The notes beneath the pieces are model-generated. The model was not told where the DNA came from and made no database searches. It was given only the letters and a program-made list of their open reading frames with translations. Made by a program: the position numbers and the translations under genes. Below are positions 1-64,000 of a DNA stretch of 64,000 bases, piece after piece. Position 1 is the stretch's first letter. Each line of letters begins with the position of its first letter. Origin of the DNA: Pigmentiphaga humi (GTDB lineage Bacteria; Pseudomonadota; Gammaproteobacteria; Burkholderiales; Burkholderiaceae_B). The stretch spans positions 1 to 64,000 of the forward strand of contig NZ_UWPJ01000009.1 in NCBI RefSeq assembly GCF_900606115.1, given 5' to 3'.

Positions 1-14
1 GGGTTCTTTGGGTT

Positions 15-863
15 TTAGTCGGCGTCGGGGGTGGCGGCCAGGAGGGCGGCTAGGATGGCGGCGGTTTGGGGGTCTAGGTCGCCGTCGTAGCGGGCGGGCC
101 GGTAGTGCATCTGGAAGGCTGCGAGCGTGGTGCGGGTCTGCTGGTCGAATTCGCCGGTTTGAGGGACGCCGTAGCCCAGGCGCGCCAGTTGCTGCTGCAC
201 CCAGGCCGCGTCGGGCAGGCCTTGCTGGATGAAGCGCTCGGCCAGGGCCTGGGCGACGGATTCGTCGTACCAGCGGCCGAAGCCCTCTTGCGCCAGTTCC
301 TTCCATGGGAACAGCGGCCCGGGATCCTGCTTGCGCAGCGGCGCGATGTCGCTGTGGCCGACGATGTCCTCGGGCGCGATGCCGTGGCGCGCGACGATGT
401 CGCGCAGCAATGCCTTCACTGCCCGGATCTGCGCCGCGTCATAGGGTTGCCAGAGCGGCGTACCGTCCGGCGCGGCGCCCATCGGGCCGCGGTTGACGAT
501 CTCGATGCCGATCGAGGTGCGGTTGAGCCAGCTATACCCCTGCCATTCGCTGCGCCCGGCGTGCCACGCGGCCTGGCTTTCGTCGACCAGGCGGTAGACG
601 CGGGGCGGATCGCTATCGGTCACCAGGTAGTGGCTGCTGACCTCGCCCTGGCTGAGGGTGCCCAGCGCCCGGGCGGAATCCGACACCGTGTAGTGCAGCA
701 CCACGAACTTGACGCGGCTCCCCTGGCTGCGGGCATCGATGGACGTATCGATCTCGAGCCGGCCGGCATCCCGCGGCGTCGTACAGGCCTGCAGCGCCAG
801 CAGCGCGGACAGCGCCAGGATCGTGCCCGGCGCTCGTGCGAGAGAAAAAAACGGCATGCGCAT
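15..863 (-). CDS. N-acetylmuramoyl-L-alanine amidase, AmiD-like lipoprotein
   Basis: Predicted 282-residue zinc amidase that cleaves the bond between N-acetylmuramic acid and L-alanine in peptidoglycan or its turnover fragments. The N-terminus is a lipoprotein signal ending in a lipobox (ALQAC, Cys about residue 27), so the enzyme is probably anchored to an outer-membrane face in the periplasm. An Amidase_2 domain follows: VVLHYTVS carries the first zinc His, the GHSDIAP stretch a later one, and GIEIVNRG is a family motif. The last ~70 residues look like a peptidoglycan-binding helical domain (VQQQLARLGYGVPQTGEFD). It lies 117 bases after the efflux operon on the same strand and may be co-transcribed. 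The start is uncertain, since Met3 would also work and neither has a clear ribosome-binding site. Confidence 0.85.
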   Translation of the reverse strand: MRMPFFSLARAPGTILALSALLALQACTTPRDAGRLEIDTSIDARSQGSRVKFVVLHYTVSDSARALGTLSQGEVSSHYLVTDSDPPRVYRLVDESQAAWHAGRSEWQGYSWLNRTSIGIEIVNRGPMGAAPDGTPLWQPYDAAQIRAVKALLRDIVARHGIAPEDIVGHSDIAPLRKQDPGPLFPWKELAQEGFGRWYDESVAQALAERFIQQGLPDAAWVQQQLARLGYGVPQTGEFDQQTRTTLAAFQMHYRPARYDGDLDPQTAAILAALLAATPDAD

Positions 864-980
864 CGAAGAAACGTGGAAGTGGATGGGCTCTCGCTACGAT
901 AACCCACCGCCATCGGCAGCCGAGGCGGCCTGGCGCGAACGGGAAGACGGCAGATGCCGCCGCCCCCTGCCCCTCTGCGC

Positions 981-2582
981 TCAGTGCGCGCCGCCCGCGT
1001 CCGCCGGCGCACCCTGGCCGCGCTTGCCCGGGCGCGCAAACCACACCATCGCGGTCAGGACCACGAAAATGATGGCCGAGCCGTAGAAAATGTCGACGGC
1101 CGACATGGTCAGCGCCTGGCCGTTGATCATGTTGTTGATCGACGCCATGGCCTGCTCCGGCGACATGCCCGCGGCCTGCATGCTGGACAGCGCCTGGCCC
1201 GCCGCCGGGCTGTCCGTGGCGATGTGTTCGGCCAGGTGGGCATGGTGCATGGCGGCGCGGTCCTCCCACATGGTGGTCGAGATCGAGGTGCCGAACGCGC
1301 CTGCCGTAATGCGCAGGAAATTGGACAGGCCCGACGCGCTGGCGATTTTTTCGGCCGGCTGCCCGGCCAGAGTCAGCGACACCAGCGGCACGAAGAAAGC
1401 AGCCATGCCCGCCCCCTGGATCAAGGTGGGTTCGAGCAGCGTCATGATGTCGGACTGCGGCGTGAAGCCCGCGCGCATGAAGCTGACCCCGGCGAATACT
1501 CCGAAGGCCATCGTTACCAGCACCCGCGGATCGGTGTGGGCGAGCATGCGGCCCACCACCGGCGTCAGCACGATGGCCAGCAGGCCGACCGGCGCGGTCA
1601 CCAGGCCGGCATCGGTGGCGGTGTAGCCCATCTGCGTCTGCAGCCACAGCGGCAGCAGCACCACGTTGCCGAAGAACACCGCGTAGGCTACGGACAAGGT
1701 CAGCGCCCCCACCGTGAAGTTGCGGCCGGCGAACAGCCTCAGGTCCACGACGGGATGTTTGTCGGTCAATTCCCAGATCACGAAGAAGACGAGGCCGACC
1801 ACGGCGATCACCGCCAGCGTGACGATGAAGCCGCTGGCGAACCAGTCGAGCTCCTTGCCTTTGTCCAGCATGATCTGAAGGGCGGCGATCCAGACCACCA
1901 GCAGCACCAGCCCCACGGTATCGATGGGCAGCTTGCGGATGGGCGACTCGCGCTTGTGGTAGATCATCCAGGTCGCCCATGCCGACAGCAGGCCGACCGG
2001 GATGTTGATGTAGAAGATCCACGGCCACGAGTAGTTGTCGGAGATCCAGCCGCCCATCAGCGGCCCGGCCACCGGCGCCACCAGGGTCGTCATCGCCCAC
2101 AAGGCCAGCGCCATCCCCGATTTCTCGCGCGGATAGCTGCCCAGCATCAAGGTCTGCGACAGCGGGATCATCGGCCCGGCCACCAGCCCCTGCAGCACGC
2201 GAAAGGCGATCAGCGACTCCAGGTTGGGCGCGAGCCCGCACAGCCACGAGGCCACGATGAACAGCAGCACCGATGCGATGAACAACCGCACCTGCCCGAA
2301 GCGCATGGTGAGCCAGCCGGTCAGGGGCAGCGAAATGGCGTTGGCTACCGCGAACGAAGTGATTACCCAGGTGCCCTGGCTCGTGCTCACGCCCAGTTCG
2401 CCCGAAATGGCAGGCAGCGAGACGTTGGCGATCGAAGTGTCGAGCACGTTCATGAACACCGCGGCCGATAGCGCGATCGTGCCCAGCAGGCGCTGGCCGC
2501 CCTGCAGGGGCGGATACGAATCCTGCGGCGCGGGCCGCGTGTCGGCGGGCGCGTCGGACTGCGAAGAAACGGAAGTGGTCAT
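981..2582 (-). CDS. DHA2-family multidrug efflux MFS transporter (EmrB/QacA type)
   Basis: Predicted 533-residue inner-membrane drug:proton antiporter with about 14 hydrophobic segments, the usual size for the DHA2 family. Seen motifs include LDTSIANVSLPAI in the first helix, typical of EmrB-like proteins, and the gating-type stretch GPLMGGWISDNYSWPWIFYI. The start was set at the ATG leading into MTTSVSSQSD; an upstream in-frame extension is Arg/Pro-rich and lacks family similarity. It lies 25 bases downstream of the HlyD-type adaptor gene and completes a tripartite pump with that adaptor and the outer-membrane factor. Substrates cannot be read from the sequence. Confidence 0.93.
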   Translation of the reverse strand: MTTSVSSQSDAPADTRPAPQDSYPPLQGGQRLLGTIALSAAVFMNVLDTSIANVSLPAISGELGVSTSQGTWVITSFAVANAISLPLTGWLTMRFGQVRLFIASVLLFIVASWLCGLAPNLESLIAFRVLQGLVAGPMIPLSQTLMLGSYPREKSGMALALWAMTTLVAPVAGPLMGGWISDNYSWPWIFYINIPVGLLSAWATWMIYHKRESPIRKLPIDTVGLVLLVVWIAALQIMLDKGKELDWFASGFIVTLAVIAVVGLVFFVIWELTDKHPVVDLRLFAGRNFTVGALTLSVAYAVFFGNVVLLPLWLQTQMGYTATDAGLVTAPVGLLAIVLTPVVGRMLAHTDPRVLVTMAFGVFAGVSFMRAGFTPQSDIMTLLEPTLIQGAGMAAFFVPLVSLTLAGQPAEKIASASGLSNFLRITAGAFGTSISTTMWEDRAAMHHAHLAEHIATDSPAAGQALSSMQAAGMSPEQAMASINNMINGQALTMSAVDIFYGSAIIFVVLTAMVWFARPGKRGQGAPADAGGAH

Positions 2583-2607
2583 CGAATATCCCGGTCCGGC
2601 GTTCCGC

Positions 2608-3900
2608 TCACAGCGCGCCCGGGCCCGGGCGCGCATTGCCCGGCCGGACCGCGATCGGATGCGGCGCGGCCTTGGCGGCTGCCGCCGGGCGGGCCGGCTG
2701 CGCGGCGCCCTTGCCCAGGTTCTCGGCGATAGTGGCGGCCACCAGGGCGTCGGCTTCCTCGCGCGCATGCTCCATGACGTCGGTGGTATAGGCCGGCTCG
2801 CTGCGCGGCGCCGCAGCCAGCGCGGCGCCGCCGGTGTCGGAGACGTCCACCGACACGTTCATCGACAGGCCGATGCGCAGCGGATGGGCCTCGACCTCCC
2901 TGGCGTCGAGCACGATGCGCACCGGCAGGCGCTGCACCACCTTGATCCAGTTGCCGGTGGCGTTCTGCGCCGGCAGCAGCGCGAAGGCGCTGCCGGTGCC
3001 GGCGCCCAGGCCGGCCACCTTGCCGTGGTATTCCACCTTGGAGCCGTAGACGTCGGCCTCGAGCGTCACCGGCTGGCCGATGCGCATGCGGCCGAGCTGC
3101 ACTTCCTTGAAATTGGCGTCGACCCAGACCTGCTGCAGCGGCACGATGGTCATCAGCGGCGCGCCGGGCGCGACTCGCTGCCCCACTTGCGCGCTGCGCT
3201 TGGCCACGTAGCCGGTCACCGGCGCCGGCAGCGCGGTGCGCGACAGGTTCAGGAAGGCCTCGCGCACCTTGGCGGCGGCGCCCAGCACGTTCGGATGCGC
3301 CTGGACCGTGGTGCCGTCGGTCAGCGCGGTATTGGTCGCCAGCTGCTCGCGCGCGGCCACCAGCGCGGCCTGCGCCGAAGCCAGCGCCGACTTGGCGTTG
3401 CTGACGGCCGTCTGCGCATGCAGCAGTTCTTCGCCGCTGACGGCGCCCGACGCGGCCAGGTCCTGGCGCCGCCTGGCGTCGTTCTGGGCCTTGGCCAGGT
3501 CGGCCTGGGCGCGCTCGATCTCGGCCTGGCGCACCGTGATGTTGGCCCCCAGCGCGCCATTGCTGGCATACAGCGTGCGGACCTGGCGCACGGTCTGGGC
3601 CAGTGCCGCCCGGGCCTGGTCCAGCGCCATCTGGGCGTCGGCCTCGTCGAGCAGGACCAGCGGCGCGCCCGCCTCGACGTAGTCGGTGTCGTCGGCCTGG
3701 ATGGCGACGATCGTGCCGGCGATCTGCGGCGTGATCTGGACCAGATTGCCCTGCACGTAGGCATCGTCCGTCTTCTCGTAGTGGCGCGCCACGATGGCCC
3801 ACCATGCGCCATAGCCGATGGCGGCGACGGCAAAGACGGCGGCGGCGCCCAGCATCAGCTTCTTGCGGGGGCTAGCGGGGGCGGATTGTGCGGTTTCCAT
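2608..3900 (-). CDS. HlyD/EmrA-family membrane fusion protein of the efflux operon
   Basis: Predicted 430-residue periplasmic adaptor linking the inner-membrane pump to the outer-membrane factor. One N-terminal membrane helix (about residues 16-38, LMLGAAAVFAVAAIGYGAWW) is followed by YVQGNLVQITPQIAGTIVAI, a lipoyl/barrel half-motif. A long Ala/Gln-rich coiled-coil hairpin comes next, then the second half-motif (PVTGYVAKRSAQVGQRV). The C-terminal ~50 residues are Ala/Pro-rich and probably disordered. The ATG at 3900 is preferred over an in-frame TTG six bases upstream because AAGG lies six bases before the ATG. It is 54 bases downstream of the outer-membrane gene. Confidence 0.93.
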   Translation of the reverse strand: METAQSAPASPRKKLMLGAAAVFAVAAIGYGAWWAIVARHYEKTDDAYVQGNLVQITPQIAGTIVAIQADDTDYVEAGAPLVLLDEADAQMALDQARAALAQTVRQVRTLYASNGALGANITVRQAEIERAQADLAKAQNDARRRQDLAASGAVSGEELLHAQTAVSNAKSALASAQAALVAAREQLATNTALTDGTTVQAHPNVLGAAAKVREAFLNLSRTALPAPVTGYVAKRSAQVGQRVAPGAPLMTIVPLQQVWVDANFKEVQLGRMRIGQPVTLEADVYGSKVEYHGKVAGLGAGTGSAFALLPAQNATGNWIKVVQRLPVRIVLDAREVEAHPLRIGLSMNVSVDVSDTGGAALAAAPRSEPAYTTDVMEHAREEADALVAATIAENLGKGAAQPARPAAAAKAAPHPIAVRPGNARPGPGAL

Positions 3901-3954
3901 ATACAACCTTGGCTTGAATAGGGGTGCGAATCACATGCTTGAAAAAAGGAATGC

Positions 3955-5379
3955 TCAGCCGCCGGCGGCGAGCGGCGCGGGCTGGCTGGCGGACAAGTCC
4001 GCGCCGCCGCCCAGCGCCTTGGCCAGCGCGACGTCAAGCGTCAGTGCGCGAGCCTTGAGATCGGCGTCGAGCCGGGATTGGGCCAGCACGGAACCTTGCG
4101 CGGCCAGCACGCTCAGGTAGTTGCCCAGGCCGGCGCGGTAACGCTTGACCGCGAGTTCGTAGGCTTGTTCGATGGCCTCCCTGGCTTTGCGCTGCTCGGC
4201 GCTCTCGCGCTCCAGTGCACGAATGGAGGCCAACGCGTCCGCCACCTCGTTGACGGCATGCAGCACCGTCTGGTTGTAGGTGGCGATGGCCAGGTCGGCG
4301 TCGGCCTGCCGGCCCGTCAGGTTGGCATTGAGCCGGCCGCCTTCGAAAATGGGCAGCGTAATGGCCGGCCCCACGCCGACGATCTGGCTGCCCGACCGGA
4401 ACAGATTGGACAGGCCCAGCGCCGACGTGCCGATGAAGCCCGCCAGGTTGACGTCGGGATAGAACATGGCCTTGGCCGCGTCCACGCTGCCGCGTGCCGA
4501 TTCGACCCGCCAGCGGGCCGCGACGATGTCGGCGCGCCGGCCCAGCAGCGACAGCGGCACGGAATCGGGCACGGCTGCCGCGGGCGCCGCCAGCTTCACG
4601 GGCTGGAGCGACACGCCCCGCTCCGGACCCCGCCCCACCAGCGCGGCGAGCGCGTTGCGTTGCAAGGCAACGCCTTCGTCAACCTGGGCAAGCTGGGTGC
4701 GGGCCTCGGCCAGCGCCGACTCGGCCTGCTTGACCTCGACCTGGGTATCCAGGCCCGATGCGTAGCGCTGGCGCGTCAGCTCGACCACGCCGTTGCGTTG
4801 ATCGATGGCCGAGCGCAGCACCTCGCCCTGGGCGAACAGCCGCTGCAAATTGAAGTAGGCCGTGCCGACGGAGGCCGCCAGCAGGCTCGCGGCCGCTTGC
4901 CGCTCGGCTTGCGCGGCCCGCCCCTCGGACAGCGCGGCGTGCAGCTGCGCGCCGTTCTTGTCCCAGAAGTCGAAGTCGTAGCCGACGTTCAGCGCCAGCC
5001 GGGCATCGGTGCGCACCGCGCCGGCCAGCGGCGCCGGGACGATGCCATGCTCGGTATAGCGCTGGCGCGTGGCGGTGAACGTCGCATCGACCTGCGGCAG
5101 GCCGTTCGCCCGCACCGTGCCGGCGGCCGCCTCGGCGCGCGCCAGCCGGGCCTGGGCCATCGCGATGGAGGGACTGCCCGCCACTGCCTCATCGACCAGA
5201 GCGTTCAACTGGCCGTCGCCGTAGCGATGCCACCACTGCCGCGCGGGCCACTGCACCTCGTCCAGGCTCATCCCGAGCTGCGCGGCGTCGACCGCCTGCA
5301 CATGCTCTGACGGGTCCCGGTCCATGCCCGCGCAGGCGGCCAATGCGGCGACCAGGGGCACTAGCAAGAGTTTCTTCAT
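3955..5379 (-). CDS. Outer-membrane efflux lipoprotein (NodT/TolC family)
   Basis: Predicted 474-residue outer-membrane channel of the RND/MFS efflux type. The N-terminus MKKLLLVPLVAALAACAG is a lipoprotein signal with Cys at residue 16. Two OEP repeats follow, with typical helical segments (IAMAQARLARAEAAAGTVRA near 95; YELAVKRYRAGLGNYLSVL near 420) and the NodT-type motif SLLGRRADIVAARWRVESAR. It is the first structural gene after marR, 99 bases downstream, and that gap holds a second copy of the motif found in the marR promoter. So the channel may be repressed by MarR independently of the regulator's own promoter. Confidence 0.93.
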   Translation of the reverse strand: MKKLLLVPLVAALAACAGMDRDPSEHVQAVDAAQLGMSLDEVQWPARQWWHRYGDGQLNALVDEAVAGSPSIAMAQARLARAEAAAGTVRANGLPQVDATFTATRQRYTEHGIVPAPLAGAVRTDARLALNVGYDFDFWDKNGAQLHAALSEGRAAQAERQAAASLLAASVGTAYFNLQRLFAQGEVLRSAIDQRNGVVELTRQRYASGLDTQVEVKQAESALAEARTQLAQVDEGVALQRNALAALVGRGPERGVSLQPVKLAAPAAAVPDSVPLSLLGRRADIVAARWRVESARGSVDAAKAMFYPDVNLAGFIGTSALGLSNLFRSGSQIVGVGPAITLPIFEGGRLNANLTGRQADADLAIATYNQTVLHAVNEVADALASIRALERESAEQRKAREAIEQAYELAVKRYRAGLGNYLSVLAAQGSVLAQSRLDADLKARALTLDVALAKALGGGADLSASQPAPLAAGG

Positions 5380-5408
5380 GGGAATACTTACGTTTTGCTG
5401 AATTTAAT

Positions 5409-5433
5409 TGCCTAGCTTATTACTGCTTAGGCA
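5409..5433 (-). promoter_or_regulatory. Candidate MarR operator between marR and the outer-membrane factor gene
   Basis: A perfect 6-base inverted repeat, TGCCTA...TAGGCA, spans this site. The inner 17 bases (5417-5433, TTATTACTGCTTAGGCA) match 14 of 17 positions at 5975-5991 in the marR promoter. The recurrence within one MarR-linked operon supports a regulator-binding site. The -35 region here is weak, so I cannot say whether a separate promoter exists. Confidence 0.6.
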
Positions 5434-5478
5434 GCTTTTTGGACATGAAAAGGCCGCCGGTGTTCGCTGCCGCCCCGC

Positions 5479-5967
5479 TCAGGCGGGGCTGGCTCCATTG
5501 GCGATCATCCGGCGCAACAGGGATTTCAATTGCTCGATTTCCTCCGCGGTAAAACCGCGCGTGTGCTGGTTCATGACATGGATGAGACGTTCGGGCACCT
5601 GCTCGCTGGCACGGGTTCCTTCCTCCGTCAGCTCGAGTTTGATGACCCGGCGGTCCTGCGCGCTGCGCACCCGGCGGATCAAGCCCTTGGACTCGAGCCG
5701 GTCGAGCATGCGCGTGGTCGCGCCGGTATCCGAACAGGCGCAGCGGGCCAGTTCAGCGGCAGTCTCGCAGCGTCCTAGCGCCAATTGCATGAGCGGTCCC
5801 CATTGCATGGCAGTCAGGTCGAGCACCGTCATCTCGGCATCGACCGTGCGCTGCAACGAATGATTGACCTGTTTGAGCAGGAATCCCAGGCTTTCGTCGA
5901 GGTCGTAATCCTTCAGGGATACGCCGCGCGCAGCCGAAGCCTGATCGGCTTGATTCGCATAGTCCAT
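5479..5967 (-). CDS. MarR-family transcriptional repressor of the efflux operon
   Basis: Predicted 162-residue winged-helix regulator. A dimerisation helix (LGFLLKQVNHSLQRTVDAEM) is followed by the DNA-binding core ELARCACSDTGATTRMLDRLESKGLIRRV. The wing residues QDRRVIKLELTEEG match the MarR signature DxRxxxLxLT. It is the first gene of an operon with three efflux components, the usual arrangement for an autoregulated drug-responsive repressor. The ATG lies only six bases past a near-consensus -10 element, implying a leaderless or nearly leaderless message. The effector ligand is unknown. Confidence 0.94.
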   Translation of the reverse strand: MDYANQADQASAARGVSLKDYDLDESLGFLLKQVNHSLQRTVDAEMTVLDLTAMQWGPLMQLALGRCETAAELARCACSDTGATTRMLDRLESKGLIRRVRSAQDRRVIKLELTEEGTRASEQVPERLIHVMNQHTRGFTAEEIEQLKSLLRRMIANGASPA

Positions 5968-5973
5968 GCCGGC

Positions 5974-6002
5974 ATTATCACTGTCTAGGCAATCATTGTC
6001 AA
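5974..6002 (-). promoter_or_regulatory. marR promoter with overlapping MarR operator candidate
   Basis: On the minus strand a perfect -35 (TTGACA, 6002-5997) is separated by 17 bases from GATAAT (5979-5974), five of six positions matching the -10 consensus. The motif shared with 5417-5433 fills the spacer and the -10, ideal for repressor occlusion. The marR ATG begins six bases past the -10, where transcription would normally start. Confidence 0.72.
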
Positions 6003-6054
6003 AGCAGCAACTGACCCGTACAGCAACACCAGGCGCATAGAAATATGCGATCTA

Positions 6055-6131
6055 ACCCAGGGCGCCGTGGATCCGGCTTTGCCGGTCCACCAGCGCCGCC
6101 CCCCGGGGGGCGCGCGTCAGCGCGTAGGGGG
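6055..6131 (+). repeat. GC-rich hairpin repeat, copy 1 (3' end of the HerA-type ATPase gene)
   Basis: One of about ten copies in the window of a GC-rich element. It starts CCAGGGC, continues through a GGATCC-GGC-TTT-GCC-GGTCC hairpin and a CCCCCC/GGGGGG hairpin, and ends GCGCGTCAGCGCGTAGGGG. It is read here on the plus strand. The neighbouring minus-strand gene uses its complement for its last codons and stop (RPPPTR, stop at 6117-6119). Confidence 0.85.
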
Positions 6132-7667
6132 CGGCCTTTTCCTCCCGAGCAGCGAGCCCAGCACGCCTCGCGTCAATTCACGGGCCAATTGCGTGCCGGC
6201 AGAACGCACGGCGCTGCGCGCGGCGGATTCCAGCATGCCTTCCCTGCGTCCGCCGCGCGGCCCGGTGGAGCCGAACAGTACGTCGCGCAGGCCGCCGAGC
6301 AGGCCGCCATCGCCGGCCTCGTTCGCGGCCGGAGCCGGACGCGGCTCCGCTTTGCCTGCCTTGCCCGCCGTGGCCGGGGCGGCAGACCCGGCGCGGGCGG
6401 TCAGCATTTCATAGGCGGACTCGCGATCCACGGCTTCTTCATAGACTCCCGCAACGATGGAAGACTGGCGCAGGGCCTGGCGTTCGGCCCCGGACGCCGG
6501 CCCGATGCGGCTGCCGGGCGCCACGACATAAGCGCGTTCGGTCACGCCCGGGCGGCCTTTCTCGTCGAGCAGCGACACCAGCGCCTCGCCCACGCCCAGC
6601 TCGGTGATGGTCGCAGCGATGTCCAGGCCGGGGTTGGGCCGCATCGTATCGGCCGCCGATTTGACGGCCTTCTGGTCGCGCGGCGTGAAGGCGCGCAGCG
6701 CGTGCTGTACGCGGTTGCCCAGTTGCCCCAGCACCGTCTCGGGAATGTCCAGCGGATTCTGGGTGCAGAAATACACCCCGACCGCCTTGGACCGGATCAG
6801 CCTGACCACCTGTTCGATCTTGTCCAGCAGCGCCTTGGGCGCATCGTTGAACAGCAGGTGCGCCTCGTCGAAGAAGAACACGAACTTGGGCTTGTCGGTA
6901 TCGCCGGCCTCGGGCAGGTGCTCGAACAGCGTGGACAGCATCCACAGCAGGAAGGTCGCGTAAAGCGTGGGCGACTGCATCAGCCTGTCCGCGGCCAGGA
7001 TGTTGACCACGCCATGCCCTTTGGCGTCGGTCTGCATCAGGTCGTCGATATCGAGCATGGGCTCGCCGAAGAAGCGGTCGCCGCCCTGCGCCTCCAGCGC
7101 CAGCAGGCCGCGCTGGATCGCCCCGACCGAGGCCGCCGAGACGTTGCCGTAGCGGGTCTTGAACTGGGCCGCGTTGTCGCCCACGTACTGCAGCATGGCG
7201 CGCAGGTCTTTGAGGTCGAGCAGCAGCAGGCCGTTGTCGTCGGCGATGCGGAACACCATGGTCAGCACGCCGGACTGCGTATCGTTCAGGTTCAGCATGC
7301 GGCCCAGCAGCAGCGGCCCCATGTCGGAAATCGTGGCGCGCACCGGATGCCCCTGTTCGCCGAACACGTCCCACAGCGTGGCCGGGCACGCGCCCCAGGC
7401 CGGCTCGTCCAGGCCCAGCGAGGCCAGCCGGGCCTCGAGCTTGGGCGAACTGGCGCCGGCCTGCGCGATGCCGGTCAGGTCGCCCTTGACGTCGGCCATG
7501 AACACCGGCACCCCTTGCCGCGAAAAAGCTTCGGCCATCACCTGGAGCGTGACGGTCTTGCCGGTGCCGGTCGCACCGGTGATGCAGCCGTGCCGGTTGG
7601 CCATGGCGGGCAGCAGGAAGAGCTCGGCCTGGGCGTTCTTGGCGAGGAGGATGGGGGCAGCGGCCAT
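6117..7667 (-). CDS. HerA-type ATPase of the YjgR/DUF853 family
   Basis: Predicted 516-residue cytoplasmic P-loop ATPase related to HerA/FtsK-like DNA translocases; the physiological role of this subfamily is not established. The N-terminus ([20 protein letters not shown]) matches YjgR-like proteins, followed by Walker A GATGTGKT at residues 31-38. A Walker B-type strand [12 protein letters not shown] occurs near the middle. I chose the ATG at 7667 because it places Walker A as in E. coli YjgR; a 48-residue upstream extension has no similarity. The C-terminal region is Ala/Arg-rich and low complexity, and its last residues PPPTR come from the adjoining repeat. Monocistronic, divergent from yebC. 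Confidence 0.9.
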
Positions 7668-7883
7668 GGCGATTCCGTTGAGCGCGCCGACGGGCGCGGA
7701 AAATTGCCGGGATTCTGGGCGCAAGGGGCGGATCTTGTCAAAAACCGTCCCGCCGCGGCTCTCCGGCCCGGGCAGATCACGCTCCGGCTGTGGTATCGGC
7801 ATCAAGAGCATATTCCTCCGAGCGCCGGTATCCCGCGGTCAAGCTAAAATGGCTGTTTTACCGTTACGACACAAGCGATTTCC

Positions 7884-8609
7884 ATGGCCGGACATAGCAA
7901 ATGGGCCAACATCCAGCACCGCAAAGGGCGCCAAGACGCCAAGCGCGGCAAGCTGTGGACCAAACTGATACGTGAAGTCACCGTTGCCGCCCGCGCCGGC
8001 GGTGCCGACCCCGACACCAACCCGCGCCTGCGCCTGGCCTGGGACAAGGCCACCGACGCCAACATGCCCAAGGACACCATCCAGCGGGCGATTGCGCGCG
8101 GGGCCGGCGGAGCCGACGGCGACCACTACGAAGAAGTCCGCTACGAGGGCTATGGCATCGGCGGCGCGGCGGTCATCGTCGACTGCATGACCGACAACCG
8201 TACCCGCACCGTGGCCGAGGTCCGGCATGCCTTCGCCAAGAACGGCGGCAACCTGGGCCAGGAAGGCTCGGTCGCCTTCATGTTCAAGCACTGCGGCCAG
8301 TTCCTGTTCGCTCCCGGCACCTCCGAGGACAAGGTCATGGAAGTGGCGCTCGAGGCAGGCGCCGAAGACGTGGTCACCGACGACGAGGGCGTGATCGAAG
8401 TCCTCAGCGCCCCCGCCGACTACGCCGCCGTCAAGCTCGCCTTCGACGCCGCCGGGCTGAAGGCCGAGATGGACGACATCGTCATGAAGGCGCTCAACGA
8501 CACGGCGCTGGCGGGCGAAGACGCCGAGAAAATGCAGAAGCTGCTGGATGCACTCGAATCCCTGGACGACGTCCAGGAGGTCTACACCACTGCGGTCATG
8601 GACGAATAA
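7884..8609 (+). CDS. yebC: YebC/PmpR-family regulator (TACO1 family)
   Basis: Predicted 241-residue cytoplasmic protein of the YebC family. Members have been described as transcriptional regulators and, more recently, as factors easing ribosome stalling; which applies here cannot be judged. The signature N-terminus [20 protein letters not shown] and the motif [15 protein letters not shown] are intact, and length is typical (~240). It starts the plus-strand run and lies six bases before purD, so the two are probably co-transcribed. The 216-base gap to the divergent ATPase gene should hold its promoter, but I could not settle on one. Confidence 0.95.
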
Positions 8610-8615
8610 CTCCTT

Positions 8616-9911
8616 ATGAAGCTCCTCGTAATCGGCTCCGGCGGCCGCGAACACGCCCTGGCCTGGCAACTGGCAAGGGCGGCCAAGACCCAGAAGGTCT
8701 TCGTCGCGCCCGGCAACGGCGGCACCGCGCTGACTCCGCGCCTGCAGAACGTCCCCATCACCGACCCGGAACGGCTCGCCGACTTCGTCGAGCAGGAAGG
8801 CGTCGGCCTGACCGTGGTCGGCCCCGAAGCGCCCCTGGCCGCCGGCGTGGTCGACATCTTCCGCGCCCGCGGCCTGAAGATCTTCGGCCCCACCAAGGCC
8901 GCGGCGCAGCTGGAAAGCTCCAAGGATTTCGCCAAGGCCTTCATGGTCCGGCACAACATCCCCACGGCCAAGTACCAGACCTTCACCGATCCGGCCCAGG
9001 CCCACGCCTATGTCGACGAACAAGGCGCTCCCATCGTGATCAAGGCCGACGGCCTGGCCGCGGGCAAGGGCGTGGTGGTCGCCGCCACGCCGGAGCAGGC
9101 CCATGAGGCCATCGACGCGATGCTGGGCGACGGCAAGCTCGGCCAGGCCGGCGCGCGCGTGGTGATCGAGGAATTCCTCGACGGCGAGGAAGCCAGCTTC
9201 ATCGTGCTGTGCGACGGCAGGCACGTGCTGCCGCTGGCCACCAGCCAGGACCACAAGCGCCTCAAGGACAACGACGAAGGCCCCAACACCGGCGGCATGG
9301 GCGCCTACTCGCCGGCCCCGGTGGTGACGCCCGAATTGCACGGCCGCATCATGCGCGAGGTCGTCTGGCCCACCATCCAGGGCATGGCCAAGGACGGCAT
9401 CCCGTTCACCGGCTTCCTGTATGCGGGCCTGATGATCAGCGCGAGCGGCATCAAGGTCCTCGAATTCAACTGTCGGATGGGCGATCCCGAGACCCAGCCC
9501 ATCATGATGCGGGTCAAGAGCGATCTGCTCGAAGTCTTCGAGCACGCCGTCGCCGGCACGCTGGACCAGGCCAACATCGACTGGGACCGCCGCACCGCGC
9601 TGGGCGTGGTGATGGCCGCGCACAACTATCCCGACACGCCGCGCTCGGGCGACGTCATCACCGGCCTGCCGGCCGAGACCGCCGACAGCATGGTGTTCCA
9701 CGCCGGCACCACCGAAAGCGGCGGCGTGGTCAAGACCAGCGGCGGCCGCGTGCTCTGCGTCACGGCCCTGGGCGACTCGGTCAAGCTGGCCCAGCAGCGC
9801 GCCTACGACGTGCTGCAGTCCATCCATTTCGACGGCGCGCAATGCCGGCGCGACATCGGCTGGCGCGCCATCTCCCGGCGCGCTGCTCCGGCCGACACGA
9901 GCGCCTCATGA
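8616..9911 (+). CDS. purD: Phosphoribosylamine-glycine ligase
   Basis: Predicted 431-residue GARS, which joins glycine to 5-phosphoribosylamine using ATP in purine synthesis. [17 protein letters not shown] is the PurD N-terminus. The ATP-grasp core includes [18 protein letters not shown], and [19 protein letters not shown] is the hallmark metal-site region. The last ~20 residues ([13 protein letters not shown]) extend past the usual end. The gene is six bases after yebC and overlaps hemF by four bases (ATGA), a sign of translational coupling. Confidence 0.97.
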
Positions 9912-10816
9912 ACGTCGATACCGCGCTGATGCGCAGCTACTTCACCGGCCTGCAGGCGCGCATCGTCCAGGGCCTCGAAGAACTGGAAGGCCAGCCCTTC
10001 CGCACCGACGTCTGGGAGCGGGCCGAGGGCGGGGGCGGCATTTCGCGGCTGATCGAAGGCGGGCAGATGTTCGAACGCGGCGGCGTGCTGTTCAGCCACG
10101 TCACCGGCGCCACGCTGCCGCCCTCGGCAAGCGCGCACCGCCCCGAACTGGCCGGCCGTCCCTGGGAAGCCATGGGCGTATCGCTGGTCATCCACCCGCG
10201 CAACCCGCACGTGCCGACCGTGCACATGAACGTGCGGGCGTTCATCGCCAAGTCCGTCCACGCCTCCGATGCCGACGACGTATTCTGGTTCGGCGGCGGC
10301 ATGGACCTGACGCCCTACTACCCGCACGAGGAAGACGCGGTCCACTTCCACCGCACCTGCAAGGCCTCGCTGGAAACCGGCGGCCCCGATCTCTATCCGC
10401 GCTTCAAGAAGTGGTGCGACGAGTATTTCTACCTCAAGCACCGCAAGGAAGCGCGCGGCGTGGGCGGCGTGTTTTTCGACGATTTCAGCGAAGGCGGCTT
10501 CGAGCATGCATTCGCGGTCACCCGTTCGGTGGGCGACCACTTCCTCGACGCCTACGTTCCCATCGTGCAGCGCCGCGTGGCGCTGCCCTACGGCGAACGC
10601 GAGCGCGACTTCCAGGCCTACCGCCGCGGCCGCTATGTCGAGTTCAACCTGGTCTTCGACCGCGGCACGCTGTTCGGCCTGCAATCGGGCGGACGCACGG
10701 AATCCATCCTGATGTCCATGCCGCCGATCGCGCAGTGGCGCTACGACTGGCATCCGGAACCCGGTTCGCCCGAGGCGCGCCTCTACGAACTGCTGCCGGC
10801 GCGGGACTGGGCTTGA
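9908..10816 (+). CDS. hemF: Oxygen-dependent coproporphyrinogen III oxidase
   Basis: Predicted 302-residue enzyme converting coproporphyrinogen III to protoporphyrinogen IX in aerobic haem synthesis. Conserved blocks are plainly visible: [57 protein letters not shown] and [17 protein letters not shown]. Length matches E. coli HemF (~299). The ATG at 9908 overlaps the purD stop as ATGA and avoids a long out-of-family upstream extension. The gene ends overlapping the TTG start of nadD. Confidence 0.97.
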
Positions 10817-11436
10817 GCGCCACCGTCCCGCACATCGGATTGCTGGGAGGCAGTTTCGATCCCATCCATACGGCGCACGTGGCCCTGGCGCTAACGGCGC
10901 TCGAACACCTTCAGGCGGATTCGGTCCAGCTCATTCCTGCCGCCGCTCCCTGGCAACGGCAGCCCTTGGCTGCCACCGCCGAGCAGCGTGCCGAGATGGC
11001 GGCGCTCGCCGTGGCCGGCCACCCGGGGCTGGCGGTGAACCGCATCGAAATCGAACGCGGCGGCCCCAGCTACACGGTCGACACGCTGCGCGAACTGACC
11101 CGGGAAGCCAGGGAACAGGGCCGCCCGGTCCGCTACGTCTGGATCCTCGGCGCCGATCAGTTGGCCAACTTCTGCACCTGGAACGACTGGCAGGAAATCG
11201 TCGCCCTCGCCGACCTCGCCGTGGCGGCCCGGCCCGGCGCCCAGCCCGAACCGTCCGCCCCCCTGACCGAAACGATGCGGGCGTGCGGCTCCCTGCTGCA
11301 CCGCCTGCCCATGCCCGAAATGGCCGTTTCCAGCTCCGCCATCCGCCAGCGCCTCGCCCGCGGCGAGTCCATCGAAGGCCTCGTCCCTGCGGCGGTATCG
11401 CAATACATCACACAGCACCGCCTGTATCAGGTCTAA
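10813..11436 (+). CDS. nadD: Nicotinate-nucleotide adenylyltransferase, TTG start
   Basis: Predicted 207-residue enzyme adenylating nicotinate mononucleotide in NAD synthesis. The nucleotidyltransferase signature is [18 protein letters not shown], and [20 protein letters not shown] is the C-terminal ISSxxIR motif. No ATG or GTG lies in a suitable place; the TTG at 10813-10815 overlaps the hemF stop (TTGA) and gives the right N-terminal length. This is an unusual start that suggests translation coupled to hemF and low output. It precedes rsfS by three bases, a common nadD-rsfS-rlmH order in proteobacteria. Confidence 0.94.
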
Positions 11437-11439
11437 AAC

Positions 11440-11799
11440 ATGGATATACGCAAACTGCAACGCGCCGTCGTCGACGCCCTGGAAGACGTCAAGGCCCAGA
11501 ACATCACGGTGCTCAACACCAGCCACCTGACCAGCCTGTTCGACCGCGTCGTCATCGCCAGCGGCACCTCGAACCGGCAGACCCGGGCCTTGGCCTCCAA
11601 CGTCTGCGAAAAGATCAAGGCCCTGGGCGGCGAGGTCATCGCCACCGAAGGCGAGGAAACCGGCGAATGGGTGCTGGTCGACCTGGGCGACGTCGTCGTC
11701 CACATCATGCAGCCCGCCATCCGCGAGTACTACAACCTCGAAGAGGTCTGGGGCGGCAAGCCCGTCCGCATGAAGATGACGCCCCCCCCTACGCGCTGA
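11440..11799 (+). CDS. rsfS: Ribosome silencing factor RsfS
   Basis: Predicted 119-residue protein that binds ribosomal protein uL14 and blocks 30S-50S joining when nutrients fall. Family features: KLQRAVVDALEDVKAQNITVLN at the N-terminus, FDRVVIASGTSNRQTRALA, and the core GEWVLVDLGDVVVHIMQPAIREYYNLEEVW. The final residues MTPPPTR and the stop codon are written by the adjoining GC-rich repeat, so the native end was probably near the conserved GGKPVRM. It sits between nadD and rlmH as in many relatives. Confidence 0.96.
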   Translation: MDIRKLQRAVVDALEDVKAQNITVLNTSHLTSLFDRVVIASGTSNRQTRALASNVCEKIKALGGEVIATEGEETGEWVLVDLGDVVVHIMQPAIREYYNLEEVWGGKPVRMKMTPPPTR

Positions 11800-11861
11800 C
11801 GCGCGCCCCCCAGGGGGCGAAACCGGCGGACTGGCGGAGCCAGATCCGCGGTTTCCTGGGT
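11782..11861 (-). repeat. GC-rich hairpin repeat, copy 2 (3' end of rsfS)
   Basis: Reverse-oriented copy: it starts CCCCCCCCTACGCGCTGACG and runs through CCCCCC/GGGGG and a degenerate GGCGGAGCC hairpin to TTTCCTGGGT. It encodes the PPPTR-stop end of rsfS. Copy 3 lies about 70 bases away in opposite orientation. Confidence 0.85.
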
Positions 11862-11932
11862 CTAAACCAACGTGCTTCGCATGCAAACACAATTAGGCAA
11901 GAGAGACATCTTGATTAATCGCATGTTTCTAT

Positions 11933-12008
11933 CCAGGGCACAGCGGATCCGGCTCTGCCGGTCCGCCAGTGCCGCCCCCTGGGGGGCGCGCGTCAGCGCG
12001 TAGGGGGG
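11933..12008 (+). repeat. GC-rich hairpin repeat, copy 3 (leader of rlmH)
   Basis: Forward copy starting CCAGGGCACAGCGGATCC and ending GCGCGTAGGGGGG. Its terminal G-tract runs directly into the GTG start of rlmH, so it is the only purine-rich ribosome-binding candidate for that gene. It forms an inverted pair with copy 2 around about 70 bases of lower-GC sequence. Confidence 0.85.
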
Positions 12009-12478
12009 TGAAACTGATCATTATCGCGGTGGGGCACCGGATGCCCGGATGGGTCGACGAGGCCTTCGCCGACTACGCCAAGCGCATGCCGCCCGACCTG
12101 CCCATCGAACTGCGCGAGGTGCGGCCCGAGCCCCGCACCACCGGCAAGACCGCCGCGCAGATGCAAGCCCTGGAAGCCAGGCGCATCGAAGCCGTCCTGC
12201 CCGCCGGCGGACGCTGGCTGGCGCTGGACGAGCGAGGCCGCGACCTCACCACCATGGACCTGTCCAAACAGATGCGGCAATGGCGCGACAACGGCCAGGA
12301 CGTCGCGCTGCTCATCGGCGGGCCCGACGGGCTCGACGCCGACCTGAAGCGCCGCTGCCACGGCATGCTGCGGCTCTCCAGCCTGACTCTGCCGCACGGC
12401 ATGGTGCGCGTGCTGCTGGCCGAGCAGCTCTATCGGGGCTGGTCCATCCTGGCCAACCATCCCTACCACCGCGCCTAG
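12008..12478 (+). CDS. rlmH: 23S rRNA (pseudouridine1915-N3)-methyltransferase
   Basis: Predicted 156-residue SPOUT methyltransferase that methylates pseudouridine 1915 in helix 69 of 23S rRNA. The GTG start gives [20 protein letters not shown], matching the E. coli RlmH N-terminus and length (155). SAM-binding trefoil-knot motifs are visible: [27 protein letters not shown] and [22 protein letters not shown] longer upstream reading ([13 protein letters not shown]) is pure repeat sequence and was rejected. The start codon abuts the TAGGGGGG end of repeat copy 3. Nine bases separate it from maf. Confidence 0.95.
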
Positions 12479-12486
12479 GAAGGCCC

Positions 12487-13083
12487 ATGACCACCATCTA
12501 CCTCGCCTCGCGCAGCCCGCGCCGCCGCGAACTGCTGACCCAGCTCGGCATAGACCACGAACTCCTGCTCGCGCCGCCATCAGAAGGACCGGACGAACCG
12601 CAGCTGCCCGGCGAACGCGCGGCCGACTACGTGCGCCGCACGGCGCGCGAGAAAGCGCTGGCCGGCGCCGAGCTGATGCAGATGCGCGAATTGCCTGCAC
12701 GGCCGGTGCTGGCGGCGGACACCACCGTGATCCTGGACGGAGACGTGCTGGGCAAGCCGCTGGACCGCGACGATGCCGGCCGCATCCTGCGGCGGCTGTC
12801 GGGGTCCACGCACGAGGTGCACACCGCGCTCGCGATGGTACATGGCGGCATCCTGCATGAAGACGTCTCGGTCACGCGTGTGCGTTTCCGCGCCCTGGAC
12901 GAGCGCGACATTGCCAGCTACTGCGACAGCGGCGAACCCTTCGACAAGGCCGGCGCCTACGGCATCCAGGGCCTGGGCGGCGTGTTCGTCGAGCATATCG
13001 CCGGCAGCTTCACCGGCGTGATGGGACTGCCGCTGTTCGAGACCGCGCGCCTGCTCGCGATAGCCGGCATCGCCCTGCCCTGA
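12487..13083 (+). CDS. maf: Maf-family nucleoside triphosphate pyrophosphatase
   Basis: Predicted 198-residue house-cleaning pyrophosphatase acting on dTTP/UTP or modified nucleotides. Seen motifs: IYLASRSPRRRELLTQLG (the SxRR phosphate-binding loop), VLAADTTVILDGDVLGKP and the catalytic-side GEPFDKAGAYGIQGLGGVFVEHIAGSF, split here only by reading. KAGAYGIQG favours the YhdE-like dTTP/UTP branch. The ATG at 12487 follows AGGCCC. The gene ends 46 bases before rng, which continues the same run. Confidence 0.95.
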   Translation: MTTIYLASRSPRRRELLTQLGIDHELLLAPPSEGPDEPQLPGERAADYVRRTAREKALAGAELMQMRELPARPVLAADTTVILDGDVLGKPLDRDDAGRILRRLSGSTHEVHTALAMVHGGILHEDVSVTRVRFRALDERDIASYCDSGEPFDKAGAYGIQGLGGVFVEHIAGSFTGVMGLPLFETARLLAIAGIALP

Positions 13084-13129
13084 CCTGCGGTAAGCTGCGG
13101 ACTGGGCCCTCGCGCATCTCCTACCGTCC

Positions 13130-14596
13130 ATGACCGAAGACATCCTCATCAACGTTTCCCCGTATGAAACCCGGGTAGCCGTCATCCAGCAGGGCGCCGT
13201 CCAGGAACTCCACATCGAGCGCACCTCGCAGAAGGGCTACGTCGGCAACATCTACCTGGGACGCGTGGCGCGGGTGCTGCCGGGCATGCAGAGCGCCTTC
13301 ATCGACATCGGCCTGGGACGCGCGGCCTTCCTGCACATCGCCGACATCCGCGAAAGCCGGCAGGAGCGCGCCCACGGCGGACACCCCGCCACCCCCATCG
13401 AGAAACTGCTGTTCGAAGGCCAGACGCTGATGGTGCAGGTCATCAAGGACCCCATCGGCACCAAAGGCGCGCGGCTGTCCACGCAGATCAGCGTGGCGGG
13501 CCGCATGCTGGTCTACCTGCCCTTCGATCCGCATATCGGCATCTCGCAGCGCATCGAATCCGAGGCCGAACGCACGCAGCTGCGCGACCGCGTGCAGAAG
13601 CTCGTGCCCGAAGACGAAAAGGGCGGCTACATCGTCCGCACCCAGGCCGAGGACGCCAGCGACGAAGAGCTCGCCGCCGACATCGCCTACCTGCGCAAGC
13701 TGTGGTCCATCATGCAGCAGCAGGCGCGCACCAAAGGCGCCCCCTGGCTCCTGCACGAAGACCTCAACCTGACGCAGCGCGTGCTGCGCGACGTCGCCAG
13801 CGCCGAGACCGCCTCCATCCAGATCGATTCGCGCAGCAGCTTCACGCGCATGCTGGCCTGGGCGCGCGAGTTCACCCCGTCGGTCATCGACAAGCTGGTG
13901 CACTACACGGGCGAACGGCCGCTGTTCGACCTCTACAACATCGACGACGAAATCAGCCGCGCGCTGTCGCGCCGGGTCGAGCTCAAATCCGGCGGCTACC
14001 TCATCCTCGACCAGACCGAAGCGCTGACCACGATAGACGTGAACACCGGCGGCTTCGTCGGCGGGCGCAATTTCGACGACACCATCTTCAAGACCAACCT
14101 CGAGGCGGCCCAGGCCATCGCCCGCCAGTTGCGCCTGCGTAATCTCGGCGGCATCGTCATCCTGGACTTCATCGACATGGAGAACCTGGAGCACCGCGAG
14201 GCGGTGCTGGCCGAACTGCGCAAGGCGCTCTCGCGCGACCGCACACGCATCACGCTCAACGGCTTCACCCAGCTCGGGCTGGTCGAAATGACCCGCAAGC
14301 GCACACGCGAATCGCTCAGCCACGTACTGTGCGAATCCTGCCCCACCTGCCAGGGCCGCGGCCAGGTCAAGACCGCCCGCACGCTGTGCTACGAGATCCT
14401 GCGCGAGATCCTGCGCGAAGCCAGGCAGTTCAACCCCAAGGAGTTCCGCATCCTGGCCTCGCAGGCCGTGGTCGACCTGTTCCTGGAAGAGGAAAGCCAG
14501 AACCTGGCGGCGCTGGGGGACTTCATCGGCAAGCCGGTCTCGCTGCAGGTCGAGGGAATTTATAGCCAGGAGCAGTACGACATCATTTTGATGTGA
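13130..14596 (+). CDS. rng: Ribonuclease G
   Basis: Predicted 488-residue endoribonuclease that trims 16S rRNA 5' ends and decays some mRNAs. N-terminal TEDILINVSPYETRVAVIQQ is RNase G-like, followed by an S1 RNA-binding domain (YVGNIYLGRVARVLPGMQSAF). The DNase I-like catalytic domain includes TTIDVNTGGFVGGRNFDDT and GIVILDFIDMEN, with the metal-binding aspartates. The zinc-link Cys pair appears as CESCPTCQGRG. The length and lack of a long C-terminal scaffold distinguish it from RNase E. It closes the housekeeping run; 75 A+T-rich bases follow. Confidence 0.96.
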   Translation: MTEDILINVSPYETRVAVIQQGAVQELHIERTSQKGYVGNIYLGRVARVLPGMQSAFIDIGLGRAAFLHIADIRESRQERAHGGHPATPIEKLLFEGQTLMVQVIKDPIGTKGARLSTQISVAGRMLVYLPFDPHIGISQRIESEAERTQLRDRVQKLVPEDEKGGYIVRTQAEDASDEELAADIAYLRKLWSIMQQQARTKGAPWLLHEDLNLTQRVLRDVASAETASIQIDSRSSFTRMLAWAREFTPSVIDKLVHYTGERPLFDLYNIDDEISRALSRRVELKSGGYLILDQTEALTTIDVNTGGFVGGRNFDDTIFKTNLEAAQAIARQLRLRNLGGIVILDFIDMENLEHREAVLAELRKALSRDRTRITLNGFTQLGLVEMTRKRTRESLSHVLCESCPTCQGRGQVKTARTLCYEILREILREARQFNPKEFRILASQAVVDLFLEEESQNLAALGDFIGKPVSLQVEGIYSQEQYDIILM

Positions 14597-14603
14597 TCAA
14601 ATT

Positions 14604-14671
14604 TGGTATTTACCCTCATATAAATTGCCATTTAATAGAATAAAAATACCAGAAAATGGAATTTATAAGAG
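14604..14671 (+). promoter_or_regulatory. A+T-rich leader with two interleaved inverted repeats before catabolic cluster 1
   Basis: Unlike its GC-rich surroundings, this gap holds two interleaved inverted repeats. TGGTATTT at 14604-14611 is matched by AAATACCA at 14644-14651. A 19-base arm (14615-14633, CTCATATAAATTGCCATTT) is matched imperfectly by 14654-14671 (AAATGGAATTTATAAGAG). The spacing suggests operator sites for a dimeric regulator, plausibly the IclR protein encoded at the end of the cluster. The -10/-35 elements are not resolved. Confidence 0.5.
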
Positions 14672-16552
14672 ATGGATCACATGCAGGACCAAGCATTCCC
14701 ATTCGTCCCCCCTGCCGAAATGCGGGGAGCCCCGGCCAGCGTCCACCCGGTAGCCATCGTCGGGGCCGGGCCGGTCGGCCTGACCTTGGCGCTGACGCTG
14801 GCGCGGCATGGCGTGCCGGCGGTCCTGCTCGAGGACCAAGCACAGGTCTGCACAGGCAGCCGCGCGCTGGGCATGTCGCGGCGAACCTTGGAGATCTGGG
14901 CAGCGCTGGGCGCGGCCGAAGCCATCCATGCGCGCGGCGTGGTCTGGGACGGCGGCCGCAGCTTCTTGCGCGACCGCGAGATTCTTCGCTTCCGCATGGC
15001 CGACGACGAACGGCTGAGGTTCCGGCCCATGCTCAACCTCCAGCAATGCCACACCGAGCAGTACCTGGTCGAGGCGGTGAGCAAACATCCCCACATCGAC
15101 CTCCGCTGGCAGCAGCGCGTCAATAAGGTTGCGGCCGGCGGCGACCGGGTCGAGCTCGAAGTCCAGACCCCCGAAGGCAGCTATACGCTGCTGGCCCGCC
15201 ACGTCGTCGCCTGCGATGGCGCGCGCAGCACGGTGCGCGAATCCATGGGGCTGCGCCTAGACGGATCGACCCACGAAGCGGCTTATCTCATCGCCGACAT
15301 CCAGCTCGACACCGAGACGCCCATGGGCCGCCGCTGCTGGTTCGATCCGCCGTCGAATCCCGGCTCCACGGTCCTGATGCACGGACAGCCGGAAGGCGTC
15401 TGGAGGCTGGACTACCAATTGCAGCCGGGCGAAAACCAGGATCAGGCCCAGCAGCCGGAACGGGTGAAGGAACGCATCGCCCGGCATCTCGACTACATCG
15501 GCGAAAAAGGCGCATGGACATTGCTCTGGACCAGCCTTTACCGCGCCCACAGCCGTTCCCTTGCCGATTTCCGCGTCGGCAACGTCTTCTTTGCCGGCGA
15601 TGCCGCGCATCTCATGCCCATCTTCGGCATCCGGGGCCTGAATTCCGGCGTCGAAGACGCCTGGAACCTGGGGTGGAAGCTGGCGCTGGCGCACCATGGC
15701 CAGGCCGGCGATGCGCTGCTGGACAGCTATTCGGCCGAACGGCGCAAGATATTCCTGGAGAACGCGGCCCTGGCCGACCGCAATGCCTGGTTCATGACGC
15801 CGCCCACCGAAGGGGCCCGCCTGGTTCGCGACGCCGTGCTTGACCTGTCGGTTTCTTGCCCCGAAGTGACGGGCATCATCGACCCGCGGCAGGCCAGCTA
15901 CGTTCCCCAGCGCGACTCCCCCCTGAATACGGCGGACGGGGAGAACGGCTTCGCATGCGGCCCCGCGCCGGGCGACGTGGTGCCCGACATCGCGCTTCCC
16001 CGGCAGGAGGGCTGGCTGCATGCGCGGCTGGGCCGGTCTTTCACGGCGCTGGTGTTCTGCCGGGCAGAGGAACCGGATGCCGCAACGCTGCAGGAACTGC
16101 GGCGATTGTCGCAGCGATGCGCATTGCAGATCCTGCAGGTGGCGCAGCGCGCGCCCCGGGAGACGGACGAGGCGACGATCGCGGATCCCGAGGGAATGCT
16201 GCACGACGCGTTCGGCGCGCAAGCGGGAACGGTCTATCTCGTCCGTCCGGACCAGAACGTCGCGGCCAGGTGGAAAAAACCGGACGCCGGCGCCCTGGAG
16301 GCCGCCACGGCCAAAGCCCTGGCGCGTCACGGCCAATCCGGTTGGGCAGCGCCCTCCCCGGTGGTCGTCGAACTCACGCCGGCCGAACGGATTTATCGCA
16401 TGATCAGTACCGCGGTCAACGGCGCGGACCGGGCCTCCAATGCACTGATGCTGGCCAAGCTCGCCATGCTTCTCGCTCTGGAAGTGGGAGATCCGGAGTC
16501 CGTCAGGCAAACCATCGCGCGTGCAGGCCTGGGCGAGCCCGCGGCCGACTGA
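14672..16552 (+). CDS. Class A flavin aromatic hydroxylase with thioredoxin-like and DUF2783-like C-terminal parts
   Basis: Predicted 626-residue FAD/NAD(P)H monooxygenase of the PheA/TfdB/MhpA type. The FAD Rossmann motif VAIVGAGPVGLTLALTLARH starts near residue 27. The DG motif is HVVACDGARSTVRESMG and the GD motif NVFFAGDAAHLMPIFGIRG. The thioredoxin-like domain typical of phenol hydroxylase-like enzymes covers roughly 430-560. Residues 564-626 (ELTPAERIYRM...LLALEVGDPESV) resemble the small DUF2783 family usually found near such enzymes. The first gene of catabolic cluster 1. The start may instead be the ATG at 14681, which has AGAG nine bases upstream. Substrate unknown. Confidence 0.85.
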   Translation: MDHMQDQAFPFVPPAEMRGAPASVHPVAIVGAGPVGLTLALTLARHGVPAVLLEDQAQVCTGSRALGMSRRTLEIWAALGAAEAIHARGVVWDGGRSFLRDREILRFRMADDERLRFRPMLNLQQCHTEQYLVEAVSKHPHIDLRWQQRVNKVAAGGDRVELEVQTPEGSYTLLARHVVACDGARSTVRESMGLRLDGSTHEAAYLIADIQLDTETPMGRRCWFDPPSNPGSTVLMHGQPEGVWRLDYQLQPGENQDQAQQPERVKERIARHLDYIGEKGAWTLLWTSLYRAHSRSLADFRVGNVFFAGDAAHLMPIFGIRGLNSGVEDAWNLGWKLALAHHGQAGDALLDSYSAERRKIFLENAALADRNAWFMTPPTEGARLVRDAVLDLSVSCPEVTGIIDPRQASYVPQRDSPLNTADGENGFACGPAPGDVVPDIALPRQEGWLHARLGRSFTALVFCRAEEPDAATLQELRRLSQRCALQILQVAQRAPRETDEATIADPEGMLHDAFGAQAGTVYLVRPDQNVAARWKKPDAGALEAATAKALARHGQSGWAAPSPVVVELTPAERIYRMISTAVNGADRASNALMLAKLAMLLALEVGDPESVRQTIARAGLGEPAAD

Positions 16553-16613
16553 GCGGGAACACTCACCCGACTCCCATCACCGAGCCCTTCCCGCCCTATT
16601 CCAGGAGACAGAC

Positions 16614-17591
16614 TTGAACATCCGAATTTCCTTCGCCCTGAAAACCCTCGCCGCGACGGTGCTCGCATCGGCGCTCGGCACTCCGGCGCTGGCGCAATCC
16701 TATCCCACCCGGCCGGTCAGGCTGATCGTTCCGTATGCCGCCGGCGGCGGCTCCGACGTATTCGCCAGGACGGTGGCGCCGGCGATGTCGGCCGACCTCG
16801 GCCAGCCCATCGTGGTGGAAAACAAGCCCGGCGCCGCGACCGCGATCGGCGCGGACCTGGTGGCCAAGGCCGCGCCCGACGGCTACACGGTCCTGTTGGG
16901 CGACAACGCCACCTATGCGGTCAACCCGAGCCTGTATCCCAATCTGGCCTACGATCCCCAGAAAGACCTGGCGCCGGTATCGCTGACCGCACGCTTCGCG
17001 CTGGTGCTGGTCGTCGGGTCTCAGGTGCCCGTCGCCTCGGTGGCCGAGCTCACCGCCTACGCAAAGAAGTCGAATCTGTTCTATGCCTCGCCGGGTACGG
17101 GCTCGCCCCACCACCTGGCCATGGAAATGTTCCGCCGCGGCATGAACATTCCGATGACGCACGTGCCCTACAAAGGATCCGCACCCGCGACCAACGATCT
17201 GCTTGCCGGCACCATCCCGACCATGTTCCTCGATCTGGCCTCGGCATCGCAACACCTCAAGGCCGGCAAATTGCGCGCCCTCGCCGTCAGCACGCCGCAG
17301 CGGCTGAAGGATTGGCCCGATATCCCGACGGTCGCCGAATCGGGCCTGCCCGGATACGAGGCCTGGGCCTGGCAGGGCTTGTCCGTCCCGGCAGCCACGC
17401 CGGCAGCCATCGTCGAGCGCCTGAACAAGGCCTATGCCAAAGCGGCATCCGACCCAGCGACCCGGCAGCGGATCACCGACCAGGGGGCGGAAATCCTCTC
17501 CAGCACGCCCAACGAGATGGGCGCCTACGTCAAATCCGAGACGGCCACCTGGTCCAGGCTGATCCGCGAAGCGAACATCAAGGTCGAGTAA
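16614..17591 (+). CDS. Bug-family (tripartite tricarboxylate) periplasmic solute receptor, TTG start
   Basis: Predicted 325-residue periplasmic binding protein. A signal peptide (LASALGTPALAQS, cleavage near 29) leads into YPTRPVRLIVPYAAGGGSDVFAR, the diagnostic Bug N-terminus. GYTVLLGDNATYAVNPSLYP and THVPYKGSAPATNDLLAGTI are further family blocks. The TTG at 16614 is preferred because AGGAGA lies six bases upstream and the signal peptide then has normal length. No TctA/TctB membrane subunits are nearby, as is usual for the hundreds of orphan Bug receptors in Bordetella-like genomes. It probably binds the cluster's aromatic substrate or a breakdown acid. Confidence 0.93.
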   Translation: MNIRISFALKTLAATVLASALGTPALAQSYPTRPVRLIVPYAAGGGSDVFARTVAPAMSADLGQPIVVENKPGAATAIGADLVAKAAPDGYTVLLGDNATYAVNPSLYPNLAYDPQKDLAPVSLTARFALVLVVGSQVPVASVAELTAYAKKSNLFYASPGTGSPHHLAMEMFRRGMNIPMTHVPYKGSAPATNDLLAGTIPTMFLDLASASQHLKAGKLRALAVSTPQRLKDWPDIPTVAESGLPGYEAWAWQGLSVPAATPAAIVERLNKAYAKAASDPATRQRITDQGAEILSSTPNEMGAYVKSETATWSRLIREANIKVE

Positions 17592-17602
17592 CGGAGATAA
17601 CG

Positions 17603-18919
17603 ATGCAATTGAACGAAACCCACGACGTTGGCAAGCGCAGCTGGCTCGACTCGGCCAATCAGGCCGAGACGGATTTTCCGATCCAGAACCTCCCGTTCTG
17701 CGTGTTCCGCCGCGCCTGCGGAGGCACGGCGGCCATAGGGGTAGGCATCGGCGACCAGATCCTGGACCTTGCCGCTGCGCTGGAGTCCGGCGCGATACCC
17801 CGCTCGCCCGGCCTCGACGCCGCTGCGGCGCAGACCCGGCTCAACGCGCTGATGGCGCTGGATCGCGGCGAACAGTCGTCGCTGCGCAAGAAGCTGTCGG
17901 CGCTGCTGGATGCCTCTTGCGACGGCGCGCAGCGCGAACGGGCGGCTGGCCACCTGGTGCCGATGCGCGATGCGGAACTGCTTCTTCCCGTGGAAATCGG
18001 CGACTACACGGATTTTCTTACCTCGGCCTGGCATACCGAGCGGCATGGCAGATTCAAGGGCTTGCAAGATCCCCTGCCGAAAGCCTTCTTCTCCCTGCCC
18101 GTGGCCTACCATGGACGCGCCTCCTCCATCCGGGTCAGCGGCACCCATGCGACTCGTCCGTGGGGGCAGATCAGGGACGCGCAGGGCGGCGTGAGATTCG
18201 CCCCCAGCGAAGCCATGGATTTCGAACTGGAACTCGCGGCCTTCGTCGGCCAGGGCAACCAGCAGGGCCGGCGCGTCGAAATCGGCCGCGCGGGCGAGCA
18301 TTTGTTCGGCTACTGCCTGATGAACGACTGGTCGGCCAAGGACATCCAATGGTGGGAACAAGTCCTCGGCCCTTTCCTGGGCAAGAGCTTCATGACGGTC
18401 GTCTCGCCCTGGGTCGTCACCGCCGAAGCGCTGGCGCCCTACCGTGGCCGGATGGACCCCCGGCCTGCCGGCACCGCCGCCATCCTGCCGCACCTGGCGG
18501 GCGGAAACGAGACGCTCGACCTCGTCATGGAGGCCTGGCTCCAGACCTCCCGGATGCGCGGCGAGGGAACGCCGGGCGTCCGTCTCACGCGGACCAATCC
18601 GCGCAACCTGAGCTGGAATTTCGAGCAAATGCTCGCTCACCACACCAGCAACGGCTGCAATCTTCGAACCGGAGACCTGCTGGGCAGCGGCACCGTATCA
18701 GGCGCGTCCGACGACGCCATGGGCTGCATGACGGAAATGACCTCTGCCGGCGCTTCCGCGCTGCAGCTGCCCAATGGCGAAACCCGCAGCTGGCTCCAGG
18801 ACGGCGACGAGGTGTTCTTCAGGGCGCGGGCCGCGCGGGAAGGGTTTGCATCGATCGGTTTCGGCGAATGCCGCAGCCGGATCCTGCCTGCGAACGCCGG
18901 CGATTCGGCCGCATCGTAA
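17603..18919 (+). CDS. fahA: Fumarylacetoacetase
   Basis: Predicted 438-residue hydrolase splitting fumarylacetoacetate into fumarate and acetoacetate. The match to true fumarylacetoacetases runs the whole length, unlike the short FAH-domain hydratases. Seen blocks: DYTDFLTSAWHTE, PVAYHGRASSIRVSGT, FELELAAFVGQGN (metal-binding Glu residues), NDWSAKDIQWWEQ-LGPFLGKSF, SPWVVTAEALAPYR and HHTSNGCNLRTGDLLGSGT. It follows the Bug receptor by 11 bases, with GGAGA before the ATG. No homogentisate dioxygenase or maleylacetoacetate isomerase lies nearby, so the upstream steps must be encoded elsewhere or the substrate is a relative. Confidence 0.92.
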   Translation: MQLNETHDVGKRSWLDSANQAETDFPIQNLPFCVFRRACGGTAAIGVGIGDQILDLAAALESGAIPRSPGLDAAAAQTRLNALMALDRGEQSSLRKKLSALLDASCDGAQRERAAGHLVPMRDAELLLPVEIGDYTDFLTSAWHTERHGRFKGLQDPLPKAFFSLPVAYHGRASSIRVSGTHATRPWGQIRDAQGGVRFAPSEAMDFELELAAFVGQGNQQGRRVEIGRAGEHLFGYCLMNDWSAKDIQWWEQVLGPFLGKSFMTVVSPWVVTAEALAPYRGRMDPRPAGTAAILPHLAGGNETLDLVMEAWLQTSRMRGEGTPGVRLTRTNPRNLSWNFEQMLAHHTSNGCNLRTGDLLGSGTVSGASDDAMGCMTEMTSAGASALQLPNGETRSWLQDGDEVFFRARAAREGFASIGFGECRSRILPANAGDSAAS

Positions 18920-18949
18920 CCGCGCCTCGCAACACTTTTCCACCTCGCC

Positions 18950-19696
18950 ATGTCGCAATTGAACAAGGTCCTGCAAGTCCTGGCCGTCTTTACCGAGGAG
19001 CGCCCTTTCTCAAGCGCCGAAGAAGTCGCGGCGCGATTGGACATTCCCCGCACGACGGCCTTCAGGCACCTGAACCAGCTTTGCGAAAGCGGATTCGTGA
19101 CCAGGCAATCCGGACGCTACAGCCTGGGGCCGCGCATCATCCAGCTCGACTATCTGATGCGCCGCAACGACCCCTTGATCAACGCCTCGCGCCAGGTCAT
19201 GCAGTCGCTGTCCGCGGCCACGCATTGCTCCGTCCTGCTGAGCAGCCTGTTCGGCGACCAGATTCTCAACATCCACCACGAGGCCGGCTCGGACACCACC
19301 CATTTCAGCTATGTCCGCGGCCGCGGCCTGCCCCTGTTCCGGGGAGCAGCGTCGAAGATCATTCTTGCGCACCTGACGTCGGCCAGGCTGCGGAGCATCT
19401 ACGACAAGCACCAGGAAGAGGCCCACGCCATCGCCGGGGATTGGCGGACGCTATCCGACTCCCTCCGGCAGAGCCGCAAGAATGGCTGCTACATTTCGCA
19501 TGGCGAAGTGGACGAGGGCGTCACCGGCATCGCCGTACCGCTCTTCGGCGACGATGGACTCGTTGCCGGCAGCCTGTCGCTCGTATTCGAGTCGCAACGC
19601 GCCGGGCTCTTCAACACAGAACTCCTGGTGCGCATGCTGCAGCAAGGCGGCCAGGCCATCAACGAGGCCCTCGCCCAGGCTGTGCAGCCGTCCTGA
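18950..19696 (+). CDS. IclR-family transcriptional regulator
   Basis: Predicted 248-residue regulator. The N-terminal winged helix (VLQVLAVFTEERPFSSAEEVAARLDIPRTTAFRHLNQL, read as two blocks) is followed by the effector-binding domain with SVLLSSLFGDQILNIHHE and GVTGIAVPLFGDDGLVAGSLSL, both IclR features. It lies 30 bases after fahA on the same strand and ends the cluster, so it probably controls the operon and itself; the inverted repeats at 14604-14671 are its best candidate target. The ligand is likely an aromatic acid or pathway intermediate. Confidence 0.92.
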   Translation: MSQLNKVLQVLAVFTEERPFSSAEEVAARLDIPRTTAFRHLNQLCESGFVTRQSGRYSLGPRIIQLDYLMRRNDPLINASRQVMQSLSAATHCSVLLSSLFGDQILNIHHEAGSDTTHFSYVRGRGLPLFRGAASKIILAHLTSARLRSIYDKHQEEAHAIAGDWRTLSDSLRQSRKNGCYISHGEVDEGVTGIAVPLFGDDGLVAGSLSLVFESQRAGLFNTELLVRMLQQGGQAINEALAQAVQPS

Positions 19697-19750
19697 GCCG
19701 GCGGCCCGGCCAATCGCGGGGCGTCCTCCATTTAAGACTGGCCCATAACG

Positions 19751-19776
19751 AACAAGCCCTCTTTCGAGGGCTTGTT
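19751..19776. terminator. Bidirectional hairpin between iclR and the cold-shock gene
   Basis: A perfect 11-base stem (AACAAGCCCTC / GAGGGCTTGTT) with a four-base TTTC loop lies between convergent genes. The tail on either side is not strongly T-rich, so termination efficiency is uncertain. Confidence 0.75.
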
Positions 19777-19815
19777 GGGTGAAGAACCGGGCCGCTCTAG
19801 GCGGCTCGATCTTGC

Positions 19816-20019
19816 TTACAGCGGCGTGATCTTGGTCGCTTGGGGACCCTTGGCGCCTTGGCCGGACACGAAGCTGACACGCTGGTTCTCTTGCAGGGCC
19901 TTATAGCCGCTGCCTTGAATTTCGGAGAAATGCGCGAACAGATCCTTGCCGCCGTTGTCGGGCATGATGAAGCCGAAGCCCTTGTCGGCGTTGAACCACT
20001 TGACGATACCGGTTTCCAT
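19816..20019 (-). CDS. Cold-shock protein, CspA family
   Basis: Predicted 67-residue single-domain OB-fold RNA chaperone. [20 protein letters not shown] includes the RNP-1 motif KGFGFI, and [10 protein letters not shown] holds RNP-2-like residues; the C-terminus is [10 protein letters not shown]. It melts RNA structure and can act as an antiterminator. The ATG at 20019 has AAGGAA six bases upstream. The leader folds so that this ribosome-binding site can pair with an upstream arm (see 20020-20081), suggesting post-transcriptional control. Confidence 0.96.
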
Positions 20020-20081
20020 GGATATTTCCTTGATACCTTGATAAATACGGGCACATGCCCGAGGACGAGACGATCAAGGAA
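20020..20081 (-). promoter_or_regulatory. Structured 5' leader of the cold-shock gene, possible two-state switch
   Basis: On the minus strand the leader reads TTCCTTGAT (20081-20073), a CGGGCA-TG-TGCCCG hairpin (20061-20048), ATCAAGG (20042-20036), then ATCAAGGAA (20034-20026), which contains the ribosome-binding site. The first arm can pair with the last (9 bases, site hidden) or with the middle copy (7 bases, site free). This is read from the sequence; switching is inference. Confidence 0.6.
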
Positions 20082-20344
20082 GGACCAGAACAATTTATGG
20101 CGTACGGGTCGTTCGCGCACAACGGCAGGAATCACAACACTTGAAGATCTATGCGCACTATCGGCCCTGAGGGAACCGGCGTCAAGCGGTATTGTGTGAC
20201 AGCCCCCCTTCGAGCCTCGCCAACCGCGGAAAACACCCTTTCCATATACGAAAATACGACATATCGCGCACCCCTGCGCTGCAGCTGGGAATACTGCTCG
20301 ACCGTTATCCCCGGGGTCGTGTCGATAAAACTCCCGTTCTCCAG
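20082..20344. other. Gene-free region upstream of the cold-shock gene
   Basis: About 260 bases between the cold-shock leader and the end of the minus-strand DUF2165 gene. It should hold the cold-shock promoter and any longer leader. Some A+T-rich patches occur (for example near 20090-20100 and 20235-20265), but I could not identify a convincing -35/-10 pair, a terminator or a coding frame with family features. Confidence 0.4.
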
Positions 20345-20854
20345 TCAGTCGTCGCGCATCGACACATAGATCAGCACCCCCAGCACGGTGATGAACATGC
20401 GGAAAGCGCTCTCGATGCCGTTCCATTGCTCCGACATCCACATGCCGAACCATTCGCCGCCCAGCGACATGAAACCAACCTGCCAGAGCAGGAAGCCCAC
20501 CGTCAAACCAGCCACCGCGGCCGCTTTGGCATGCTGGAAATCCGGCGCCGGCGCGCGCAGGCGGTGCGCCATGCGCCATGCGCCCAGCCAGCAAAGCAGC
20601 GCGGCCAGGATCTCGGCGGCGATGATGAACGCATACGCCACATGATGCATCGCGGGGGATTCGATGGCGCGGTAGCGGATGGTGCTGCCGGGAAAAATGG
20701 TGTCCATCTTCAGGACGTGCTGCACGAACGCGAAATTGGTCCCGTAGTCGGTAATGTTGCCGACGGCGGCAAGGGTCGCGAAGAGTCCGACGGCACCCAC
20801 CATCGACGTTTTGGAAAGCCTGACGAGCGGGCTGGCCGCGCCGAGGTCGCGCAT
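20345..20854 (-). CDS. DUF2165-family small membrane protein
   Basis: Predicted 169-residue inner-membrane protein with four hydrophobic segments (near 20-42, 70-92, 110-130 and 145-165). Family features include LAAVGNITDYGTNFAFVQHVL-like N-terminal wording, MDTIFPGS and the WMSEQWNGIESAFRMF block before the last helix. No function is established for the family. It stands alone on the minus strand, divergent from the thioesterase gene 98 bases away. An A+T-rich TAATGATTATCC patch lies just before the start. Confidence 0.85.
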   Translation of the reverse strand: MRDLGAASPLVRLSKTSMVGAVGLFATLAAVGNITDYGTNFAFVQHVLKMDTIFPGSTIRYRAIESPAMHHVAYAFIIAAEILAALLCWLGAWRMAHRLRAPAPDFQHAKAAAVAGLTVGFLLWQVGFMSLGGEWFGMWMSEQWNGIESAFRMFITVLGVLIYVSMRDD

Positions 20855-20952
20855 AATGATTATCCTTTCTTCCGGGCGTGGAGCACGACCGCAGCTTACC
20901 AGCCCGCTGCGCGCAGCGCGCCCTATCGTTCCGACGGACTTGCCTCTTGCCC

Positions 20953-21384
20953 ATGCAGACCAATCACACCTTCCGCCTGCAGCACAAAATCCACTTCTCC
21001 CGCTGCGATCCGGCCGGCATCATTTTCTATCCGCAGTATTTCATCCTGTTCAACGACCTGGTCGAGAGCTGGATAGACGCGATCCTGCCCGGCGGCTACC
21101 AAGGGTTGATAGGCGAGCGGCGGGTGGGCATGCCCACGGTCCACATCGAATCGGAATTCCGGGCGATCAGCCGCTTCGGCGAGCAGGTATGGCTGGAGCT
21201 GGAAGTCGCGCGGCTGGGCAATCGCTCCATCACGCTGGCGTGGCGCTGCGTAGGCATGGACGACGTGGTGAGGATGTCGGCGGTGCAGACCATCGTAACG
21301 ACCTCGCTGGAGACGCACACGTCGATCGCCATTCCCGAGGATCTGCGGGCCGCCCTGGAACGCGCGGCGCCCGCGTCCGGCTGA
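20953..21384 (+). CDS. Acyl-CoA thioesterase, 4-hydroxybenzoyl-CoA thioesterase-like
   Basis: Predicted 143-residue hot-dog-fold thioesterase. The block SRCDPAGIIFYPQYFILFNDL carries the catalytic Asp of the Pseudomonas 4-hydroxybenzoyl-CoA thioesterase branch, and length is typical (~140). It would hydrolyse aromatic or short acyl-CoA thioesters in the cytoplasm. The ATG at 20953 was chosen because an in-frame extension upstream is not family-like. It stands alone, so its substrate cannot be inferred from neighbours; aromatic-degradation clusters lie on both sides. Confidence 0.85.
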   Translation: MQTNHTFRLQHKIHFSRCDPAGIIFYPQYFILFNDLVESWIDAILPGGYQGLIGERRVGMPTVHIESEFRAISRFGEQVWLELEVARLGNRSITLAWRCVGMDDVVRMSAVQTIVTTSLETHTSIAIPEDLRAALERAAPASG

Positions 21385-21450
21385 ATCGCCTTGCCCTGGA
21401 GCATGGCGGGCGGCTGCCCGGACGGAGCGAGCCGCGCTCGAGGTTCGGGC

Positions 21451-21738
21451 TTACGCGCGCAGCCGGCCCAGCAGATAGGCGATGGCCGCCACGCCTGCCA
21501 CGGTAGTGATCGGATGGGTACGGATCACATCCTTGGCGCAGCTCAGGGCCTCCTCGAGGTAGTCCTGTCCGCCGTCCAGCGCCTGCTCGGCCTTGTCCTT
21601 GGCCTGGCGGGCCGTCTTCGACACAGAGTCCGCGGCAGATTGCGCGGCCTTGGCCGTTTTCTGCGCAGCGGCATCGACGTTGTCGGCGACTTTCTCTACG
21701 ACGTTTTTAGCTTGGTCAACAGCGTCATCCTGGGCCAT
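21451..21738 (-). CDS. ElaB/YqjD/DUF883-like membrane-anchored protein
   Basis: Predicted 95-residue protein: a long Ala/Lys/Asp-rich amphipathic helix (residues 5-60, VEKVADNVDAAAQKTAKAAQ) followed by one C-terminal membrane segment (ITTVAGVAAIAYLLGRLRA). This layout matches ElaB/YqjD proteins, tail-anchored in the inner membrane and described in E. coli as ribosome-associated in stationary phase. The ATG follows AAGGAA by six bases. Placement in the family rests on architecture and composition, so it could be another apolipophorin-like helical protein. Confidence 0.75.
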   Translation of the reverse strand: MAQDDAVDQAKNVVEKVADNVDAAAQKTAKAAQSAADSVSKTARQAKDKAEQALDGGQDYLEEALSCAKDVIRTHPITTVAGVAAIAYLLGRLRA

Positions 21739-21851
21739 GTTCGTTTCCTTGAGGCATCTGTCACGGGAAATCCAAGTCTACCGCCGCAGCCAACGCCTCG
21801 CCGCGTTACCAAGGTAACGGTGTGCGTGCCCGGCCGCGCGCCGATGCCGGG

Positions 21852-22751
21852 TCACGCCCGGAACAGTTCGTGCAAAACGCCTCGCAGCCACATATTGCCC
21901 GCGTCCTTGTGGAAGCGGCGCGGCCAGAACTGGTGGACCTCGATCGTCGGCGCCTCGAGCGGCACGTCCAGCATGCGGATATTGGCGTGCTGGACGCAGA
22001 CATTGGCCATGTCGCGCGGCACGGTGGCGACCAGGTCCGAGGTCTCGATGATGGGCATCAGGCTGGTGAAGTGCGAGGTCTCGAGCAGCACACGGCGCTC
22101 GAGACCCTTGCGCTGGAGGAACTCCTCGAACAGATGTTCGCGCCCCGGCCGCACGGCGGCATGAGGCAATGCCAGGTATTGCCCGAGCGTGAGGCGGTCG
22201 CCTACGTCGGGATGGTCGGCGCGGACGATGCAGACGAAGGTATTGCGGAACAGCAATTGCTGGAACATGCCGGCCTTGTGCAAGTCCGGGAAGTAGCCGA
22301 TGGCCAGTTCCGCCTCGCCCGATTCCAGCGCCTCGGCCGCCGCATGGCGCGGCATGGAGAGGGTGCGCAGGTTCAGCCCCGATCCGGCCCGCACGAGGCG
22401 GGCCAGCAGCCTGGGGACGAAGTTGATCTCGCCGATGTCCGGCGTGATCAGTGTGAAAGTGCGCTCGCTCGCGGCAGGATCGAAGCTGTGCGCCTGCAGG
22501 ATCTCGCCCTTGACCGTCTCCATCACGCGCCGCACCGCCGGCGCCAGGGCCACGGCCCGCGGCGTAGGCTGCATCTGGGCGCCGGTGCGCACGAACAGCG
22601 CGTCGTCGAACAATGCGCGCAGACGCGCCACGGCCGCGCTCATGGCCGGCTGGCTCAGGCCGATGGCCTCGGCCGCGCGCGACACGCTGCGGTGCTCGAG
22701 CATCGCGTCGAAAACGCGGAGCAGATTGAGATCGACATGACGAATATCCAT
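21852..22751 (-). CDS. LysR-family transcriptional regulator of catabolic cluster 2
   Basis: Predicted 299-residue regulator. The winged helix-turn-helix is DLNLLRVFDAMLEHRSVSRA...GLSQPAMSAAVARLRALFDDALF, with a PBP2-type effector domain after it. It resembles the NodD/SyrM/DntR-like branch (LNLLRVFDAML, FVRTGAQMQPT). It is divergent from the glcG-like gene, 92 bases away, the typical layout for a LysR protein controlling the adjacent operon and itself; the inducer is probably an aromatic substrate or intermediate. Confidence 0.93.
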   Translation of the reverse strand: MDIRHVDLNLLRVFDAMLEHRSVSRAAEAIGLSQPAMSAAVARLRALFDDALFVRTGAQMQPTPRAVALAPAVRRVMETVKGEILQAHSFDPAASERTFTLITPDIGEINFVPRLLARLVRAGSGLNLRTLSMPRHAAAEALESGEAELAIGYFPDLHKAGMFQQLLFRNTFVCIVRADHPDVGDRLTLGQYLALPHAAVRPGREHLFEEFLQRKGLERRVLLETSHFTSLMPIIETSDLVATVPRDMANVCVQHANIRMLDVPLEAPTIEVHQFWPRRFHKDAGNMWLRGVLHELFRA

Positions 22752-22767
22752 GCGGTGGATTCTAACT

Positions 22768-22778
22768 ATTCACTGAAT
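22768..22778. promoter_or_regulatory. Short palindrome in the LysR/cluster 2 divergent promoter region
   Basis: ATTCACTGAAT is an 11-base palindrome (centre C) in the 92-base gap between the divergent lysR and glcG-like genes. LysR proteins bind interrupted dyads in such gaps. The match is short, so it is a candidate only. Confidence 0.4.
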
Positions 22779-22843
22779 CATCTGGATAGATATTCCTCTA
22801 GTCCGTAGACTCCCGGCATGAATCGATCGCCGGAGACACAGTC

Positions 22844-23269
22844 ATGAACGGACTTACCCTGGAGCGGGCCAACCTCATCATTGCCGAAGCGCTGCGCACG
22901 TCGGCCAGCAAGGGCTACAAGCCCATGGCGGTCGTGGTGCTGGACGCCGGCGGCCACTTGAAATCGGCCCAACGCGAGGACGGCGCCAGCATGTTCCGCG
23001 TGGACGTGGCCACCGGCAAGGCCTGGGCCGCCATCGGCATGGACGCCTCCAGCCGCACCCTGGCCCAGCGCGCCAAGGAGAACCCGAACTTCTTCACGAC
23101 GCTGGCGGCGACGGCGCAGGGACGCTTCCTGCCTCAAACGGGCGCCGTCCTGATCAAGGACGAAGCGGGCAATATCCTGGGCGCGGCGGGTGCCAGCGGC
23201 GGCACCGGCGACCAGGACGAGGAAATCTGCATCGCCGGCATCATCGCTGCCGGCCTGCAGGCGGGTTGA
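22844..23269 (+). CDS. GlcG/HbpS-family protein
   Basis: Predicted 141-residue cytoplasmic protein of the GlcG/HbpS (DUF336) family. Features: LTLERANLIIAEALRTSASKGY, PMAVVVLDAGGHLKSAQREDGA, the VATGKAWAAIGM block and the Gly-rich end AGASGGTGDQDEEICIAGI. Members bind haem or small ligands and often sit in glycolate or aromatic operons, where their role is poorly defined. First gene of cluster 2, 19 bases before the extradiol dioxygenase. Confidence 0.88.
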   Translation: MNGLTLERANLIIAEALRTSASKGYKPMAVVVLDAGGHLKSAQREDGASMFRVDVATGKAWAAIGMDASSRTLAQRAKENPNFFTTLAATAQGRFLPQTGAVLIKDEAGNILGAAGASGGTGDQDEEICIAGIIAAGLQAG

Positions 23270-23288
23270 CCGATACGGCGAGACACCC

Positions 23289-24194
23289 ATGGCATCCTCC
23301 ACCATACAAGGCTTGCGCAGCGTCGCCCTGGACGTCCCCGACCTGGACAAGGCCGAGGCGTTCTACACCCAGATCTGGCATCTGGCCGTCGCGGCCCGCG
23401 AGCCGAATGCCGTCTATTTCCGCGGAACCGGACCGGATCACCACCTGCTCGCCCTGCACCGCGGTCCGCGCACGGCGATCCGCCACGTCACGCTGCGCGC
23501 CCGCAGCGAGCAGGCCTTGCACACGATTGCGCACGCCTGCGCCGAAGCCGGCGGCAGCGTGGCGGATCCGGTCGGGCCGGCCCGCGATCCGGCGGGCGGG
23601 CTGGCGCTTCGGATACGCGACGGCGACGGCCGGCTGATCGAGATCGTGGACGGCGATGCGCGCCACGCGGACGTCGGCGAGCATCCGGACCGCCCCAGCC
23701 GCCTGGCCCATGCCGTGCTCAACAGCGACGACGTGCCCGCGACCCAGCGCTTCTTCGAACGCGCGCTGGATTTCCGGCTGTCGGACCGCACCCGCATCAT
23801 GGCTTTCATGAACTGCAACAGCGACCATCACACCATCGCGCTGGGCGATACCGACAACAATGCGCTCAACCACATCGCCTTCGTCATGCCCGACGTGGAA
23901 TCGGTCATGCGCGGCGGCGGACGCATGAAGGATGCGGGATACGGCATCGAGTGGGGCCCCGGCCGCCATGGCCCCGGCGACAACGCCTTCAACTACTTCA
24001 TCGGCCCATCGGGCGAGGTCATCGAATACACCGCCGGGGTCGAACAGATCGACGACAGCTACCTCGCTGGCGGTCCGGACGACTGGAAATGGCCGCCGGG
24101 CCGCCTGGACCAATGGGGCATCTCGGCCCCGCCCTCCGCCCGCCTGAAAGCGGCGCAAAGCTCTGTGTTTTTTGCCGCCGGCTCAGCGGCCTGA
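23289..24194 (+). CDS. Type I extradiol dioxygenase, VOC superfamily
   Basis: Predicted 301-residue ring-cleavage dioxygenase related to catechol 2,3-dioxygenase/BphC. It has two vicinal-oxygen-chelate modules; the N-terminal one is degenerate and the C-terminal one carries the iron ligands His141 (RLAHAVLNS), His195 (ALNHIAFVM) and Glu246 (GEVIEYTAG). The family fingerprint GRHGPGDNAFNYFIGPSG is complete. It should cleave the catechol made by the following hydroxylase using Fe(II) and O2. The start ATG at 23289 lies 19 bases after the glcG-like gene; a 33-residue upstream extension was rejected as Arg/Ser-rich and unlike the family. Confidence 0.9.
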   Translation: MASSTIQGLRSVALDVPDLDKAEAFYTQIWHLAVAAREPNAVYFRGTGPDHHLLALHRGPRTAIRHVTLRARSEQALHTIAHACAEAGGSVADPVGPARDPAGGLALRIRDGDGRLIEIVDGDARHADVGEHPDRPSRLAHAVLNSDDVPATQRFFERALDFRLSDRTRIMAFMNCNSDHHTIALGDTDNNALNHIAFVMPDVESVMRGGGRMKDAGYGIEWGPGRHGPGDNAFNYFIGPSGEVIEYTAGVEQIDDSYLAGGPDDWKWPPGRLDQWGISAPPSARLKAAQSSVFFAAGSAA

Positions 24195-24216
24195 CTTTTC
24201 CCGCCACGGATACATC

Positions 24217-25800
24217 ATGCGAAGCACCCATGCCCAGGACGCGGGCAGGACCCGTCACGCGCCCGACACCTTCTACGACGTCGCCATCGTCGGCTTCGGC
24301 CCGGCCGGCGCCGTGGCCGCCGGGCTGCTGGGCGGGATGGGCCTGAAGGTCCACGTTTGCGACCGGCAGCGCGAGGTCTACGACAAGCCGCGCGCCATTG
24401 CCGTCGATCACGAGATCATGCGCGTGTTCCAGCAACTCGGGCTGGTCGAGCGCATCGCCGGCTACGTCGAACCGTTCACGCCGTCGGAATACTTCGGCGT
24501 GGACGGCCGGCTGATCAAGCGGCTCACGATGGTCGAGCCGCCCTATCCGCTGGGCTATACGCCCTCCAACGTATTCACCCAGCCGCCGGTCGAACGCATT
24601 CTGCGCGAGCATGTCCAGGCACTGCCCGATGTCTGCGTCGAGCTGGGCGCGGCGCTGCGCTCGCTGGAGCAGGACGATGCGGGCGTGACGCTGGCGCTGG
24701 ATCACGACGACGGCCGGCGCAGCAAGGTGCGGGCGCGCTACCTGGTCGGCTGCGACGGCGCCTCGAGCACGGTGCGCGACCTGGTCGGCATCGCGCTCGA
24801 AGACCTCGAGTTCGACGAGCCCTGGCTGGTCGTGGACGTGCTGGCCAATGAACGCGGCCTGGCCAAGCTGCCCCGCACCAGCGTGCAGTACTGCGAAGCC
24901 GACCGTCCCTGCACGCTGGTCATCGGCCCGGGCAATCATCGCCGCTGGGAAATCTCCCTCAGGCCCGGCGAAGATCCGCAGGCCGCCACCCGGCCGGAGG
25001 AAACCTGGAAGCTGCTGTCGCGCTGGCTGACGCCCGACGATGGCGAACTGTGGCGCCAGGCCAGCTACCGCTTCCATGCGCTGGTGGCCGGCCAATGGCG
25101 CAAAGAGCGGGTGTTCATCGCCGGCGACGCCGCCCACCAGCAGCCGCCGTTCCTCGGCCAAGGCATGTGCCAGGGCGTGCGCGACGTCGCCAACCTGAGC
25201 TGGAAACTCGCCTCCGTGCTGCGCGGCGAAGCCGGCGGCAAGCGGGCCGAGGCCCTGCTCGACAGCTATGGCGTGGAGCGCAAGCAGCACGTCCGCACTT
25301 TGACCGGACGCATCAAGGCCATCGGCGCGGTGATCTGCGAACGCGACGAGGCCCGCGCCCGCGAACGCGACGCCCGGCTGCTGGAAGAATGCGGCGGCAT
25401 CGTGCGCGATACCCCGCGCCAGGACGTCATCCCGCCGCTGGAGCTGGGCCTGCTCGCCCCGGACGCGTCATCCGCCCGCGGCACGATCTTTCCCCAGCCG
25501 TGGATCCGGCGCGCCGGCGGCGCCGCCGTCCGCCTCGACCACCATGCCGGCGACGGCTGGTGGCTGGTGCTGGCCGCGGACTACGGCGGCGACGCCCCGC
25601 CGCTGCCCCATGCGCCGCAGCTCGCCCTCTTGCGGCTGGGCCGGGACCTGGAAGAAACCGAAGGTGTCTGCGCGGCCTGGTTCGCGCGGCACCAGTGCGC
25701 GGCGGCCGTCGTACGCCCGGACCGCTACGTCTATGGCACCGCCGCCACCGCACAAGAACTCGACGCGCTGCTCGAGACACTGCGCAACAAGCTGCACTGA
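24217..25800 (+). CDS. MhpA-like FAD-dependent aromatic hydroxylase
   Basis: Predicted 527-residue class A monooxygenase resembling 3-(3-hydroxyphenyl)propionate hydroxylase. Motifs: FAD-binding VAIVGFGPAGAVAAGLLG near residue 22, RAIAVDHEIMRVFQQLGL (typical of MhpA), DG motif YLVGCDGASSTVRDLVG, and GD motif RVFIAGDAAHQQPPFLGQGM. It lacks the C-terminal DUF2783-like part seen in the cluster 1 enzyme. Together with the dioxygenase 22 bases upstream it forms a hydroxylate-then-cleave pair for a phenolic compound. No hydrolase or hydratase follows, so later steps must be elsewhere. Confidence 0.9.
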   Translation: MRSTHAQDAGRTRHAPDTFYDVAIVGFGPAGAVAAGLLGGMGLKVHVCDRQREVYDKPRAIAVDHEIMRVFQQLGLVERIAGYVEPFTPSEYFGVDGRLIKRLTMVEPPYPLGYTPSNVFTQPPVERILREHVQALPDVCVELGAALRSLEQDDAGVTLALDHDDGRRSKVRARYLVGCDGASSTVRDLVGIALEDLEFDEPWLVVDVLANERGLAKLPRTSVQYCEADRPCTLVIGPGNHRRWEISLRPGEDPQAATRPEETWKLLSRWLTPDDGELWRQASYRFHALVAGQWRKERVFIAGDAAHQQPPFLGQGMCQGVRDVANLSWKLASVLRGEAGGKRAEALLDSYGVERKQHVRTLTGRIKAIGAVICERDEARARERDARLLEECGGIVRDTPRQDVIPPLELGLLAPDASSARGTIFPQPWIRRAGGAAVRLDHHAGDGWWLVLAADYGGDAPPLPHAPQLALLRLGRDLEETEGVCAAWFARHQCAAAVVRPDRYVYGTAATAQELDALLETLRNKLH

Positions 25801-25824
25801 CGCCCATCCCGCGAGGAGACAAAC

Positions 25825-26808
25825 ATGAACAGAAGAATCGCCATCAAGACCGCAGCGGCCCTGGCCGCCGCTTCCCTCCTGGCGCCGCTGTCCGCGGCCC
25901 AGGCCCAGGCTTGGCCCGACAAGCCGGTACGGCTGCTGCTCTCGCAGCCGCCGGGCTCGGGCCCCGACAACATCGCACGTCTGCTGTCCGACCGCCTGTA
26001 TGCGCGCTGGAACCAGCCCGTGATCATCGAGAACAAGCCCGGCGGACAGAATACGGTCGGCGCAGTCGCGGCGGCGCGCTCCCCTGCCGACGGCCACAAC
26101 TTCTATTTCGCCACGACCGCCGCGCTGGTGACCAACCCCTTCCTGTTCAAGCAGTTGCCTTACGATCCCGCCAAGGATTTCGTGCCGGTGGCTTTCGTGG
26201 CGCGCAGCCCTTTCGGCATCCTGGTCAAGGCCGACTCGCCCATTCGTTCAGTGGAAGAACTGGTCGCCAAATCCAAGGCCGCGCCCGGCACGGTCACATT
26301 GGGCAATGAAGGACCGCGCACCTTCGGCGGCATGATCGCGCGTCTGTTCAATTCGCGCTCGGGCGCCCAGGCCAACCTGGTGCCCTACGTATCGGTGGGA
26401 GTGTCCACGCAGAACCTGATGGGCGGCCACGTGGATGCGATCGTCGCCGACGTGGCCTCGACGGCCCAACTGGCCAAGCAGGGACGGCTGCGGCTGCTGG
26501 CCGTCACCTCGGACAAGCGCCTGGCCGATTGGCCTCAGGTGCCGGCGCTCTCGGAACAATTGTCCGATTTCGACATGGTCGGCTGGTTCGCCATCGTCGC
26601 GCCGGCGGGCACTCCCGCAACGGCCATCGAGCGCATGAACCGCGACGTGAACGCGCTGCTGTCGGACGACGACGTGGCCGCCCGCATCGCCGCCGTAGGC
26701 CCGATCGCCGCGCCCGGCTACAGCCCCGAGCAGACGGGGGCCTTCCTGGCGCGCGAACATGCGCGCTGGGCCAAGATCACCAAGGAAATCGATATCCTGC
26801 CGGAGTAA
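25825..26808 (+). CDS. Bug-family periplasmic solute receptor
   Basis: Predicted 327-residue periplasmic binding protein with a signal peptide (SLLAPLSAAQAQA, cleavage near 28) and the Bug signature WPDKPVRLLLSQPPGSGPDNIAR. Further family blocks are PVIIENKPGGQNTVGAVAAA and LPYDPAKDFVPVAFVARSP. The ATG is preceded by GAGGAGA. It is the second orphan Bug receptor in the window paired with a flavin hydroxylase, 24 bases after it, and probably binds the cluster's aromatic substrate. No membrane transporter subunits are present. Confidence 0.94.
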   Translation: MNRRIAIKTAAALAAASLLAPLSAAQAQAWPDKPVRLLLSQPPGSGPDNIARLLSDRLYARWNQPVIIENKPGGQNTVGAVAAARSPADGHNFYFATTAALVTNPFLFKQLPYDPAKDFVPVAFVARSPFGILVKADSPIRSVEELVAKSKAAPGTVTLGNEGPRTFGGMIARLFNSRSGAQANLVPYVSVGVSTQNLMGGHVDAIVADVASTAQLAKQGRLRLLAVTSDKRLADWPQVPALSEQLSDFDMVGWFAIVAPAGTPATAIERMNRDVNALLSDDDVAARIAAVGPIAAPGYSPEQTGAFLAREHARWAKITKEIDILPE

Positions 26809-26859
26809 TCCGCCGGCGCGGCGGCGCGGCCTGGCCCGTCGGCCGCCGCCGCCCGCTCG

Positions 26860-27243
26860 CTACCTCTTCAGATCGTCCGGCACCTTGCCGCCGTTGTCCG
26901 CCAGCTTCTTCATGACCTGCTTGTGCAGCCAGATGTTCATCGTGGCCGAGTCGTTCATATCGCCGCCGTAGCCGAGCTCGGTCGCCAACTGCTTGCGCGC
27001 GGCCAGGCTGCTGTCCAGGCCGAGCAGCTTCATCAGGTCGACGATCGACGTCTTCCAGTTCAGCTTTTCCGGGTTCTTGGCGGCCAGGCCGTTGAGGATG
27101 GCTTCGACGTCGACCATGGGAGCGGAGGCAGCCGGCGCCGCGGTGGGCGCCGCCGGCGACGCCGAAGCCGGTGCGCCGGCTTGCGTCGTTGCGGGATGGC
27201 TGGAGGGGAAGATCTTGTCGAGTATGGCTTTGAAAATGCTCAT
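26860..27243 (-). CDS. DUF3597-domain protein
   Basis: Predicted 127-residue protein. MSIFKAILDKIF is followed by an Ala/Pro-rich linker (residues 15-50) and a helical C-terminal domain (VEAILNGLAAKNPEKLNWKTSIVDLMKLLGLDSS in part; ELGYGGDMNDSATMNIWLHK). The C-terminal region matches DUF3597, which has a peptidoglycan-binding-like helical fold but no proven role. The ATG at 27243 with GAGGG upstream is preferred over a long upstream extension. It stands alone, convergent with cluster 2. Confidence 0.8.
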   Translation of the reverse strand: MSIFKAILDKIFPSSHPATTQAGAPASASPAAPTAAPAASAPMVDVEAILNGLAAKNPEKLNWKTSIVDLMKLLGLDSSLAARKQLATELGYGGDMNDSATMNIWLHKQVMKKLADNGGKVPDDLKR

Positions 27244-27410
27244 GCTGGTTCCCTCGTTGGAAATGGCAGGCACATGCCTGGACACGATTGTAGGAAACAC
27301 GGATGCGAGCGTATGTGGCGATGCGTAAGCATCGCCGGCCATCGCAGAACGGTTTTGCGAAGCAAGGACCGGGCGTCCGGGGAAACACTCCCCTGGACGT
27401 CGCCGCGCGC

Positions 27411-27662
27411 CTACAGCTTGAACCAGCGATCGTTCTCGATGTCGGCGGCCACGCGGATCTCGGCCTCGTCCAGGCATTCCTCCTCGGACTGCGCGGCGAT
27501 GTCGCGCAGCGACAGCGCCGGCCCCAGCAACAGGCGGCGGCCTTCGCTGGCTTCATAGATCCTGCAGTTGGCGTCCCACATGCCGGGCGCGCGCTGATGG
27601 GGATCGATTTCCACTTCCAGCACGCGAGAGCTGCGATTCGGACTGTATTGGAAAGAAAACAT
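27411..27662 (-). CDS. Hypothetical 83-residue protein
   Basis: Unrecognised small protein, acidic toward the C-terminus (QSEEECLDEAEIRVAADIEN) and ending in DRWFKL. No signal peptide or membrane segment is visible. The ATG at 27662 (MFSFQYSPNRSSRVLEVEID) was preferred to a start 24 codons upstream because the region between is Arg-rich. It lies 105 bases downstream of the CobD-like gene on the same strand and may be read with it. No function is offered. Confidence 0.55.
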   Translation of the reverse strand: MFSFQYSPNRSSRVLEVEIDPHQRAPGMWDANCRIYEASEGRRLLLGPALSLRDIAAQSEEECLDEAEIRVAADIENDRWFKL

Positions 27663-27767
27663 GGCCAGACCCCGCTCCGATCCGTTTTCGACGCGCCCAC
27701 TATAGCGCCGGATCCCGCGCTTGGCCTCATGCACCGCAGCATGCGGCGAGGCCCGGCCGTGGCGGCC

Positions 27768-28769
27768 TCAGGAAGCCCAGGACACCAGCGACAGCAACAA
27801 CAGCAAGGCCATCCACAGCACGACCGCCCGCCACAGCAGGCCGACCGCGGCCTGCAGCGTGGCCGGGTCGGGCGCGCGCACCGGTTCGTCGGGCACCTCG
27901 GAGGCCGCCGCGAACTCGCTGGCGGCCGAGGCCGGCTGCACCGGCCCGACCAATCCGGGATCCGGTTCCTGCACCGGCCGGCCAGGCTGCCATGCGCTGG
28001 AAACGGCCGCCAGCCTCACGCCCAGCGCGCCAGCGGCGCTCTCGACGATGACGCCGCGCTGCGGATCGTCCCAGGCCGCGGCGCGCTGACGCCAGCCATA
28101 GAACGCGTCTTCGAAATTGCCGACGATTGCGAAGCCCACCGCGGTCATGCGCGCCGGAATCCAGTCCAGGATCAGGAAAGCCTGGCGGGCGACCTCGCCA
28201 AAGCCGTCGGTGCGCGCGCCCCATTCCTGCCGGGCGATGCCGGCCAGCTTGTAGAGCGCCGCGCCGGTTGCGCCAGGCAGCACGGCATACCAGAACAGCA
28301 CGCCATAGACGTTGCGGTGCGAGGCCACCACACCTTCTTCGATGGCGGTCCGGCAGACTTCGGCAACGCTCATGTTCTCGGTGGACACGCGCGATTCGCC
28401 CGCGCGCAGCCACTGCTGCAGGTGATCGCGTGCCAGGTTCAGGTCGCCGCGCGCCAGCGCGAACTGGATTTCGGTGAAGTGATGGCTGAACTGGCGGAAT
28501 CCCAGCGTGAACCACAGCACCAGGACGTGGAAGAGCAGCGCCAGGACGGGATGCACCGCCCACAGCAGCGCATCGACCACCCACACGGCCAGCGCCGGCG
28601 CCAGCACGACCAGCAGCCAGCCGAGCACGGCGTAGCCCCGGCTGCCCGCGTCCAGCGCGTGGCCGGCCCAGCGGCACGCCGCCCGCGCGGCTTCGTGGAC
28701 GGCATTGGAACGGGGCAGCGGCCGGACTTGTTCGGCCAGGAAGGCAAGAAGAAGGGCGAAGAAACTCAT
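27768..28769 (-). CDS. CobD/CbiB-family membrane protein
   Basis: Predicted 333-residue inner-membrane protein. MSFFALLLAFLAEQVRPLP begins a hydrophobic N-terminus, and FRQFSHHFTEIQFALARGDL and TENMSVAEVCRTAIEEGVVASHRNVYGVLFWY match the CobD/CbiB family, including the 'RxxF/VxxAxxExxAen' style block. True CobD makes the aminopropanol arm of cobalamin. This stand-alone beta-proteobacterial branch has no cobalamin genes nearby, so it may instead be an AmpE-like or uncharacterised relative. It follows the NUDIX gene by 70 bases on the same strand. Confidence 0.8.
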   Translation of the reverse strand: MSFFALLLAFLAEQVRPLPRSNAVHEAARAACRWAGHALDAGSRGYAVLGWLLVVLAPALAVWVVDALLWAVHPVLALLFHVLVLWFTLGFRQFSHHFTEIQFALARGDLNLARDHLQQWLRAGESRVSTENMSVAEVCRTAIEEGVVASHRNVYGVLFWYAVLPGATGAALYKLAGIARQEWGARTDGFGEVARQAFLILDWIPARMTAVGFAIVGNFEDAFYGWRQRAAAWDDPQRGVIVESAAGALGVRLAAVSSAWQPGRPVQEPDPGLVGPVQPASAASEFAAASEVPDEPVRAPDPATLQAAVGLLWRAVVLWMALLLLLSLVSWAS

Positions 28770-28839
28770 GCAGGCATTCTAGTGTGCTGGGCGGGGTTGT
28801 GCATCTCCCGGAACGCTGCCGGAAGGCTGCGCCGCCGGT

Positions 28840-29601
28840 TCATGCGCGCAGGAACTGGTAGAGATTGCGCAGCATGCCTGCCGTGGCGCCCCAGATGAAG
28901 AACTGCTTCCACGGCATGGAATAGTAGGACCGGCTGCCGCCCGAGGGCAGGCTGGCGCTGTGCAGATGGTGGTTGGCCGGATCCATCAGGAAAGGCAGCG
29001 GCACCTCGAACACCTCGGCCACTTCGGCGGGATCGGGGCGCGGCAGGAAATCGGGCTGCACCAGGCCGACCAGCGGCACGACGCGAAAGCCCGTGCCGGT
29101 GAAATAGTCGGGCAACTGGCCGATGACCTCCACCATGCCGCGCGGCAGGCCGGTTTCTTCTTCCGACTCGCGCAGCGCCGCGTGCGCCACGGAAGCATCG
29201 CTCGGCTCGACGCGCCCGCCGGGAAAACTGACCTGGCCCGCGTGGTTGTGCAAGTGCGCAGCGCGCTGGGTGAGCATGATCCGGATGCCGCCGGGCCGCA
29301 GCACCATGGGCACGAGTACCGAAGCCAGCCGCAGCGAGCGGTCGATCTCGCGCGCCGGGTTGATGTCGCTGGCATCGGGCTGCCAGGCGGGCGGATCGAC
29401 GAAGCGGGTGCGCAAGGCCGGCGGCGTCAGGCGTTCCGGCGGCACCGGCGCCAGGCCGCCGGGATTGGCCACCCACGGCTGGGCAACCGGATCGAAGGCG
29501 GGGCTTCCCGCCAGGCGCTTCTTGCCGGCGGCCCGCTGGATTTCTTCCGGCGTATCGTCCGGCCCGTCGGCAATGCGGGCGCTGCGTGTATCGGATGACA
29601 T
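28840..29601 (-). CDS. NUDIX hydrolase, probable CoA pyrophosphatase (NudL/YeaB-like)
   Basis: Predicted 253-residue NUDIX enzyme. The Nudix box is GGRVEPSDASVAHAALRESEEETGL, written here in two parts around residues 125-150 (GxxxxxExxxxAAxREExEEtGL). ILMLTQRA-type and VSFPGGRVEP wording just before it, with the downstream VIGQLPDYFTGTGF, is characteristic of the NudL CoA pyrophosphatase branch. About 80 extra N-terminal residues precede the domain. The ATG at 29601 was chosen because the next upstream one gives a Ser/Thr-rich start. Alone on the minus strand after the L19 terminator. Confidence 0.87.
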   Translation of the reverse strand: MSSDTRSARIADGPDDTPEEIQRAAGKKRLAGSPAFDPVAQPWVANPGGLAPVPPERLTPPALRTRFVDPPAWQPDASDINPAREIDRSLRLASVLVPMVLRPGGIRIMLTQRAAHLHNHAGQVSFPGGRVEPSDASVAHAALRESEEETGLPRGMVEVIGQLPDYFTGTGFRVVPLVGLVQPDFLPRPDPAEVAEVFEVPLPFLMDPANHHLHSASLPSGGSRSYYSMPWKQFFIWGATAGMLRNLYQFLRA

Positions 29602-29644
29602 GGTCGAAATTGTAGAAGCTGAAACAGCGCCACCCATGAAGAAT

Positions 29645-29716
29645 GGCCTCCAAGCTCACCCGCTAAGCGGGATCGCTGCCCCCGAGGGGGACGCTTTCTC
29701 ATCTTGGGGCGGCCCG
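29645..29716. repeat. GC-rich intergenic sequence with two hairpins
   Basis: Two perfect hairpins, CCCGCTAAGCGGG (29659-29671) and CCCCC-GA-GGGGG (29679-29690), lie between the rplS terminator and the NUDIX gene. The sequence differs from the repeat with the GGATCCGGC core, and I see no second copy in this window. It looks like an intergenic palindromic unit. Confidence 0.45.
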
Positions 29717-29727
29717 GCGATAAAAAA

Positions 29728-29749
29728 AGGCATGCCGCGCGGCATGCCT
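29728..29749. terminator. Rho-independent terminator of the rpsP-rplS operon
   Basis: The stem AGGCATGCC / GGCATGCCT with a GCGC loop is flanked by seven T on the minus strand and TTTTTCTT on the plus strand. It follows the rplS stop by 26 bases and is the best intrinsic terminator in this region, able to work in both directions. Confidence 0.93.
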
Positions 29750-29774
29750 TTTTCTTGCTGCGGTAATGCGGAAA

Positions 29775-30152
29775 TCAAGCCTTGGCAGTATTGCGCACGA
29801 GCTTTTCCTTGATCCGGGCCGATTTGCCCGAACGGGAACGCAGATAGTACAGCTTGGCGCGACGGACGTCGCCACGGCGCTTGACTTCGATCGAGGCGAT
29901 CGTCGGGGCATACAGTTGGAACGTACGCTCCACGCCTTCACCGGACGAAATCTTGCGAACGATGAACGACGAATTCAGGCCGCGGTTGCGCTTGGCGATG
30001 ACCACGCCTTCGTAGGCCTGGACGCGCTTGCGGGTGCCTTCGACCACGTTGACGTTGACCACCACGGTGTCGCCGGGGGCGAATTCGGGGATGGTCTTGT
30101 TCGCCGTCAGGCGGGTGACTTCTTCTTGCTCGAGGACTTGGATCAGGTCCAT
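29775..30152 (-). CDS. rplS: 50S ribosomal protein L19
   Basis: Predicted 125-residue ribosomal protein bL19 at the 30S-50S interface. The start was set at [15 protein letters not shown], matching the family N-terminus; an ATG four codons earlier is also in frame. Conserved blocks: [39 protein letters not shown] and [11 protein letters not shown], then the basic C-terminus [19 protein letters not shown]. Last gene of the classic rpsP-rimM-trmD-rplS operon, 122 bases after trmD. Confidence 0.98.
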
Positions 30153-30274
30153 TGCACTCTCCATGAACCATCATACGCAGCGGGTAGGCTTTTGATGGCA
30201 CCGCTACCAGAGGATGGGGTTTCCCGCCGGACCCATGCCCGGCAGGCTTGCTGCAACACTGCCCGCTTGCACGG

Positions 30275-31060
30275 TCAGCGCTTGCCCTCCCCTTGCGGGT
30301 CGGACAGAAACTTTTCATCGTCGCGGCTCAACCAGCCCTTGCTGCGCGCCGCCTCGATCAGGTCGGGGCGCCTGGCCTGGGTGGCCGCCAGCGACTGCCT
30401 GCGCCGCCAGCGCTCGATGTTGGCATGGTGGCCCGACATCAGCACCTCCGGCACCGGCACGCCGCCGTAGACTTCGGGCCGCGTATAGTGCGGGCAATCG
30501 AGCAGCCCGGAAAGACGATCGTTGAACGAATCCTGCATCGCGGATTCGTCGTCGTTCAACACCCCGGGCAGCAAGCGCACCGCCGCGTCCATCATCGCCA
30601 TCGCGGCGATCTCGCCGCCGGACAGCACGAAGTCGCCCAGCGACACTTCCTGCGTCACCCAGCGGTCGATGAACCGCTGGTCTATCCCTTCATACCGGCC
30701 GCAGACCAGGATCGCTCCGGGGCCGGCAGCCAGTTCCTGCGCGCGGGCCTGGCCGAACCGCCTGCCCTGCGGCGACAGCAGCACCACCGGCGCCTCCGGC
30801 AAACCCGTCTGCGCACGCTGCTCGCGCGCCGCGCAGACGGCTTTCTCGAGAGGCTCGACCCGCATCACCATGCCGGGCCCGCCGCCATAAGGACGGTCGT
30901 CCACCGTCCTGTGCACATCCACGGTGAAATCGCGCGGATTCCACACGTGCAACTGCCACCGGCCCTGCGCATGCGCCCGGCCGGTCACGCCCTGCTGGCT
31001 GACGGCCTCGAACATCGGGCCGAACAGCGTTACCACGTCGAACCGCAAGATTTCGCTCAT
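30275..31060 (-). CDS. trmD: tRNA (guanine37-N1)-methyltransferase
   Basis: Predicted 261-residue SPOUT enzyme that methylates G37 of tRNAs and prevents +1 frameshifting. The ATG at 31060 opens [23 protein letters not shown]-binding knot motifs are clear: [47 protein letters not shown] and [15 protein letters not shown]. Length is close to E. coli (255). It lies in the ribosomal operon 50 bases after rimM. Confidence 0.98.
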
Positions 31061-31110
31061 CGTCCGACGGACACTCCCTTCAACCGGCACGGTACCCGCG
31101 GTTCCGCAGG

Positions 31111-31722
31111 CTAGAAGCCCTCGGGCCAGTCGCTGTCGATACGGCGGGCAGCGATATCCACGCCGCGCACGTGGGCCTCGACAAACGGCACCAATGTCTG
31201 GCGCGGCTTGCCGCGGGCATCGAGCGCAGGCTGGACGGGCTCGCCCGGCGCGACCGGCACGGCGCAATCCACATGCAGGATCGCGTGCGCACCATTGTCG
31301 CTGACCTCGGACACCGTGCCCAGCACGACGTCATCCCCGCCGGCCGACTTGCCGATCAACACGCAGCCGATCAGATCCAACCAGTAGAACTCGCCTTCGG
31401 CGAGCGCGGGGAACCGGCTGCGCGGCACCAGCACGGCCCACCCTTTCCAGGCCAGGGCCTGGTCGCGGTCGGCAATGCCCGGCCACGTGGCCGCGACCGT
31501 CGCGCCATGCTTGCGCGCGCTGGCCACCTCGACACGGCGCACTTCCCTGCCCTTGCGCAGCCACCACGTACGGGTGCCGAGCAAGGCTTCGGATTGCGCC
31601 GAATACGGCTGTATCTTCAGGGCACCCCGTATGCCGTAGGCTTCCGCCACATGCCCGACCTCGACCAGATCGGGCGGAGGCGCGGGATCGGCAACGGGCG
31701 CCGCCGTGGGTGCATCGGACAC
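31111..31722 (-). CDS. rimM: 16S rRNA-processing protein RimM
   Basis: Predicted 203-residue 30S maturation factor that binds S19. The N-terminal RimM domain begins [23 protein letters not shown] (in two blocks) and the C-terminal PRC barrel contains [19 protein letters not shown] and [21 protein letters not shown]. The start is the GTG at 31722, seven bases after the rpsP stop; it gives an Ala/Pro-rich 20-residue lead before the domain. The ribosome-binding site is weak, implying coupling to rpsP translation. Confidence 0.93.
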
Positions 31723-31729
31723 GGGCGTA

Positions 31730-31990
31730 TCAGGCAGCCGAAGCGACCTTGGCGCCGTATTCCTTGACGAGACGGGCCACGGCCGGCGACAGCTGCGCGC
31801 CGTTCTTGGCCCAGTGCTCGACACGGTCCAGCGAGATGCGCAGGCCTTCTTCGCCCTCGGCGGCAACGGGGTTGTAGAAACCCACGCGCTCGATGAAACG
31901 GCCATCGCGGCGGTTGCGCGAATCGGCGGCAACGAGGTTGTAAAAGGGGCGCTTCTTCGAGCCGCCGCGGGACATACGAATCACCACCAT
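31730..31990 (-). CDS. rpsP: 30S ribosomal protein S16
   Basis: Predicted 86-residue bS16 needed for 30S assembly. [20 protein letters not shown] and the [14 protein letters not shown] block are diagnostic, and length matches the family (~82-90). First gene of the rpsP-rimM-trmD-rplS operon, with a good promoter 40-70 bases upstream (32030-32058). The ATG at 31990 has AAGGAA upstream. An in-frame extension over the promoter was rejected. Confidence 0.98.
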
Positions 31991-32029
31991 AGGTAATTCC
32001 TTGGAAAAGTTGACTAAGAAAAGCCCTAA

Positions 32030-32058
32030 AGTATAGCCCGCACTGCTATCCCTAGCAA
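32030..32058 (-). promoter_or_regulatory. Promoter of the rpsP operon
   Basis: On the minus strand TTGCTA (32058-32053) and TATACT (32035-32030) are separated by exactly 17 bases, close to the sigma-70 consensus. Transcription should start near 32023, giving a leader of about 33 bases before the rpsP ATG. Confidence 0.8.
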
Positions 32059-32100
32059 GCTCGGATAGGGTAAAGTCCTTCAAAATCAAGGCATTCGACG

Positions 32101-32559
32101 ATGAATTACCAACATCCCCCCGCCCAGGCAGAGGAACATGCGTCACACAACCCGCCTGCGGCGTTCCGCAGCAAGGCGCTGGCCGGGTTCCTGGCCGCCA
32201 CCCTTGGCTGGGCCGGCGCCCATTGGCGCTACCTGGGGCGCAAACACGGCTGGATCCCGCTGCTGGTCTCGCTGCTGGCCATGGGCACCGCGCTGCGCAG
32301 CGAACAATGGTACTTCCACATCGGTTTCTTCCTGTTCCTGATCCCCGCGGCGGCGGGCTTCATCGAAGCGCTGATCATCTGCCTGATGGCCGACGAGAAG
32401 TTCGACGCTCTCTACAACCCCGGCCTGCAGCGGCGCGCACCTTCCGGCTGGGCGCCGGTATTGGTGGCCATGCCGACGCTGGCGATAGGCACCTCCATCG
32501 TGACCCTGGGCATCGTCCTGATGGTGCAGCGCGCCTTCGGGGTCGTGCCCGTTTATTGA
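32101..32559 (+). CDS. Hypothetical membrane protein, TM2-like
   Basis: Predicted 152-residue inner-membrane protein of unknown role. Four hydrophobic segments are visible (near 28-46, 52-64, 72-96 and 118-142). The stretch [23 protein letters not shown] followed by [11 protein letters not shown] resembles TM2-domain proteins, in which 'KxxaxlLallLGgfGaHrFYlG' precedes a second helix. It is divergent from rpsP, and a weak TTGACT-16-TATAGC pair overlapping the rpsP promoter region might serve it. No closer assignment is possible. Confidence 0.7.
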
Positions 32560-32641
32560 AGCAAAGGCCTGCAGGAACAGGCGCCGAACGCCGCACCGGC
32601 ACCGAGCCCGCCGGCTATAGTGCCGGCTGCGGCTCATGCGC

Positions 32642-33790
32642 TCAATCGAACAGCGAAATCTGCCGCGCATCGCCGCGCTTCGCCGCCCCGGCAGGCCGCC
32701 CGGGCGGCCGGAACGACCCGATATCCAGCTCGATGCGCCGCCCCGCCAAACCGAACTGCCGCAACGCGCGCATGAAGCGCTGCCTGACCAGGTCGGCCCA
32801 GATGCCCTCGCCCCGCATGCGGCTGCCGAAACGAGGGTCGTTGAGCCGCCCGCCCCGCAAATCTTCCAGCCGATGCAGCACCCTTGCCTTGCGATCGGGA
32901 AAGTGCGCCTCCAGCCAGTCGGTGAATATCGTCCGGACCTCCCAGGGTAGCCGCAGCATGGTGTAGAACGCCGTCTGCGCGCCCGCCTGCGCGACCGCTT
33001 CCAGCACCTGCTCGATGTGGTCGTCGGTAATGAAGGGAATGACCGGCGCCAGCGACACGCCCACCGGCACGCCGGCCCGGGTCAGTTCGCGCACCAGTTC
33101 CACCCTGCGCCATGGCGCGGCGGCACGCGGCTCGAGGGTGCGCGCCACCGCGCCGTCCAGGGTGGGTATCGTGACGTAGACCGCCACCAGCCGCAATTCC
33201 GCCAGCCTCGCGAGCAGGTCCACGTCGCGCCCGAGCAGCGCGCCCTTGGTGACCAGCGACACGGGATGGCGCGTCTCGAGCAGCAGTTCCAGCAGGCCGC
33301 GGGTGAGCTTCCAGCTGCGCTCTATGGGCTGGTAGGCATCGGTGGCCGAACCGATGTTGATGACGTCCACGCGGTAGCCCGGACGGGACAGCTCGGCGCG
33401 CAGCGCTTCCACGGCATTGGCCTTGGCGACCAGCCGCGTCTCGAAATCCAGCCCCGGCGACCAGCCGAGGTAGGCATGGGTGGGACGGGCGAAGCAATAG
33501 ACGCAGCCGTGTTCGCAGCCACGATAGGGATTGATGGCCCGGTCGAACGGAATGTCGGGCGAATCGTTGCGCGACAGAATCTTGCGGGCGCGCTCGACCG
33601 CGACCTCGGTCTTCAGGCGCGGGGCCTCGTCAGGGGGCTGCGCCCAGCCGTCGTCGACCGCGCTGCGCTGGTCGGCATCGAAGCGATGCGCGACGTTCGC
33701 CACGGCGCCGCGGCCGCGCTGCGGCACAGGCGGCGCGGCGGCAAAGCCCGGCTCGGTAAGGTCATGATCATCCACTTCGATACTGTACAT
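32642..33790 (-). CDS. PA0069-family radical SAM protein (SplB-like)
   Basis: Predicted 382-residue radical SAM protein. The 4Fe-4S/SAM motif CxxxCxxC is NPYRGCEHGCVYCFARPTHAY near residue 95. Additional family blocks are ILSRNDSPDIPFDRAINPYRG, SVLVTKG-type SLVTKGALLGRD, and APVIPFITDDHIEQVLEA. Proteins of this type are related to spore photoproduct lyase and are annotated as DNA-repair photolyase-like, without proven chemistry. The ATG at 33790 lies inside a LexA box and a candidate promoter, so the true start may be the GTG at 33775 (five residues shorter). Divergent from an SOS-type helicase gene. Confidence 0.88.
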   Translation of the reverse strand: MYSIEVDDHDLTEPGFAAAPPVPQRGRGAVANVAHRFDADQRSAVDDGWAQPPDEAPRLKTEVAVERARKILSRNDSPDIPFDRAINPYRGCEHGCVYCFARPTHAYLGWSPGLDFETRLVAKANAVEALRAELSRPGYRVDVINIGSATDAYQPIERSWKLTRGLLELLLETRHPVSLVTKGALLGRDVDLLARLAELRLVAVYVTIPTLDGAVARTLEPRAAAPWRRVELVRELTRAGVPVGVSLAPVIPFITDDHIEQVLEAVAQAGAQTAFYTMLRLPWEVRTIFTDWLEAHFPDRKARVLHRLEDLRGGRLNDPRFGSRMRGEGIWADLVRQRFMRALRQFGLAGRRIELDIGSFRPPGRPAGAAKRGDARQISLFD

Positions 33791-33800
33791 ATATACAGTA
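33781..33800. promoter_or_regulatory. LexA (SOS) box between radical SAM and helicase genes
   Basis: TACTGTACATATATACAGTA differs from the E. coli LexA consensus TACTGTATATATATACAGTA at one position and keeps both CTGT/ACAG half-sites with an 8-base spacer. It lies in the gap between the radical SAM gene (minus) and the UvrD-like helicase (plus). A minus-strand promoter candidate (TTGTCA 33810-33805, 17 bases, TACAGT 33787-33782) runs through it. Confidence 0.88.
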
Positions 33801-33933
33801 TTTTTGACAATCGGCCAGGGCGAACCGTGGCTCGAAGGCGCGGGAAAAGCACCGACTCGGCCACCCGGCCTGCGTGGACATTCTCGCGGAGGCATCCTCC
33901 GTACCGGACCATGCGCCGGTTTACACTGCCGGC

Positions 33934-36075
33934 ATGAGTTCCCTACTACTGACTTCGGAACAGCGGCAGATCGTGTCGTACGGCGGCAGGTTCCTGCTGA
34001 TCGACGCCGTCGCCGGCTCGGGCAAGACCACGACGCTGGCGCACTGCATCGCCCATCGCGAGCGCCGCGGCGTCGCGGCCGAGAGCATCCTCGCCCTGGT
34101 TTTCACGCCGGCCGCGCGCGAGGTCCTGCAGCAGCGCCTGGCCCAGGCGGGCGCCTCGCGCGCGGTCCGGGTCTCGACCTACGCGGACTTCGCCCGCTCC
34201 CTGCTCGAGGGCTGGCGCAGCCAGGGGGTCATAGACGGCGCCGAGGTCTACCTGGCCGATGCCGAAGCCATGCGCCCCTATGTGTACGAGGCCATCGAAA
34301 CCGCGGCCGCGGACCCGGGCGCCGATCCGGACTACGGCTACGACCTGAACAATCTGCACGCCGAAGCCGTCATCAACCAGCTGTCGCGCCTGAAAGGCAC
34401 GCTGGCGCTGGCAGGCAGCGGCGACGTCTCCGATTCGGAACTGGCCGACCAGTTGGACCTGCCGCGCGGACTGGTCGCCGTCTGCCGGGCCTACGAGCGG
34501 CTGCGGCGCATCGACATCGGACACTACGCCTTCCAGAGCGAACACGATCTGGTCGGCGACGTCCTGGCGGTATGCGAGCAACTGGGCGGGCTCGCGGCGC
34601 TGCCCCACCCCGCGCTCATCGTCGCGGACGAATGGCACGACGCCAATGCGGCGCAGATCACGCTGCTGAGCCGGCTCACCGGCACGGATACGGCCATCAT
34701 CGCGGCCGGCGACAAGGAACAGGTCGTACACAGCTGGAACGGCGCCGATCCGCGCTATATGGGCGAAGCCTTCGAGCACCTGTTCGGCGGCACGCGGCGC
34801 TTGCCGCTGGCCTTCTCTTTCCGCTGCGGACCGACGCTGGGCGGCTGCGCCCAGGCGCTCACCGCGCAGCGCTTCGAGTCCGGGCGGCAGGGCGATACCG
34901 AGGTCGACATCCTGGCCTACGGCCGCACGCAGCAGGACGATTGCGGCGCGCAACTGGCAGCCGCCCTGGCGCAATCGACGCGCGCCGGCTCGGGCCTGGC
35001 CCTGTCCGACTGCGCGGTGATCCTGCGCGACGCGCATCAAAGCATCGCGCTCGAAAACGCGCTGATCGCCCACGACATCCCGTACGTCACCGACGGTTGC
35101 CAGAGCTATGTGGACCGCATCGAGATCCTGATGCTGCGCGGCATCCTGCACATCGCCCGGCAGTCCATGGCACCGGTGCGCGAACCCGCCGAAGTGGGCG
35201 CCGTCCTGCGCGCGCTGGGACTGTTCGCCGGCCTGGACTACACCGAAGCCGAATGGCGGGACGCGGAAAAAACCATTGCCGCCGATCCCGAGACCATCCG
35301 CTATTTCTATCGCGGCCGGCTCAGCCAGACGGCCGATGCGCAGGAAGCCGTGGACGCCGGCACGCGCCGCTGGCGGGCCCGCTTCGCCCAGGTGTGCGAG
35401 CACCTGCTGGCCCAGGCGCACGCATGGTCCGCCGGACAGCTGCTGGCATACGCCGCGCGCGAACTGAACATTGCGGATGCCACCCGCCGGCTGTTCGTCC
35501 ATCGACTGGACGCGCTGGCCGTGGCTCGCTCCATCGAAGGCTTCATCGCCTATGCCGGCGCCACGGGCCTGGACGCGGCAGGCCTGCTCGACCAGTTGCA
35601 CCAGGCGCAGCAGCACAGCGGCACATGGCGCAAGAGCCGGCGCCGGCCCTTGACGCTGACCACCGCGCGCGCCGCCAAGGGCAAGGAATGGCGCGCCGTG
35701 CACATTCCCTACGTGGCCGACGGCGAGTTCCCGCAAGCGCATGCCGACCCCGCCGAGGAGCGGCGGCTGTTCTACGTGGCCATGACGCGAACCTGCGAAC
35801 GGCTGGTGCTCTACACGCCGCAGGGCCACGATAGCCACTTCATCCGGGCGCTGAACCTGCCCGCCGCGCGCCGGGCCGCACGCGACCGCCCTTCCTTAGC
35901 GGCGACAGCACCCACCCGCCTCTACCTCCACGTACCCTATGCGGACAAGGACTCAGCCCGGCAACTGGGAGCGCAGTGGGATCCCGTACAAAGAAAATGG
36001 TGGATCACGCTGCGCATGCCCCGGCGCCCCTTCGCGAAATGGCTGCCCGCCGATGACGGCGCCGGCCAGCCGTGA
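33934..36075 (+). CDS. UvrD/Rep-like superfamily 1 helicase with C-terminal DUF5710 domain
   Basis: Predicted 713-residue ATP-dependent DNA helicase. Walker A is DAVAGSGKTTTL (A27-T33), motif II LIVADEWHDAN, motif III GDKEQVVHSWNGADP, motif V LTTARAAKGKEWRAVHIPY and motif VI ERRLFYVAMTRTCERLVLY, so all superfamily 1A motifs are present. The final ~50 residues (RLYLHVPYADKDSARQLGAQ, KWWITLRMP) match the small DUF5710 domain, common on DNA-processing enzymes. The ATG at 33934 gives LLLTSEQRQIVSYGGRFLLI, the UvrD-like Q-motif. It lies 134 bases from the LexA box, which suggests DNA-damage induction. The ssDNA substrate is unknown. Confidence 0.9.
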   Translation: MSSLLLTSEQRQIVSYGGRFLLIDAVAGSGKTTTLAHCIAHRERRGVAAESILALVFTPAAREVLQQRLAQAGASRAVRVSTYADFARSLLEGWRSQGVIDGAEVYLADAEAMRPYVYEAIETAAADPGADPDYGYDLNNLHAEAVINQLSRLKGTLALAGSGDVSDSELADQLDLPRGLVAVCRAYERLRRIDIGHYAFQSEHDLVGDVLAVCEQLGGLAALPHPALIVADEWHDANAAQITLLSRLTGTDTAIIAAGDKEQVVHSWNGADPRYMGEAFEHLFGGTRRLPLAFSFRCGPTLGGCAQALTAQRFESGRQGDTEVDILAYGRTQQDDCGAQLAAALAQSTRAGSGLALSDCAVILRDAHQSIALENALIAHDIPYVTDGCQSYVDRIEILMLRGILHIARQSMAPVREPAEVGAVLRALGLFAGLDYTEAEWRDAEKTIAADPETIRYFYRGRLSQTADAQEAVDAGTRRWRARFAQVCEHLLAQAHAWSAGQLLAYAARELNIADATRRLFVHRLDALAVARSIEGFIAYAGATGLDAAGLLDQLHQAQQHSGTWRKSRRRPLTLTTARAAKGKEWRAVHIPYVADGEFPQAHADPAEERRLFYVAMTRTCERLVLYTPQGHDSHFIRALNLPAARRAARDRPSLAATAPTRLYLHVPYADKDSARQLGAQWDPVQRKWWITLRMPRRPFAKWLPADDGAGQP

Positions 36076-36079
36076 AACC

Positions 36080-36520
36080 ATGACACCGCCGCCCAGACCA
36101 GACCCCACGTCCGCAGAATTCCGCTCCCCGCCCGGCCCGCTGATGCGCATGCTGATGTACGCCGCGGCGCTGCTGTGCCTGGCACTGGGCGTCATCGGCA
36201 TTTTCGTGCCGGGCCTGCCCACCACGGTCTTCATCCTGATGGCCGCCTGGCTGGCCGCGCGCAGTTCGCCCCGACTGCAGGCGTGGCTGGAAAACCATCC
36301 CCTGTTCGGCTCGATGATCCGCAACTGGCGCAAAGAAGGCACGGTGAGCCGGAAAGCCAAGTGGAGCGCCACGATCACCATGGCGCTGTGCGCGGCGATA
36401 CTGTTCATCGTGCCGGCCCCGGCGTGGGCCGCCTGGCTGAGTTGCGCCGCCATGGGCGGCGTGGCGGTCTGGCTGTGGATGCGCCCCGAGCCCACCGCCG
36501 AGGAGACGGCGCAAGGCTGA
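36080..36520 (+). CDS. YbaN-family (DUF454) membrane protein
   Basis: Predicted 146-residue inner-membrane protein. Three to four helices follow a short Pro-rich N-terminus; the family block LALGVIGIFVPGLPTTVFIL, then AAWLAARSSPRLQAWLENHP and FGSMIRNWRKEGTVSRKAK, is diagnostic of DUF454/YbaN. Function is unknown. It begins four bases after the helicase stop, so it is probably in the same transcript and may share SOS control. An ATG at 36053 is also in frame, overlapping the helicase gene. Confidence 0.85.
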   Translation: MTPPPRPDPTSAEFRSPPGPLMRMLMYAAALLCLALGVIGIFVPGLPTTVFILMAAWLAARSSPRLQAWLENHPLFGSMIRNWRKEGTVSRKAKWSATITMALCAAILFIVPAPAWAAWLSCAAMGGVAVWLWMRPEPTAEETAQG

Positions 36521-36573
36521 GGCCCCGGCCGGACCGCGGATGCGCCCGCCGCCGCGCAGCCGCGGGCGTCGGC

Positions 36574-37890
36574 TCAGTCGGCGATCGCGCGCCGGATCAT
36601 GCCTGCCGCGGCGGTCTGATGCGTGGCCTCGTCGATGAGGATGAAGGCGCCGGTGGCGGCAATGTCTTCGTAACGATCGAGCGCCAAGGCATCCCGCGTG
36701 GCCAGCACCGCCCGGCCGATGTCGTTCATCGAGAACGGCGAATCCGCCAGGCTGACTTCCTCCAGTTCGTGGATGTCGCGCCGCGCTAGCACGTTCTTGA
36801 TCTTGGCCGTGGTCAGGCGCGTGCCCTGCTTGAGCAGGTATTTGCGGGCGGGGTTCAATGCCTGGGCGTCCAGCCAGCACAGTTCGGCCTCGAACTCCCG
36901 CGCCACCGTCGCCGGCGCCGTCTCGTGCACCAGCACGTCGCCACGCGAGGCATCGACGTCTTCGTTCAGCACGACGGTAACCGAATCGCCGGCGCTCGCC
37001 GCGTCGATCTCGCCGCCATGGACCACCAGCGACTTCACCGTGGCCGACACGCCCGAAGGCTGCACCAGCACGCGGTCGCCCACACGCACCGAACCGCTGG
37101 CGATCTGGCCCATGTAACCGCGGAAGTCGTCGGCCCGGTCGCCGCCGTGGCGGGCGACCATCTGCACCGGAAAGCGCAGCGCGCGGGTATGCGCCAGGTC
37201 GCGCACTTCCAGCGACTCGAGCAGTTCCAGCAGCGCCGGTCCGGCATACCAGGGCGTGCGCTGCGACCGGGTGACGACGTTGTCGCCGGTCAGCGCCGAC
37301 AAGGGCAGTATCTCGAAATGGCCGATGCCTATCTTGGCCGCCAGCGCCGAGTAGGCGTCGCGGATCCGCGCGAACACATCTTCGTTCCAGTCCACCAGGT
37401 CCATCTTGTTGACCGCCACCACGATGTGGCGGATGCCGAGCAGATGCGCAAGCGTGCTGTGGCGCTTGGTCTGTGTCAGCAACTGGCCGCCGGCCACGCG
37501 CGTGGCGTCCACCAGGATGATCGCGGCGTCGGCCGTCGAAGCGCCCGTCACCATGTTGCGGGTGTACTGCTCATGGCCCGGCGCGTCGGCGACGATGAAC
37601 TTGCGCGCGGGCGTCGAGAAATAGCGATAGGCCACGTCGATCGTAATGCCCTGCTCACGCTCGGCCTCCAGGCCGTCGGTCAGCAGCGACAGGTCGAGGG
37701 CATCGCCTACGGTGCGCTTGTATTTGGCCCGCGATATGGCGTCGAGCTGGTCGGCGAAAATGCCTTTGCTGTCGTACAGCAGGCGGCCGATCAGCGTGGA
37801 CTTGCCGTCATCGACGGAGCCGGCGGTGATCAGGCGCAGAACGCCCTTGTCGGCGGCGGAGAAAAAATCGGGATCGGTCATGGCGTTCAT
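36574..37890 (-). CDS. cysN: Sulfate adenylyltransferase subunit 1 (GTPase)
   Basis: Predicted 438-residue EF-Tu-like GTPase that drives APS synthesis by CysD. G motifs: GSVDDGKSTLIGRLLYD (G1), DVAYRYFSTPARKFIVADAPGHEQY (G3, in part), VNKMDLVDW (G4). The two beta-barrel domains follow. No fused APS-kinase (CysC) domain is present, consistent with direct APS reduction by the CysH encoded two genes upstream. The ATG at 37890 overlaps the cysD stop (ATGA), a tight coupling. Ends the sulfate operon, convergent with the DUF454 gene. Confidence 0.97.
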   Translation of the reverse strand: MNAMTDPDFFSAADKGVLRLITAGSVDDGKSTLIGRLLYDSKGIFADQLDAISRAKYKRTVGDALDLSLLTDGLEAEREQGITIDVAYRYFSTPARKFIVADAPGHEQYTRNMVTGASTADAAIILVDATRVAGGQLLTQTKRHSTLAHLLGIRHIVVAVNKMDLVDWNEDVFARIRDAYSALAAKIGIGHFEILPLSALTGDNVVTRSQRTPWYAGPALLELLESLEVRDLAHTRALRFPVQMVARHGGDRADDFRGYMGQIASGSVRVGDRVLVQPSGVSATVKSLVVHGGEIDAASAGDSVTVVLNEDVDASRGDVLVHETAPATVAREFEAELCWLDAQALNPARKYLLKQGTRLTTAKIKNVLARRDIHELEEVSLADSPFSMNDIGRAVLATRDALALDRYEDIAATGAFILIDEATHQTAAAGMIRRAIAD

Positions 37891-38804
37891 CAGAAATACC
37901 CTTCTTTCTTGCGCCGCTCCATCGAAGCTTCCGAGGTCTGGTCGTCCATGCGGGTGGCGCCTCGCTCGGTCACATCGGTAATAGCGGTCTCGGCAATGAT
38001 GGCCAGCGGATCCGCGGCCTCGGATGCAACCGGGCAGGTGCACGAAATGTCGCCGACGGTGCGGAAGCGCACGGTCAGGCTCTCGACCTGCTCGCCCTCT
38101 TGCGGCGGCGTCAGCGGGGTGACCGGCACCAGCAGTCCCTTGCGGCGGATCACCTCGCGCTGGTGGGCGTAATAGATCGACGGCAGCGCCAGGTTCTCGC
38201 GGGCGATGTATTGCCAGACGTCCAGCTCGGTCCAGTTGGAAATCGGGAACACGCGCATGTTCTCGCCGGCATGCACGCGGGTGTTGTACAGATTCCAGAG
38301 TTCGGGACGCTGCGCCTTGGGGTTCCACTGGCCGAACTCGTCGCGGAACGAAAAGATGCGTTCCTTGGCGCGTGCCTTTTCCTCGTCGCGGCGGGCGCCG
38401 CCTATGCAGGCGTCGAAGCCGAACTCCTCGATCGATTCGAGCAGCGTCACGGCCTGCGCGGCATTGCGCGAATCGGTTTCCTTGCGCAGCACCACCGAGC
38501 CGCGCCGGATGGAATCTTCCACGCTGCGCACGATCAGTTCCTCGCCCAGCTCGGCCGCGCGCGCATCGCGGAAAGCGATCACCTCATCGAAGTTGTGGCC
38601 AGTGTCGATGTGCATCAGCGGGAAGGGAAACTTGCCGGGCCGGAAGGCCTTTTCCGCCAACCGGAGCAGCACGCAGGAATCCTTGCCGCCGGAGAACAGC
38701 AGCACGGGGCGGGCGCATTCGGCGGCGACCTCGCGCAAAATGAAAATGGCTTCGGCTTCCAGCCAATCGAGATGGCTGCGCGTGACGTTCTGGATAGCGG
38801 GCAT
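37890..38804 (-). CDS. cysD: Sulfate adenylyltransferase subunit 2
   Basis: Predicted 304-residue PP-loop ATP sulfurylase subunit forming APS from ATP and sulfate. The PP motif is VLLFSGGKDSCVLLRLA (SGGKDS near residue 40). AQAVTLLESIEEFGFDACIGGARRDEEKARAKERIFSFRD, read in parts, and NWTELDVWQYI are standard CysD blocks. Length matches E. coli (302). It lies three bases after cysH and overlaps cysN. Confidence 0.98.
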   Translation of the reverse strand: MPAIQNVTRSHLDWLEAEAIFILREVAAECARPVLLFSGGKDSCVLLRLAEKAFRPGKFPFPLMHIDTGHNFDEVIAFRDARAAELGEELIVRSVEDSIRRGSVVLRKETDSRNAAQAVTLLESIEEFGFDACIGGARRDEEKARAKERIFSFRDEFGQWNPKAQRPELWNLYNTRVHAGENMRVFPISNWTELDVWQYIARENLALPSIYYAHQREVIRRKGLLVPVTPLTPPQEGEQVESLTVRFRTVGDISCTCPVASEAADPLAIIAETAITDVTERGATRMDDQTSEASMERRKKEGYF

Positions 38805-38807
38805 GAT

Positions 38808-39563
38808 TCAGCCTGGTTGCTTGGTTGTGACGACAGAGACGGGAATGGCCGACAGGTTGCCGGCATGCAGGCCGCACTCCTTGGAATCCGAAGACTCCCA
38901 CCACCAGCGGCCGGCGCGCAGATCCTCGCCGGGGCGGATGGCGCGCGTACAGGGCTCGCAGCCGATCGACGGATAGCCGCGGTCGTGCAGCGGGTTGTAG
39001 GGAATGTCCAAGGAACGGATGGCGCCCCAGACCTCGTCCTGCGTCCACAGGGCGAGCGGGTTGTACTTGTGCAGGCCGAACACCGGATCGTGCTCGTCCA
39101 GCGGCAACTCGCCGCGCGTCACGGCCTGTTCACGGCGCTGGCCGGTAATCCACGCGCCGCGGCCGGCCAGCACCCGGCGCAGCGGCTCGACCTTGCGGAT
39201 CTCGCAGCAGCGCTTGCGCAAGGGCACGCTCTCGTAGAAAGCATTCTGGCCATGCTCGGCGACATAGGCGGCGACTGCCGCCGCTTCCGGCCGCACCACC
39301 TCGATAGCGCGGCCGTAGCGTTGCGCGATGCGGTCGATCATGGCCACCGTCTCGGCATTGAGCCGGCCGGTGTCGAGCGTGAACACCGTAATCGGCAGAT
39401 CGTGCTCGAAGATGGCGTGCGTCAGCACCATGTCTTCGGCCGCCAGCGACGAAGCGAATGCCGCGTCGGCATGCGCGGCGGCAATCGCGGCCAGGCGCCC
39501 GGCGAGATCGGACCAGCGCGGCAGTTGTTCGGCGGAAACGGCGAGGGAAGCGGTGGCGGCCAT
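38808..39563 (-). CDS. cysH: Adenylyl-sulfate (APS) reductase, assimilatory
   Basis: Predicted 251-residue reductase producing sulfite. The motif FTLDTGRLNAETV is the CysH PP-like loop. Cluster cysteines appear as KRCCEIRK and SIGCEPCTR, the two-pair signature of the [4Fe-4S] APS reductases, and the catalytic Cys is KECGLHAG near the C-terminus. This identifies it as APS- rather than PAPS-specific, consistent with the lack of a CysC domain on CysN. It lies seven bases after cysA. Confidence 0.95.
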   Translation of the reverse strand: MAATASLAVSAEQLPRWSDLAGRLAAIAAAHADAAFASSLAAEDMVLTHAIFEHDLPITVFTLDTGRLNAETVAMIDRIAQRYGRAIEVVRPEAAAVAAYVAEHGQNAFYESVPLRKRCCEIRKVEPLRRVLAGRGAWITGQRREQAVTRGELPLDEHDPVFGLHKYNPLALWTQDEVWGAIRSLDIPYNPLHDRGYPSIGCEPCTRAIRPGEDLRAGRWWWESSDSKECGLHAGNLSAIPVSVVTTKQPG

Positions 39564-39569
39564 GTCGGA

Positions 39570-40628
<1,059 letters not shown>

Positions 40629-40649
40629 GTCTGATTCATCCCTGGGCAG

Positions 40650-41543
40650 TCAGCCGGCCGCCTGCATGCGCAGCGGCGCGGCACCTGGAAATTCGGAAGG
40701 AAGCGGTTGCTCGTGGGCAAGCCTGGCGCCGCGCCACTGGATCACGCTCTTCAGGATCAGGGTCACCAGTGCCAGCAATGCCAGCACGGATGCAACGGCG
40801 AACGAAGCCTGGTAGGCGTATTCGTTGTAGAGGATCTCCACGTGCAGCGGGATCGTGTTGGTCAGCCCGCGCACGTGCCCGGACACCACCGATACCGCGC
40901 CGAATTCGCCCATGGCGCGCGCATTGCACAGGATGACCCCGTACAGCAACCCCCATTTTATGTTGGGCAGCGTCACGCGCCAGAACATTTGCCAACCCGT
41001 GGCGCCCAGCGTCAATGCGGCCTGCTCCTCCTCGCTGCCCTGCGCCTGCATGAGCGGGATCAGTTCGCGCGCGATGAACGGAAAAGTGACGAACAAGGTG
41101 GCCAGCACCACGCCGGGCACGGCATAGACGATCTTGAAGCCGGACTCCTGCAGCACCGGGCCCAGCCAGCCATGGGTGCCGAACAGCAGCACGTAGACCA
41201 GGCCCGCCACCACCGGCGACACCGAAAACGGCAGGTCGATGAGCGTGACCAGGAATTGCTTGCCGCGGAACTCGAACCGGGTGATGGCCCAGGCCGCCGC
41301 CACGCCCAGCACCAGGTTCAGCGGCACGGCGATGGCGGCCACCAGCAGCGTGAGCCGTATCGCCGCCAGGGCGTCGGGCTCGACCAGCGCTTCGGCATAC
41401 AGCTCCCATCCTTTCTTCAGCGCTTCGGCGAACACTGCCACCAGGGGCAGCAGCAGGAACAGCGTCAGGAAACCCAGCGATACCGCCAGAATCAGGCCGC
41501 GTACCCAGGAAGGTTCGTTCAGATGTGCGGGCCGTTGGCTCAT
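40650..41543 (-). CDS. cysW: Sulfate ABC transporter permease CysW
   Basis: Predicted 297-residue inner-membrane permease with six helices. [25 protein letters not shown] opens the protein, and the coupling EAA loop is [44 protein letters not shown] is the CysW hallmark. The ATG at 41543 overlaps the cysT stop (ATGA). Forms the channel with CysT; works with CysA and Sbp. Confidence 0.97.
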
Positions 41544-42430
41544 GATGCTCTTCCCAGTCCGCGGCGCGCCTGCCACCATTGCAGCGCGTTGATGGCCAGC
41601 AGCAGGACGAACGCCAGCGACAGCATGACCAGCGCGATCGACGCCGCGCCCGCGTAGTCGTATTGCTCGAGTTTGGTGATGATCAGAAGCGGTGTGATTT
41701 CCGACACCATGGGCATGTTGCCGGCGATGAACACCACCGATCCGTACTCGCCCACGCCACGCGCGAAGGCCAGCGCGAACCCGGTCAGCAGCGCCGGCAG
41801 GATGCCCGGCAGCAGCACCTTGGCGATCGTCTGCAGGCGGCTGGCGCCCAGGCTGGCCGCGGCCTCTTCCAGTTCCCGCTCGGCATCCTCGAGCACAGGC
41901 TGCACGGTGCGCACCACGAAAGGCAATCCGATGAAAATCAGCGCCACCACGATGCCGACCGGCGTATAGGCGACCTTCAGCCCGAGAGGCTCGAGCCAGC
42001 GCCCCATCCACCCATTGGAGGCATAGAGCGAGGTCAGCGCGATGCCCGCCACCGCGGTCGGCAACGCGAACGGCAGGTCCACCAGCGCATCGACGATGCG
42101 CTTGCCGGGAAATTCATAGCGAACCAGCGACCAGGCTACCATCAGCCCGAACACCAGGTTGACCAGCGCCGCGATCAGCGCCGCGCCGAAAGTCAGGCGA
42201 TACGAGGCCAGCACGCGCGGCGCGGTGGCCGCGGCCCAGAACGCGTCCCAGCCGACGCTGGCGCTCTTGAACAGCAGCGTGGACAACGGGATGAGCACGA
42301 TCAGGCTCATGTAGAGGATCGTGAACCCCATGCTCAGGCCGAAACCGGGCAGCACGCCGGCACGCCGGGCGCGCCGCGCCCGGCGTGCCGGGACATCCGG
42401 TGTTGCGGGAAGAGTGGTCGAAGTCGCCAT
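41540..42430 (-). CDS. cysT: Sulfate ABC transporter permease CysT (CysU)
   Basis: Predicted 296-residue inner-membrane permease. [23 protein letters not shown] begins the first helix; the EAA loop is [23 protein letters not shown] and [17 protein letters not shown] is the CysT/CysW hallmark. The N-terminus holds [11 protein letters not shown], encoded by a near-perfect 35-base palindrome (42357-42391). The ATG at 42430 is preferred over a TTG start overlapping the Sbp gene. It lies 11 bases after sbp. Confidence 0.96.
42357..42391 (-). repeat. 35-base near-perfect palindrome within the cysT 5' coding region
   Basis: Two 17-base arms (CCGGCACGCCGGGCGCG and its exact complement) flank a single C. 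In mRNA this would form a very stable hairpin about 40-75 bases after the cysT start codon, encoding the Arg/Ala run. It could slow ribosomes or RNA polymerase and set the ratio of Sbp to the membrane subunits. Confidence 0.75.
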
Positions 42431-42441
42431 GGCCCGCCGGA

Positions 42442-43470
42442 TCAACGCTTGCCGGGCTGGTAGAGCTGGTCGAAGGTGCCGCCGTCCTCGAAATGGGTTT
42501 TCTGCGCGGCCTGCCAGCCGCCGAACACCTCGTCGATGGTGATCAGATTGACCTTGGGATAGGCCGAGGCATGCTTGGCGGCAATGGCCGGATCACGCGG
42601 GCGGTAATAGTTCTTGGCGATGATTTCCTGCGCCTGCGGCGTGTAGAGGAATTCGAGATAGGCTTGCGCAGCCTGGCGGGTGCCCTTCTTGTCGACGTTC
42701 TTGTCGACCACCGCCACCGGAGGCTCGCACAGGATGGACAGCGAGGGAGCGACGACGTCGAAACGGTCCGGTCCGAGTTCCTTCAACGCGAGCAGGGCCT
42801 CGTTTTCCCAGGCGAGCAGGACGTCGCCCTGGCCGCGCTCGGCGAAGGTGGTGGTCGCGCCGCGCGCGCCGCTGTCGAGCACGGGCACGTGCTTGAACAA
42901 TTCGGCGATGAACTCACGCGCCTTCGCCTCATTGCCGCCCGGCTGTTGCAGGGCGTAGGCCCAGGCGGCCAGGTAGTTCCAGCGCGCGCCGCCGGAGGTC
43001 TTGGGATTGGGCGTGATGACGGACACGCCGGGCTTGATGAGATCGCCCCAATCCTTGATCCCCTTGGGATTGCCCTTGCGGACCAGGAATACGATGGTCG
43101 AGGTATAGGGAGAACTGTTCTGCGGCAGGCGCTTTTGCCAATCGACCGGCAGCAGCTTGCCGCGCTCATGCAGGGCGTCGATGTCGTAGGCCAGCGCCAG
43201 CGTGACGACGTCGGCCTCGAGCCCGTCGATCACGGCGCGCGCCTGGCTGCCCGAGCCGCCATGCGACTGGCGGATGGTCAGTTCGGTGCCCGTCTTTTTC
43301 TTGTATTCGGCGATGAAGGCCTTGTCCAGATCCTTGTACAGCTCGCGCGTCGGATCGTAGGAGACATTCAGCAAGGTCTGCTTGGTCTGCGCGGAAACAG
43401 GCAGCGCGACGGCCATCGAGGCCACGGCCAGCGTGACGGCGCTCAATGCGCTTCCCAGAAATTTCACCAT
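42442..43470 (-). CDS. sbp: Sulfate-binding periplasmic protein
   Basis: Predicted 342-residue periplasmic receptor delivering sulfate to CysTWA. The signal peptide is [20 protein letters not shown] with cleavage near VSA-QTK (about residue 28). The mature start [20 protein letters not shown] and the blocks [35 protein letters not shown] and [20 protein letters not shown] (all parts of the sulfate pocket) are typical. First gene of the seven-gene sulfate operon; its promoter should lie in the 138-base gap upstream. Confidence 0.97.
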
Positions 43471-43608
43471 CGTCGAACTCCAGATCGGTACGTTGCAAGG
43501 ACTGAATCATCAGCCAGCACCGCACCGCTTGGGAACGACTTCTTGGAAGGTTGCTTATTCCACGCCGGTATAAACCCGCACGCCTAGATCGGTACAACGC
43601 ATGAAGCG

Positions 43609-44016
43609 CTAGTTCAGCGTACCGGCCTTGCCGCCGGCGCTGAAGCGTCCTGCGCCGATCAGCGCGATCACCAAGCCGCCCACCAGGAACAAGCCCTGCA
43701 ACTCGAGCGACCAGGCGCCGTTCTTGGTGACGGAAAAAATCTGTCCGCCATGGGCCAGCGCAATGGCGACCACCATGTTGACGGCCACCACCAGTCCGGC
43801 GGCACGCGTATAGAAGCCCACTAGCAGCAGGATGGGCGCCACGACCTCGCCGGCGTAGACGAAATAGCCGAGCCACGTGGGCAGGTCGTGGCTGGCGAGC
43901 AGGTTCTTCACGAAACCGATGCCGCCCACGACCTTCGGAATGCCGTGCATCAGCATCAGCACACCGACGGCGATGCGCAGGAGGAGTTTGCCTAGATCGT
44001 CGGCGGTCTGGAGCAT
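43609..44016 (-). CDS. DoxX-family membrane protein
   Basis: Predicted 135-residue inner-membrane protein with four helices. LLLRIAVGVLMLMHGIPKVVGGIGFV is the DoxX N-terminal block, and YFVYAGEVVAPILLLVGFYTRAAG the second. Family members link to respiratory or thiol-oxidant metabolism but most are uncharacterised. The ATG at 44016 has AGGG eight bases upstream and is preferred over one at 44052. It lies about 100 bases downstream of the peroxiredoxin gene, with a strong hairpin between them, and may be expressed separately. Confidence 0.9.
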   Translation of the reverse strand: MLQTADDLGKLLLRIAVGVLMLMHGIPKVVGGIGFVKNLLASHDLPTWLGYFVYAGEVVAPILLLVGFYTRAAGLVVAVNMVVAIALAHGGQIFSVTKNGAWSLELQGLFLVGGLVIALIGAGRFSAGGKAGTLN

Positions 44017-44068
44017 TGGAGAGCCCTTCGAATCAACAGGAAAGGCTCGCATTACAGCATATGCACAA

Positions 44069-44100
44069 GGGCTCCGGCGCGATGCTTCGCGCCGGAGCCC
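44069..44100. terminator. Hairpin after the peroxiredoxin gene
   Basis: A perfect 14-base GC-rich stem (GGGCTCCGGCGCGA and complement) with loop TGCT lies 20 bases past the peroxiredoxin stop. The minus-strand tail is not a clear T-run, so it may act as a terminator or as 3'-end protection. Confidence 0.65.
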
Positions 44101-44119
44101 CGTAGAGCGGCCGACAGGA

Positions 44120-44764
44120 TCAGGGCTTGTTCGGCTGCGGCGTGGTGCGCAGGTAGGGACGCACGGCCGTGTAGCCCTTGGGGAATTTTTCCTTGAGCAC
44201 GTCGGGATCCTGCAGCGCCGGCACGATGATCACGTCGTCGCCGTCCTTCCAGTTCACCGGCGTAGCCACGCTGTAGTTGTCGGTCAGCTGCAGCGAATCG
44301 ATGACGCGCAGGATCTCGTCGAAATTGCGGCCCGTGCTGGCGGGATAGGTGATCGTCAGACGCACCTTCTTGGCCGGATCGATGACGAAGACCGAGCGAA
44401 CGGTGGCCGTGGCGCTGGCGTTCGGATGGATCATGTCGTAGAGCGTGGCAACCTTGCGGTCGGCGTCGGCCAGGATGGGGAAGTCGACCACGCAGCCCTG
44501 GGTCTCGTTGATGTCGCCGATCCAGCTCTGGTGCGAATCCACCGGATCCACCGACAGCGCCAGGACCTTGACGTTGCGCTTGGCGAACTCCTGGGCCAGC
44601 TTGGAGGTATAGCCCAGCTCGGTCGTGCAGACGGGCGTGAAATCGGCCGGATGGGAGAACAGCACGCCCCAGCTATCGCCGAGGTATTCGTGGAAGCGGA
44701 TGACGCCCTTGGAGGAATCCTGTTCGAAATCGGGCGCGGTGTCGCCCAAGCGCAGCGTTGCCAT
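44120..44764 (-). CDS. 1-Cys peroxiredoxin (Prx6/LsfA type)
   Basis: Predicted 214-residue cytoplasmic peroxidase reducing H2O2 and organic peroxides. The catalytic motif is SHPADFTPVCTTELGYTSKL (Cys near residue 46); no resolving C-terminal Cys pair is seen, and the C-terminal extension with LKEKFPKGYTAVRPYLRTTP is the Prx6 signature. Length (214) fits. The start was taken at ATG 44764. The upstream 250 bases hold A+T-rich inverted repeats, the likely promoter and operator. A strong hairpin separates it from doxX. Confidence 0.95.
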   Translation of the reverse strand: MATLRLGDTAPDFEQDSSKGVIRFHEYLGDSWGVLFSHPADFTPVCTTELGYTSKLAQEFAKRNVKVLALSVDPVDSHQSWIGDINETQGCVVDFPILADADRKVATLYDMIHPNASATATVRSVFVIDPAKKVRLTITYPASTGRNFDEILRVIDSLQLTDNYSVATPVNWKDGDDVIIVPALQDPDVLKEKFPKGYTAVRPYLRTTPQPNKP

Positions 44765-45014
44765 GTCGGTCTCCTGAGTGGAAGCTATCGATGGATTGTG
44801 ATGCTCCGGCGGCCTGCCGAGAACGAATGTTTCCCTATATCATTATTCCATATAGATATTAGAGAATCTATTTTGCTTATTTCCGGACATAAGCATCGTT
44901 GCCGGCCCCTCATGCGCTGCCAGGCTGCAATAGGCGCTTCCACCCAAATTCGAGTAATGAGCAAACAGGAAAAAATTCGTTCCCCGCCCCGGGGTACGCC
45001 GCCATCATGCCGCC
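44765..45014. promoter_or_regulatory. A+T-rich intergenic region upstream of the peroxiredoxin gene
   Basis: The 250 bases between the peroxiredoxin gene and the divergent esterase hold an A+T-rich core at about 44830-44882. Two inverted repeats are visible: CTATAT (44835-44840) with ATATAG (44850-44855), and ATAGAT (44852-44857) with ATCTAT (44866-44871). They suggest a redox-responsive operator, but the spacing does not match the standard OxyR pattern. Promoter elements are not resolved. Confidence 0.45.
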
Positions 45015-45617
45015 ATGCGGCTACAACCTTTGATCATCCCCGGCTGGAACAATTCCGGCCCCGGCCACTGGCAAAGCCTGTGGGAATCCGAATTGCCACG
45101 CGCCCAGCGCGTGCAGCAGCACGACTGGAATATTCCGACTCCGCACGAGTGGGTCGCGGCGCTGTCCGCCGCCATCGATGCGGCGCCCCGCCCGCCCCTG
45201 CTGATCGCGCACAGCCTGGGCTGCATCACCATCTGCCACCTGCCCTCGCGCATCAGCGAGAAAGTGGCAGGCGCGCTGCTGGTAGCGCCGGCCGACGTCG
45301 AGCGCGACGGCGCACCGGCACCATTGCGCGCGTTCTGTCCCATCCCGATGCAAACGCTGCCGTTCCCGAGCGTCGTAGTCGCCAGCACCGACGATCCGTA
45401 CTGCCGGCTGGAGCGTGCCAGCGGATTCGCCCAGGCCTGGGGAAGCCGCCTGGAAATCCTGGCGAACGCAGGCCATATCAACGCCGACTCCGGCTATGGC
45501 GCCTGGCCGGAAGGACTCAAGATGCTGGCCGCGCTGCGCCGGCGCGCGTACTGGCGCGTACCGGTAACGCCCTGCCGCACGCCGCCGCTGCCCGGTTCGG
45601 CCCGCCCGGCGGCCTGA
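45015..45617 (+). CDS. RBBP9/YdeN-family alpha/beta hydrolase
   Basis: Predicted 200-residue serine hydrolase. The N-terminus LIIPGWNNSGPGHWQSLWE is the RBBP9/YdeN signature; the nucleophile elbow is IAHSLGC (Ser near residue 63), the acidic residue lies in VVASTDDPYC and the catalytic His in NAGHINADSGYGAWPEG. Physiological substrate unknown. The C-terminus runs about 20 residues past the usual end and is Arg/Pro-rich. Convergent with the acyl-CoA dehydrogenase gene. Confidence 0.9.
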   Translation: MRLQPLIIPGWNNSGPGHWQSLWESELPRAQRVQQHDWNIPTPHEWVAALSAAIDAAPRPPLLIAHSLGCITICHLPSRISEKVAGALLVAPADVERDGAPAPLRAFCPIPMQTLPFPSVVVASTDDPYCRLERASGFAQAWGSRLEILANAGHINADSGYGAWPEGLKMLAALRRRAYWRVPVTPCRTPPLPGSARPAA

Positions 45618-45662
45618 CCCCGCCGGCGCAGGCCCACGGCCGGCGCATGCGCGGCAGCGCGC

Positions 45663-47459
45663 TCAGAACGCTTCGGCGGGCAAGGACAGCGCGCTGGCGC
45701 CGCCTTGCAGGATCTCCAGCCGCAGCGCATGCGCGCGCGGCAGCAGATGGGCGCAATAGAATTGCGCCGTGGCCAGCTTGGCGGGGTAGAAATCGTCCAC
45801 GATGCCCTTGCCGATATGGGTCCGGCATACGAGCGCCGCGCGCGCCATCTGCCAGCCGCCGTGGACCAGGCCGGCCAGCATCAGGTAGGGCACGCTGCCG
45901 GCGAAGACTTCGCGTACTTGCCGGCCCGCGTGCTGCACGATGAAATGCACGACGGCCTCGTAGTCGTCGATGGCCTGGGCCAACTGCGCGCGCAGCGCCG
46001 CCAGTTCCGCGTCCGCCTCGAGTTCGGCCAGCGTGCCGCGCATGCGGGCGACGATGGCACCCACCAGCGCGCCGCCGTCGCGCAAGGTCTTGCGGCCCAC
46101 CAGGTCGTTGGCCTGGATCGCGGTCGTGCCTTCGTAGATCGGCAGGATGCGGGCATCGCGGTAATGCTGGGCGGCGCCGGTCTCCTCGATGAACCCCATG
46201 CCGCCGTGGACCTGCACCCCCAGCGAGGCGACCTCCACCGCGATCTCGGTCGAGAAGCCTTTGACGATCGGCACCATGTATTCATAGAAGGCCTGGTTGC
46301 GCGCCCGCATGTCGGCATCGGGATGGCGCCGCGCGAAATCGTGCGCGCCGGCCGCGACGTAGGCGACGGCGCGCGACGCCTCCGTCAGCGCGCGCATGGT
46401 CATCAGCATGCGGCGCACGTCCGGGTGGTGGATGATCGCGACGGGCCCGGGCGAACCCTCCACCGCGCGGCTCTGGATGCGTTCCCTGGCGAAATCCGCC
46501 GCCTGCCGGTAGGCCCGCTCGGCCAGCGCGATGCCTTGCAGGCCGACGGCGAAGCGCGCCGCGTTCATCATGATGAACATGATCTCGAGGCCGCGATTCG
46601 GCTGCCCCACCAATTGGCCGACGGCGCCCGGCCCCGCCTCGCCCTTGCCGTCGCCGTAGATCAGCACGGCGGTCGGACTGGCCTTGATCCCCAGCTTGTG
46701 TTCCAGCGATGCGCACCATACGTCGTTGCGCGCGCCCAGGGTGCCGTCCTCGTTTACCAGGAACTTGGGCACCACGAACAGCGACAGTCCCTTGATGCCC
46801 TCGGGCGCGTCCGGCAGGCGGGCGAGCACGAGGTGCACGATATTTTCCGCCATATCGTGCTCGCCGTAGGTGATGAAGATCTTCTGCCCGAACAGCCGGT
46901 AGCTGCCGTCCGGCTGCGGCTCGGCGCGCGTGCGCACCAGCGACAGATCGGATCCGGCCTGCGGCTCGGTGAGGTTCATGGTACCCGTCCAGGTACCGGC
47001 GATCATGGGAGGAATGAAGCGCTGCTGCTGCTCGGCCGAACCGGCCGTGAGCAGGACTTCGATGGCGCCGTCGGTCAGCAGCGGGCATAGCGAGAAAGCC
47101 AGGCAGGCGCTGTTCAGGCTCTCCATGCACGGCGTGGCCATGAGCTTGGGCAAGCCCTGCCCGCCGAGTTCGACGGGATGCGGCAGGCCTTGCCAACCTG
47201 CCTCAGCGAACAGCCGGAGCGCCTGGCGGAAGCCGGGCGAGGCTTGCACCCGGCCGTCCCGCCAGACCGGCGGGTGCGTATCCCCCTCGCGGTTCAAGGG
47301 GGCGACCGCCTGCTCCAGCAGGCGCGCATTCTCGGCCAGGATGGCCTCGACCACTTCGGGTCCGATCTCTTCGCCGCCCGGCAGGGCGCGCAGCGCCGGC
47401 ATGCCGGCCAATTCCTCGAGCACGAAGCGCAGTTCGCGCACGGGCACCTTGTAAGCCAT
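45663..47459 (-). CDS. Long-form acyl-CoA dehydrogenase
   Basis: Predicted 598-residue flavoprotein, about 200 residues longer than short-chain enzymes, as in the DmdC/FadE-like branch of beta- and gamma-proteobacteria. Blocks: MNLTEPQAGSDLSLVRT (the FAD/substrate loop), KIFITYGEHDMAENIVHLVLARL, IQVHGGMGFIEE-like VQVHGGMGFIEETGAAQHYRDARILPIYEGTTAIQ (read in parts), and the extra C-terminal helical domain. The ATG at 47459 has AGGAGG five bases upstream; the codon before it is an in-frame GTG. It lies 58 bases after etfA, so electrons from acyl-CoA oxidation probably pass to ETF made from the same operon. Confidence 0.93.
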   Translation of the reverse strand: MAYKVPVRELRFVLEELAGMPALRALPGGEEIGPEVVEAILAENARLLEQAVAPLNREGDTHPPVWRDGRVQASPGFRQALRLFAEAGWQGLPHPVELGGQGLPKLMATPCMESLNSACLAFSLCPLLTDGAIEVLLTAGSAEQQQRFIPPMIAGTWTGTMNLTEPQAGSDLSLVRTRAEPQPDGSYRLFGQKIFITYGEHDMAENIVHLVLARLPDAPEGIKGLSLFVVPKFLVNEDGTLGARNDVWCASLEHKLGIKASPTAVLIYGDGKGEAGPGAVGQLVGQPNRGLEIMFIMMNAARFAVGLQGIALAERAYRQAADFARERIQSRAVEGSPGPVAIIHHPDVRRMLMTMRALTEASRAVAYVAAGAHDFARRHPDADMRARNQAFYEYMVPIVKGFSTEIAVEVASLGVQVHGGMGFIEETGAAQHYRDARILPIYEGTTAIQANDLVGRKTLRDGGALVGAIVARMRGTLAELEADAELAALRAQLAQAIDDYEAVVHFIVQHAGRQVREVFAGSVPYLMLAGLVHGGWQMARAALVCRTHIGKGIVDDFYPAKLATAQFYCAHLLPRAHALRLEILQGGASALSLPAEAF

Positions 47460-47517
47460 CACATCCTCCTGTCGCCGGGAGGCCGGCCGATCATGCGGCC
47501 GTGCGCCCGGGCAGGCG

Positions 47518-48447
47518 CTACAGCGCCTGGGTCAACTCCGGCACGGCCGTGAACAAGTCCGCCACCAGGCCGTAATCGGCCACGCCGAAGATCGGCGCCT
47601 CGGCGTCCTTGTTGATCGCCACGATCACCTTGGAATCCTTCATGCCCGCCAAGTGCTGGATGGCGCCCGAGATCCCCACCGCCACGTACAGTTGCGGCGC
47701 CACGATCTTGCCGGTCTGGCCGACCTGCCAGTCGTTCGGCGCATAGCCCGCGTCGACCGCCGCGCGCGAAGCGCCCATGGCCGCGCCCAGCTTGTCCGCC
47801 AGGGGTTCGAGCAGCTTGAAGTTCTCGGCGCTGCCCATGCCTCGCCCGCCCGACACCACCGCCTTGGCGGCGGTCAGTTCGGGGCGGTCGCTCTTGGCGA
47901 CTTCACGGCCGACGAAAGACGACTTGCCGCTATCGGAGACCGCGGCCACGTCCTCGACCGCGGCCGAACCGCCGCTGGCCGCGGCCGCGTCGAAGGCCGT
48001 CGAACGAACGGTGATCACCTTGACCGCATCGCCCGACTGCACCGTGGCGATGGCGTTGCCCGCGTAGATGGGGCGATCGAAGGTATCAGCCGATACCACG
48101 CCGATGATGTCCGAGATCTGCGCGACGTCCAGCTTGGCAGCCACGCGCGGCGCGATGTTCTTGCCATAGGCGGTCGCGGGGAAAAGAATGTGGCTGTAGG
48201 CGGATGCCGCGGCCAGCACCTGCGCCGCCACGTTCTCGGCCAGCCCTTCTGCCAGCGCAGCGCCGTCGGCAACCAGCACCTTGGACACACCCGCGACCTG
48301 GGCGGCCGCCTGGGCCGCGCCGGACACGCCCGAGCCGGCCACCAGCACGTGCACCTCGCCGCCCAGCTTCCGGGCCGCGGACACCGTGTTCAGCGTGGCA
48401 GGGCGCAACTGCGCATTGTCATGTTCTGCTACGACCAGGATCGCCAT
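47518..48447 (-). CDS. etfA: Electron transfer flavoprotein alpha subunit
   Basis: Predicted 309-residue ETF subunit carrying [23 protein letters not shown] starts the protein; [21 protein letters not shown]-like [19 protein letters not shown], the [20 protein letters not shown] block and [20 protein letters not shown] with [13 protein letters not shown] are diagnostic FAD-domain motifs. The ATG at 48447 is preceded by AAGGTGG; an in-frame GTG lies two codons upstream. It starts just after the etfB stop, indicating coupling. Confidence 0.97.
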
Positions 48448-48449
48448 CT

Positions 48450-49199
48450 TCACACCACCTTCGCTTCATTCTTGAGTTTGTCGACCAGCGCAGCCACGTC
48501 GGCCACCTTCACGCCCGCCTTGCGCGCGGGCGGCTCGCTCACTTTCAGGGTCTTGAGCCGCGGCTTGACGTCCACGCCGAGATCCTCGGGCTTGACCGTC
48601 TCCAGCGGCTTCTTCTTGGCCTTCATGATGTTGGGCAGCGTCACGTAGCGCGGCTCGTTCAGGCGCAGGTCGGTCGTGACGATGGCCGGCAGCGCCAGCG
48701 ACAGCGTTTCCAGCCCGCCGTCCACTTCGCGCGTGACCGTCGCCTTGCCGTCGGCCACCTCGACCTTGCTGGCGAACGTGGCCTGCGGCCAGTCCAGCAG
48801 CGCCGCCAGCATCTGCCCGGTCTGGTTGGCGTCGTCGTCGATCGCCTGCTTGCCCAGGATCACCAGTTGCGGCTGTTCCTTCTCGACCAGCGCCTTGAGC
48901 AGCTTGGCCACCGCCAGCGGCTGCAGCTCTTCCGACGTCTCGGCCAGAATGGCGCGGTCGGCGCCGATCGCCATGGCCGTGCGCAGGGTTTCCTGGCATT
49001 GCGCCACGCCGCACGACACCACCACGACCTCCGAGGCCACGCCTTTTTCCTTCAGGCGGGTCGCTTCCTCGACCGCGATTTCATCGAACGGGTTCATCGA
49101 CATCTTCACATTGGCGATGTCCACCCCCGTCTGGTCCGACTTCACGCGAACCTTGACGTTGTAGTCGACCACTCGCTTGACTGGCACCAACACCTTCAT
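48450..49199 (-). CDS. etfB: Electron transfer flavoprotein beta subunit
   Basis: Predicted 249-residue ETF subunit binding [41 protein letters not shown] and the ETF-beta signature [31 protein letters not shown] (in parts) are all present. First gene of etfB-etfA-acyl-CoA dehydrogenase, feeding electrons to ETF-quinone oxidoreductase. The 98-base gap upstream to the deacetylase gene should contain the promoter. Confidence 0.97.
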
Positions 49200-49297
49200 T
49201 TATGCGACCTCGTAAAGGAAACCGGCTATGCGCCCGGATGAGAGCAAGCATGCGACGACCGGCATGCGAGACAGGGAACCGGTCGATTATAGGTAAT

Positions 49298-50218
49298 TCA
49301 GATCCCGGCCAGGGCGCGGATATGGGCCGTGACGCTGCGCCCCAGCGCGGACAGGTTGTATCCGCCCTCCAGGCAGCTCACCATGCGCGCGCCATGGCGG
49401 CCGGCCAGCTCGCCGAGCTGTTCGGTCATCCACGCGAAGTCCGCCTCGACCAGGCCCATGCGGCCCAGGTCATCCTCGCGATGGGCATCGAAACCGGCCG
49501 AGATCAGCACCAGCTGCGGCTTGAACCGCTCCAGGCGGGGCAGCCATCGGGAGGTCACCAGCTCGCGCACCGCCGCGCCTTCGGTATAGGCCGGCAGCGG
49601 TTGATTGAGCATGTTGTCGGCCCAGGGGTCGGCGCCGCTGAACGGGTAGAAAGGATGCTGGAAAAAGCCGCACATCAGCACGCGCGGATCGCCCGCCAGC
49701 GCGGCTTCTGTGCCGTTGCCGTGATGCACGTCGAAATCGATCACGGCGATGCGCTCGAGCCCATGGTGGGCCATGGCATGGCGGGCAGCGATCGCCACAT
49801 TGTTCAGAAAGCAGAATCCCATTGCCCGATCCGGGCAGGCATGATGGCCGGGCGGACGCACTGCGCAAAAAGCCGCCTCGCCCTCGCCCGCCAGCACCGC
49901 ATCCACCGCCGCGATCGCCGCGCCGGCGGCGCGCAGCGCCGCTTCGTAGGTGTGCGGGTTCATCACGGTGTCGGGGTCCAGCTCGGCATAGCCGGCGGCC
50001 GGCGCGCGCTCCATCAAGGATTCCAGGTATTCGACCGTGTGGACGCGCAGCAGCGCTTCCTGCGCCGCGCGCGGCGCCTCGCGCTCGAGCAGGAGGTCGG
50101 CCACTCCGGACGACAGCAGGCGGTCATTGATCGCATCCAGGCGCGCAGGGCACTCGGGATGTCCCTCGCCCATCTCGTGCAGCTTGCACGCTGGATGCGT
50201 GTAATAAAGCATTGCCAT
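49298..50218 (-). CDS. Histone-deacetylase-family amidohydrolase (AcuC/HDAH-like)
   Basis: Predicted 306-residue zinc hydrolase of the arginase/deacetylase fold, acting on acetylated small amines, polyamines or lysine. Signature blocks: GHPECPARLDAINDRL, VRPPGHHACPDRAMGFCFLNNVAIAAR (catalytic His pair), VIDFDVHHGNGTEAALAGDP (zinc Asp/His), and LVLISAGFDAHREDDLG (zinc Asp). The length suits the stand-alone bacterial HDAC class. I take the ATG at 50218; others at 50212 and 50245 are possible. Divergent from the lytic transglycosylase gene. Confidence 0.9.
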   Translation of the reverse strand: MAMLYYTHPACKLHEMGEGHPECPARLDAINDRLLSSGVADLLLEREAPRAAQEALLRVHTVEYLESLMERAPAAGYAELDPDTVMNPHTYEAALRAAGAAIAAVDAVLAGEGEAAFCAVRPPGHHACPDRAMGFCFLNNVAIAARHAMAHHGLERIAVIDFDVHHGNGTEAALAGDPRVLMCGFFQHPFYPFSGADPWADNMLNQPLPAYTEGAAVRELVTSRWLPRLERFKPQLVLISAGFDAHREDDLGRMGLVEADFAWMTEQLGELAGRHGARMVSCLEGGYNLSALGRSVTAHIRALAGI

Positions 50219-50303
50219 GGTCTCCATCATGCGCCCGACTTGCATCGCGGCCGAACAGCCGGCAGCATTTCGCTATCGATCTCGCCACCGGGAAATCTTA
50301 CGC

Positions 50304-51509
50304 GTGAAATCGCCACACCGCTCTTCGGCCCCGCTGCGCACCGCGGCGCTGGCCGCCGCGCTCGGCGCGCTGGCCTCCTGGGGCTGCGCCTCGACGCCAT
50401 CGCCGGCCGCCACTACGCCTGTCCAGCCTGCGCCCATCGCCCACCCCGTTGCGCCGGCCGCGCCGCCTGAAACCGACGCTTCACCGCCTGCCCCGCCAGC
50501 TCCCACCGCCCAGCCCGCGCCCGCCACAGGCCCGGCAGCCGCATCCCCCGAGCAACGGCGTGCCGCCGCCAAGCAGGACTTCGCCGCCGAGATGGCGGCG
50601 CACGGCCTGGCGTCCGCGCAAGTCTCGGCCTGGCTCGGCCAGGCGCGCTATTCGGAAACCGTGGCGCGCCTGGTGCTGCCGCCCGCCTCGCCCACCCTGC
50701 GCAGTTGGCCGCGCTACCGCGCGCGCTTCGTCGAAAGCAAACGGATCAAGGAAGGCATGGATTTCCTGCAGCGCCACGCCGCCACGCTGGCGCGCGCGGA
50801 TGAGCGCTATGGCGTGCCGCCGTCCGTCATCGTCAGCGTGATCGGGGTGGAAACGTTCTATGGGCGTGTGACCGGCAACTTCCGCATCATCGATGCGCTC
50901 GCCACGCTGGCATTCGACTATCCCGCCCAGGCGCGCAGCGACCGCGGCCCCTTCTTCCGCGACCAGCTCGCGCAATTCCTGATCTGGTGCCAGGAAACGG
51001 GCACCGACCCGCTGGCCGTGAAAGGCTCCTATGCCGGCGCCATCGGCCTGCCGCAGTTCATGCCCGGCAGTCTGCGCAACTACGCGGTGGACGGCAATGG
51101 CGACGGCCACGTGGATCTGCTCGGCAGCCCCGAAGACGCCATTTTCTCGGTCGCCAATTTCCTGGTCCGGCACGGCTGGCAAGCCGGACAGCCGGTATTC
51201 CTGCCGGTGCGCCTGCCCGGCGATCCGGCCGCCCTGGTGGACGGCGGACTCAAGCCCACGCTGAACTGGCAGCAGTTGCGGGAGGCGGGCGCGCGGCCGC
51301 CCGCGGTGCCCGGCATGGCGGATACCTGGATGTCCTGGCCGCTGGCGGTAATCGACCTGTACGACGGCGCGACCGGCACGACCGAATACCGTGTGGCCGC
51401 GCCCAACTTCTTCGCGCTGACCGAATACAACCGCAGCTATTTCTACGCCACGGCAGTCACCGACCTGGCGGTCGAACTCGAAAAGAGTAGGCCCCCCCGT
51501 ACGCGCTGA
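50304..51509 (+). CDS. mltB: Membrane-bound lytic murein transglycosylase B-like protein
   Basis: Predicted 401-residue periplasmic SLT_2/MltB-type enzyme that cleaves peptidoglycan to 1,6-anhydro products. A signal with a possible lipoprotein Cys (LASWGCAST, residue ~32) is followed by a Pro/Ala-rich linker. The catalytic block is VSVIGVETFYGRVTGNFRII (Glu) with later TYAGAIGLPQFMPGSLRNYA-like GSYAGAIGLPQFMPGSL. I chose the GTG at 50304 because it gives a compact signal peptide; an ATG at 50229 would add 25 charged residues. The last residues RPPRTR and the stop are encoded by repeat copy 4. Confidence 0.9.
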   Translation: MKSPHRSSAPLRTAALAAALGALASWGCASTPSPAATTPVQPAPIAHPVAPAAPPETDASPPAPPAPTAQPAPATGPAAASPEQRRAAAKQDFAAEMAAHGLASAQVSAWLGQARYSETVARLVLPPASPTLRSWPRYRARFVESKRIKEGMDFLQRHAATLARADERYGVPPSVIVSVIGVETFYGRVTGNFRIIDALATLAFDYPAQARSDRGPFFRDQLAQFLIWCQETGTDPLAVKGSYAGAIGLPQFMPGSLRNYAVDGNGDGHVDLLGSPEDAIFSVANFLVRHGWQAGQPVFLPVRLPGDPAALVDGGLKPTLNWQQLREAGARPPAVPGMADTWMSWPLAVIDLYDGATGTTEYRVAAPNFFALTEYNRSYFYATAVTDLAVELEKSRPPRTR

Positions 51510-51571
51510 CGCGCGCCCCCCAGGGGGCGAAACCAGCGGACCGGCGAAGCCGGATCCGCGGTTTCCTGGGT
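51491..51571 (-). repeat. GC-rich hairpin repeat, copy 4 (3' end of mltB)
   Basis: Reverse-oriented copy with GCCCCCCCGTACGCGCTGAC at its left end, the CCCCCC/GGGGG hairpin, GGACCGGCGAAGCCGGATCC and TTTCCTGGGT. It encodes the RPPRTR-stop end of mltB. Confidence 0.85.
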
Positions 51572-51653
51572 CGGCAACGTTGTCTCGGTTCGTCGTGCTA
51601 GCGTGCTTCTCATCCTATCCGCATGGAGCGACTACGCACGCGAAACGCACCGA

Positions 51654-52559
51654 TCAGTTGAACACGCCGGTCGAGAGGTAGCGGTCGCCTCGGTCGCAGA
51701 CGATGAAGACGATGGTGGCGTTGCTGACTGTCTCGGCCACGCGCAAGGCCGCCACCAGCGCCCCGGCCGACGAGATGCCGGCGAAGATGCCTTCCTCGGC
51801 GGCGAGTCGGCGCGCCATGGTCTCGGCATCGGCCTGCGAGACGTTCTCGGTGCGATCGACCAGCGAGGCGTCGAAGATCGCGGGCAGGTAGGCTTCCGGC
51901 CACTTGCGTATGCCGGGAATCTGCGAGCCTTCCTCCGGCTGCGCGCCGACCACCTGGACCGCCGGGTTCTTGCTCTTGAGATAGCGCGATACGCCGATGA
52001 TGGTGCCGGTCGTGCCCATTGCGCTGACGAAGTGCGTGATCTGCTCGTCGGTGTCGCGCCAGATTTCGGGGCCGGTGGTTTCGACGTGCGCCAGCGGATT
52101 GTCGGGATTGGAAAACTGGTCGAGCACCTTGCCCTTGCCCTCGGCCTGCATCTGCAGGGCGAGGTCGCGGGCGTACTCCATGCCGCCCTGGCCGGCGGGC
52201 GTCAGGATCAGTTCGGCGCCATAGGCCGACATCGCCGCGCGCCGCTCCAGCGACAGGTTGTCGGGCATGATCAGAACCATTCGGTAGCCGCGGATGGCTG
52301 CGACCAGCGCAAGCGCGATGCCCGTGTTGCCGCTGGTGGCCTCGATCAGCGTATCGCCCGGCTTGATGTCGCCGCGGGCCTCGGCCCGCGCGATCATGGA
52401 CAGGGCGGGACGGTCCTTGACCGAGCCGGCCGGGTTGCTGCCTTCCAGCTTGGCCAGGATCACGTTGCCGCGCGCATCGTTATGCGCGCCGGGGATTCGT
52501 TGAAGGCGCACCAGCGGCGTATTGCCGATGGTCTGTTCGATGGTGGGATAGCTTTTCAT
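51654..52559 (-). CDS. cysM: Cysteine synthase B (O-acetylserine sulfhydrylase B)
   Basis: Predicted 301-residue PLP enzyme making cysteine from O-acetylserine and sulfide or thiosulfate. MKSYPTIEQTIGNTPLVRLQ is the CysM start; the PLP Lys lies in EGSNPAGSVKDRPALSMI, and the phosphate loop is EATSGNTGIALALVAA. CysM rather than CysK is favoured by the PGIRKWPEAYLP wording and length near 300. An in-frame ATG three codons upstream (52568) is equally possible. It lies 30 bases after the ComEA-like gene, far from the other sulfur genes. Confidence 0.95.
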   Translation of the reverse strand: MKSYPTIEQTIGNTPLVRLQRIPGAHNDARGNVILAKLEGSNPAGSVKDRPALSMIARAEARGDIKPGDTLIEATSGNTGIALALVAAIRGYRMVLIMPDNLSLERRAAMSAYGAELILTPAGQGGMEYARDLALQMQAEGKGKVLDQFSNPDNPLAHVETTGPEIWRDTDEQITHFVSAMGTTGTIIGVSRYLKSKNPAVQVVGAQPEEGSQIPGIRKWPEAYLPAIFDASLVDRTENVSQADAETMARRLAAEEGIFAGISSAGALVAALRVAETVSNATIVFIVCDRGDRYLSTGVFN

Positions 52560-52589
52560 GCCCGCCATGATAATCCAGCCTGCCTGCCT

Positions 52590-52985
52590 CTACCCCCCTT
52601 TACCCTTACCCTTGGGAGGCATATTCACCATCACCGGCGGCGCCTCGCGAGCCTGCCCCCCCAGCGTCAGCCCGGCCGCGCGCAAGCCCTGCAGGCGCTT
52701 GGCGCCCAGCCCGCGCACCCGCTCGGACAAGTCGTCGAAAGAAAGAAAAGGGCCGCCGCGCGTACGCGCCTGGACGATGCCGGCGGCGGTCTTGGGACCG
52801 ATGCCGCGCAGCGATTCGAGCTGCGCCTGGCTGGCGCTGTTCACATCGACGGCCTGGGCCTGGGCAATCATGCCCAGGCCCAGGCCGGCCGCCATCGCAA
52901 GCCGGCCGGCACGGCGGCGCACGCCGCGCAACCGGAATGGCTGGGGATGGGGTTCGGCCCGGGTGGGATCGAGAAACGGGTTCAT
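52590..52985 (-). CDS. ComEA-like helix-hairpin-helix protein
   Basis: Predicted 131-residue exported or membrane-anchored protein. After a basic N-terminus (MNPFLDPTRAEPHPQP) comes a hydrophobic stretch AMAAGLGLGMIAQAQA-like (near 36-53), then the helix-hairpin-helix motif VDVNSASQAQLESLRGIGPKTAAGIVQARTR read in parts. ComEA proteins bind DNA in the periplasm for uptake; short single-HhH forms are widespread without proven competence. The C-terminus is Lys/Gly-rich (PPKGKGKGG). It lies between hldD and cysM. Confidence 0.85.
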   Translation of the reverse strand: MNPFLDPTRAEPHPQPFRLRGVRRRAGRLAMAAGLGLGMIAQAQAVDVNSASQAQLESLRGIGPKTAAGIVQARTRGGPFLSFDDLSERVRGLGAKRLQGLRAAGLTLGGQAREAPPVMVNMPPKGKGKGG

Positions 52986-53118
52986 GGTCGAGCTCCGTAA
53001 GCGCAATGGGTAAACGGCAAATCCGCCGCGCCTCCAGATTGCGCCGGGAGCCGCCGCCGCGCCTGCCGCCGGCATGGCGGCATCCAAGCGGGGAAACGCG
53101 TATGCCCGACCAGCCGCT

Positions 53119-54108
53119 TCAGCCCGCCATGCCCCGCAGTTCGCGGATGTACTCCGACACGCCGGTCTGCACATCGCGCAGCGGCGCCGTGAAACCCGCG
53201 GCGCGCAACTGCGCGGCATCGGCCTGCGTATAGCTCTGGTATCGTCCCTTCAGGTCTTCGGGAAACTCCACGTAGCGGATCAGTCCCTGCGCCGCCAGTT
53301 CGGCCAGCGATAGCGGCGCTTCGCCGCGCTCCTGACGCAAGGTATTGACCACCGCCGCGGCCACGTCATTGAACGGCTGGGCGCGGCCGGTGCCGCAATT
53401 GAACACGCCCGACACGGGGCGGTCCAGGAAATGCAGGTTCACCGCGACCACGTCCTTCACCGAAATGAAATCGCGCTGCTGCTGCCCGTCGCCATAGCCG
53501 TCCCAACCGCCGAACAGCCGCACGTGGCCTTCCTTGAGGAACTGGTTCATGTTGTGGAAGGCGACCGACGCCATGCGCCCCTTGTGCTGCTCGCGCGGGC
53601 CATAGACGTTGAAATAACGCAGCCCGATCACCGGCGCGGTCAGCGTATCGAGCCGGCTGCGCAGCACCTGGTCGAACAAGAACTTGGAATAGCCGTAGAC
53701 GTTCAGCGGCTTTTCGTTCTTCAGGTCCTCGGCATAGACCGGACCCGCGCCATACACCGCGGCCGACGAGGCATACAGAAAAGGCACGCACTCGCGCTGG
53801 GCATATTCGAACAACTCCAGCGTGACGCGGTAGTTGTTGTCCATCATGTACTTGCCGTTGCGCTCGGTCGTATCCGAGCAAGCGCCCTGGTGCAGGATGG
53901 CATCGACCTTGGGCAACGATCCCTCCGCCACCCGCTTGCGGAAATCGTCCTTGTCCAGGTAGTCCGCGATCTGGCAATCCGCCAGATTCACGAACTTGTC
54001 GCCCTCCAGCAAATCGTCCACCGCAATAATGTCCCGCTCGCCGCGAGCATTCAAACCCTTGACCAGATTGCTGCCGATAAAGCCCGCAGCTCCCGTAACG
54101 ATAATCAT
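53119..54108 (-). CDS. hldD: ADP-L-glycero-D-manno-heptose-6-epimerase
   Basis: Predicted 329-residue NADP-dependent epimerase making the heptose used in LPS inner core. The Rossmann motif [39 protein letters not shown], the catalytic [13 protein letters not shown] (YxxxK), and [20 protein letters not shown] are all typical of HldD. The ATG at 54108 was chosen over an upstream Trp/Cys-rich extension. It lies after rfaE on the minus strand, completing the heptose pair with it. Confidence 0.97.
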
Positions 54109-54197
54109 GGCTCTTCCTTCCGGTTTATCCATTGCGCACCACATGCCCCCGCTTCGCCCAGCCCAAAACCAGCACTGCATCGAAACCCCGGGTTTTA

Positions 54198-54279
54198 TCC
54201 AGGAGGCGGTGGATCCGGCTTTGCCGGTCCACGCGCCTCGCCCCCCTGGGGGGGCGCGCGTCAGCGCGTAGGGGGGGGA
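54198..54279 (+). repeat. GC-rich hairpin repeat, copy 5 (3' end of rfaE)
   Basis: Forward copy between hldD and rfaE with the core GGATCCGGCTTTGCCGGTCC, a CCCCCC/GGGGGG hairpin, and GCGCGTCAGCGCGTAGGGGG. Its complement encodes the PPPTR-stop end of the minus-strand rfaE gene. Confidence 0.85.
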
Positions 54280-55223
54280 TCCAATTCTTCAGGTGTAATG
54301 ATCGACGTTCCCAGCTTGCCCACCACAATGCCGCCCGCCAGGTTGGCCCAGCGCATGGCCGTGTGCAGGTCCAGTCCGGCTGCGCGCATCACGGCCAGCG
54401 TGGCAATGACCGTATCGCCCGCGCCCGAAACGTCGAACACCTCGCGCGCCTGCGCCTCCACATGGTCGCGGCCCTCGGCCGTATACAGCGTCATCCCCAG
54501 TTCGGAGCGCGTCACCAGCAGCGCCTCCAGGTCGAGCGCCTGCCGAAGGTGCTGCGCGCGCTCGGCCAGTTGCTCCTCGTCGCGCCAGCGGCCCACGGCC
54601 TCGCGCATCTCTGCCTGGTTCGGCGTCACAAGCGTAGCGCCGCGATAACGGCTGTAGTCGTCGCCCTTGGGATCGACCAGGATCACGCAGCCGCGCGCCT
54701 TCGCCAGCGCGATCAACTCCGGGACCTGGTCGAGCACGCCCTTGGCATAGTCCGACAGCACCACCACGTCGTGATCGGCAAGATGCACCGCCACACGCGC
54801 CGCCAGGTTCGACAGCACGCCGGCCGGCGGGCGCTGCTCGAAATCGACCCGCAGCAACTGCTGCTGGCGTCCCATCACCCGCAGCTTGAGCGTCGTCGGC
54901 AAGACCGTATCGACCACCAGGTCGGCATGCACACCGCCTTCCTCGCACAGCCGCGCGATCGCCCGGCCCGAATCGTCCTCGCCCACCAGCCCCACCAGCG
55001 TGACGTGCGCGCCCAGCACAGCCGCGTTGCGCGCCACGTTGGCCGCTCCGCCCAGCCTGTCCTCGCTGCGCGACACATGCACCACCGGCACCGGCGCCTC
55101 CGGAGAAATGCGATGCACGTCGCCGAACCAATAGCGGTCCAGCATCACATCCCCCACCACCAATACCCGCGCCGCCGCGCGCTGCGCATCCGACGGAAAC
55201 GCCGTACCCGGCATCGCGCTCAT
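54261..55223 (-). CDS. rfaE: D-glycero-beta-D-manno-heptose-7-phosphate kinase (HldA/RfaE domain I)
   Basis: Predicted 320-residue ribokinase-family kinase phosphorylating heptose-7-phosphate at C1 for LPS core. [20 protein letters not shown] and EAPVPVVHV open the domain; the catalytic block is [20 protein letters not shown] (GAGD base) with [10 protein letters not shown] upstream. Only the kinase half is present; the adenylyltransferase half of E. coli HldE is absent and must be a separate protein. The last residues DPPPTR come from repeat copy 5. It lies 254 bases after lapB, with two repeat units in the gap. Confidence 0.95.
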
Positions 55224-55334
55224 CCACGCACTCCCCTGTCGCTTCGTGACATCAACCCAAGCACCCTACTCTTCAATCGGAAAAAACGAACCAGCCCAAA
55301 CCCGCCACCTTCATAAATCGCCCGGAGGTTTTAG

Positions 55335-55411
55335 ACCCAGGGCACAGCGGATCCGGCTTTGCCGGTCCGTAAGTAGAGCCCCTTGAGGGGCGCCCGCAGG
55401 GCGTAGGGGTG
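55335..55411 (+). repeat. GC-rich hairpin repeat, copy 6 (variant, first half of a tandem)
   Basis: CCCAGGGCACAGCGGATCC followed by the GGC-TTT-GCC hairpin, then a variant tail CCCCTTGAGGGGCGCCCGCA and GGGCGTAGGGGTGG. It is followed immediately by partial copy 7, an arrangement repeated at 57630-57766. Confidence 0.8.
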
Positions 55412-55419
55412 GACTTCCC

Positions 55420-55472
55420 CTTCCGGTCCGCCAGTGCCGCCCCCCGGAGGGCGCGCGTAAGCGCGTAGGGGG
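55420..55472 (+). repeat. GC-rich hairpin repeat, copy 7 (partial, second half of a tandem, next to the lapB 3' end)
   Basis: Partial forward copy: TCCGGTCCGCCAGTGCCGCC, a CCCCCC/GGAGGG hairpin and GCGCGTAAGCGCGTAGGGGG. It ends six bases before the lapB stop codon (55478-55480, complement) on the opposite strand. Confidence 0.8.
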
Positions 55473-55477
55473 AGCTC

Positions 55478-56746
55478 CTACACCTCTTCAAGCCGCCGGG
55501 GCGCATAAGTCTCCCAGGCATTGCAGCCCGGGCACTGCCAATGAAACCGCTTGGCCTTGAAGCCGCAGGCCCGGCAGGCATAGCGGTCCAGGCGCTGCGT
55601 GTGCTTGTGTATCAGGCTGCGCATCAAGACCGCGTCGTCCGCCGGCGTCCAGGAAGACGGCGCTTCCGCCTGCGGATTGTTCAAGGCCACCACGTTGGCG
55701 GCAGCCTGTCGCTCGGTCGCGGCCTCCGGGGCCTGGTTCTTGGCGATTTGCGCCTCCAGCAGGCGATCAAGCCCCAGCAGCGACGGATTGCGCTGCAACG
55801 CCGAGCGCGCGAAATTCCAGGCCTGCGTCAGACCTCGCAGGCGCCGCAGGGCCTGGAAAATGGCATTGAACAAATCCAGCGAGGGATGACGCGCATAGTG
55901 GGCCTCCAACTGCGCCAGCCCCTCATCGGGCGTGCCTCGCGCCTCGTAGTTGGCCAGGATCCGATCGGCCACCAGGCCCGCATAATCGGGATGCCCGCTC
56001 AGCACCGACTCCAGATGCAGGCGCTCGGCGCGCAGGTCGCCCTCGCGCTTGGCGAGATCGGCCCGCATCATCGCAATCCGGACATGCGGCACTGCATCGC
56101 TGCCCTGCTGCGCCTGCACGGATGCGTGCGTCGCCGCATCCAGCGCCGCATGGGCCGCCTCCAGATTGCTCGCCGCCAGCGCGGCGGCCGCTTCTTCGCA
56201 ATGGAAATGCACCGCCTGCGGCACGGGTTCGTCGATCAGGCCCTGCAGCGCCTGCACCGCCATGATGGCATTCGGCCAATCGCGCTCCGTCTCATGGATG
56301 CGAATCAAAGCGCGCAAGGCATCCGGCGCGAAACGCGTGCCCTTCAATTGATCGAAGGCCGACTCCGCCCGATCCAGCATCCCCGCACGCAGATAATCCT
56401 GCGCCAGCTCATGCAACGCCTGCTCGCGCTGCTCAGACGGCAGATCCGCACGCTGCAACAGATTCTGGTGCACGCGAATCGCGCGCTCGATCTCGCCGCG
56501 CCGGCGAAACAAGCTGCCCAGCGCGAAATGCAATTCGATGGTTTCAGGGTCGAGCTTGGCCACCTCGATAAACGCATCGATGGCCCGGTCGTGCTGCTCG
56601 TTCAGCAGGAAATTCAGACCGCGAAAATACGAATCGGGCAGATTGCGATGCTCCGACAGCATTTGCCGGATATCCACGCGCGCAGCCACCCACCCCAGGC
56701 CGAACAGCACCGGGACGGCAATCAGCCACCAAGGTTCGAAATCCAC
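55478..56746 (-). CDS. lapB: Lipopolysaccharide assembly protein B (LapB/YciM)
   Basis: Predicted 422-residue membrane-anchored TPR protein that tunes LPS synthesis by steering LpxC to FtsH. An N-terminal helix (LIAVPVLFGLGWVAARVDIRQM) is followed by many TPR units, for example IDAFIEVAKLDPETIELHFA and ALGSLFRRRGEIERAIRVHQ. The C-terminal rubredoxin-like metal site is CRACGFKAKRFHWQCPGCNA (two CxxC pairs, about 392-410). It lies nine bases after lapA; both are typical partners. Confidence 0.96.
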   Translation of the reverse strand: MDFEPWWLIAVPVLFGLGWVAARVDIRQMLSEHRNLPDSYFRGLNFLLNEQHDRAIDAFIEVAKLDPETIELHFALGSLFRRRGEIERAIRVHQNLLQRADLPSEQREQALHELAQDYLRAGMLDRAESAFDQLKGTRFAPDALRALIRIHETERDWPNAIMAVQALQGLIDEPVPQAVHFHCEEAAAALAASNLEAAHAALDAATHASVQAQQGSDAVPHVRIAMMRADLAKREGDLRAERLHLESVLSGHPDYAGLVADRILANYEARGTPDEGLAQLEAHYARHPSLDLFNAIFQALRRLRGLTQAWNFARSALQRNPSLLGLDRLLEAQIAKNQAPEAATERQAAANVVALNNPQAEAPSSWTPADDAVLMRSLIHKHTQRLDRYACRACGFKAKRFHWQCPGCNAWETYAPRRLEEV

Positions 56747-56755
56747 GTATGCGCC

Positions 56756-57073
56756 TTACATAGGGGCCATGGGAAGCACCACATCCGGCGATGGTGGAGC
56801 ATCCGCGGCCGACGCCGATCCCGCCCTGGCCTGCTCCACTTCCCGCCGCAACGCCGCGATCTCGCGGCGGCGGCGCATCACGCTCGGCACGGTCAACAAC
56901 AGGCCGAATACCGTTCCCACCACGAAGCTGGCCAGCATCACGACGATCAGCGGGACCTCGCTGATCAGATGATCGGCGAAGAAATACACGGTCACCCGAT
57001 CGGTATTCTTGAGTGCGAACAGCAGAACCACGACGAATACGACCAGCCTCAGCGCCCAGACGAGATATCGCAT
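56756..57073 (-). CDS. lapA: Lipopolysaccharide assembly protein A (LapA/YciS, DUF1049)
   Basis: Predicted 105-residue inner-membrane protein that works with LapB. Two helices (about 5-22 and 40-63) frame the LapA hallmark ALKNTDRVTVYFFADHLISEVPL in parts, and a short coiled coil MRRRREIAALRREVEQARA follows. The last ~25 residues are Ala/Pro-rich. Its leader contains repeat copy 8, and a strong terminator (57223-57256) lies between it and ihfB, so lapAB probably have their own promoter downstream of that terminator. Confidence 0.92.
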   Translation of the reverse strand: MRYLVWALRLVVFVVVLLFALKNTDRVTVYFFADHLISEVPLIVVMLASFVVGTVFGLLLTVPSVMRRRREIAALRREVEQARAGSASAADAPPSPDVVLPMAPM

Positions 57074-57116
57074 GGCAGGGAACTCCCTGGTGGGTTATCA
57101 GGATTGGGATTGTAGC

Positions 57117-57195
57117 CCACCCCCTACGCCCTTCGGGCGCCCCTCGAGGGGCGGCACTGGCGGACCGGCAAAGCCGGATCCGCGGTGCCCTGGGT
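57117..57195 (-). repeat. GC-rich hairpin repeat, copy 8 (upstream of lapA)
   Basis: Reverse-oriented copy: CACCCCCTACGCCCTTCGGG, a CGCCCCTCGAGGGGCG hairpin, GGACCGGCAAAGCCGGATCC and GCGGTGCCCTGGGT. On the minus strand its G-rich end faces lapA, as copy 3 faces rlmH, but about 45 bases separate them. Confidence 0.83.
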
Positions 57196-57216
57196 AGCAA
57201 TGGCCATGGCTCCTCC

Positions 57217-57256
57217 AAAAAAACAACCCCGGCAGCCCAAAAGCTGTCGGGGTTGT
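57217..57256 (-). terminator. Rho-independent terminator of ihfB
   Basis: On the minus strand a 14-base stem (57256-57243 with 57236-57223; one G:T pair) is followed by seven T (57223-57217). It begins about 30 bases after the ihfB stop and separates ihfB from the lapAB-rfaE genes. Confidence 0.93.
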
Positions 57257-57286
57257 CCTTTGCCGGCAATCCGATTGCCTAGAGCT

Positions 57287-57598
57287 TCAACTCCCGGCGG
57301 AAACTTCCGCAGGAGCATCCACCCGTTCCCGCAATTCCTTGCCCGCCTTGAAATGCGGCACCCGTTTCTCAGGCACCAGCACCTTTTCGCCGGACTTGGG
57401 ATTGCGCCCGATGCGCGGCGGCCGCTTGGACAGCGAAAAACTGCCGAAACCACGAATCTCGATGCGCTGCCCCTCCGAAAGAGACTGAGCCATCGCATCG
57501 AGGATGGTCTTCACGGCGTAATCGGCATCCTTGGCCACCAACTGCGGATACCGCGTGGCCAATCGGGCGATCAACTCGGATTTCGTCATGGAGTTCAT
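57287..57598 (-). CDS. ihfB: Integration host factor beta subunit
   Basis: Predicted 103-residue DNA-bending protein of the HU/IHF family. [20 protein letters not shown], the [27 protein letters not shown] arm (with GFGSF and RNPKTG-like motifs, read in parts) and [19 protein letters not shown] are diagnostic. The ATG at 57598 (MNSMTKSEL) has GAGG five bases upstream; the ATG at 57589 gives the E. coli-type N-terminus and is the alternative. It lies after rpsA, the usual rpsA-ihfB order. Confidence 0.96.
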
Positions 57599-57629
57599 AA
57601 GGACCTCATGCGAGCTTCCTGACCCCACC

Positions 57630-57706
57630 CCCAGGGCACCGCGGATCCGGCTTTGCCGGTCCGCCGGTGCCGCCCCTTGAGGGGCGCCCGAAGGGCGTAG
57701 GGGTGG
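57630..57706 (+). repeat. GC-rich hairpin repeat, copy 9 (variant, first half of a tandem)
   Basis: CCCAGGGCACCGCGGATCC, the GGC-TTT-GCC hairpin, and the variant tail CCCCTTGAGGGGCGCCCGAA followed by GGGCGTAGGGGTGGG. Same subtype and order as copy 6 at 55335. Confidence 0.83.
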
Positions 57707-57711
57707 GTTTC

Positions 57712-57766
57712 CCTGCCGGTCCGCCAGTGCCGCCCCCTGGGGGGCGCGCGAAGCGCGTAGGGGGGG
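57712..57766 (+). repeat. GC-rich hairpin repeat, copy 10 (partial, second half of a tandem, next to the rpsA 3' end)
   Basis: Partial forward copy: GCCGGTCCGCCAGTGCCGCC, a CCCCC/GGGGGG hairpin, GCGCGCGAAGCGCGTAGGGG. It abuts the rpsA stop codon (57773-57775, complement). Confidence 0.83.
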
Positions 57767-57772
57767 ACTTAA

Positions 57773-59479
57773 TTAATTGCTTTGCTGGTCGAGCTTGGCC
57801 TTCAGCAGGGCGCCCAGGTTCGTCGTACCCGACGAAGCGCTGGCATCGGACATGCGCTGGATGGCATCAGCCGTCTCGGCGCTGTCCTTGGCCTTGATCG
57901 AGAGCTGGATCGAACGCGTCTTGCGGTCGATGTTCAGGATCATGGCGTCGATGTTGTCGCCGGCCTTCAGCACCGTGGTGGCGTCTTCCACGCGGCCCGA
58001 GGAGATCTCGGAAGCGCGCAGGTAGCCTTCGACGTCGACCGACAGGGTCACGACGGCGCCCTTGGCTTCGACCGACTTCACGGTGCCCTGGACGACGGCG
58101 CCCTTGTCATGGGTGGCCACGAAGTTGTTGAAGGGATCGCCTTCCAGCTGCTTGATGCCCAGCGAGATGCGTTCCTTGTCGGTATCGATGCCCAGCACCA
58201 CGGCCTCGACCTCGTCGCCCTTCTTGAAGTTGCGCACGGCTTCTTCGCCGGATTCGCTCCAGGACAGGTCGGACAGGTGCACCAGGCCGTCGATGCCGCC
58301 AGGCAGGCCGACGAACACGCCGAAGTCGGTGATCGACTTGATGGCGCCGCGGACCTTGTCGCCCCGCTTGTGGTTGATCGAGAACTCTTCCCACGGGTTC
58401 GGGCGGCACTGCTTCATGCCCAGCGAGATGCGGCGACGGTCTTCGTCGATCTCCAGGACCATGACTTCCACTTCGTCGCCCAGGGTGACGACCTTCTTGG
58501 GATCGACGTTCTTGTTGGTCCAGTCCATTTCGGACACGTGCACCAGGCCTTCGATGCCGGCTTCGACTTCCACGAACGCGCCGTAGTCGGTCAGGTTGGT
58601 GACCTTGCCGAACAGGCGGGTGCCCTGCGGATAGCGGCGAGCCAGGCCGACCCACGGATCTTCGCCCAGTTGCTTGACGCCCAGCGAGACGCGGTTCTTT
58701 TCCTGGTCGAACTTGAGGACCTTGGCCTGGATTTCCTGGCCGACGGACAGGACTTCCGAGGGGTGACGCACACGGCGCCATGCCAGGTCGGTGATGTGCA
58801 GCAGGCCGTCGATGCCGCCGAGGTCGACGAACGCACCGTAGTCGGTGATGTTCTTGACCACGCCATTGACGATGGCACCTTCGTGCAGCGTCTCGAGCAG
58901 CTTCTGGCGCTCTTCGCCCATGTTGGCCTCGAGCACGGCGCGGCGCGACAGCACGACGTTGTTGCGCTTGCGATCGAGCTTGATGACCTTGAATTCGAGG
59001 GTCTTGCCTTCGTACGGGGTGGTGTCCTTGACGGGACGCAGGTCGACCAGCGAACCCGGCAGGAAGGCGCGGATCGCGTTGGTCATGACGGTCAGGCCGC
59101 CCTTGACCTTGCCGGTGATGGTGCCGGTAACCAGGTCGCCGGATTCCAGCGCCTTCTCCAGCTGCAGCCAGGCGGCCAGGCGCTTGGCGCGGTCGCGCGA
59201 CAGCACGGTGTCGCCGTAGCCGTTTTCCAGCGCGTCGATGGCCACCGAGACGAAATCGCCTTCGGAAACTTCCAGCTCGCCCTTGTCGTCGAGGAACTCC
59301 TCGAGGGGGATCAGGGCCTCGGACTTCAGACCGGCATTGACCACGACGAAGTTATGGTCGATGCGCACCACCTCGGCGGTGATGACTTCGCCAGATTTCA
59401 TTTCCTGGCGCTTGATGCTTTCTTCGAACAGGGCGGCAAAGCTTTCTTCGCCGGCAGGGGCTTGGGAAACCGAAGACAT
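57773..59479 (-). CDS. rpsA: 30S ribosomal protein S1
   Basis: Predicted 568-residue mRNA-binding ribosomal protein with six S1 motifs. [30 protein letters not shown] is followed by repeats such as [31 protein letters not shown] and [32 protein letters not shown] (each read in parts). The CPNPW-like block [12 protein letters not shown] is typical. Length is close to E. coli (557). The 137-base leader after cmk includes a CCTCAGCAATGAGG hairpin and may support autogenous control, as in E. coli. It precedes ihfB. Confidence 0.98.
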
Positions 59480-59616
59480 TGTTGAGTGTTACCGGGTTAC
59501 GCACTTCATGGGGGCGGCCGAGACATTCGGCCTGACACCGCACCAATCGGTGGAGTTGCACAACCTCATTGCTGAGGACCTAAACTTGGGATGCTGCTCT
59601 ACTGCTGGACTCGCGG

Positions 59617-60306
59617 CTAGGCGCCGCGGCTGGCTGCGCGCTGGTGCCACCGTTCGTGCCACCAGGCCATGACCTGGGCCACCGTCTCGTCTATCGTGAG
59701 GTGGGAGGAATCGAGCACCAGGGCGTCGTGCGCGGCGGCCAGCGGCGCCAAAGCTCTCTGGGTATCGCGGGCATCCCGCGCCTCCAGATCGCGCAAAAGG
59801 GTTAAGAGGTTAGCCGAAAAACCCTTTTCGATCAACTGTTTATAGCGTCGCTGGGCACGCGCCTCGGCGCTGGCCACCAGGAATATCTTGAGGTCGGCAT
59901 CCGGAAAAACAACCGTCCCCATGTCGCGGCCGTCGGCCACCAAGCCCGGCGCCGCGCGGAATGCGCGCTGACGCTCCAGCAGCGCGGCCCGCACCGGCGC
60001 CAGCGTGGCCACCTGCGAGGCCAGGCTGCCGACGTCCTCGCGCCGGATGTCGGCGCTTACGTCGCGCCCCGACATCGCTACCGTTCCATCGCCGAATCGA
60101 ACGTCCAGCGCCTGGGCCGCGGCAGCCGCCCGTCCGACGTCGTCGGCCGCAATACCCTGTTCCAGGCAGGCCAGCGCCGTCAGGCGGTACAGCGCCCCGC
60201 TATCCAGCAAATGCCAGCCCAATTGCCCGGCCACCCGGGAAGCGACCGTTCCCTTGCCCGAGGCCGTAGGGCCGTCGATGGCGATCATCGGTATCCGTTC
60301 GGCCAT
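59617..60306 (-). CDS. cmk: Cytidylate kinase
   Basis: Predicted 229-residue kinase phosphorylating CMP and d[25 protein letters not shown] carries the P-loop [46 protein letters not shown] and [19 protein letters not shown] (read in parts) are diagnostic. Length matches E. coli (227). An ATG four codons earlier (MDVNM) is in frame; 60306 best fits the family. It lies 23 bases after aroA, the typical aroA-cmk-rpsA order. Confidence 0.96.
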
Positions 60307-60329
60307 ATTCACATCCATCCCATCGAGAT

Positions 60330-61667
60330 TCAAGCCACCAGCCCGCCATAGACGTCGAAATACGTCGGAAAAGTCTTGCTCACGCAGCCGGGATCGAGAA
60401 TGCGCACCGCCGCCGGGCCGAAGGCCGCCAGCGAGAAACACATGGCCATGCGGTGGTCGTCCCAGGTACCGATCTCGGCCGCCCGCCAGGCGGCGGGCGG
60501 CGTGATGGACAGGCTGTCCGGCGTCGCCTCGACCGTTGCGCCCAGCTTGGCCAGTTCGGTCTGCATCGCGTGGATGCGATCGGTTTCCTTGACCCGCCAG
60601 CTGGCGATGTTGCGCAGCCGGCACGGGCCGTCGGCATACAGCGCCAGCACCGCCGCCGTCATGGCCGCGTCGGGAATCAGGTTGAAATCGGCATCGAAGG
60701 CCTTCAAGCGCGCGCCTTCGGCGACTTGCACGCCGCGCGTCTCGATCCAGTCCGGCCCCATTTCCACCTCGGCGCCCATGGTCCGCAGCGTCTCGGCAAA
60801 CGCCACGTCGCCCTGAATGCTGTCGCGGCCCACCCCGGTAACTCGCACCGGCCCGCCGCCTATGGCCCCCAGCGCGAGGAAATACGATGCCGACGAGGCA
60901 TCTCCTTCGACCAGCATGTGCCCCGGCGAGCGGTAGCGCGCGCCGGCAGGCACGACGAAGCGGCTCCAGCCCTCGCGGGCGACGCTCACGCCGTAACGGC
61001 GCATCAGGTTCAGCGTCATCTCCACATAGGGCTTGGAGATGAGCTCGCCTTCGACCTCGATGGCGAAATCCTGCCCCGTGGCCTGCACCGCCAGCGGCGC
61101 GGCCAGCAGCAGCGCGGTCAGGAACTGGCTGGAGACCGAGCCCTTGACGCACACCGGGCGCGACAGATCGGGCCGTCCGCAACCGACGGCCAAGGGCGGA
61201 TAGCCCTCCCTGCCCTGGTAATCGACCCGGGCGCCCAGCATTCGCAAGGCATCCACGAGGTCGCCGATGGGCCGCTCGTGCATGCGCGGCACGCCGCTCA
61301 GCACGTACTGGCCGCCCATCATCGCCAGCGCGGCGGTCAAGGGGCGGATGGCGGTGCCGGCATTGCCCATGAACAAGTCGGCCCGCTGCTGCGGAAAACG
61401 CTGCGCCCCCGTCACGAGCACTTCGTCCGGACGCGCGCCTTGCTCGACCTCGATGCCCAATGCGCGCAAGGCGGCCAGCATGACGCGGGTGTCGTCCGAA
61501 TCGAGCAGCCCGCTCAGCCGGGTCGTTCCCTCGGCCAGCGCAGACAACAGCAGGACGCGGTTCGAGATGCTCTTGGATCCCGGCAGCGCGACCGTGCCGT
61601 GGGCGGACCGGACCCGGGCCAGGTCCAGATGCGGAGGATAAGGATGGGCGTTGCTCATTGCATTCAT
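60330..61667 (-). CDS. aroA: 5-enolpyruvylshikimate-3-phosphate synthase
   Basis: Predicted 445-residue EPSP synthase of the shikimate pathway. The N-terminal block [20 protein letters not shown], the signature [18 protein letters not shown] (NAGTAxR, PEP site), the [14 protein letters not shown] region and the C-terminal [20 protein letters not shown] and [17 protein letters not shown] are clear. The ATG at 61667 overlaps the tyrA stop (ATGA); the next ATG at 61658 is also possible. Last aromatic gene of the operon. Confidence 0.97.
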
Positions 61668-62581
61668 TCCGTCGTGCCGGAAGATTCCGGTTGTTCGGCG
61701 CGCCAGCAGCGCCGCGCGGCGGAGATGGCGGCCAGCCGCTCGCGCAGCGCCGACCCGTCGCCCTCGCGCATGGTCTGTTCGAGGCGCTCCAGTTCCTGAC
61801 GGATCGCCGCCGTCTCGGCCAGCATCGCCTCCCGGTTGGCCAGGAAGATGTCGCGCCACATTTCCGGCGAACCGCCGGCAATGCGGGTGAAATCGCGAAA
61901 GCCGCTGCCGGCCAGATCCATCCTCAGAGCCGCATCGGGGGTGGAGAGCACCTGGCCCATGAACGCGAAGGCCAGCAGATGCGGCACGTGGCTGACCGAC
62001 GCCAGCACGGTGTCGTGCTCGGCGGCGGACATATCGCGAACGAGGGCGCCGCAAGCCTGCCATGCCTGCCGGACGAGTTCGACCGAAGCGGCGGGATTCT
62101 CCGCCAGCGGCGTCAGGATGACGGTACGCTGGCGGTACAGCTCGGCGAATGCCGCGGCCGGGCCGCTCTGCTCGCTGCCGGCGATGGGATGGCCGGGCAC
62201 GAATTGCCCGACCCGATCGCCCAGCGCCCGGCGCGCAGCAGCGACGACGTCCGACTTCGTGCTGCCGGCATCGGTAACGATGGTATGCGGCCCCAGATGC
62301 GGCGCCAGCGCGCACAGCGTCGGCTCGGTCGCCCCTACGGGCACGGCCACCAGGACCAGGTCGGCGCGCGCCGCCTCTTCGAGCGTCGCGATACGGTCCA
62401 CCAGGCCCAATCGGCGGGCCTGCTCGAGCGAACCCGCCCGGCGCCCCACCCCGAGCACCTCGCCGACCGCGCCGGCTTGGCGCAGCGCCGCGGCGAAAGA
62501 GCCGCCGATCAGCCCGACGCCGACCACCGCAAGCGCGGGAATCAGCGGCCCGCCGCCGGACGCCGCCTCTGGAGAAGACAT
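61664..62581 (-). CDS. tyrA: Prephenate dehydrogenase
   Basis: Predicted 305-residue NAD(P)-dependent dehydrogenase of tyrosine synthesis. [20 protein letters not shown] is the GxGxxGG Rossmann motif; [40 protein letters not shown] and [10 protein letters not shown] are TyrA-type active-site blocks (His in GHPIAG). No fused chorismate mutase or ACT domain. The ATG at 62581 is 14 bases after the pheA stop; the upstream extension (Gly/Arg-rich) was rejected. It overlaps aroA by four bases. Confidence 0.95.
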
Positions 62582-62595
62582 GCCCCGCGCCCCGC

Positions 62596-63678
62596 TCAAG
62601 AGGTTACCGGGTAGGACCCGAGCACCTTGATGAACGCCACGCGCGCCTTGAGCGCGGCCAGCGCCGCGGCCACCGCGGGGTCCTGCCAGTGTCCTTCGAT
62701 ATCCACGTAGAAGTAATACTCCCATTGGCCGGTGCGGGCGGGACGGGATTCCAGGCGCGTCATGGACACGCCGTTCTCGGCCAGCGGCGCCAGCATGCGG
62801 TAGACCGCGCCGGCTTCATTGGGCACTGCCAGGATCAGGCTGGTCTTGTCGCGGCCCGAGGGCGCATTGTCGATATGGCCGATGGCGAAGAAGCGGGTCC
62901 GGTTGTGCGGATCGTCCTGGATGCCGGCGGCCACGATCTTCAGCCCCCAGCGCTGTGCCGCCTGCTCGCCTGCAATGGCCGCGACCGTGGGGTCCTCGGC
63001 GGCCAGGCGGGCGGCCTCGGCATTGCTGGCGGCCGATGCGCGCGCCAGGCCCGGATGATGGTCGGACAGCCAGCCCTGGCACTGCGCCAGCGACTGCGGA
63101 TGGGACCGGACGATGGTCACGCCGTCCAGCGTGCCGCTGCGGGTCATCAGGCATTGCACCACGGGCACGGAGCGTTCGCCGATGACCTTGGCCGACGAGG
63201 TCAGCAGCAGGTCCAGCGTGCGATTGACCGCGCCTTCGTTGGAATTTTCCAGCGGCACAATGCCGAAATCGGCGCGGCGCGTCTCGACCGAGCGGAACAC
63301 CTCGTCGATGGTCCCGCACGAGTCGGCATCCACGGCATGGCCGAAATGCGCCAGCACGGCCTGCTCCGAATACGTGCCCTGCGGCCCCAGGTAGGCCACG
63401 CGCGGACGCTGCTCGAGACCGCGGCAGGCCGACATGATTTCGCCCCAGATGGCCGCCAGGGCGGACGCCGGCAGCGGACCGCCGTTCAGCTCCTGCAGGC
63501 GGCGAATGACCTGGGCTTCGCGCTCGGGGCGCAGCACGACGCCGGCATGGTCCTCTTTGGCCGCGCCCACGGCCTGCGCGGTGCGCGCGCGCTCGGACAA
63601 CAGTTCCAGCAACTGCGCATCGATGGCGTCGATGCGCTCGCGCAGCGGCGTCAGTTTCTTCTGCAGTTCGTCAGCCAT
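62596..63678 (-). CDS. pheA: Bifunctional chorismate mutase/prephenate dehydratase
   Basis: Predicted 360-residue P-protein of phenylalanine synthesis. An AroQ chorismate mutase ([20 protein letters not shown], ~1-95), a dehydratase domain ([20 protein letters not shown] and [20 protein letters not shown]) and a C-terminal ACT domain with the Phe-binding ESRP motif ([20 protein letters not shown]) are all intact, so feedback inhibition by phenylalanine is expected. The ATG overlaps the serC end by eight bases (ATGGCTGA). Confidence 0.97.
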
Positions 63679-64000
63679 GGCTACGCTCGAATTCCTTCAT
63701 GAAATCGACCAGGGCGCGCACGCCTTCGATGGGCATGGCGTTGTAGATGGAGGCGCGCATGCCGCCCACGCTCTTGTGGCCCTTCAGCTGCAACAGCCGC
63801 GCCTGCTCGGCCTGCTTGAGGAACTCGGCGTTGAGCGCATCGTCGCGCAGGATGAACGGCACGTTCATGCGCGAGCGCACCGGACGATGGACGGGATTGC
63901 GATAGAAACCGGTCGAATCGATGTAGTCGTAGAGCAGCGCGGCCTTGGCGACGTTGGCGGTTTCCATCGCCGCGACGCCGCCCTGCTGCTTGAGCCATTT
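63671..64000 (-). CDS. serC: Phosphoserine aminotransferase, C-terminal fragment (cut by window edge)
   Basis: The last ~109 residues of a PLP aminotransferase making 3-phosphoserine; the start lies beyond the window. Visible SerC C-terminal blocks: [39 protein letters not shown] and [17 protein letters not shown]. It overlaps pheA, consistent with the serC-pheA-tyrA-aroA order. No sign of damage in the part seen. Confidence 0.95.

What the first reader, a model, noticed from the sequence alone, without database searches (positions are those of the whole stretch)
33781..33800. Near-consensus LexA box between a radical SAM gene and a helicase-DUF5710 gene: a candidate SOS module
TACTGTACATATATACAGTA is one base from the E. 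coli LexA consensus. It lies in the divergent gap between a PA0069-type radical SAM protein (SplB-like) and a superfamily 1 helicase with a C-terminal DUF5710 domain; a DUF454 membrane gene follows the helicase by four bases. Two uncharacterised DNA-acting proteins under one SOS box suggest a damage-response pair, perhaps lesion recognition or repair by the radical SAM enzyme with strand opening by the helicase. From memory, PA0069 relatives have been listed as LexA targets in Pseudomonas; the pairing with this helicase is what I find unusual.
Basis: partly seen in the sequence, partly recalled or inferred. Interest (0 to 1): 0.8.

Follow-up and report, generated by a model that had tools for sequence, protein, structure and literature searches.

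The report
SOS-controlled radical SAM gene, helicase incidental
The DNA-damage switch seen here is real, but related genomes show that it belongs to a radical SAM repair-type gene of a kind already known as an SOS target, and the neighbouring helicase most likely sits beside it only through local gene order.

Summary
The LexA box at 33781-33800 is real: 19 of 20 bases match the E. coli consensus and 0 of 100 shuffles give a match within three mismatches. The flanking genes are as described: a PA0069-family radical SAM gene, and a UvrD-like helicase with C-terminal DUF5710, followed after four bases by DUF454.

The proposed pair fails. A site with at least 14 of 20 consensus matches precedes the radical SAM gene in 61 of 61 genomes examined. 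Among helicase relatives only the window's own copy has one of 15 or more (1 of 33 loci, 31 genomes). In the other 10 genomes of the genus the two genes are 3.4-4.9 kb apart (8), about 100 kb apart (1) or on different contigs (1). The only promoter-like site in the gap points to the radical SAM gene, and the box covers its -10 and most of its spacer.

Most likely LexA represses the SplB-like gene alone. SOS control of splB in alpha- and beta-Proteobacteria is already predicted in print (PMC3323433, passages). This is an ordinary new instance. Helicase co-regulation in this one species is not excluded, but unlikely.

The parts
33781..33800 (.). LexA box (SOS operator), 19 of 20 consensus bases
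   Evidence: a site of at least 14 of 20 before the radical SAM gene in 61 of 61 genomes
33782..33810 (-). sigma-70-like promoter TTGTCA-N17-TACAGT of the radical SAM gene; the box covers the -10 and most of the spacer
   Evidence: only promoter-like site in 33600-34050, shuffles mean 0.0. At the same place a -35 with 4 or more matches occurs in 22 of 61 genomes against 5 of 61 in a shifted control
32642..33775 (-). PA0069-family (SplB-like) radical SAM gene, GTG start, CxxxCxxC motif
   Evidence: NF033668 461.7 bits, PF04055, translation
33934..36075 (+). UvrD/PcrA-like superfamily 1 helicase with C-terminal DUF5710 (35917-36048); neighbour, judged not part of the SOS unit
   Evidence: box and adjacency tests
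33918..33927 (+). GGTTTACACT element just before the helicase ATG, perhaps its own -10 (inference)
   Evidence: present in 8 of 8 aligned genomes of the genus, own included; no promoter-like site found on the plus strand
36080..36520 (+). DUF454 membrane-protein gene behind the helicase; neighbour
   Evidence: PF04304 127.3 bits

Best explanation
The box is the operator of the PA0069-family radical SAM gene only. LexA sits on the -10 and spacer of that gene's promoter and blocks transcription; after DNA damage, RecA-stimulated LexA cleavage frees it, and the SplB-like 4Fe-4S radical SAM enzyme is made, presumably to act on damaged DNA. The helicase-DUF454 pair is a separate unit that lies next to the box in this one species because the genes that separate the two in its relatives are absent here (lost here or gained there). 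Shown by sequence: the box, the genes, the box kept with the radical SAM gene, and its absence at the helicase in relatives. Inferred: LexA binding, induction, the enzyme's substrate, and the helicase's own promoter.
For: Site of at least 14 of 20 (60 of 61: at least 15) before the radical SAM gene in 61 of 61 genomes; in-gene control 0 of 61 loci from 59 genomes. Only promoter-like site in the gap points to this gene and overlaps the box. Helicase: box of 15 or more in 1 of 33 loci (31 genomes), the window's own. Adjacency in 1 of 11 genomes of the genus. Radical SAM gene over the cut-off in 60 of 185 genomes of the class, helicase in 1 of 185, its own. lexA of the E. coli type in the genome (TIGR00498).
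Against: No binding or expression data. The box lies 133 bases from the helicase ATG, a distance at which an operator cannot be ruled out. Both genes occur together in the family sample more often than expected (18 both, 7 helicase only, 37 radical SAM only, 59 neither; p 0.003, not corrected for descent). In other families of the class only 2 of 30 PA0069-type genes have an E. coli-type box, so the link box-radical SAM is not general.
Confidence: 0.86

Rival explanations
1. First reader's module: one LexA operator controls both divergent genes, and enzyme and helicase work together on lesions as a kept functional pair.
For: Box between two divergent DNA-acting genes; co-occurrence above expectation in the family sample (p 0.003, uncorrected).
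Against: No adjacency in 10 of 11 genomes of the genus nor in the 13 other genomes with both genes; no box at the helicase in the other 30 genomes; 7 of 25 helicase genomes lack the radical SAM gene and 37 of 55 radical SAM genomes lack the helicase in the family sample.
Confidence: 0.04
2. Lineage-specific capture: in this species alone the helicase (and DUF454) came under the LexA operator when the genes between were lost or never gained, without being an ancient pair.
For: Only here is the box 133 bases from the helicase ATG.
Against: The conserved GGTTTACACT element sits at the helicase ATG, over 110 bases from the box; the only promoter-like site points the other way.
Confidence: 0.08
3. 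Chance match: the palindrome is no LexA site.
For: The bare CTGT-N8-ACAG core is expected 0.39 times in the window.
Against: 0 of 100 shuffles match the 20-base consensus within 3 mismatches; the site is kept before the same gene in 61 of 61 genomes.
Confidence: 0.02

Closest known systems
LexA-regulated splB of alpha- and beta-Proteobacteria (PMC3323433, passages seen) and Bacteroidetes (PMC8565304, passages seen)
   Same: An SplB-like radical SAM gene with a LexA site upstream
   Different: Other species; PMC3323433 passages do not name PA0069 or Bordetella, and its beta-Proteobacteria are those with multiple chromosomes. I did not test whether its splB genes belong to NF033668.
PA0069 of Pseudomonas aeruginosa (recalled as a LexA target in Cirz et al. 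2006; that paper is not held)
   Same: Same NCBIfam family, NF033668
   Different: Regulation of PA0069 not checked here; PMC8565304 cites Cirz et al. among its references for SOS control of SplB
UvrD/PcrA/Rep helicases
   Same: Superfamily 1 helicase core domains; best solved-structure match UvrD1, E 4.6e-25
   Different: Far below the equivalog cut-offs (pcrA 100.6 bits against 911.2); C-terminal DUF5710

Membership tests
LexA (SOS) operator, E. coli type | palindrome close to TACTGTATATATATACAGTA (consensus recalled) | tested here: met
   19 of 20
LexA (SOS) operator, E. coli type | overlaps a promoter of the controlled gene | tested here: met
   overlaps TTGTCA-N17-TACAGT of the radical SAM gene, a consensus match only
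LexA (SOS) operator, E. coli type | kept before the same gene in relatives | tested here: met
   radical SAM 61 of 61 genomes; helicase 1 of 31; but 2 of 30 radical SAM genes in other families of the class
LexA (SOS) operator, E. coli type | LexA binding and damage induction | not testable with these tools
   needs bench work
PA0069 radical SAM family (NF033668) | profile score over the curated cut-off | tested here: met
   461.7 against 360 bits
Spore photoproduct lyase (SPL) | sequence match to a solved SPL structure | tested here: not met
   no PDB chain at E up to 1; so works-like is analogy, membership not claimed
Spore photoproduct lyase (SPL) | repair of spore photoproduct | not testable with these tools
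   needs an assay
   1 of 11 genomes of the genus; 0 of 13 others with both
Gabija helicase GajB | GajB-like helicase beside a defence partner | tested here: inconclusive
   partial helicase-core matches, best 102.1 bits; radical SAM and DUF454 neighbours gave no PADLOC match, other neighbours not scanned

The most novel reading that the evidence does not exclude
In this species alone a rearrangement has put the DUF5710 helicase within reach of the LexA operator, so that a helicase confined to a few genera has newly joined the SOS response beside a radical SAM enzyme.
Probability: 0.08. Interest if true: 0.35.

Novelty: new member of a known kind. Interest (0 to 1): 0.15.

Why it matters
It shows how to tell which gene an SOS box serves when it lies between two: follow the box in relatives. 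The PA0069-type gene had a LexA-like site in each of the 61 genomes examined in and around this genus, which makes it a good case for finding out which lesion this uncharacterised enzyme treats. The supposed enzyme-helicase pair, if taken at face value, would have been a false lead.

Tried and rejected
Rejected: the radical SAM-helicase SOS pair (see full report). Rejected as unsupported: the helicase as a known defence protein; its PADLOC matches are partial GajB and RTasHel helicase-core matches, best 102.1 bits. Led nowhere: plasmid search with the helicase, no match at 1e-30; solved-structure search with the radical SAM protein, no match at E up to 1; the box at C45, where the two reading frames scanned gave no Pfam match. 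Not decided: whether adjacency here is ancestral or due to loss of the genes between; two more distant genomes of the genus (L109, L110) have other genes in between than the nearer ones. No tree was built and no structure predicted. Dropped before counts: four genomes whose only matches were below the cut-off (G002, G010, G106, G110) and the extra weak or partial second matches in G053 and G114, loci L025 and L026, 25-27% identical, were left out of the counts; only the 30 best of 61 genomes' matches were scored.

Full report
Observation. The 20-base match to the LexA consensus is beyond chance in the window, though the bare core is not. The genome carries an E. coli-type lexA (TIGR00498, 217.9 bits). 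A consensus-like box lies before lexA and before recA, before a TIGR03916 radical SAM gene, and about 0.65 kb before an impB/mucB-type polymerase frame. The site fits this genome's own LexA motif. By its relatives the genome is close to Pigmentiphaga (Alcaligenaceae).

Which gene does the box serve? I took every genome with a PA0069-family match over the cut-off in a 121-genome sample of the family (55 genomes; four with weaker matches only were dropped) and the six further genomes of the genus. In all 61 the best site, from 500 bases upstream to 20 bases into the tblastn match, has at least 14 of 20 consensus matches, in 60 at least 15. In-gene control stretches reached 15 in 0 of 61 loci from 59 genomes. 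One has a box of 15 or more, the window's own; the next best is 14 of 20 with neither half-site intact (L050).

Gene order. In the 11 genomes of the genus the genes are adjacent only in the window's genome. In eight they lie 3.4-4.9 kb apart, in G121 about 100 kb, and in G126 on different contigs, with porin-like and receptor-like genes before the helicase. In six of these eight (L118-L123) matches to a hydrolase, a GntR-type regulator and a tricarboxylate-type receptor lie between, in four of the six also a porin; these names come from reading translations, not from a profile search. The other two (L109, L110) have only weak matches there (28-33%). Outside the genus 20 genomes of the sample have a helicase match, 13 of them also the radical SAM gene: on one contig in four, the closest about 144 kb apart (G061), on different contigs in nine. 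Class-wide the radical SAM gene is over the cut-off in 60 of 185 genomes, the helicase (E up to 1e-40) found in 1 of 185, its own.

Promoters. The one promoter-like site in 33600-34050 is TTGTCA-N17-TACAGT on the minus strand, so the box covers the -10 and most of the spacer of the radical SAM promoter. A -35 with four or more matches at that place occurs in 22 of 61 genomes against 5 of 61 for a shifted control, so this architecture is kept in part of the set only. Six bases lie between the -10 and the GTG, so the transcript may have almost no leader (inference). The helicase keeps GGTTTACACT 6-7 bases before its ATG in 8 of 8 aligned genomes, own included, whatever lies upstream; L109, L110 and L125 were not in that alignment and showed no DNA match to the helicase start in the same call. 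It may be a -10 (inference; no -35 was found).

Mechanism. LexA represses and RecA-stimulated cleavage derepresses: established for LexA, not tested here. The enzyme has the radical SAM CxxxCxxC motif and the PA0069 profile. Its substrate is unknown; lesion reversal as in spore photoproduct lyase is an analogy, and no solved structure matched by sequence.

Known work. PMC3323433 (passages) predicts LexA control of splB in alpha- and beta-Proteobacteria. PMC8565304 (passages) calls SplB SOS regulated in several species, citing Cirz et al. 2006 among others, and also names a uracil-DNA glycosylase pair (COG1573-COG4277). PMC3765255 (passages) links SplB-like proteins to SOS gene neighbourhoods. 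PMC5435343 and PMC11233732 (passages) list an SplB gene among induced genes and DUF5710 on plasmid Rep proteins. The three papers listed for PA0069 were not opened. I saw no paper on this pair in the searches; the library is partial.

Results against my reading. The E. coli-type box is not general for PA0069-type genes: 2 of 30 in other families of the class, some of which may have another LexA motif (not tested). Co-occurrence of the two genes in the family sample is above expectation (18, 7, 37, 59; p 0.003, counted by hand, uncorrected for descent). And 133 bases is not too far for an operator to act. None of this makes the pair a kept unit.

Noticed in passing
L031 (G000:C36:43200-47200), box 1513-1532, gene 293-1501 minus strand: A second radical SAM gene, TIGR03916 (linked to a uracil-DNA glycosylase gene by its profile name), also has a LexA box. 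A site of 15 or more precedes it in 19 of 19 genomes with this gene in the 121-genome family sample, in-gene control 0 of 19. SOS control of a COG1573-COG4277 pair is in print (PMC8565304, passages); that it is the same gene is my recollection.
   Followed up: partly
L166:1495-2163 (G000:C23): The genome's only other DUF5710 domain is fused to the N-terminus of an RNase HI. With the helicase this suggests that DUF5710 is a nucleic-acid-binding add-on, perhaps for RNA-DNA hybrids (inference).
   Followed up: partly
L169:304-876 (G000:C12), site at 915-934: An HNH endonuclease gene, found in 5 of 121 genomes of the family sample, all of this genus, has a LexA-like site upstream in its own genome (14 of 20); in the other four the site has one half broken (13, 13, 15, 15 of 20).
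   Followed up: partly
L027:1546-1565 (G000:C45): A near-consensus box, TACTGTATATAAATACAGTT, about 0.4 kb from a tRNA-His gene; the two reading frames scanned beside it gave no Pfam match.
   Followed up: partly
L040, L042, L045: Three helicase relatives in other genera have stop codons inside the matched frame, so the helicase may be decaying there.
   Followed up: no
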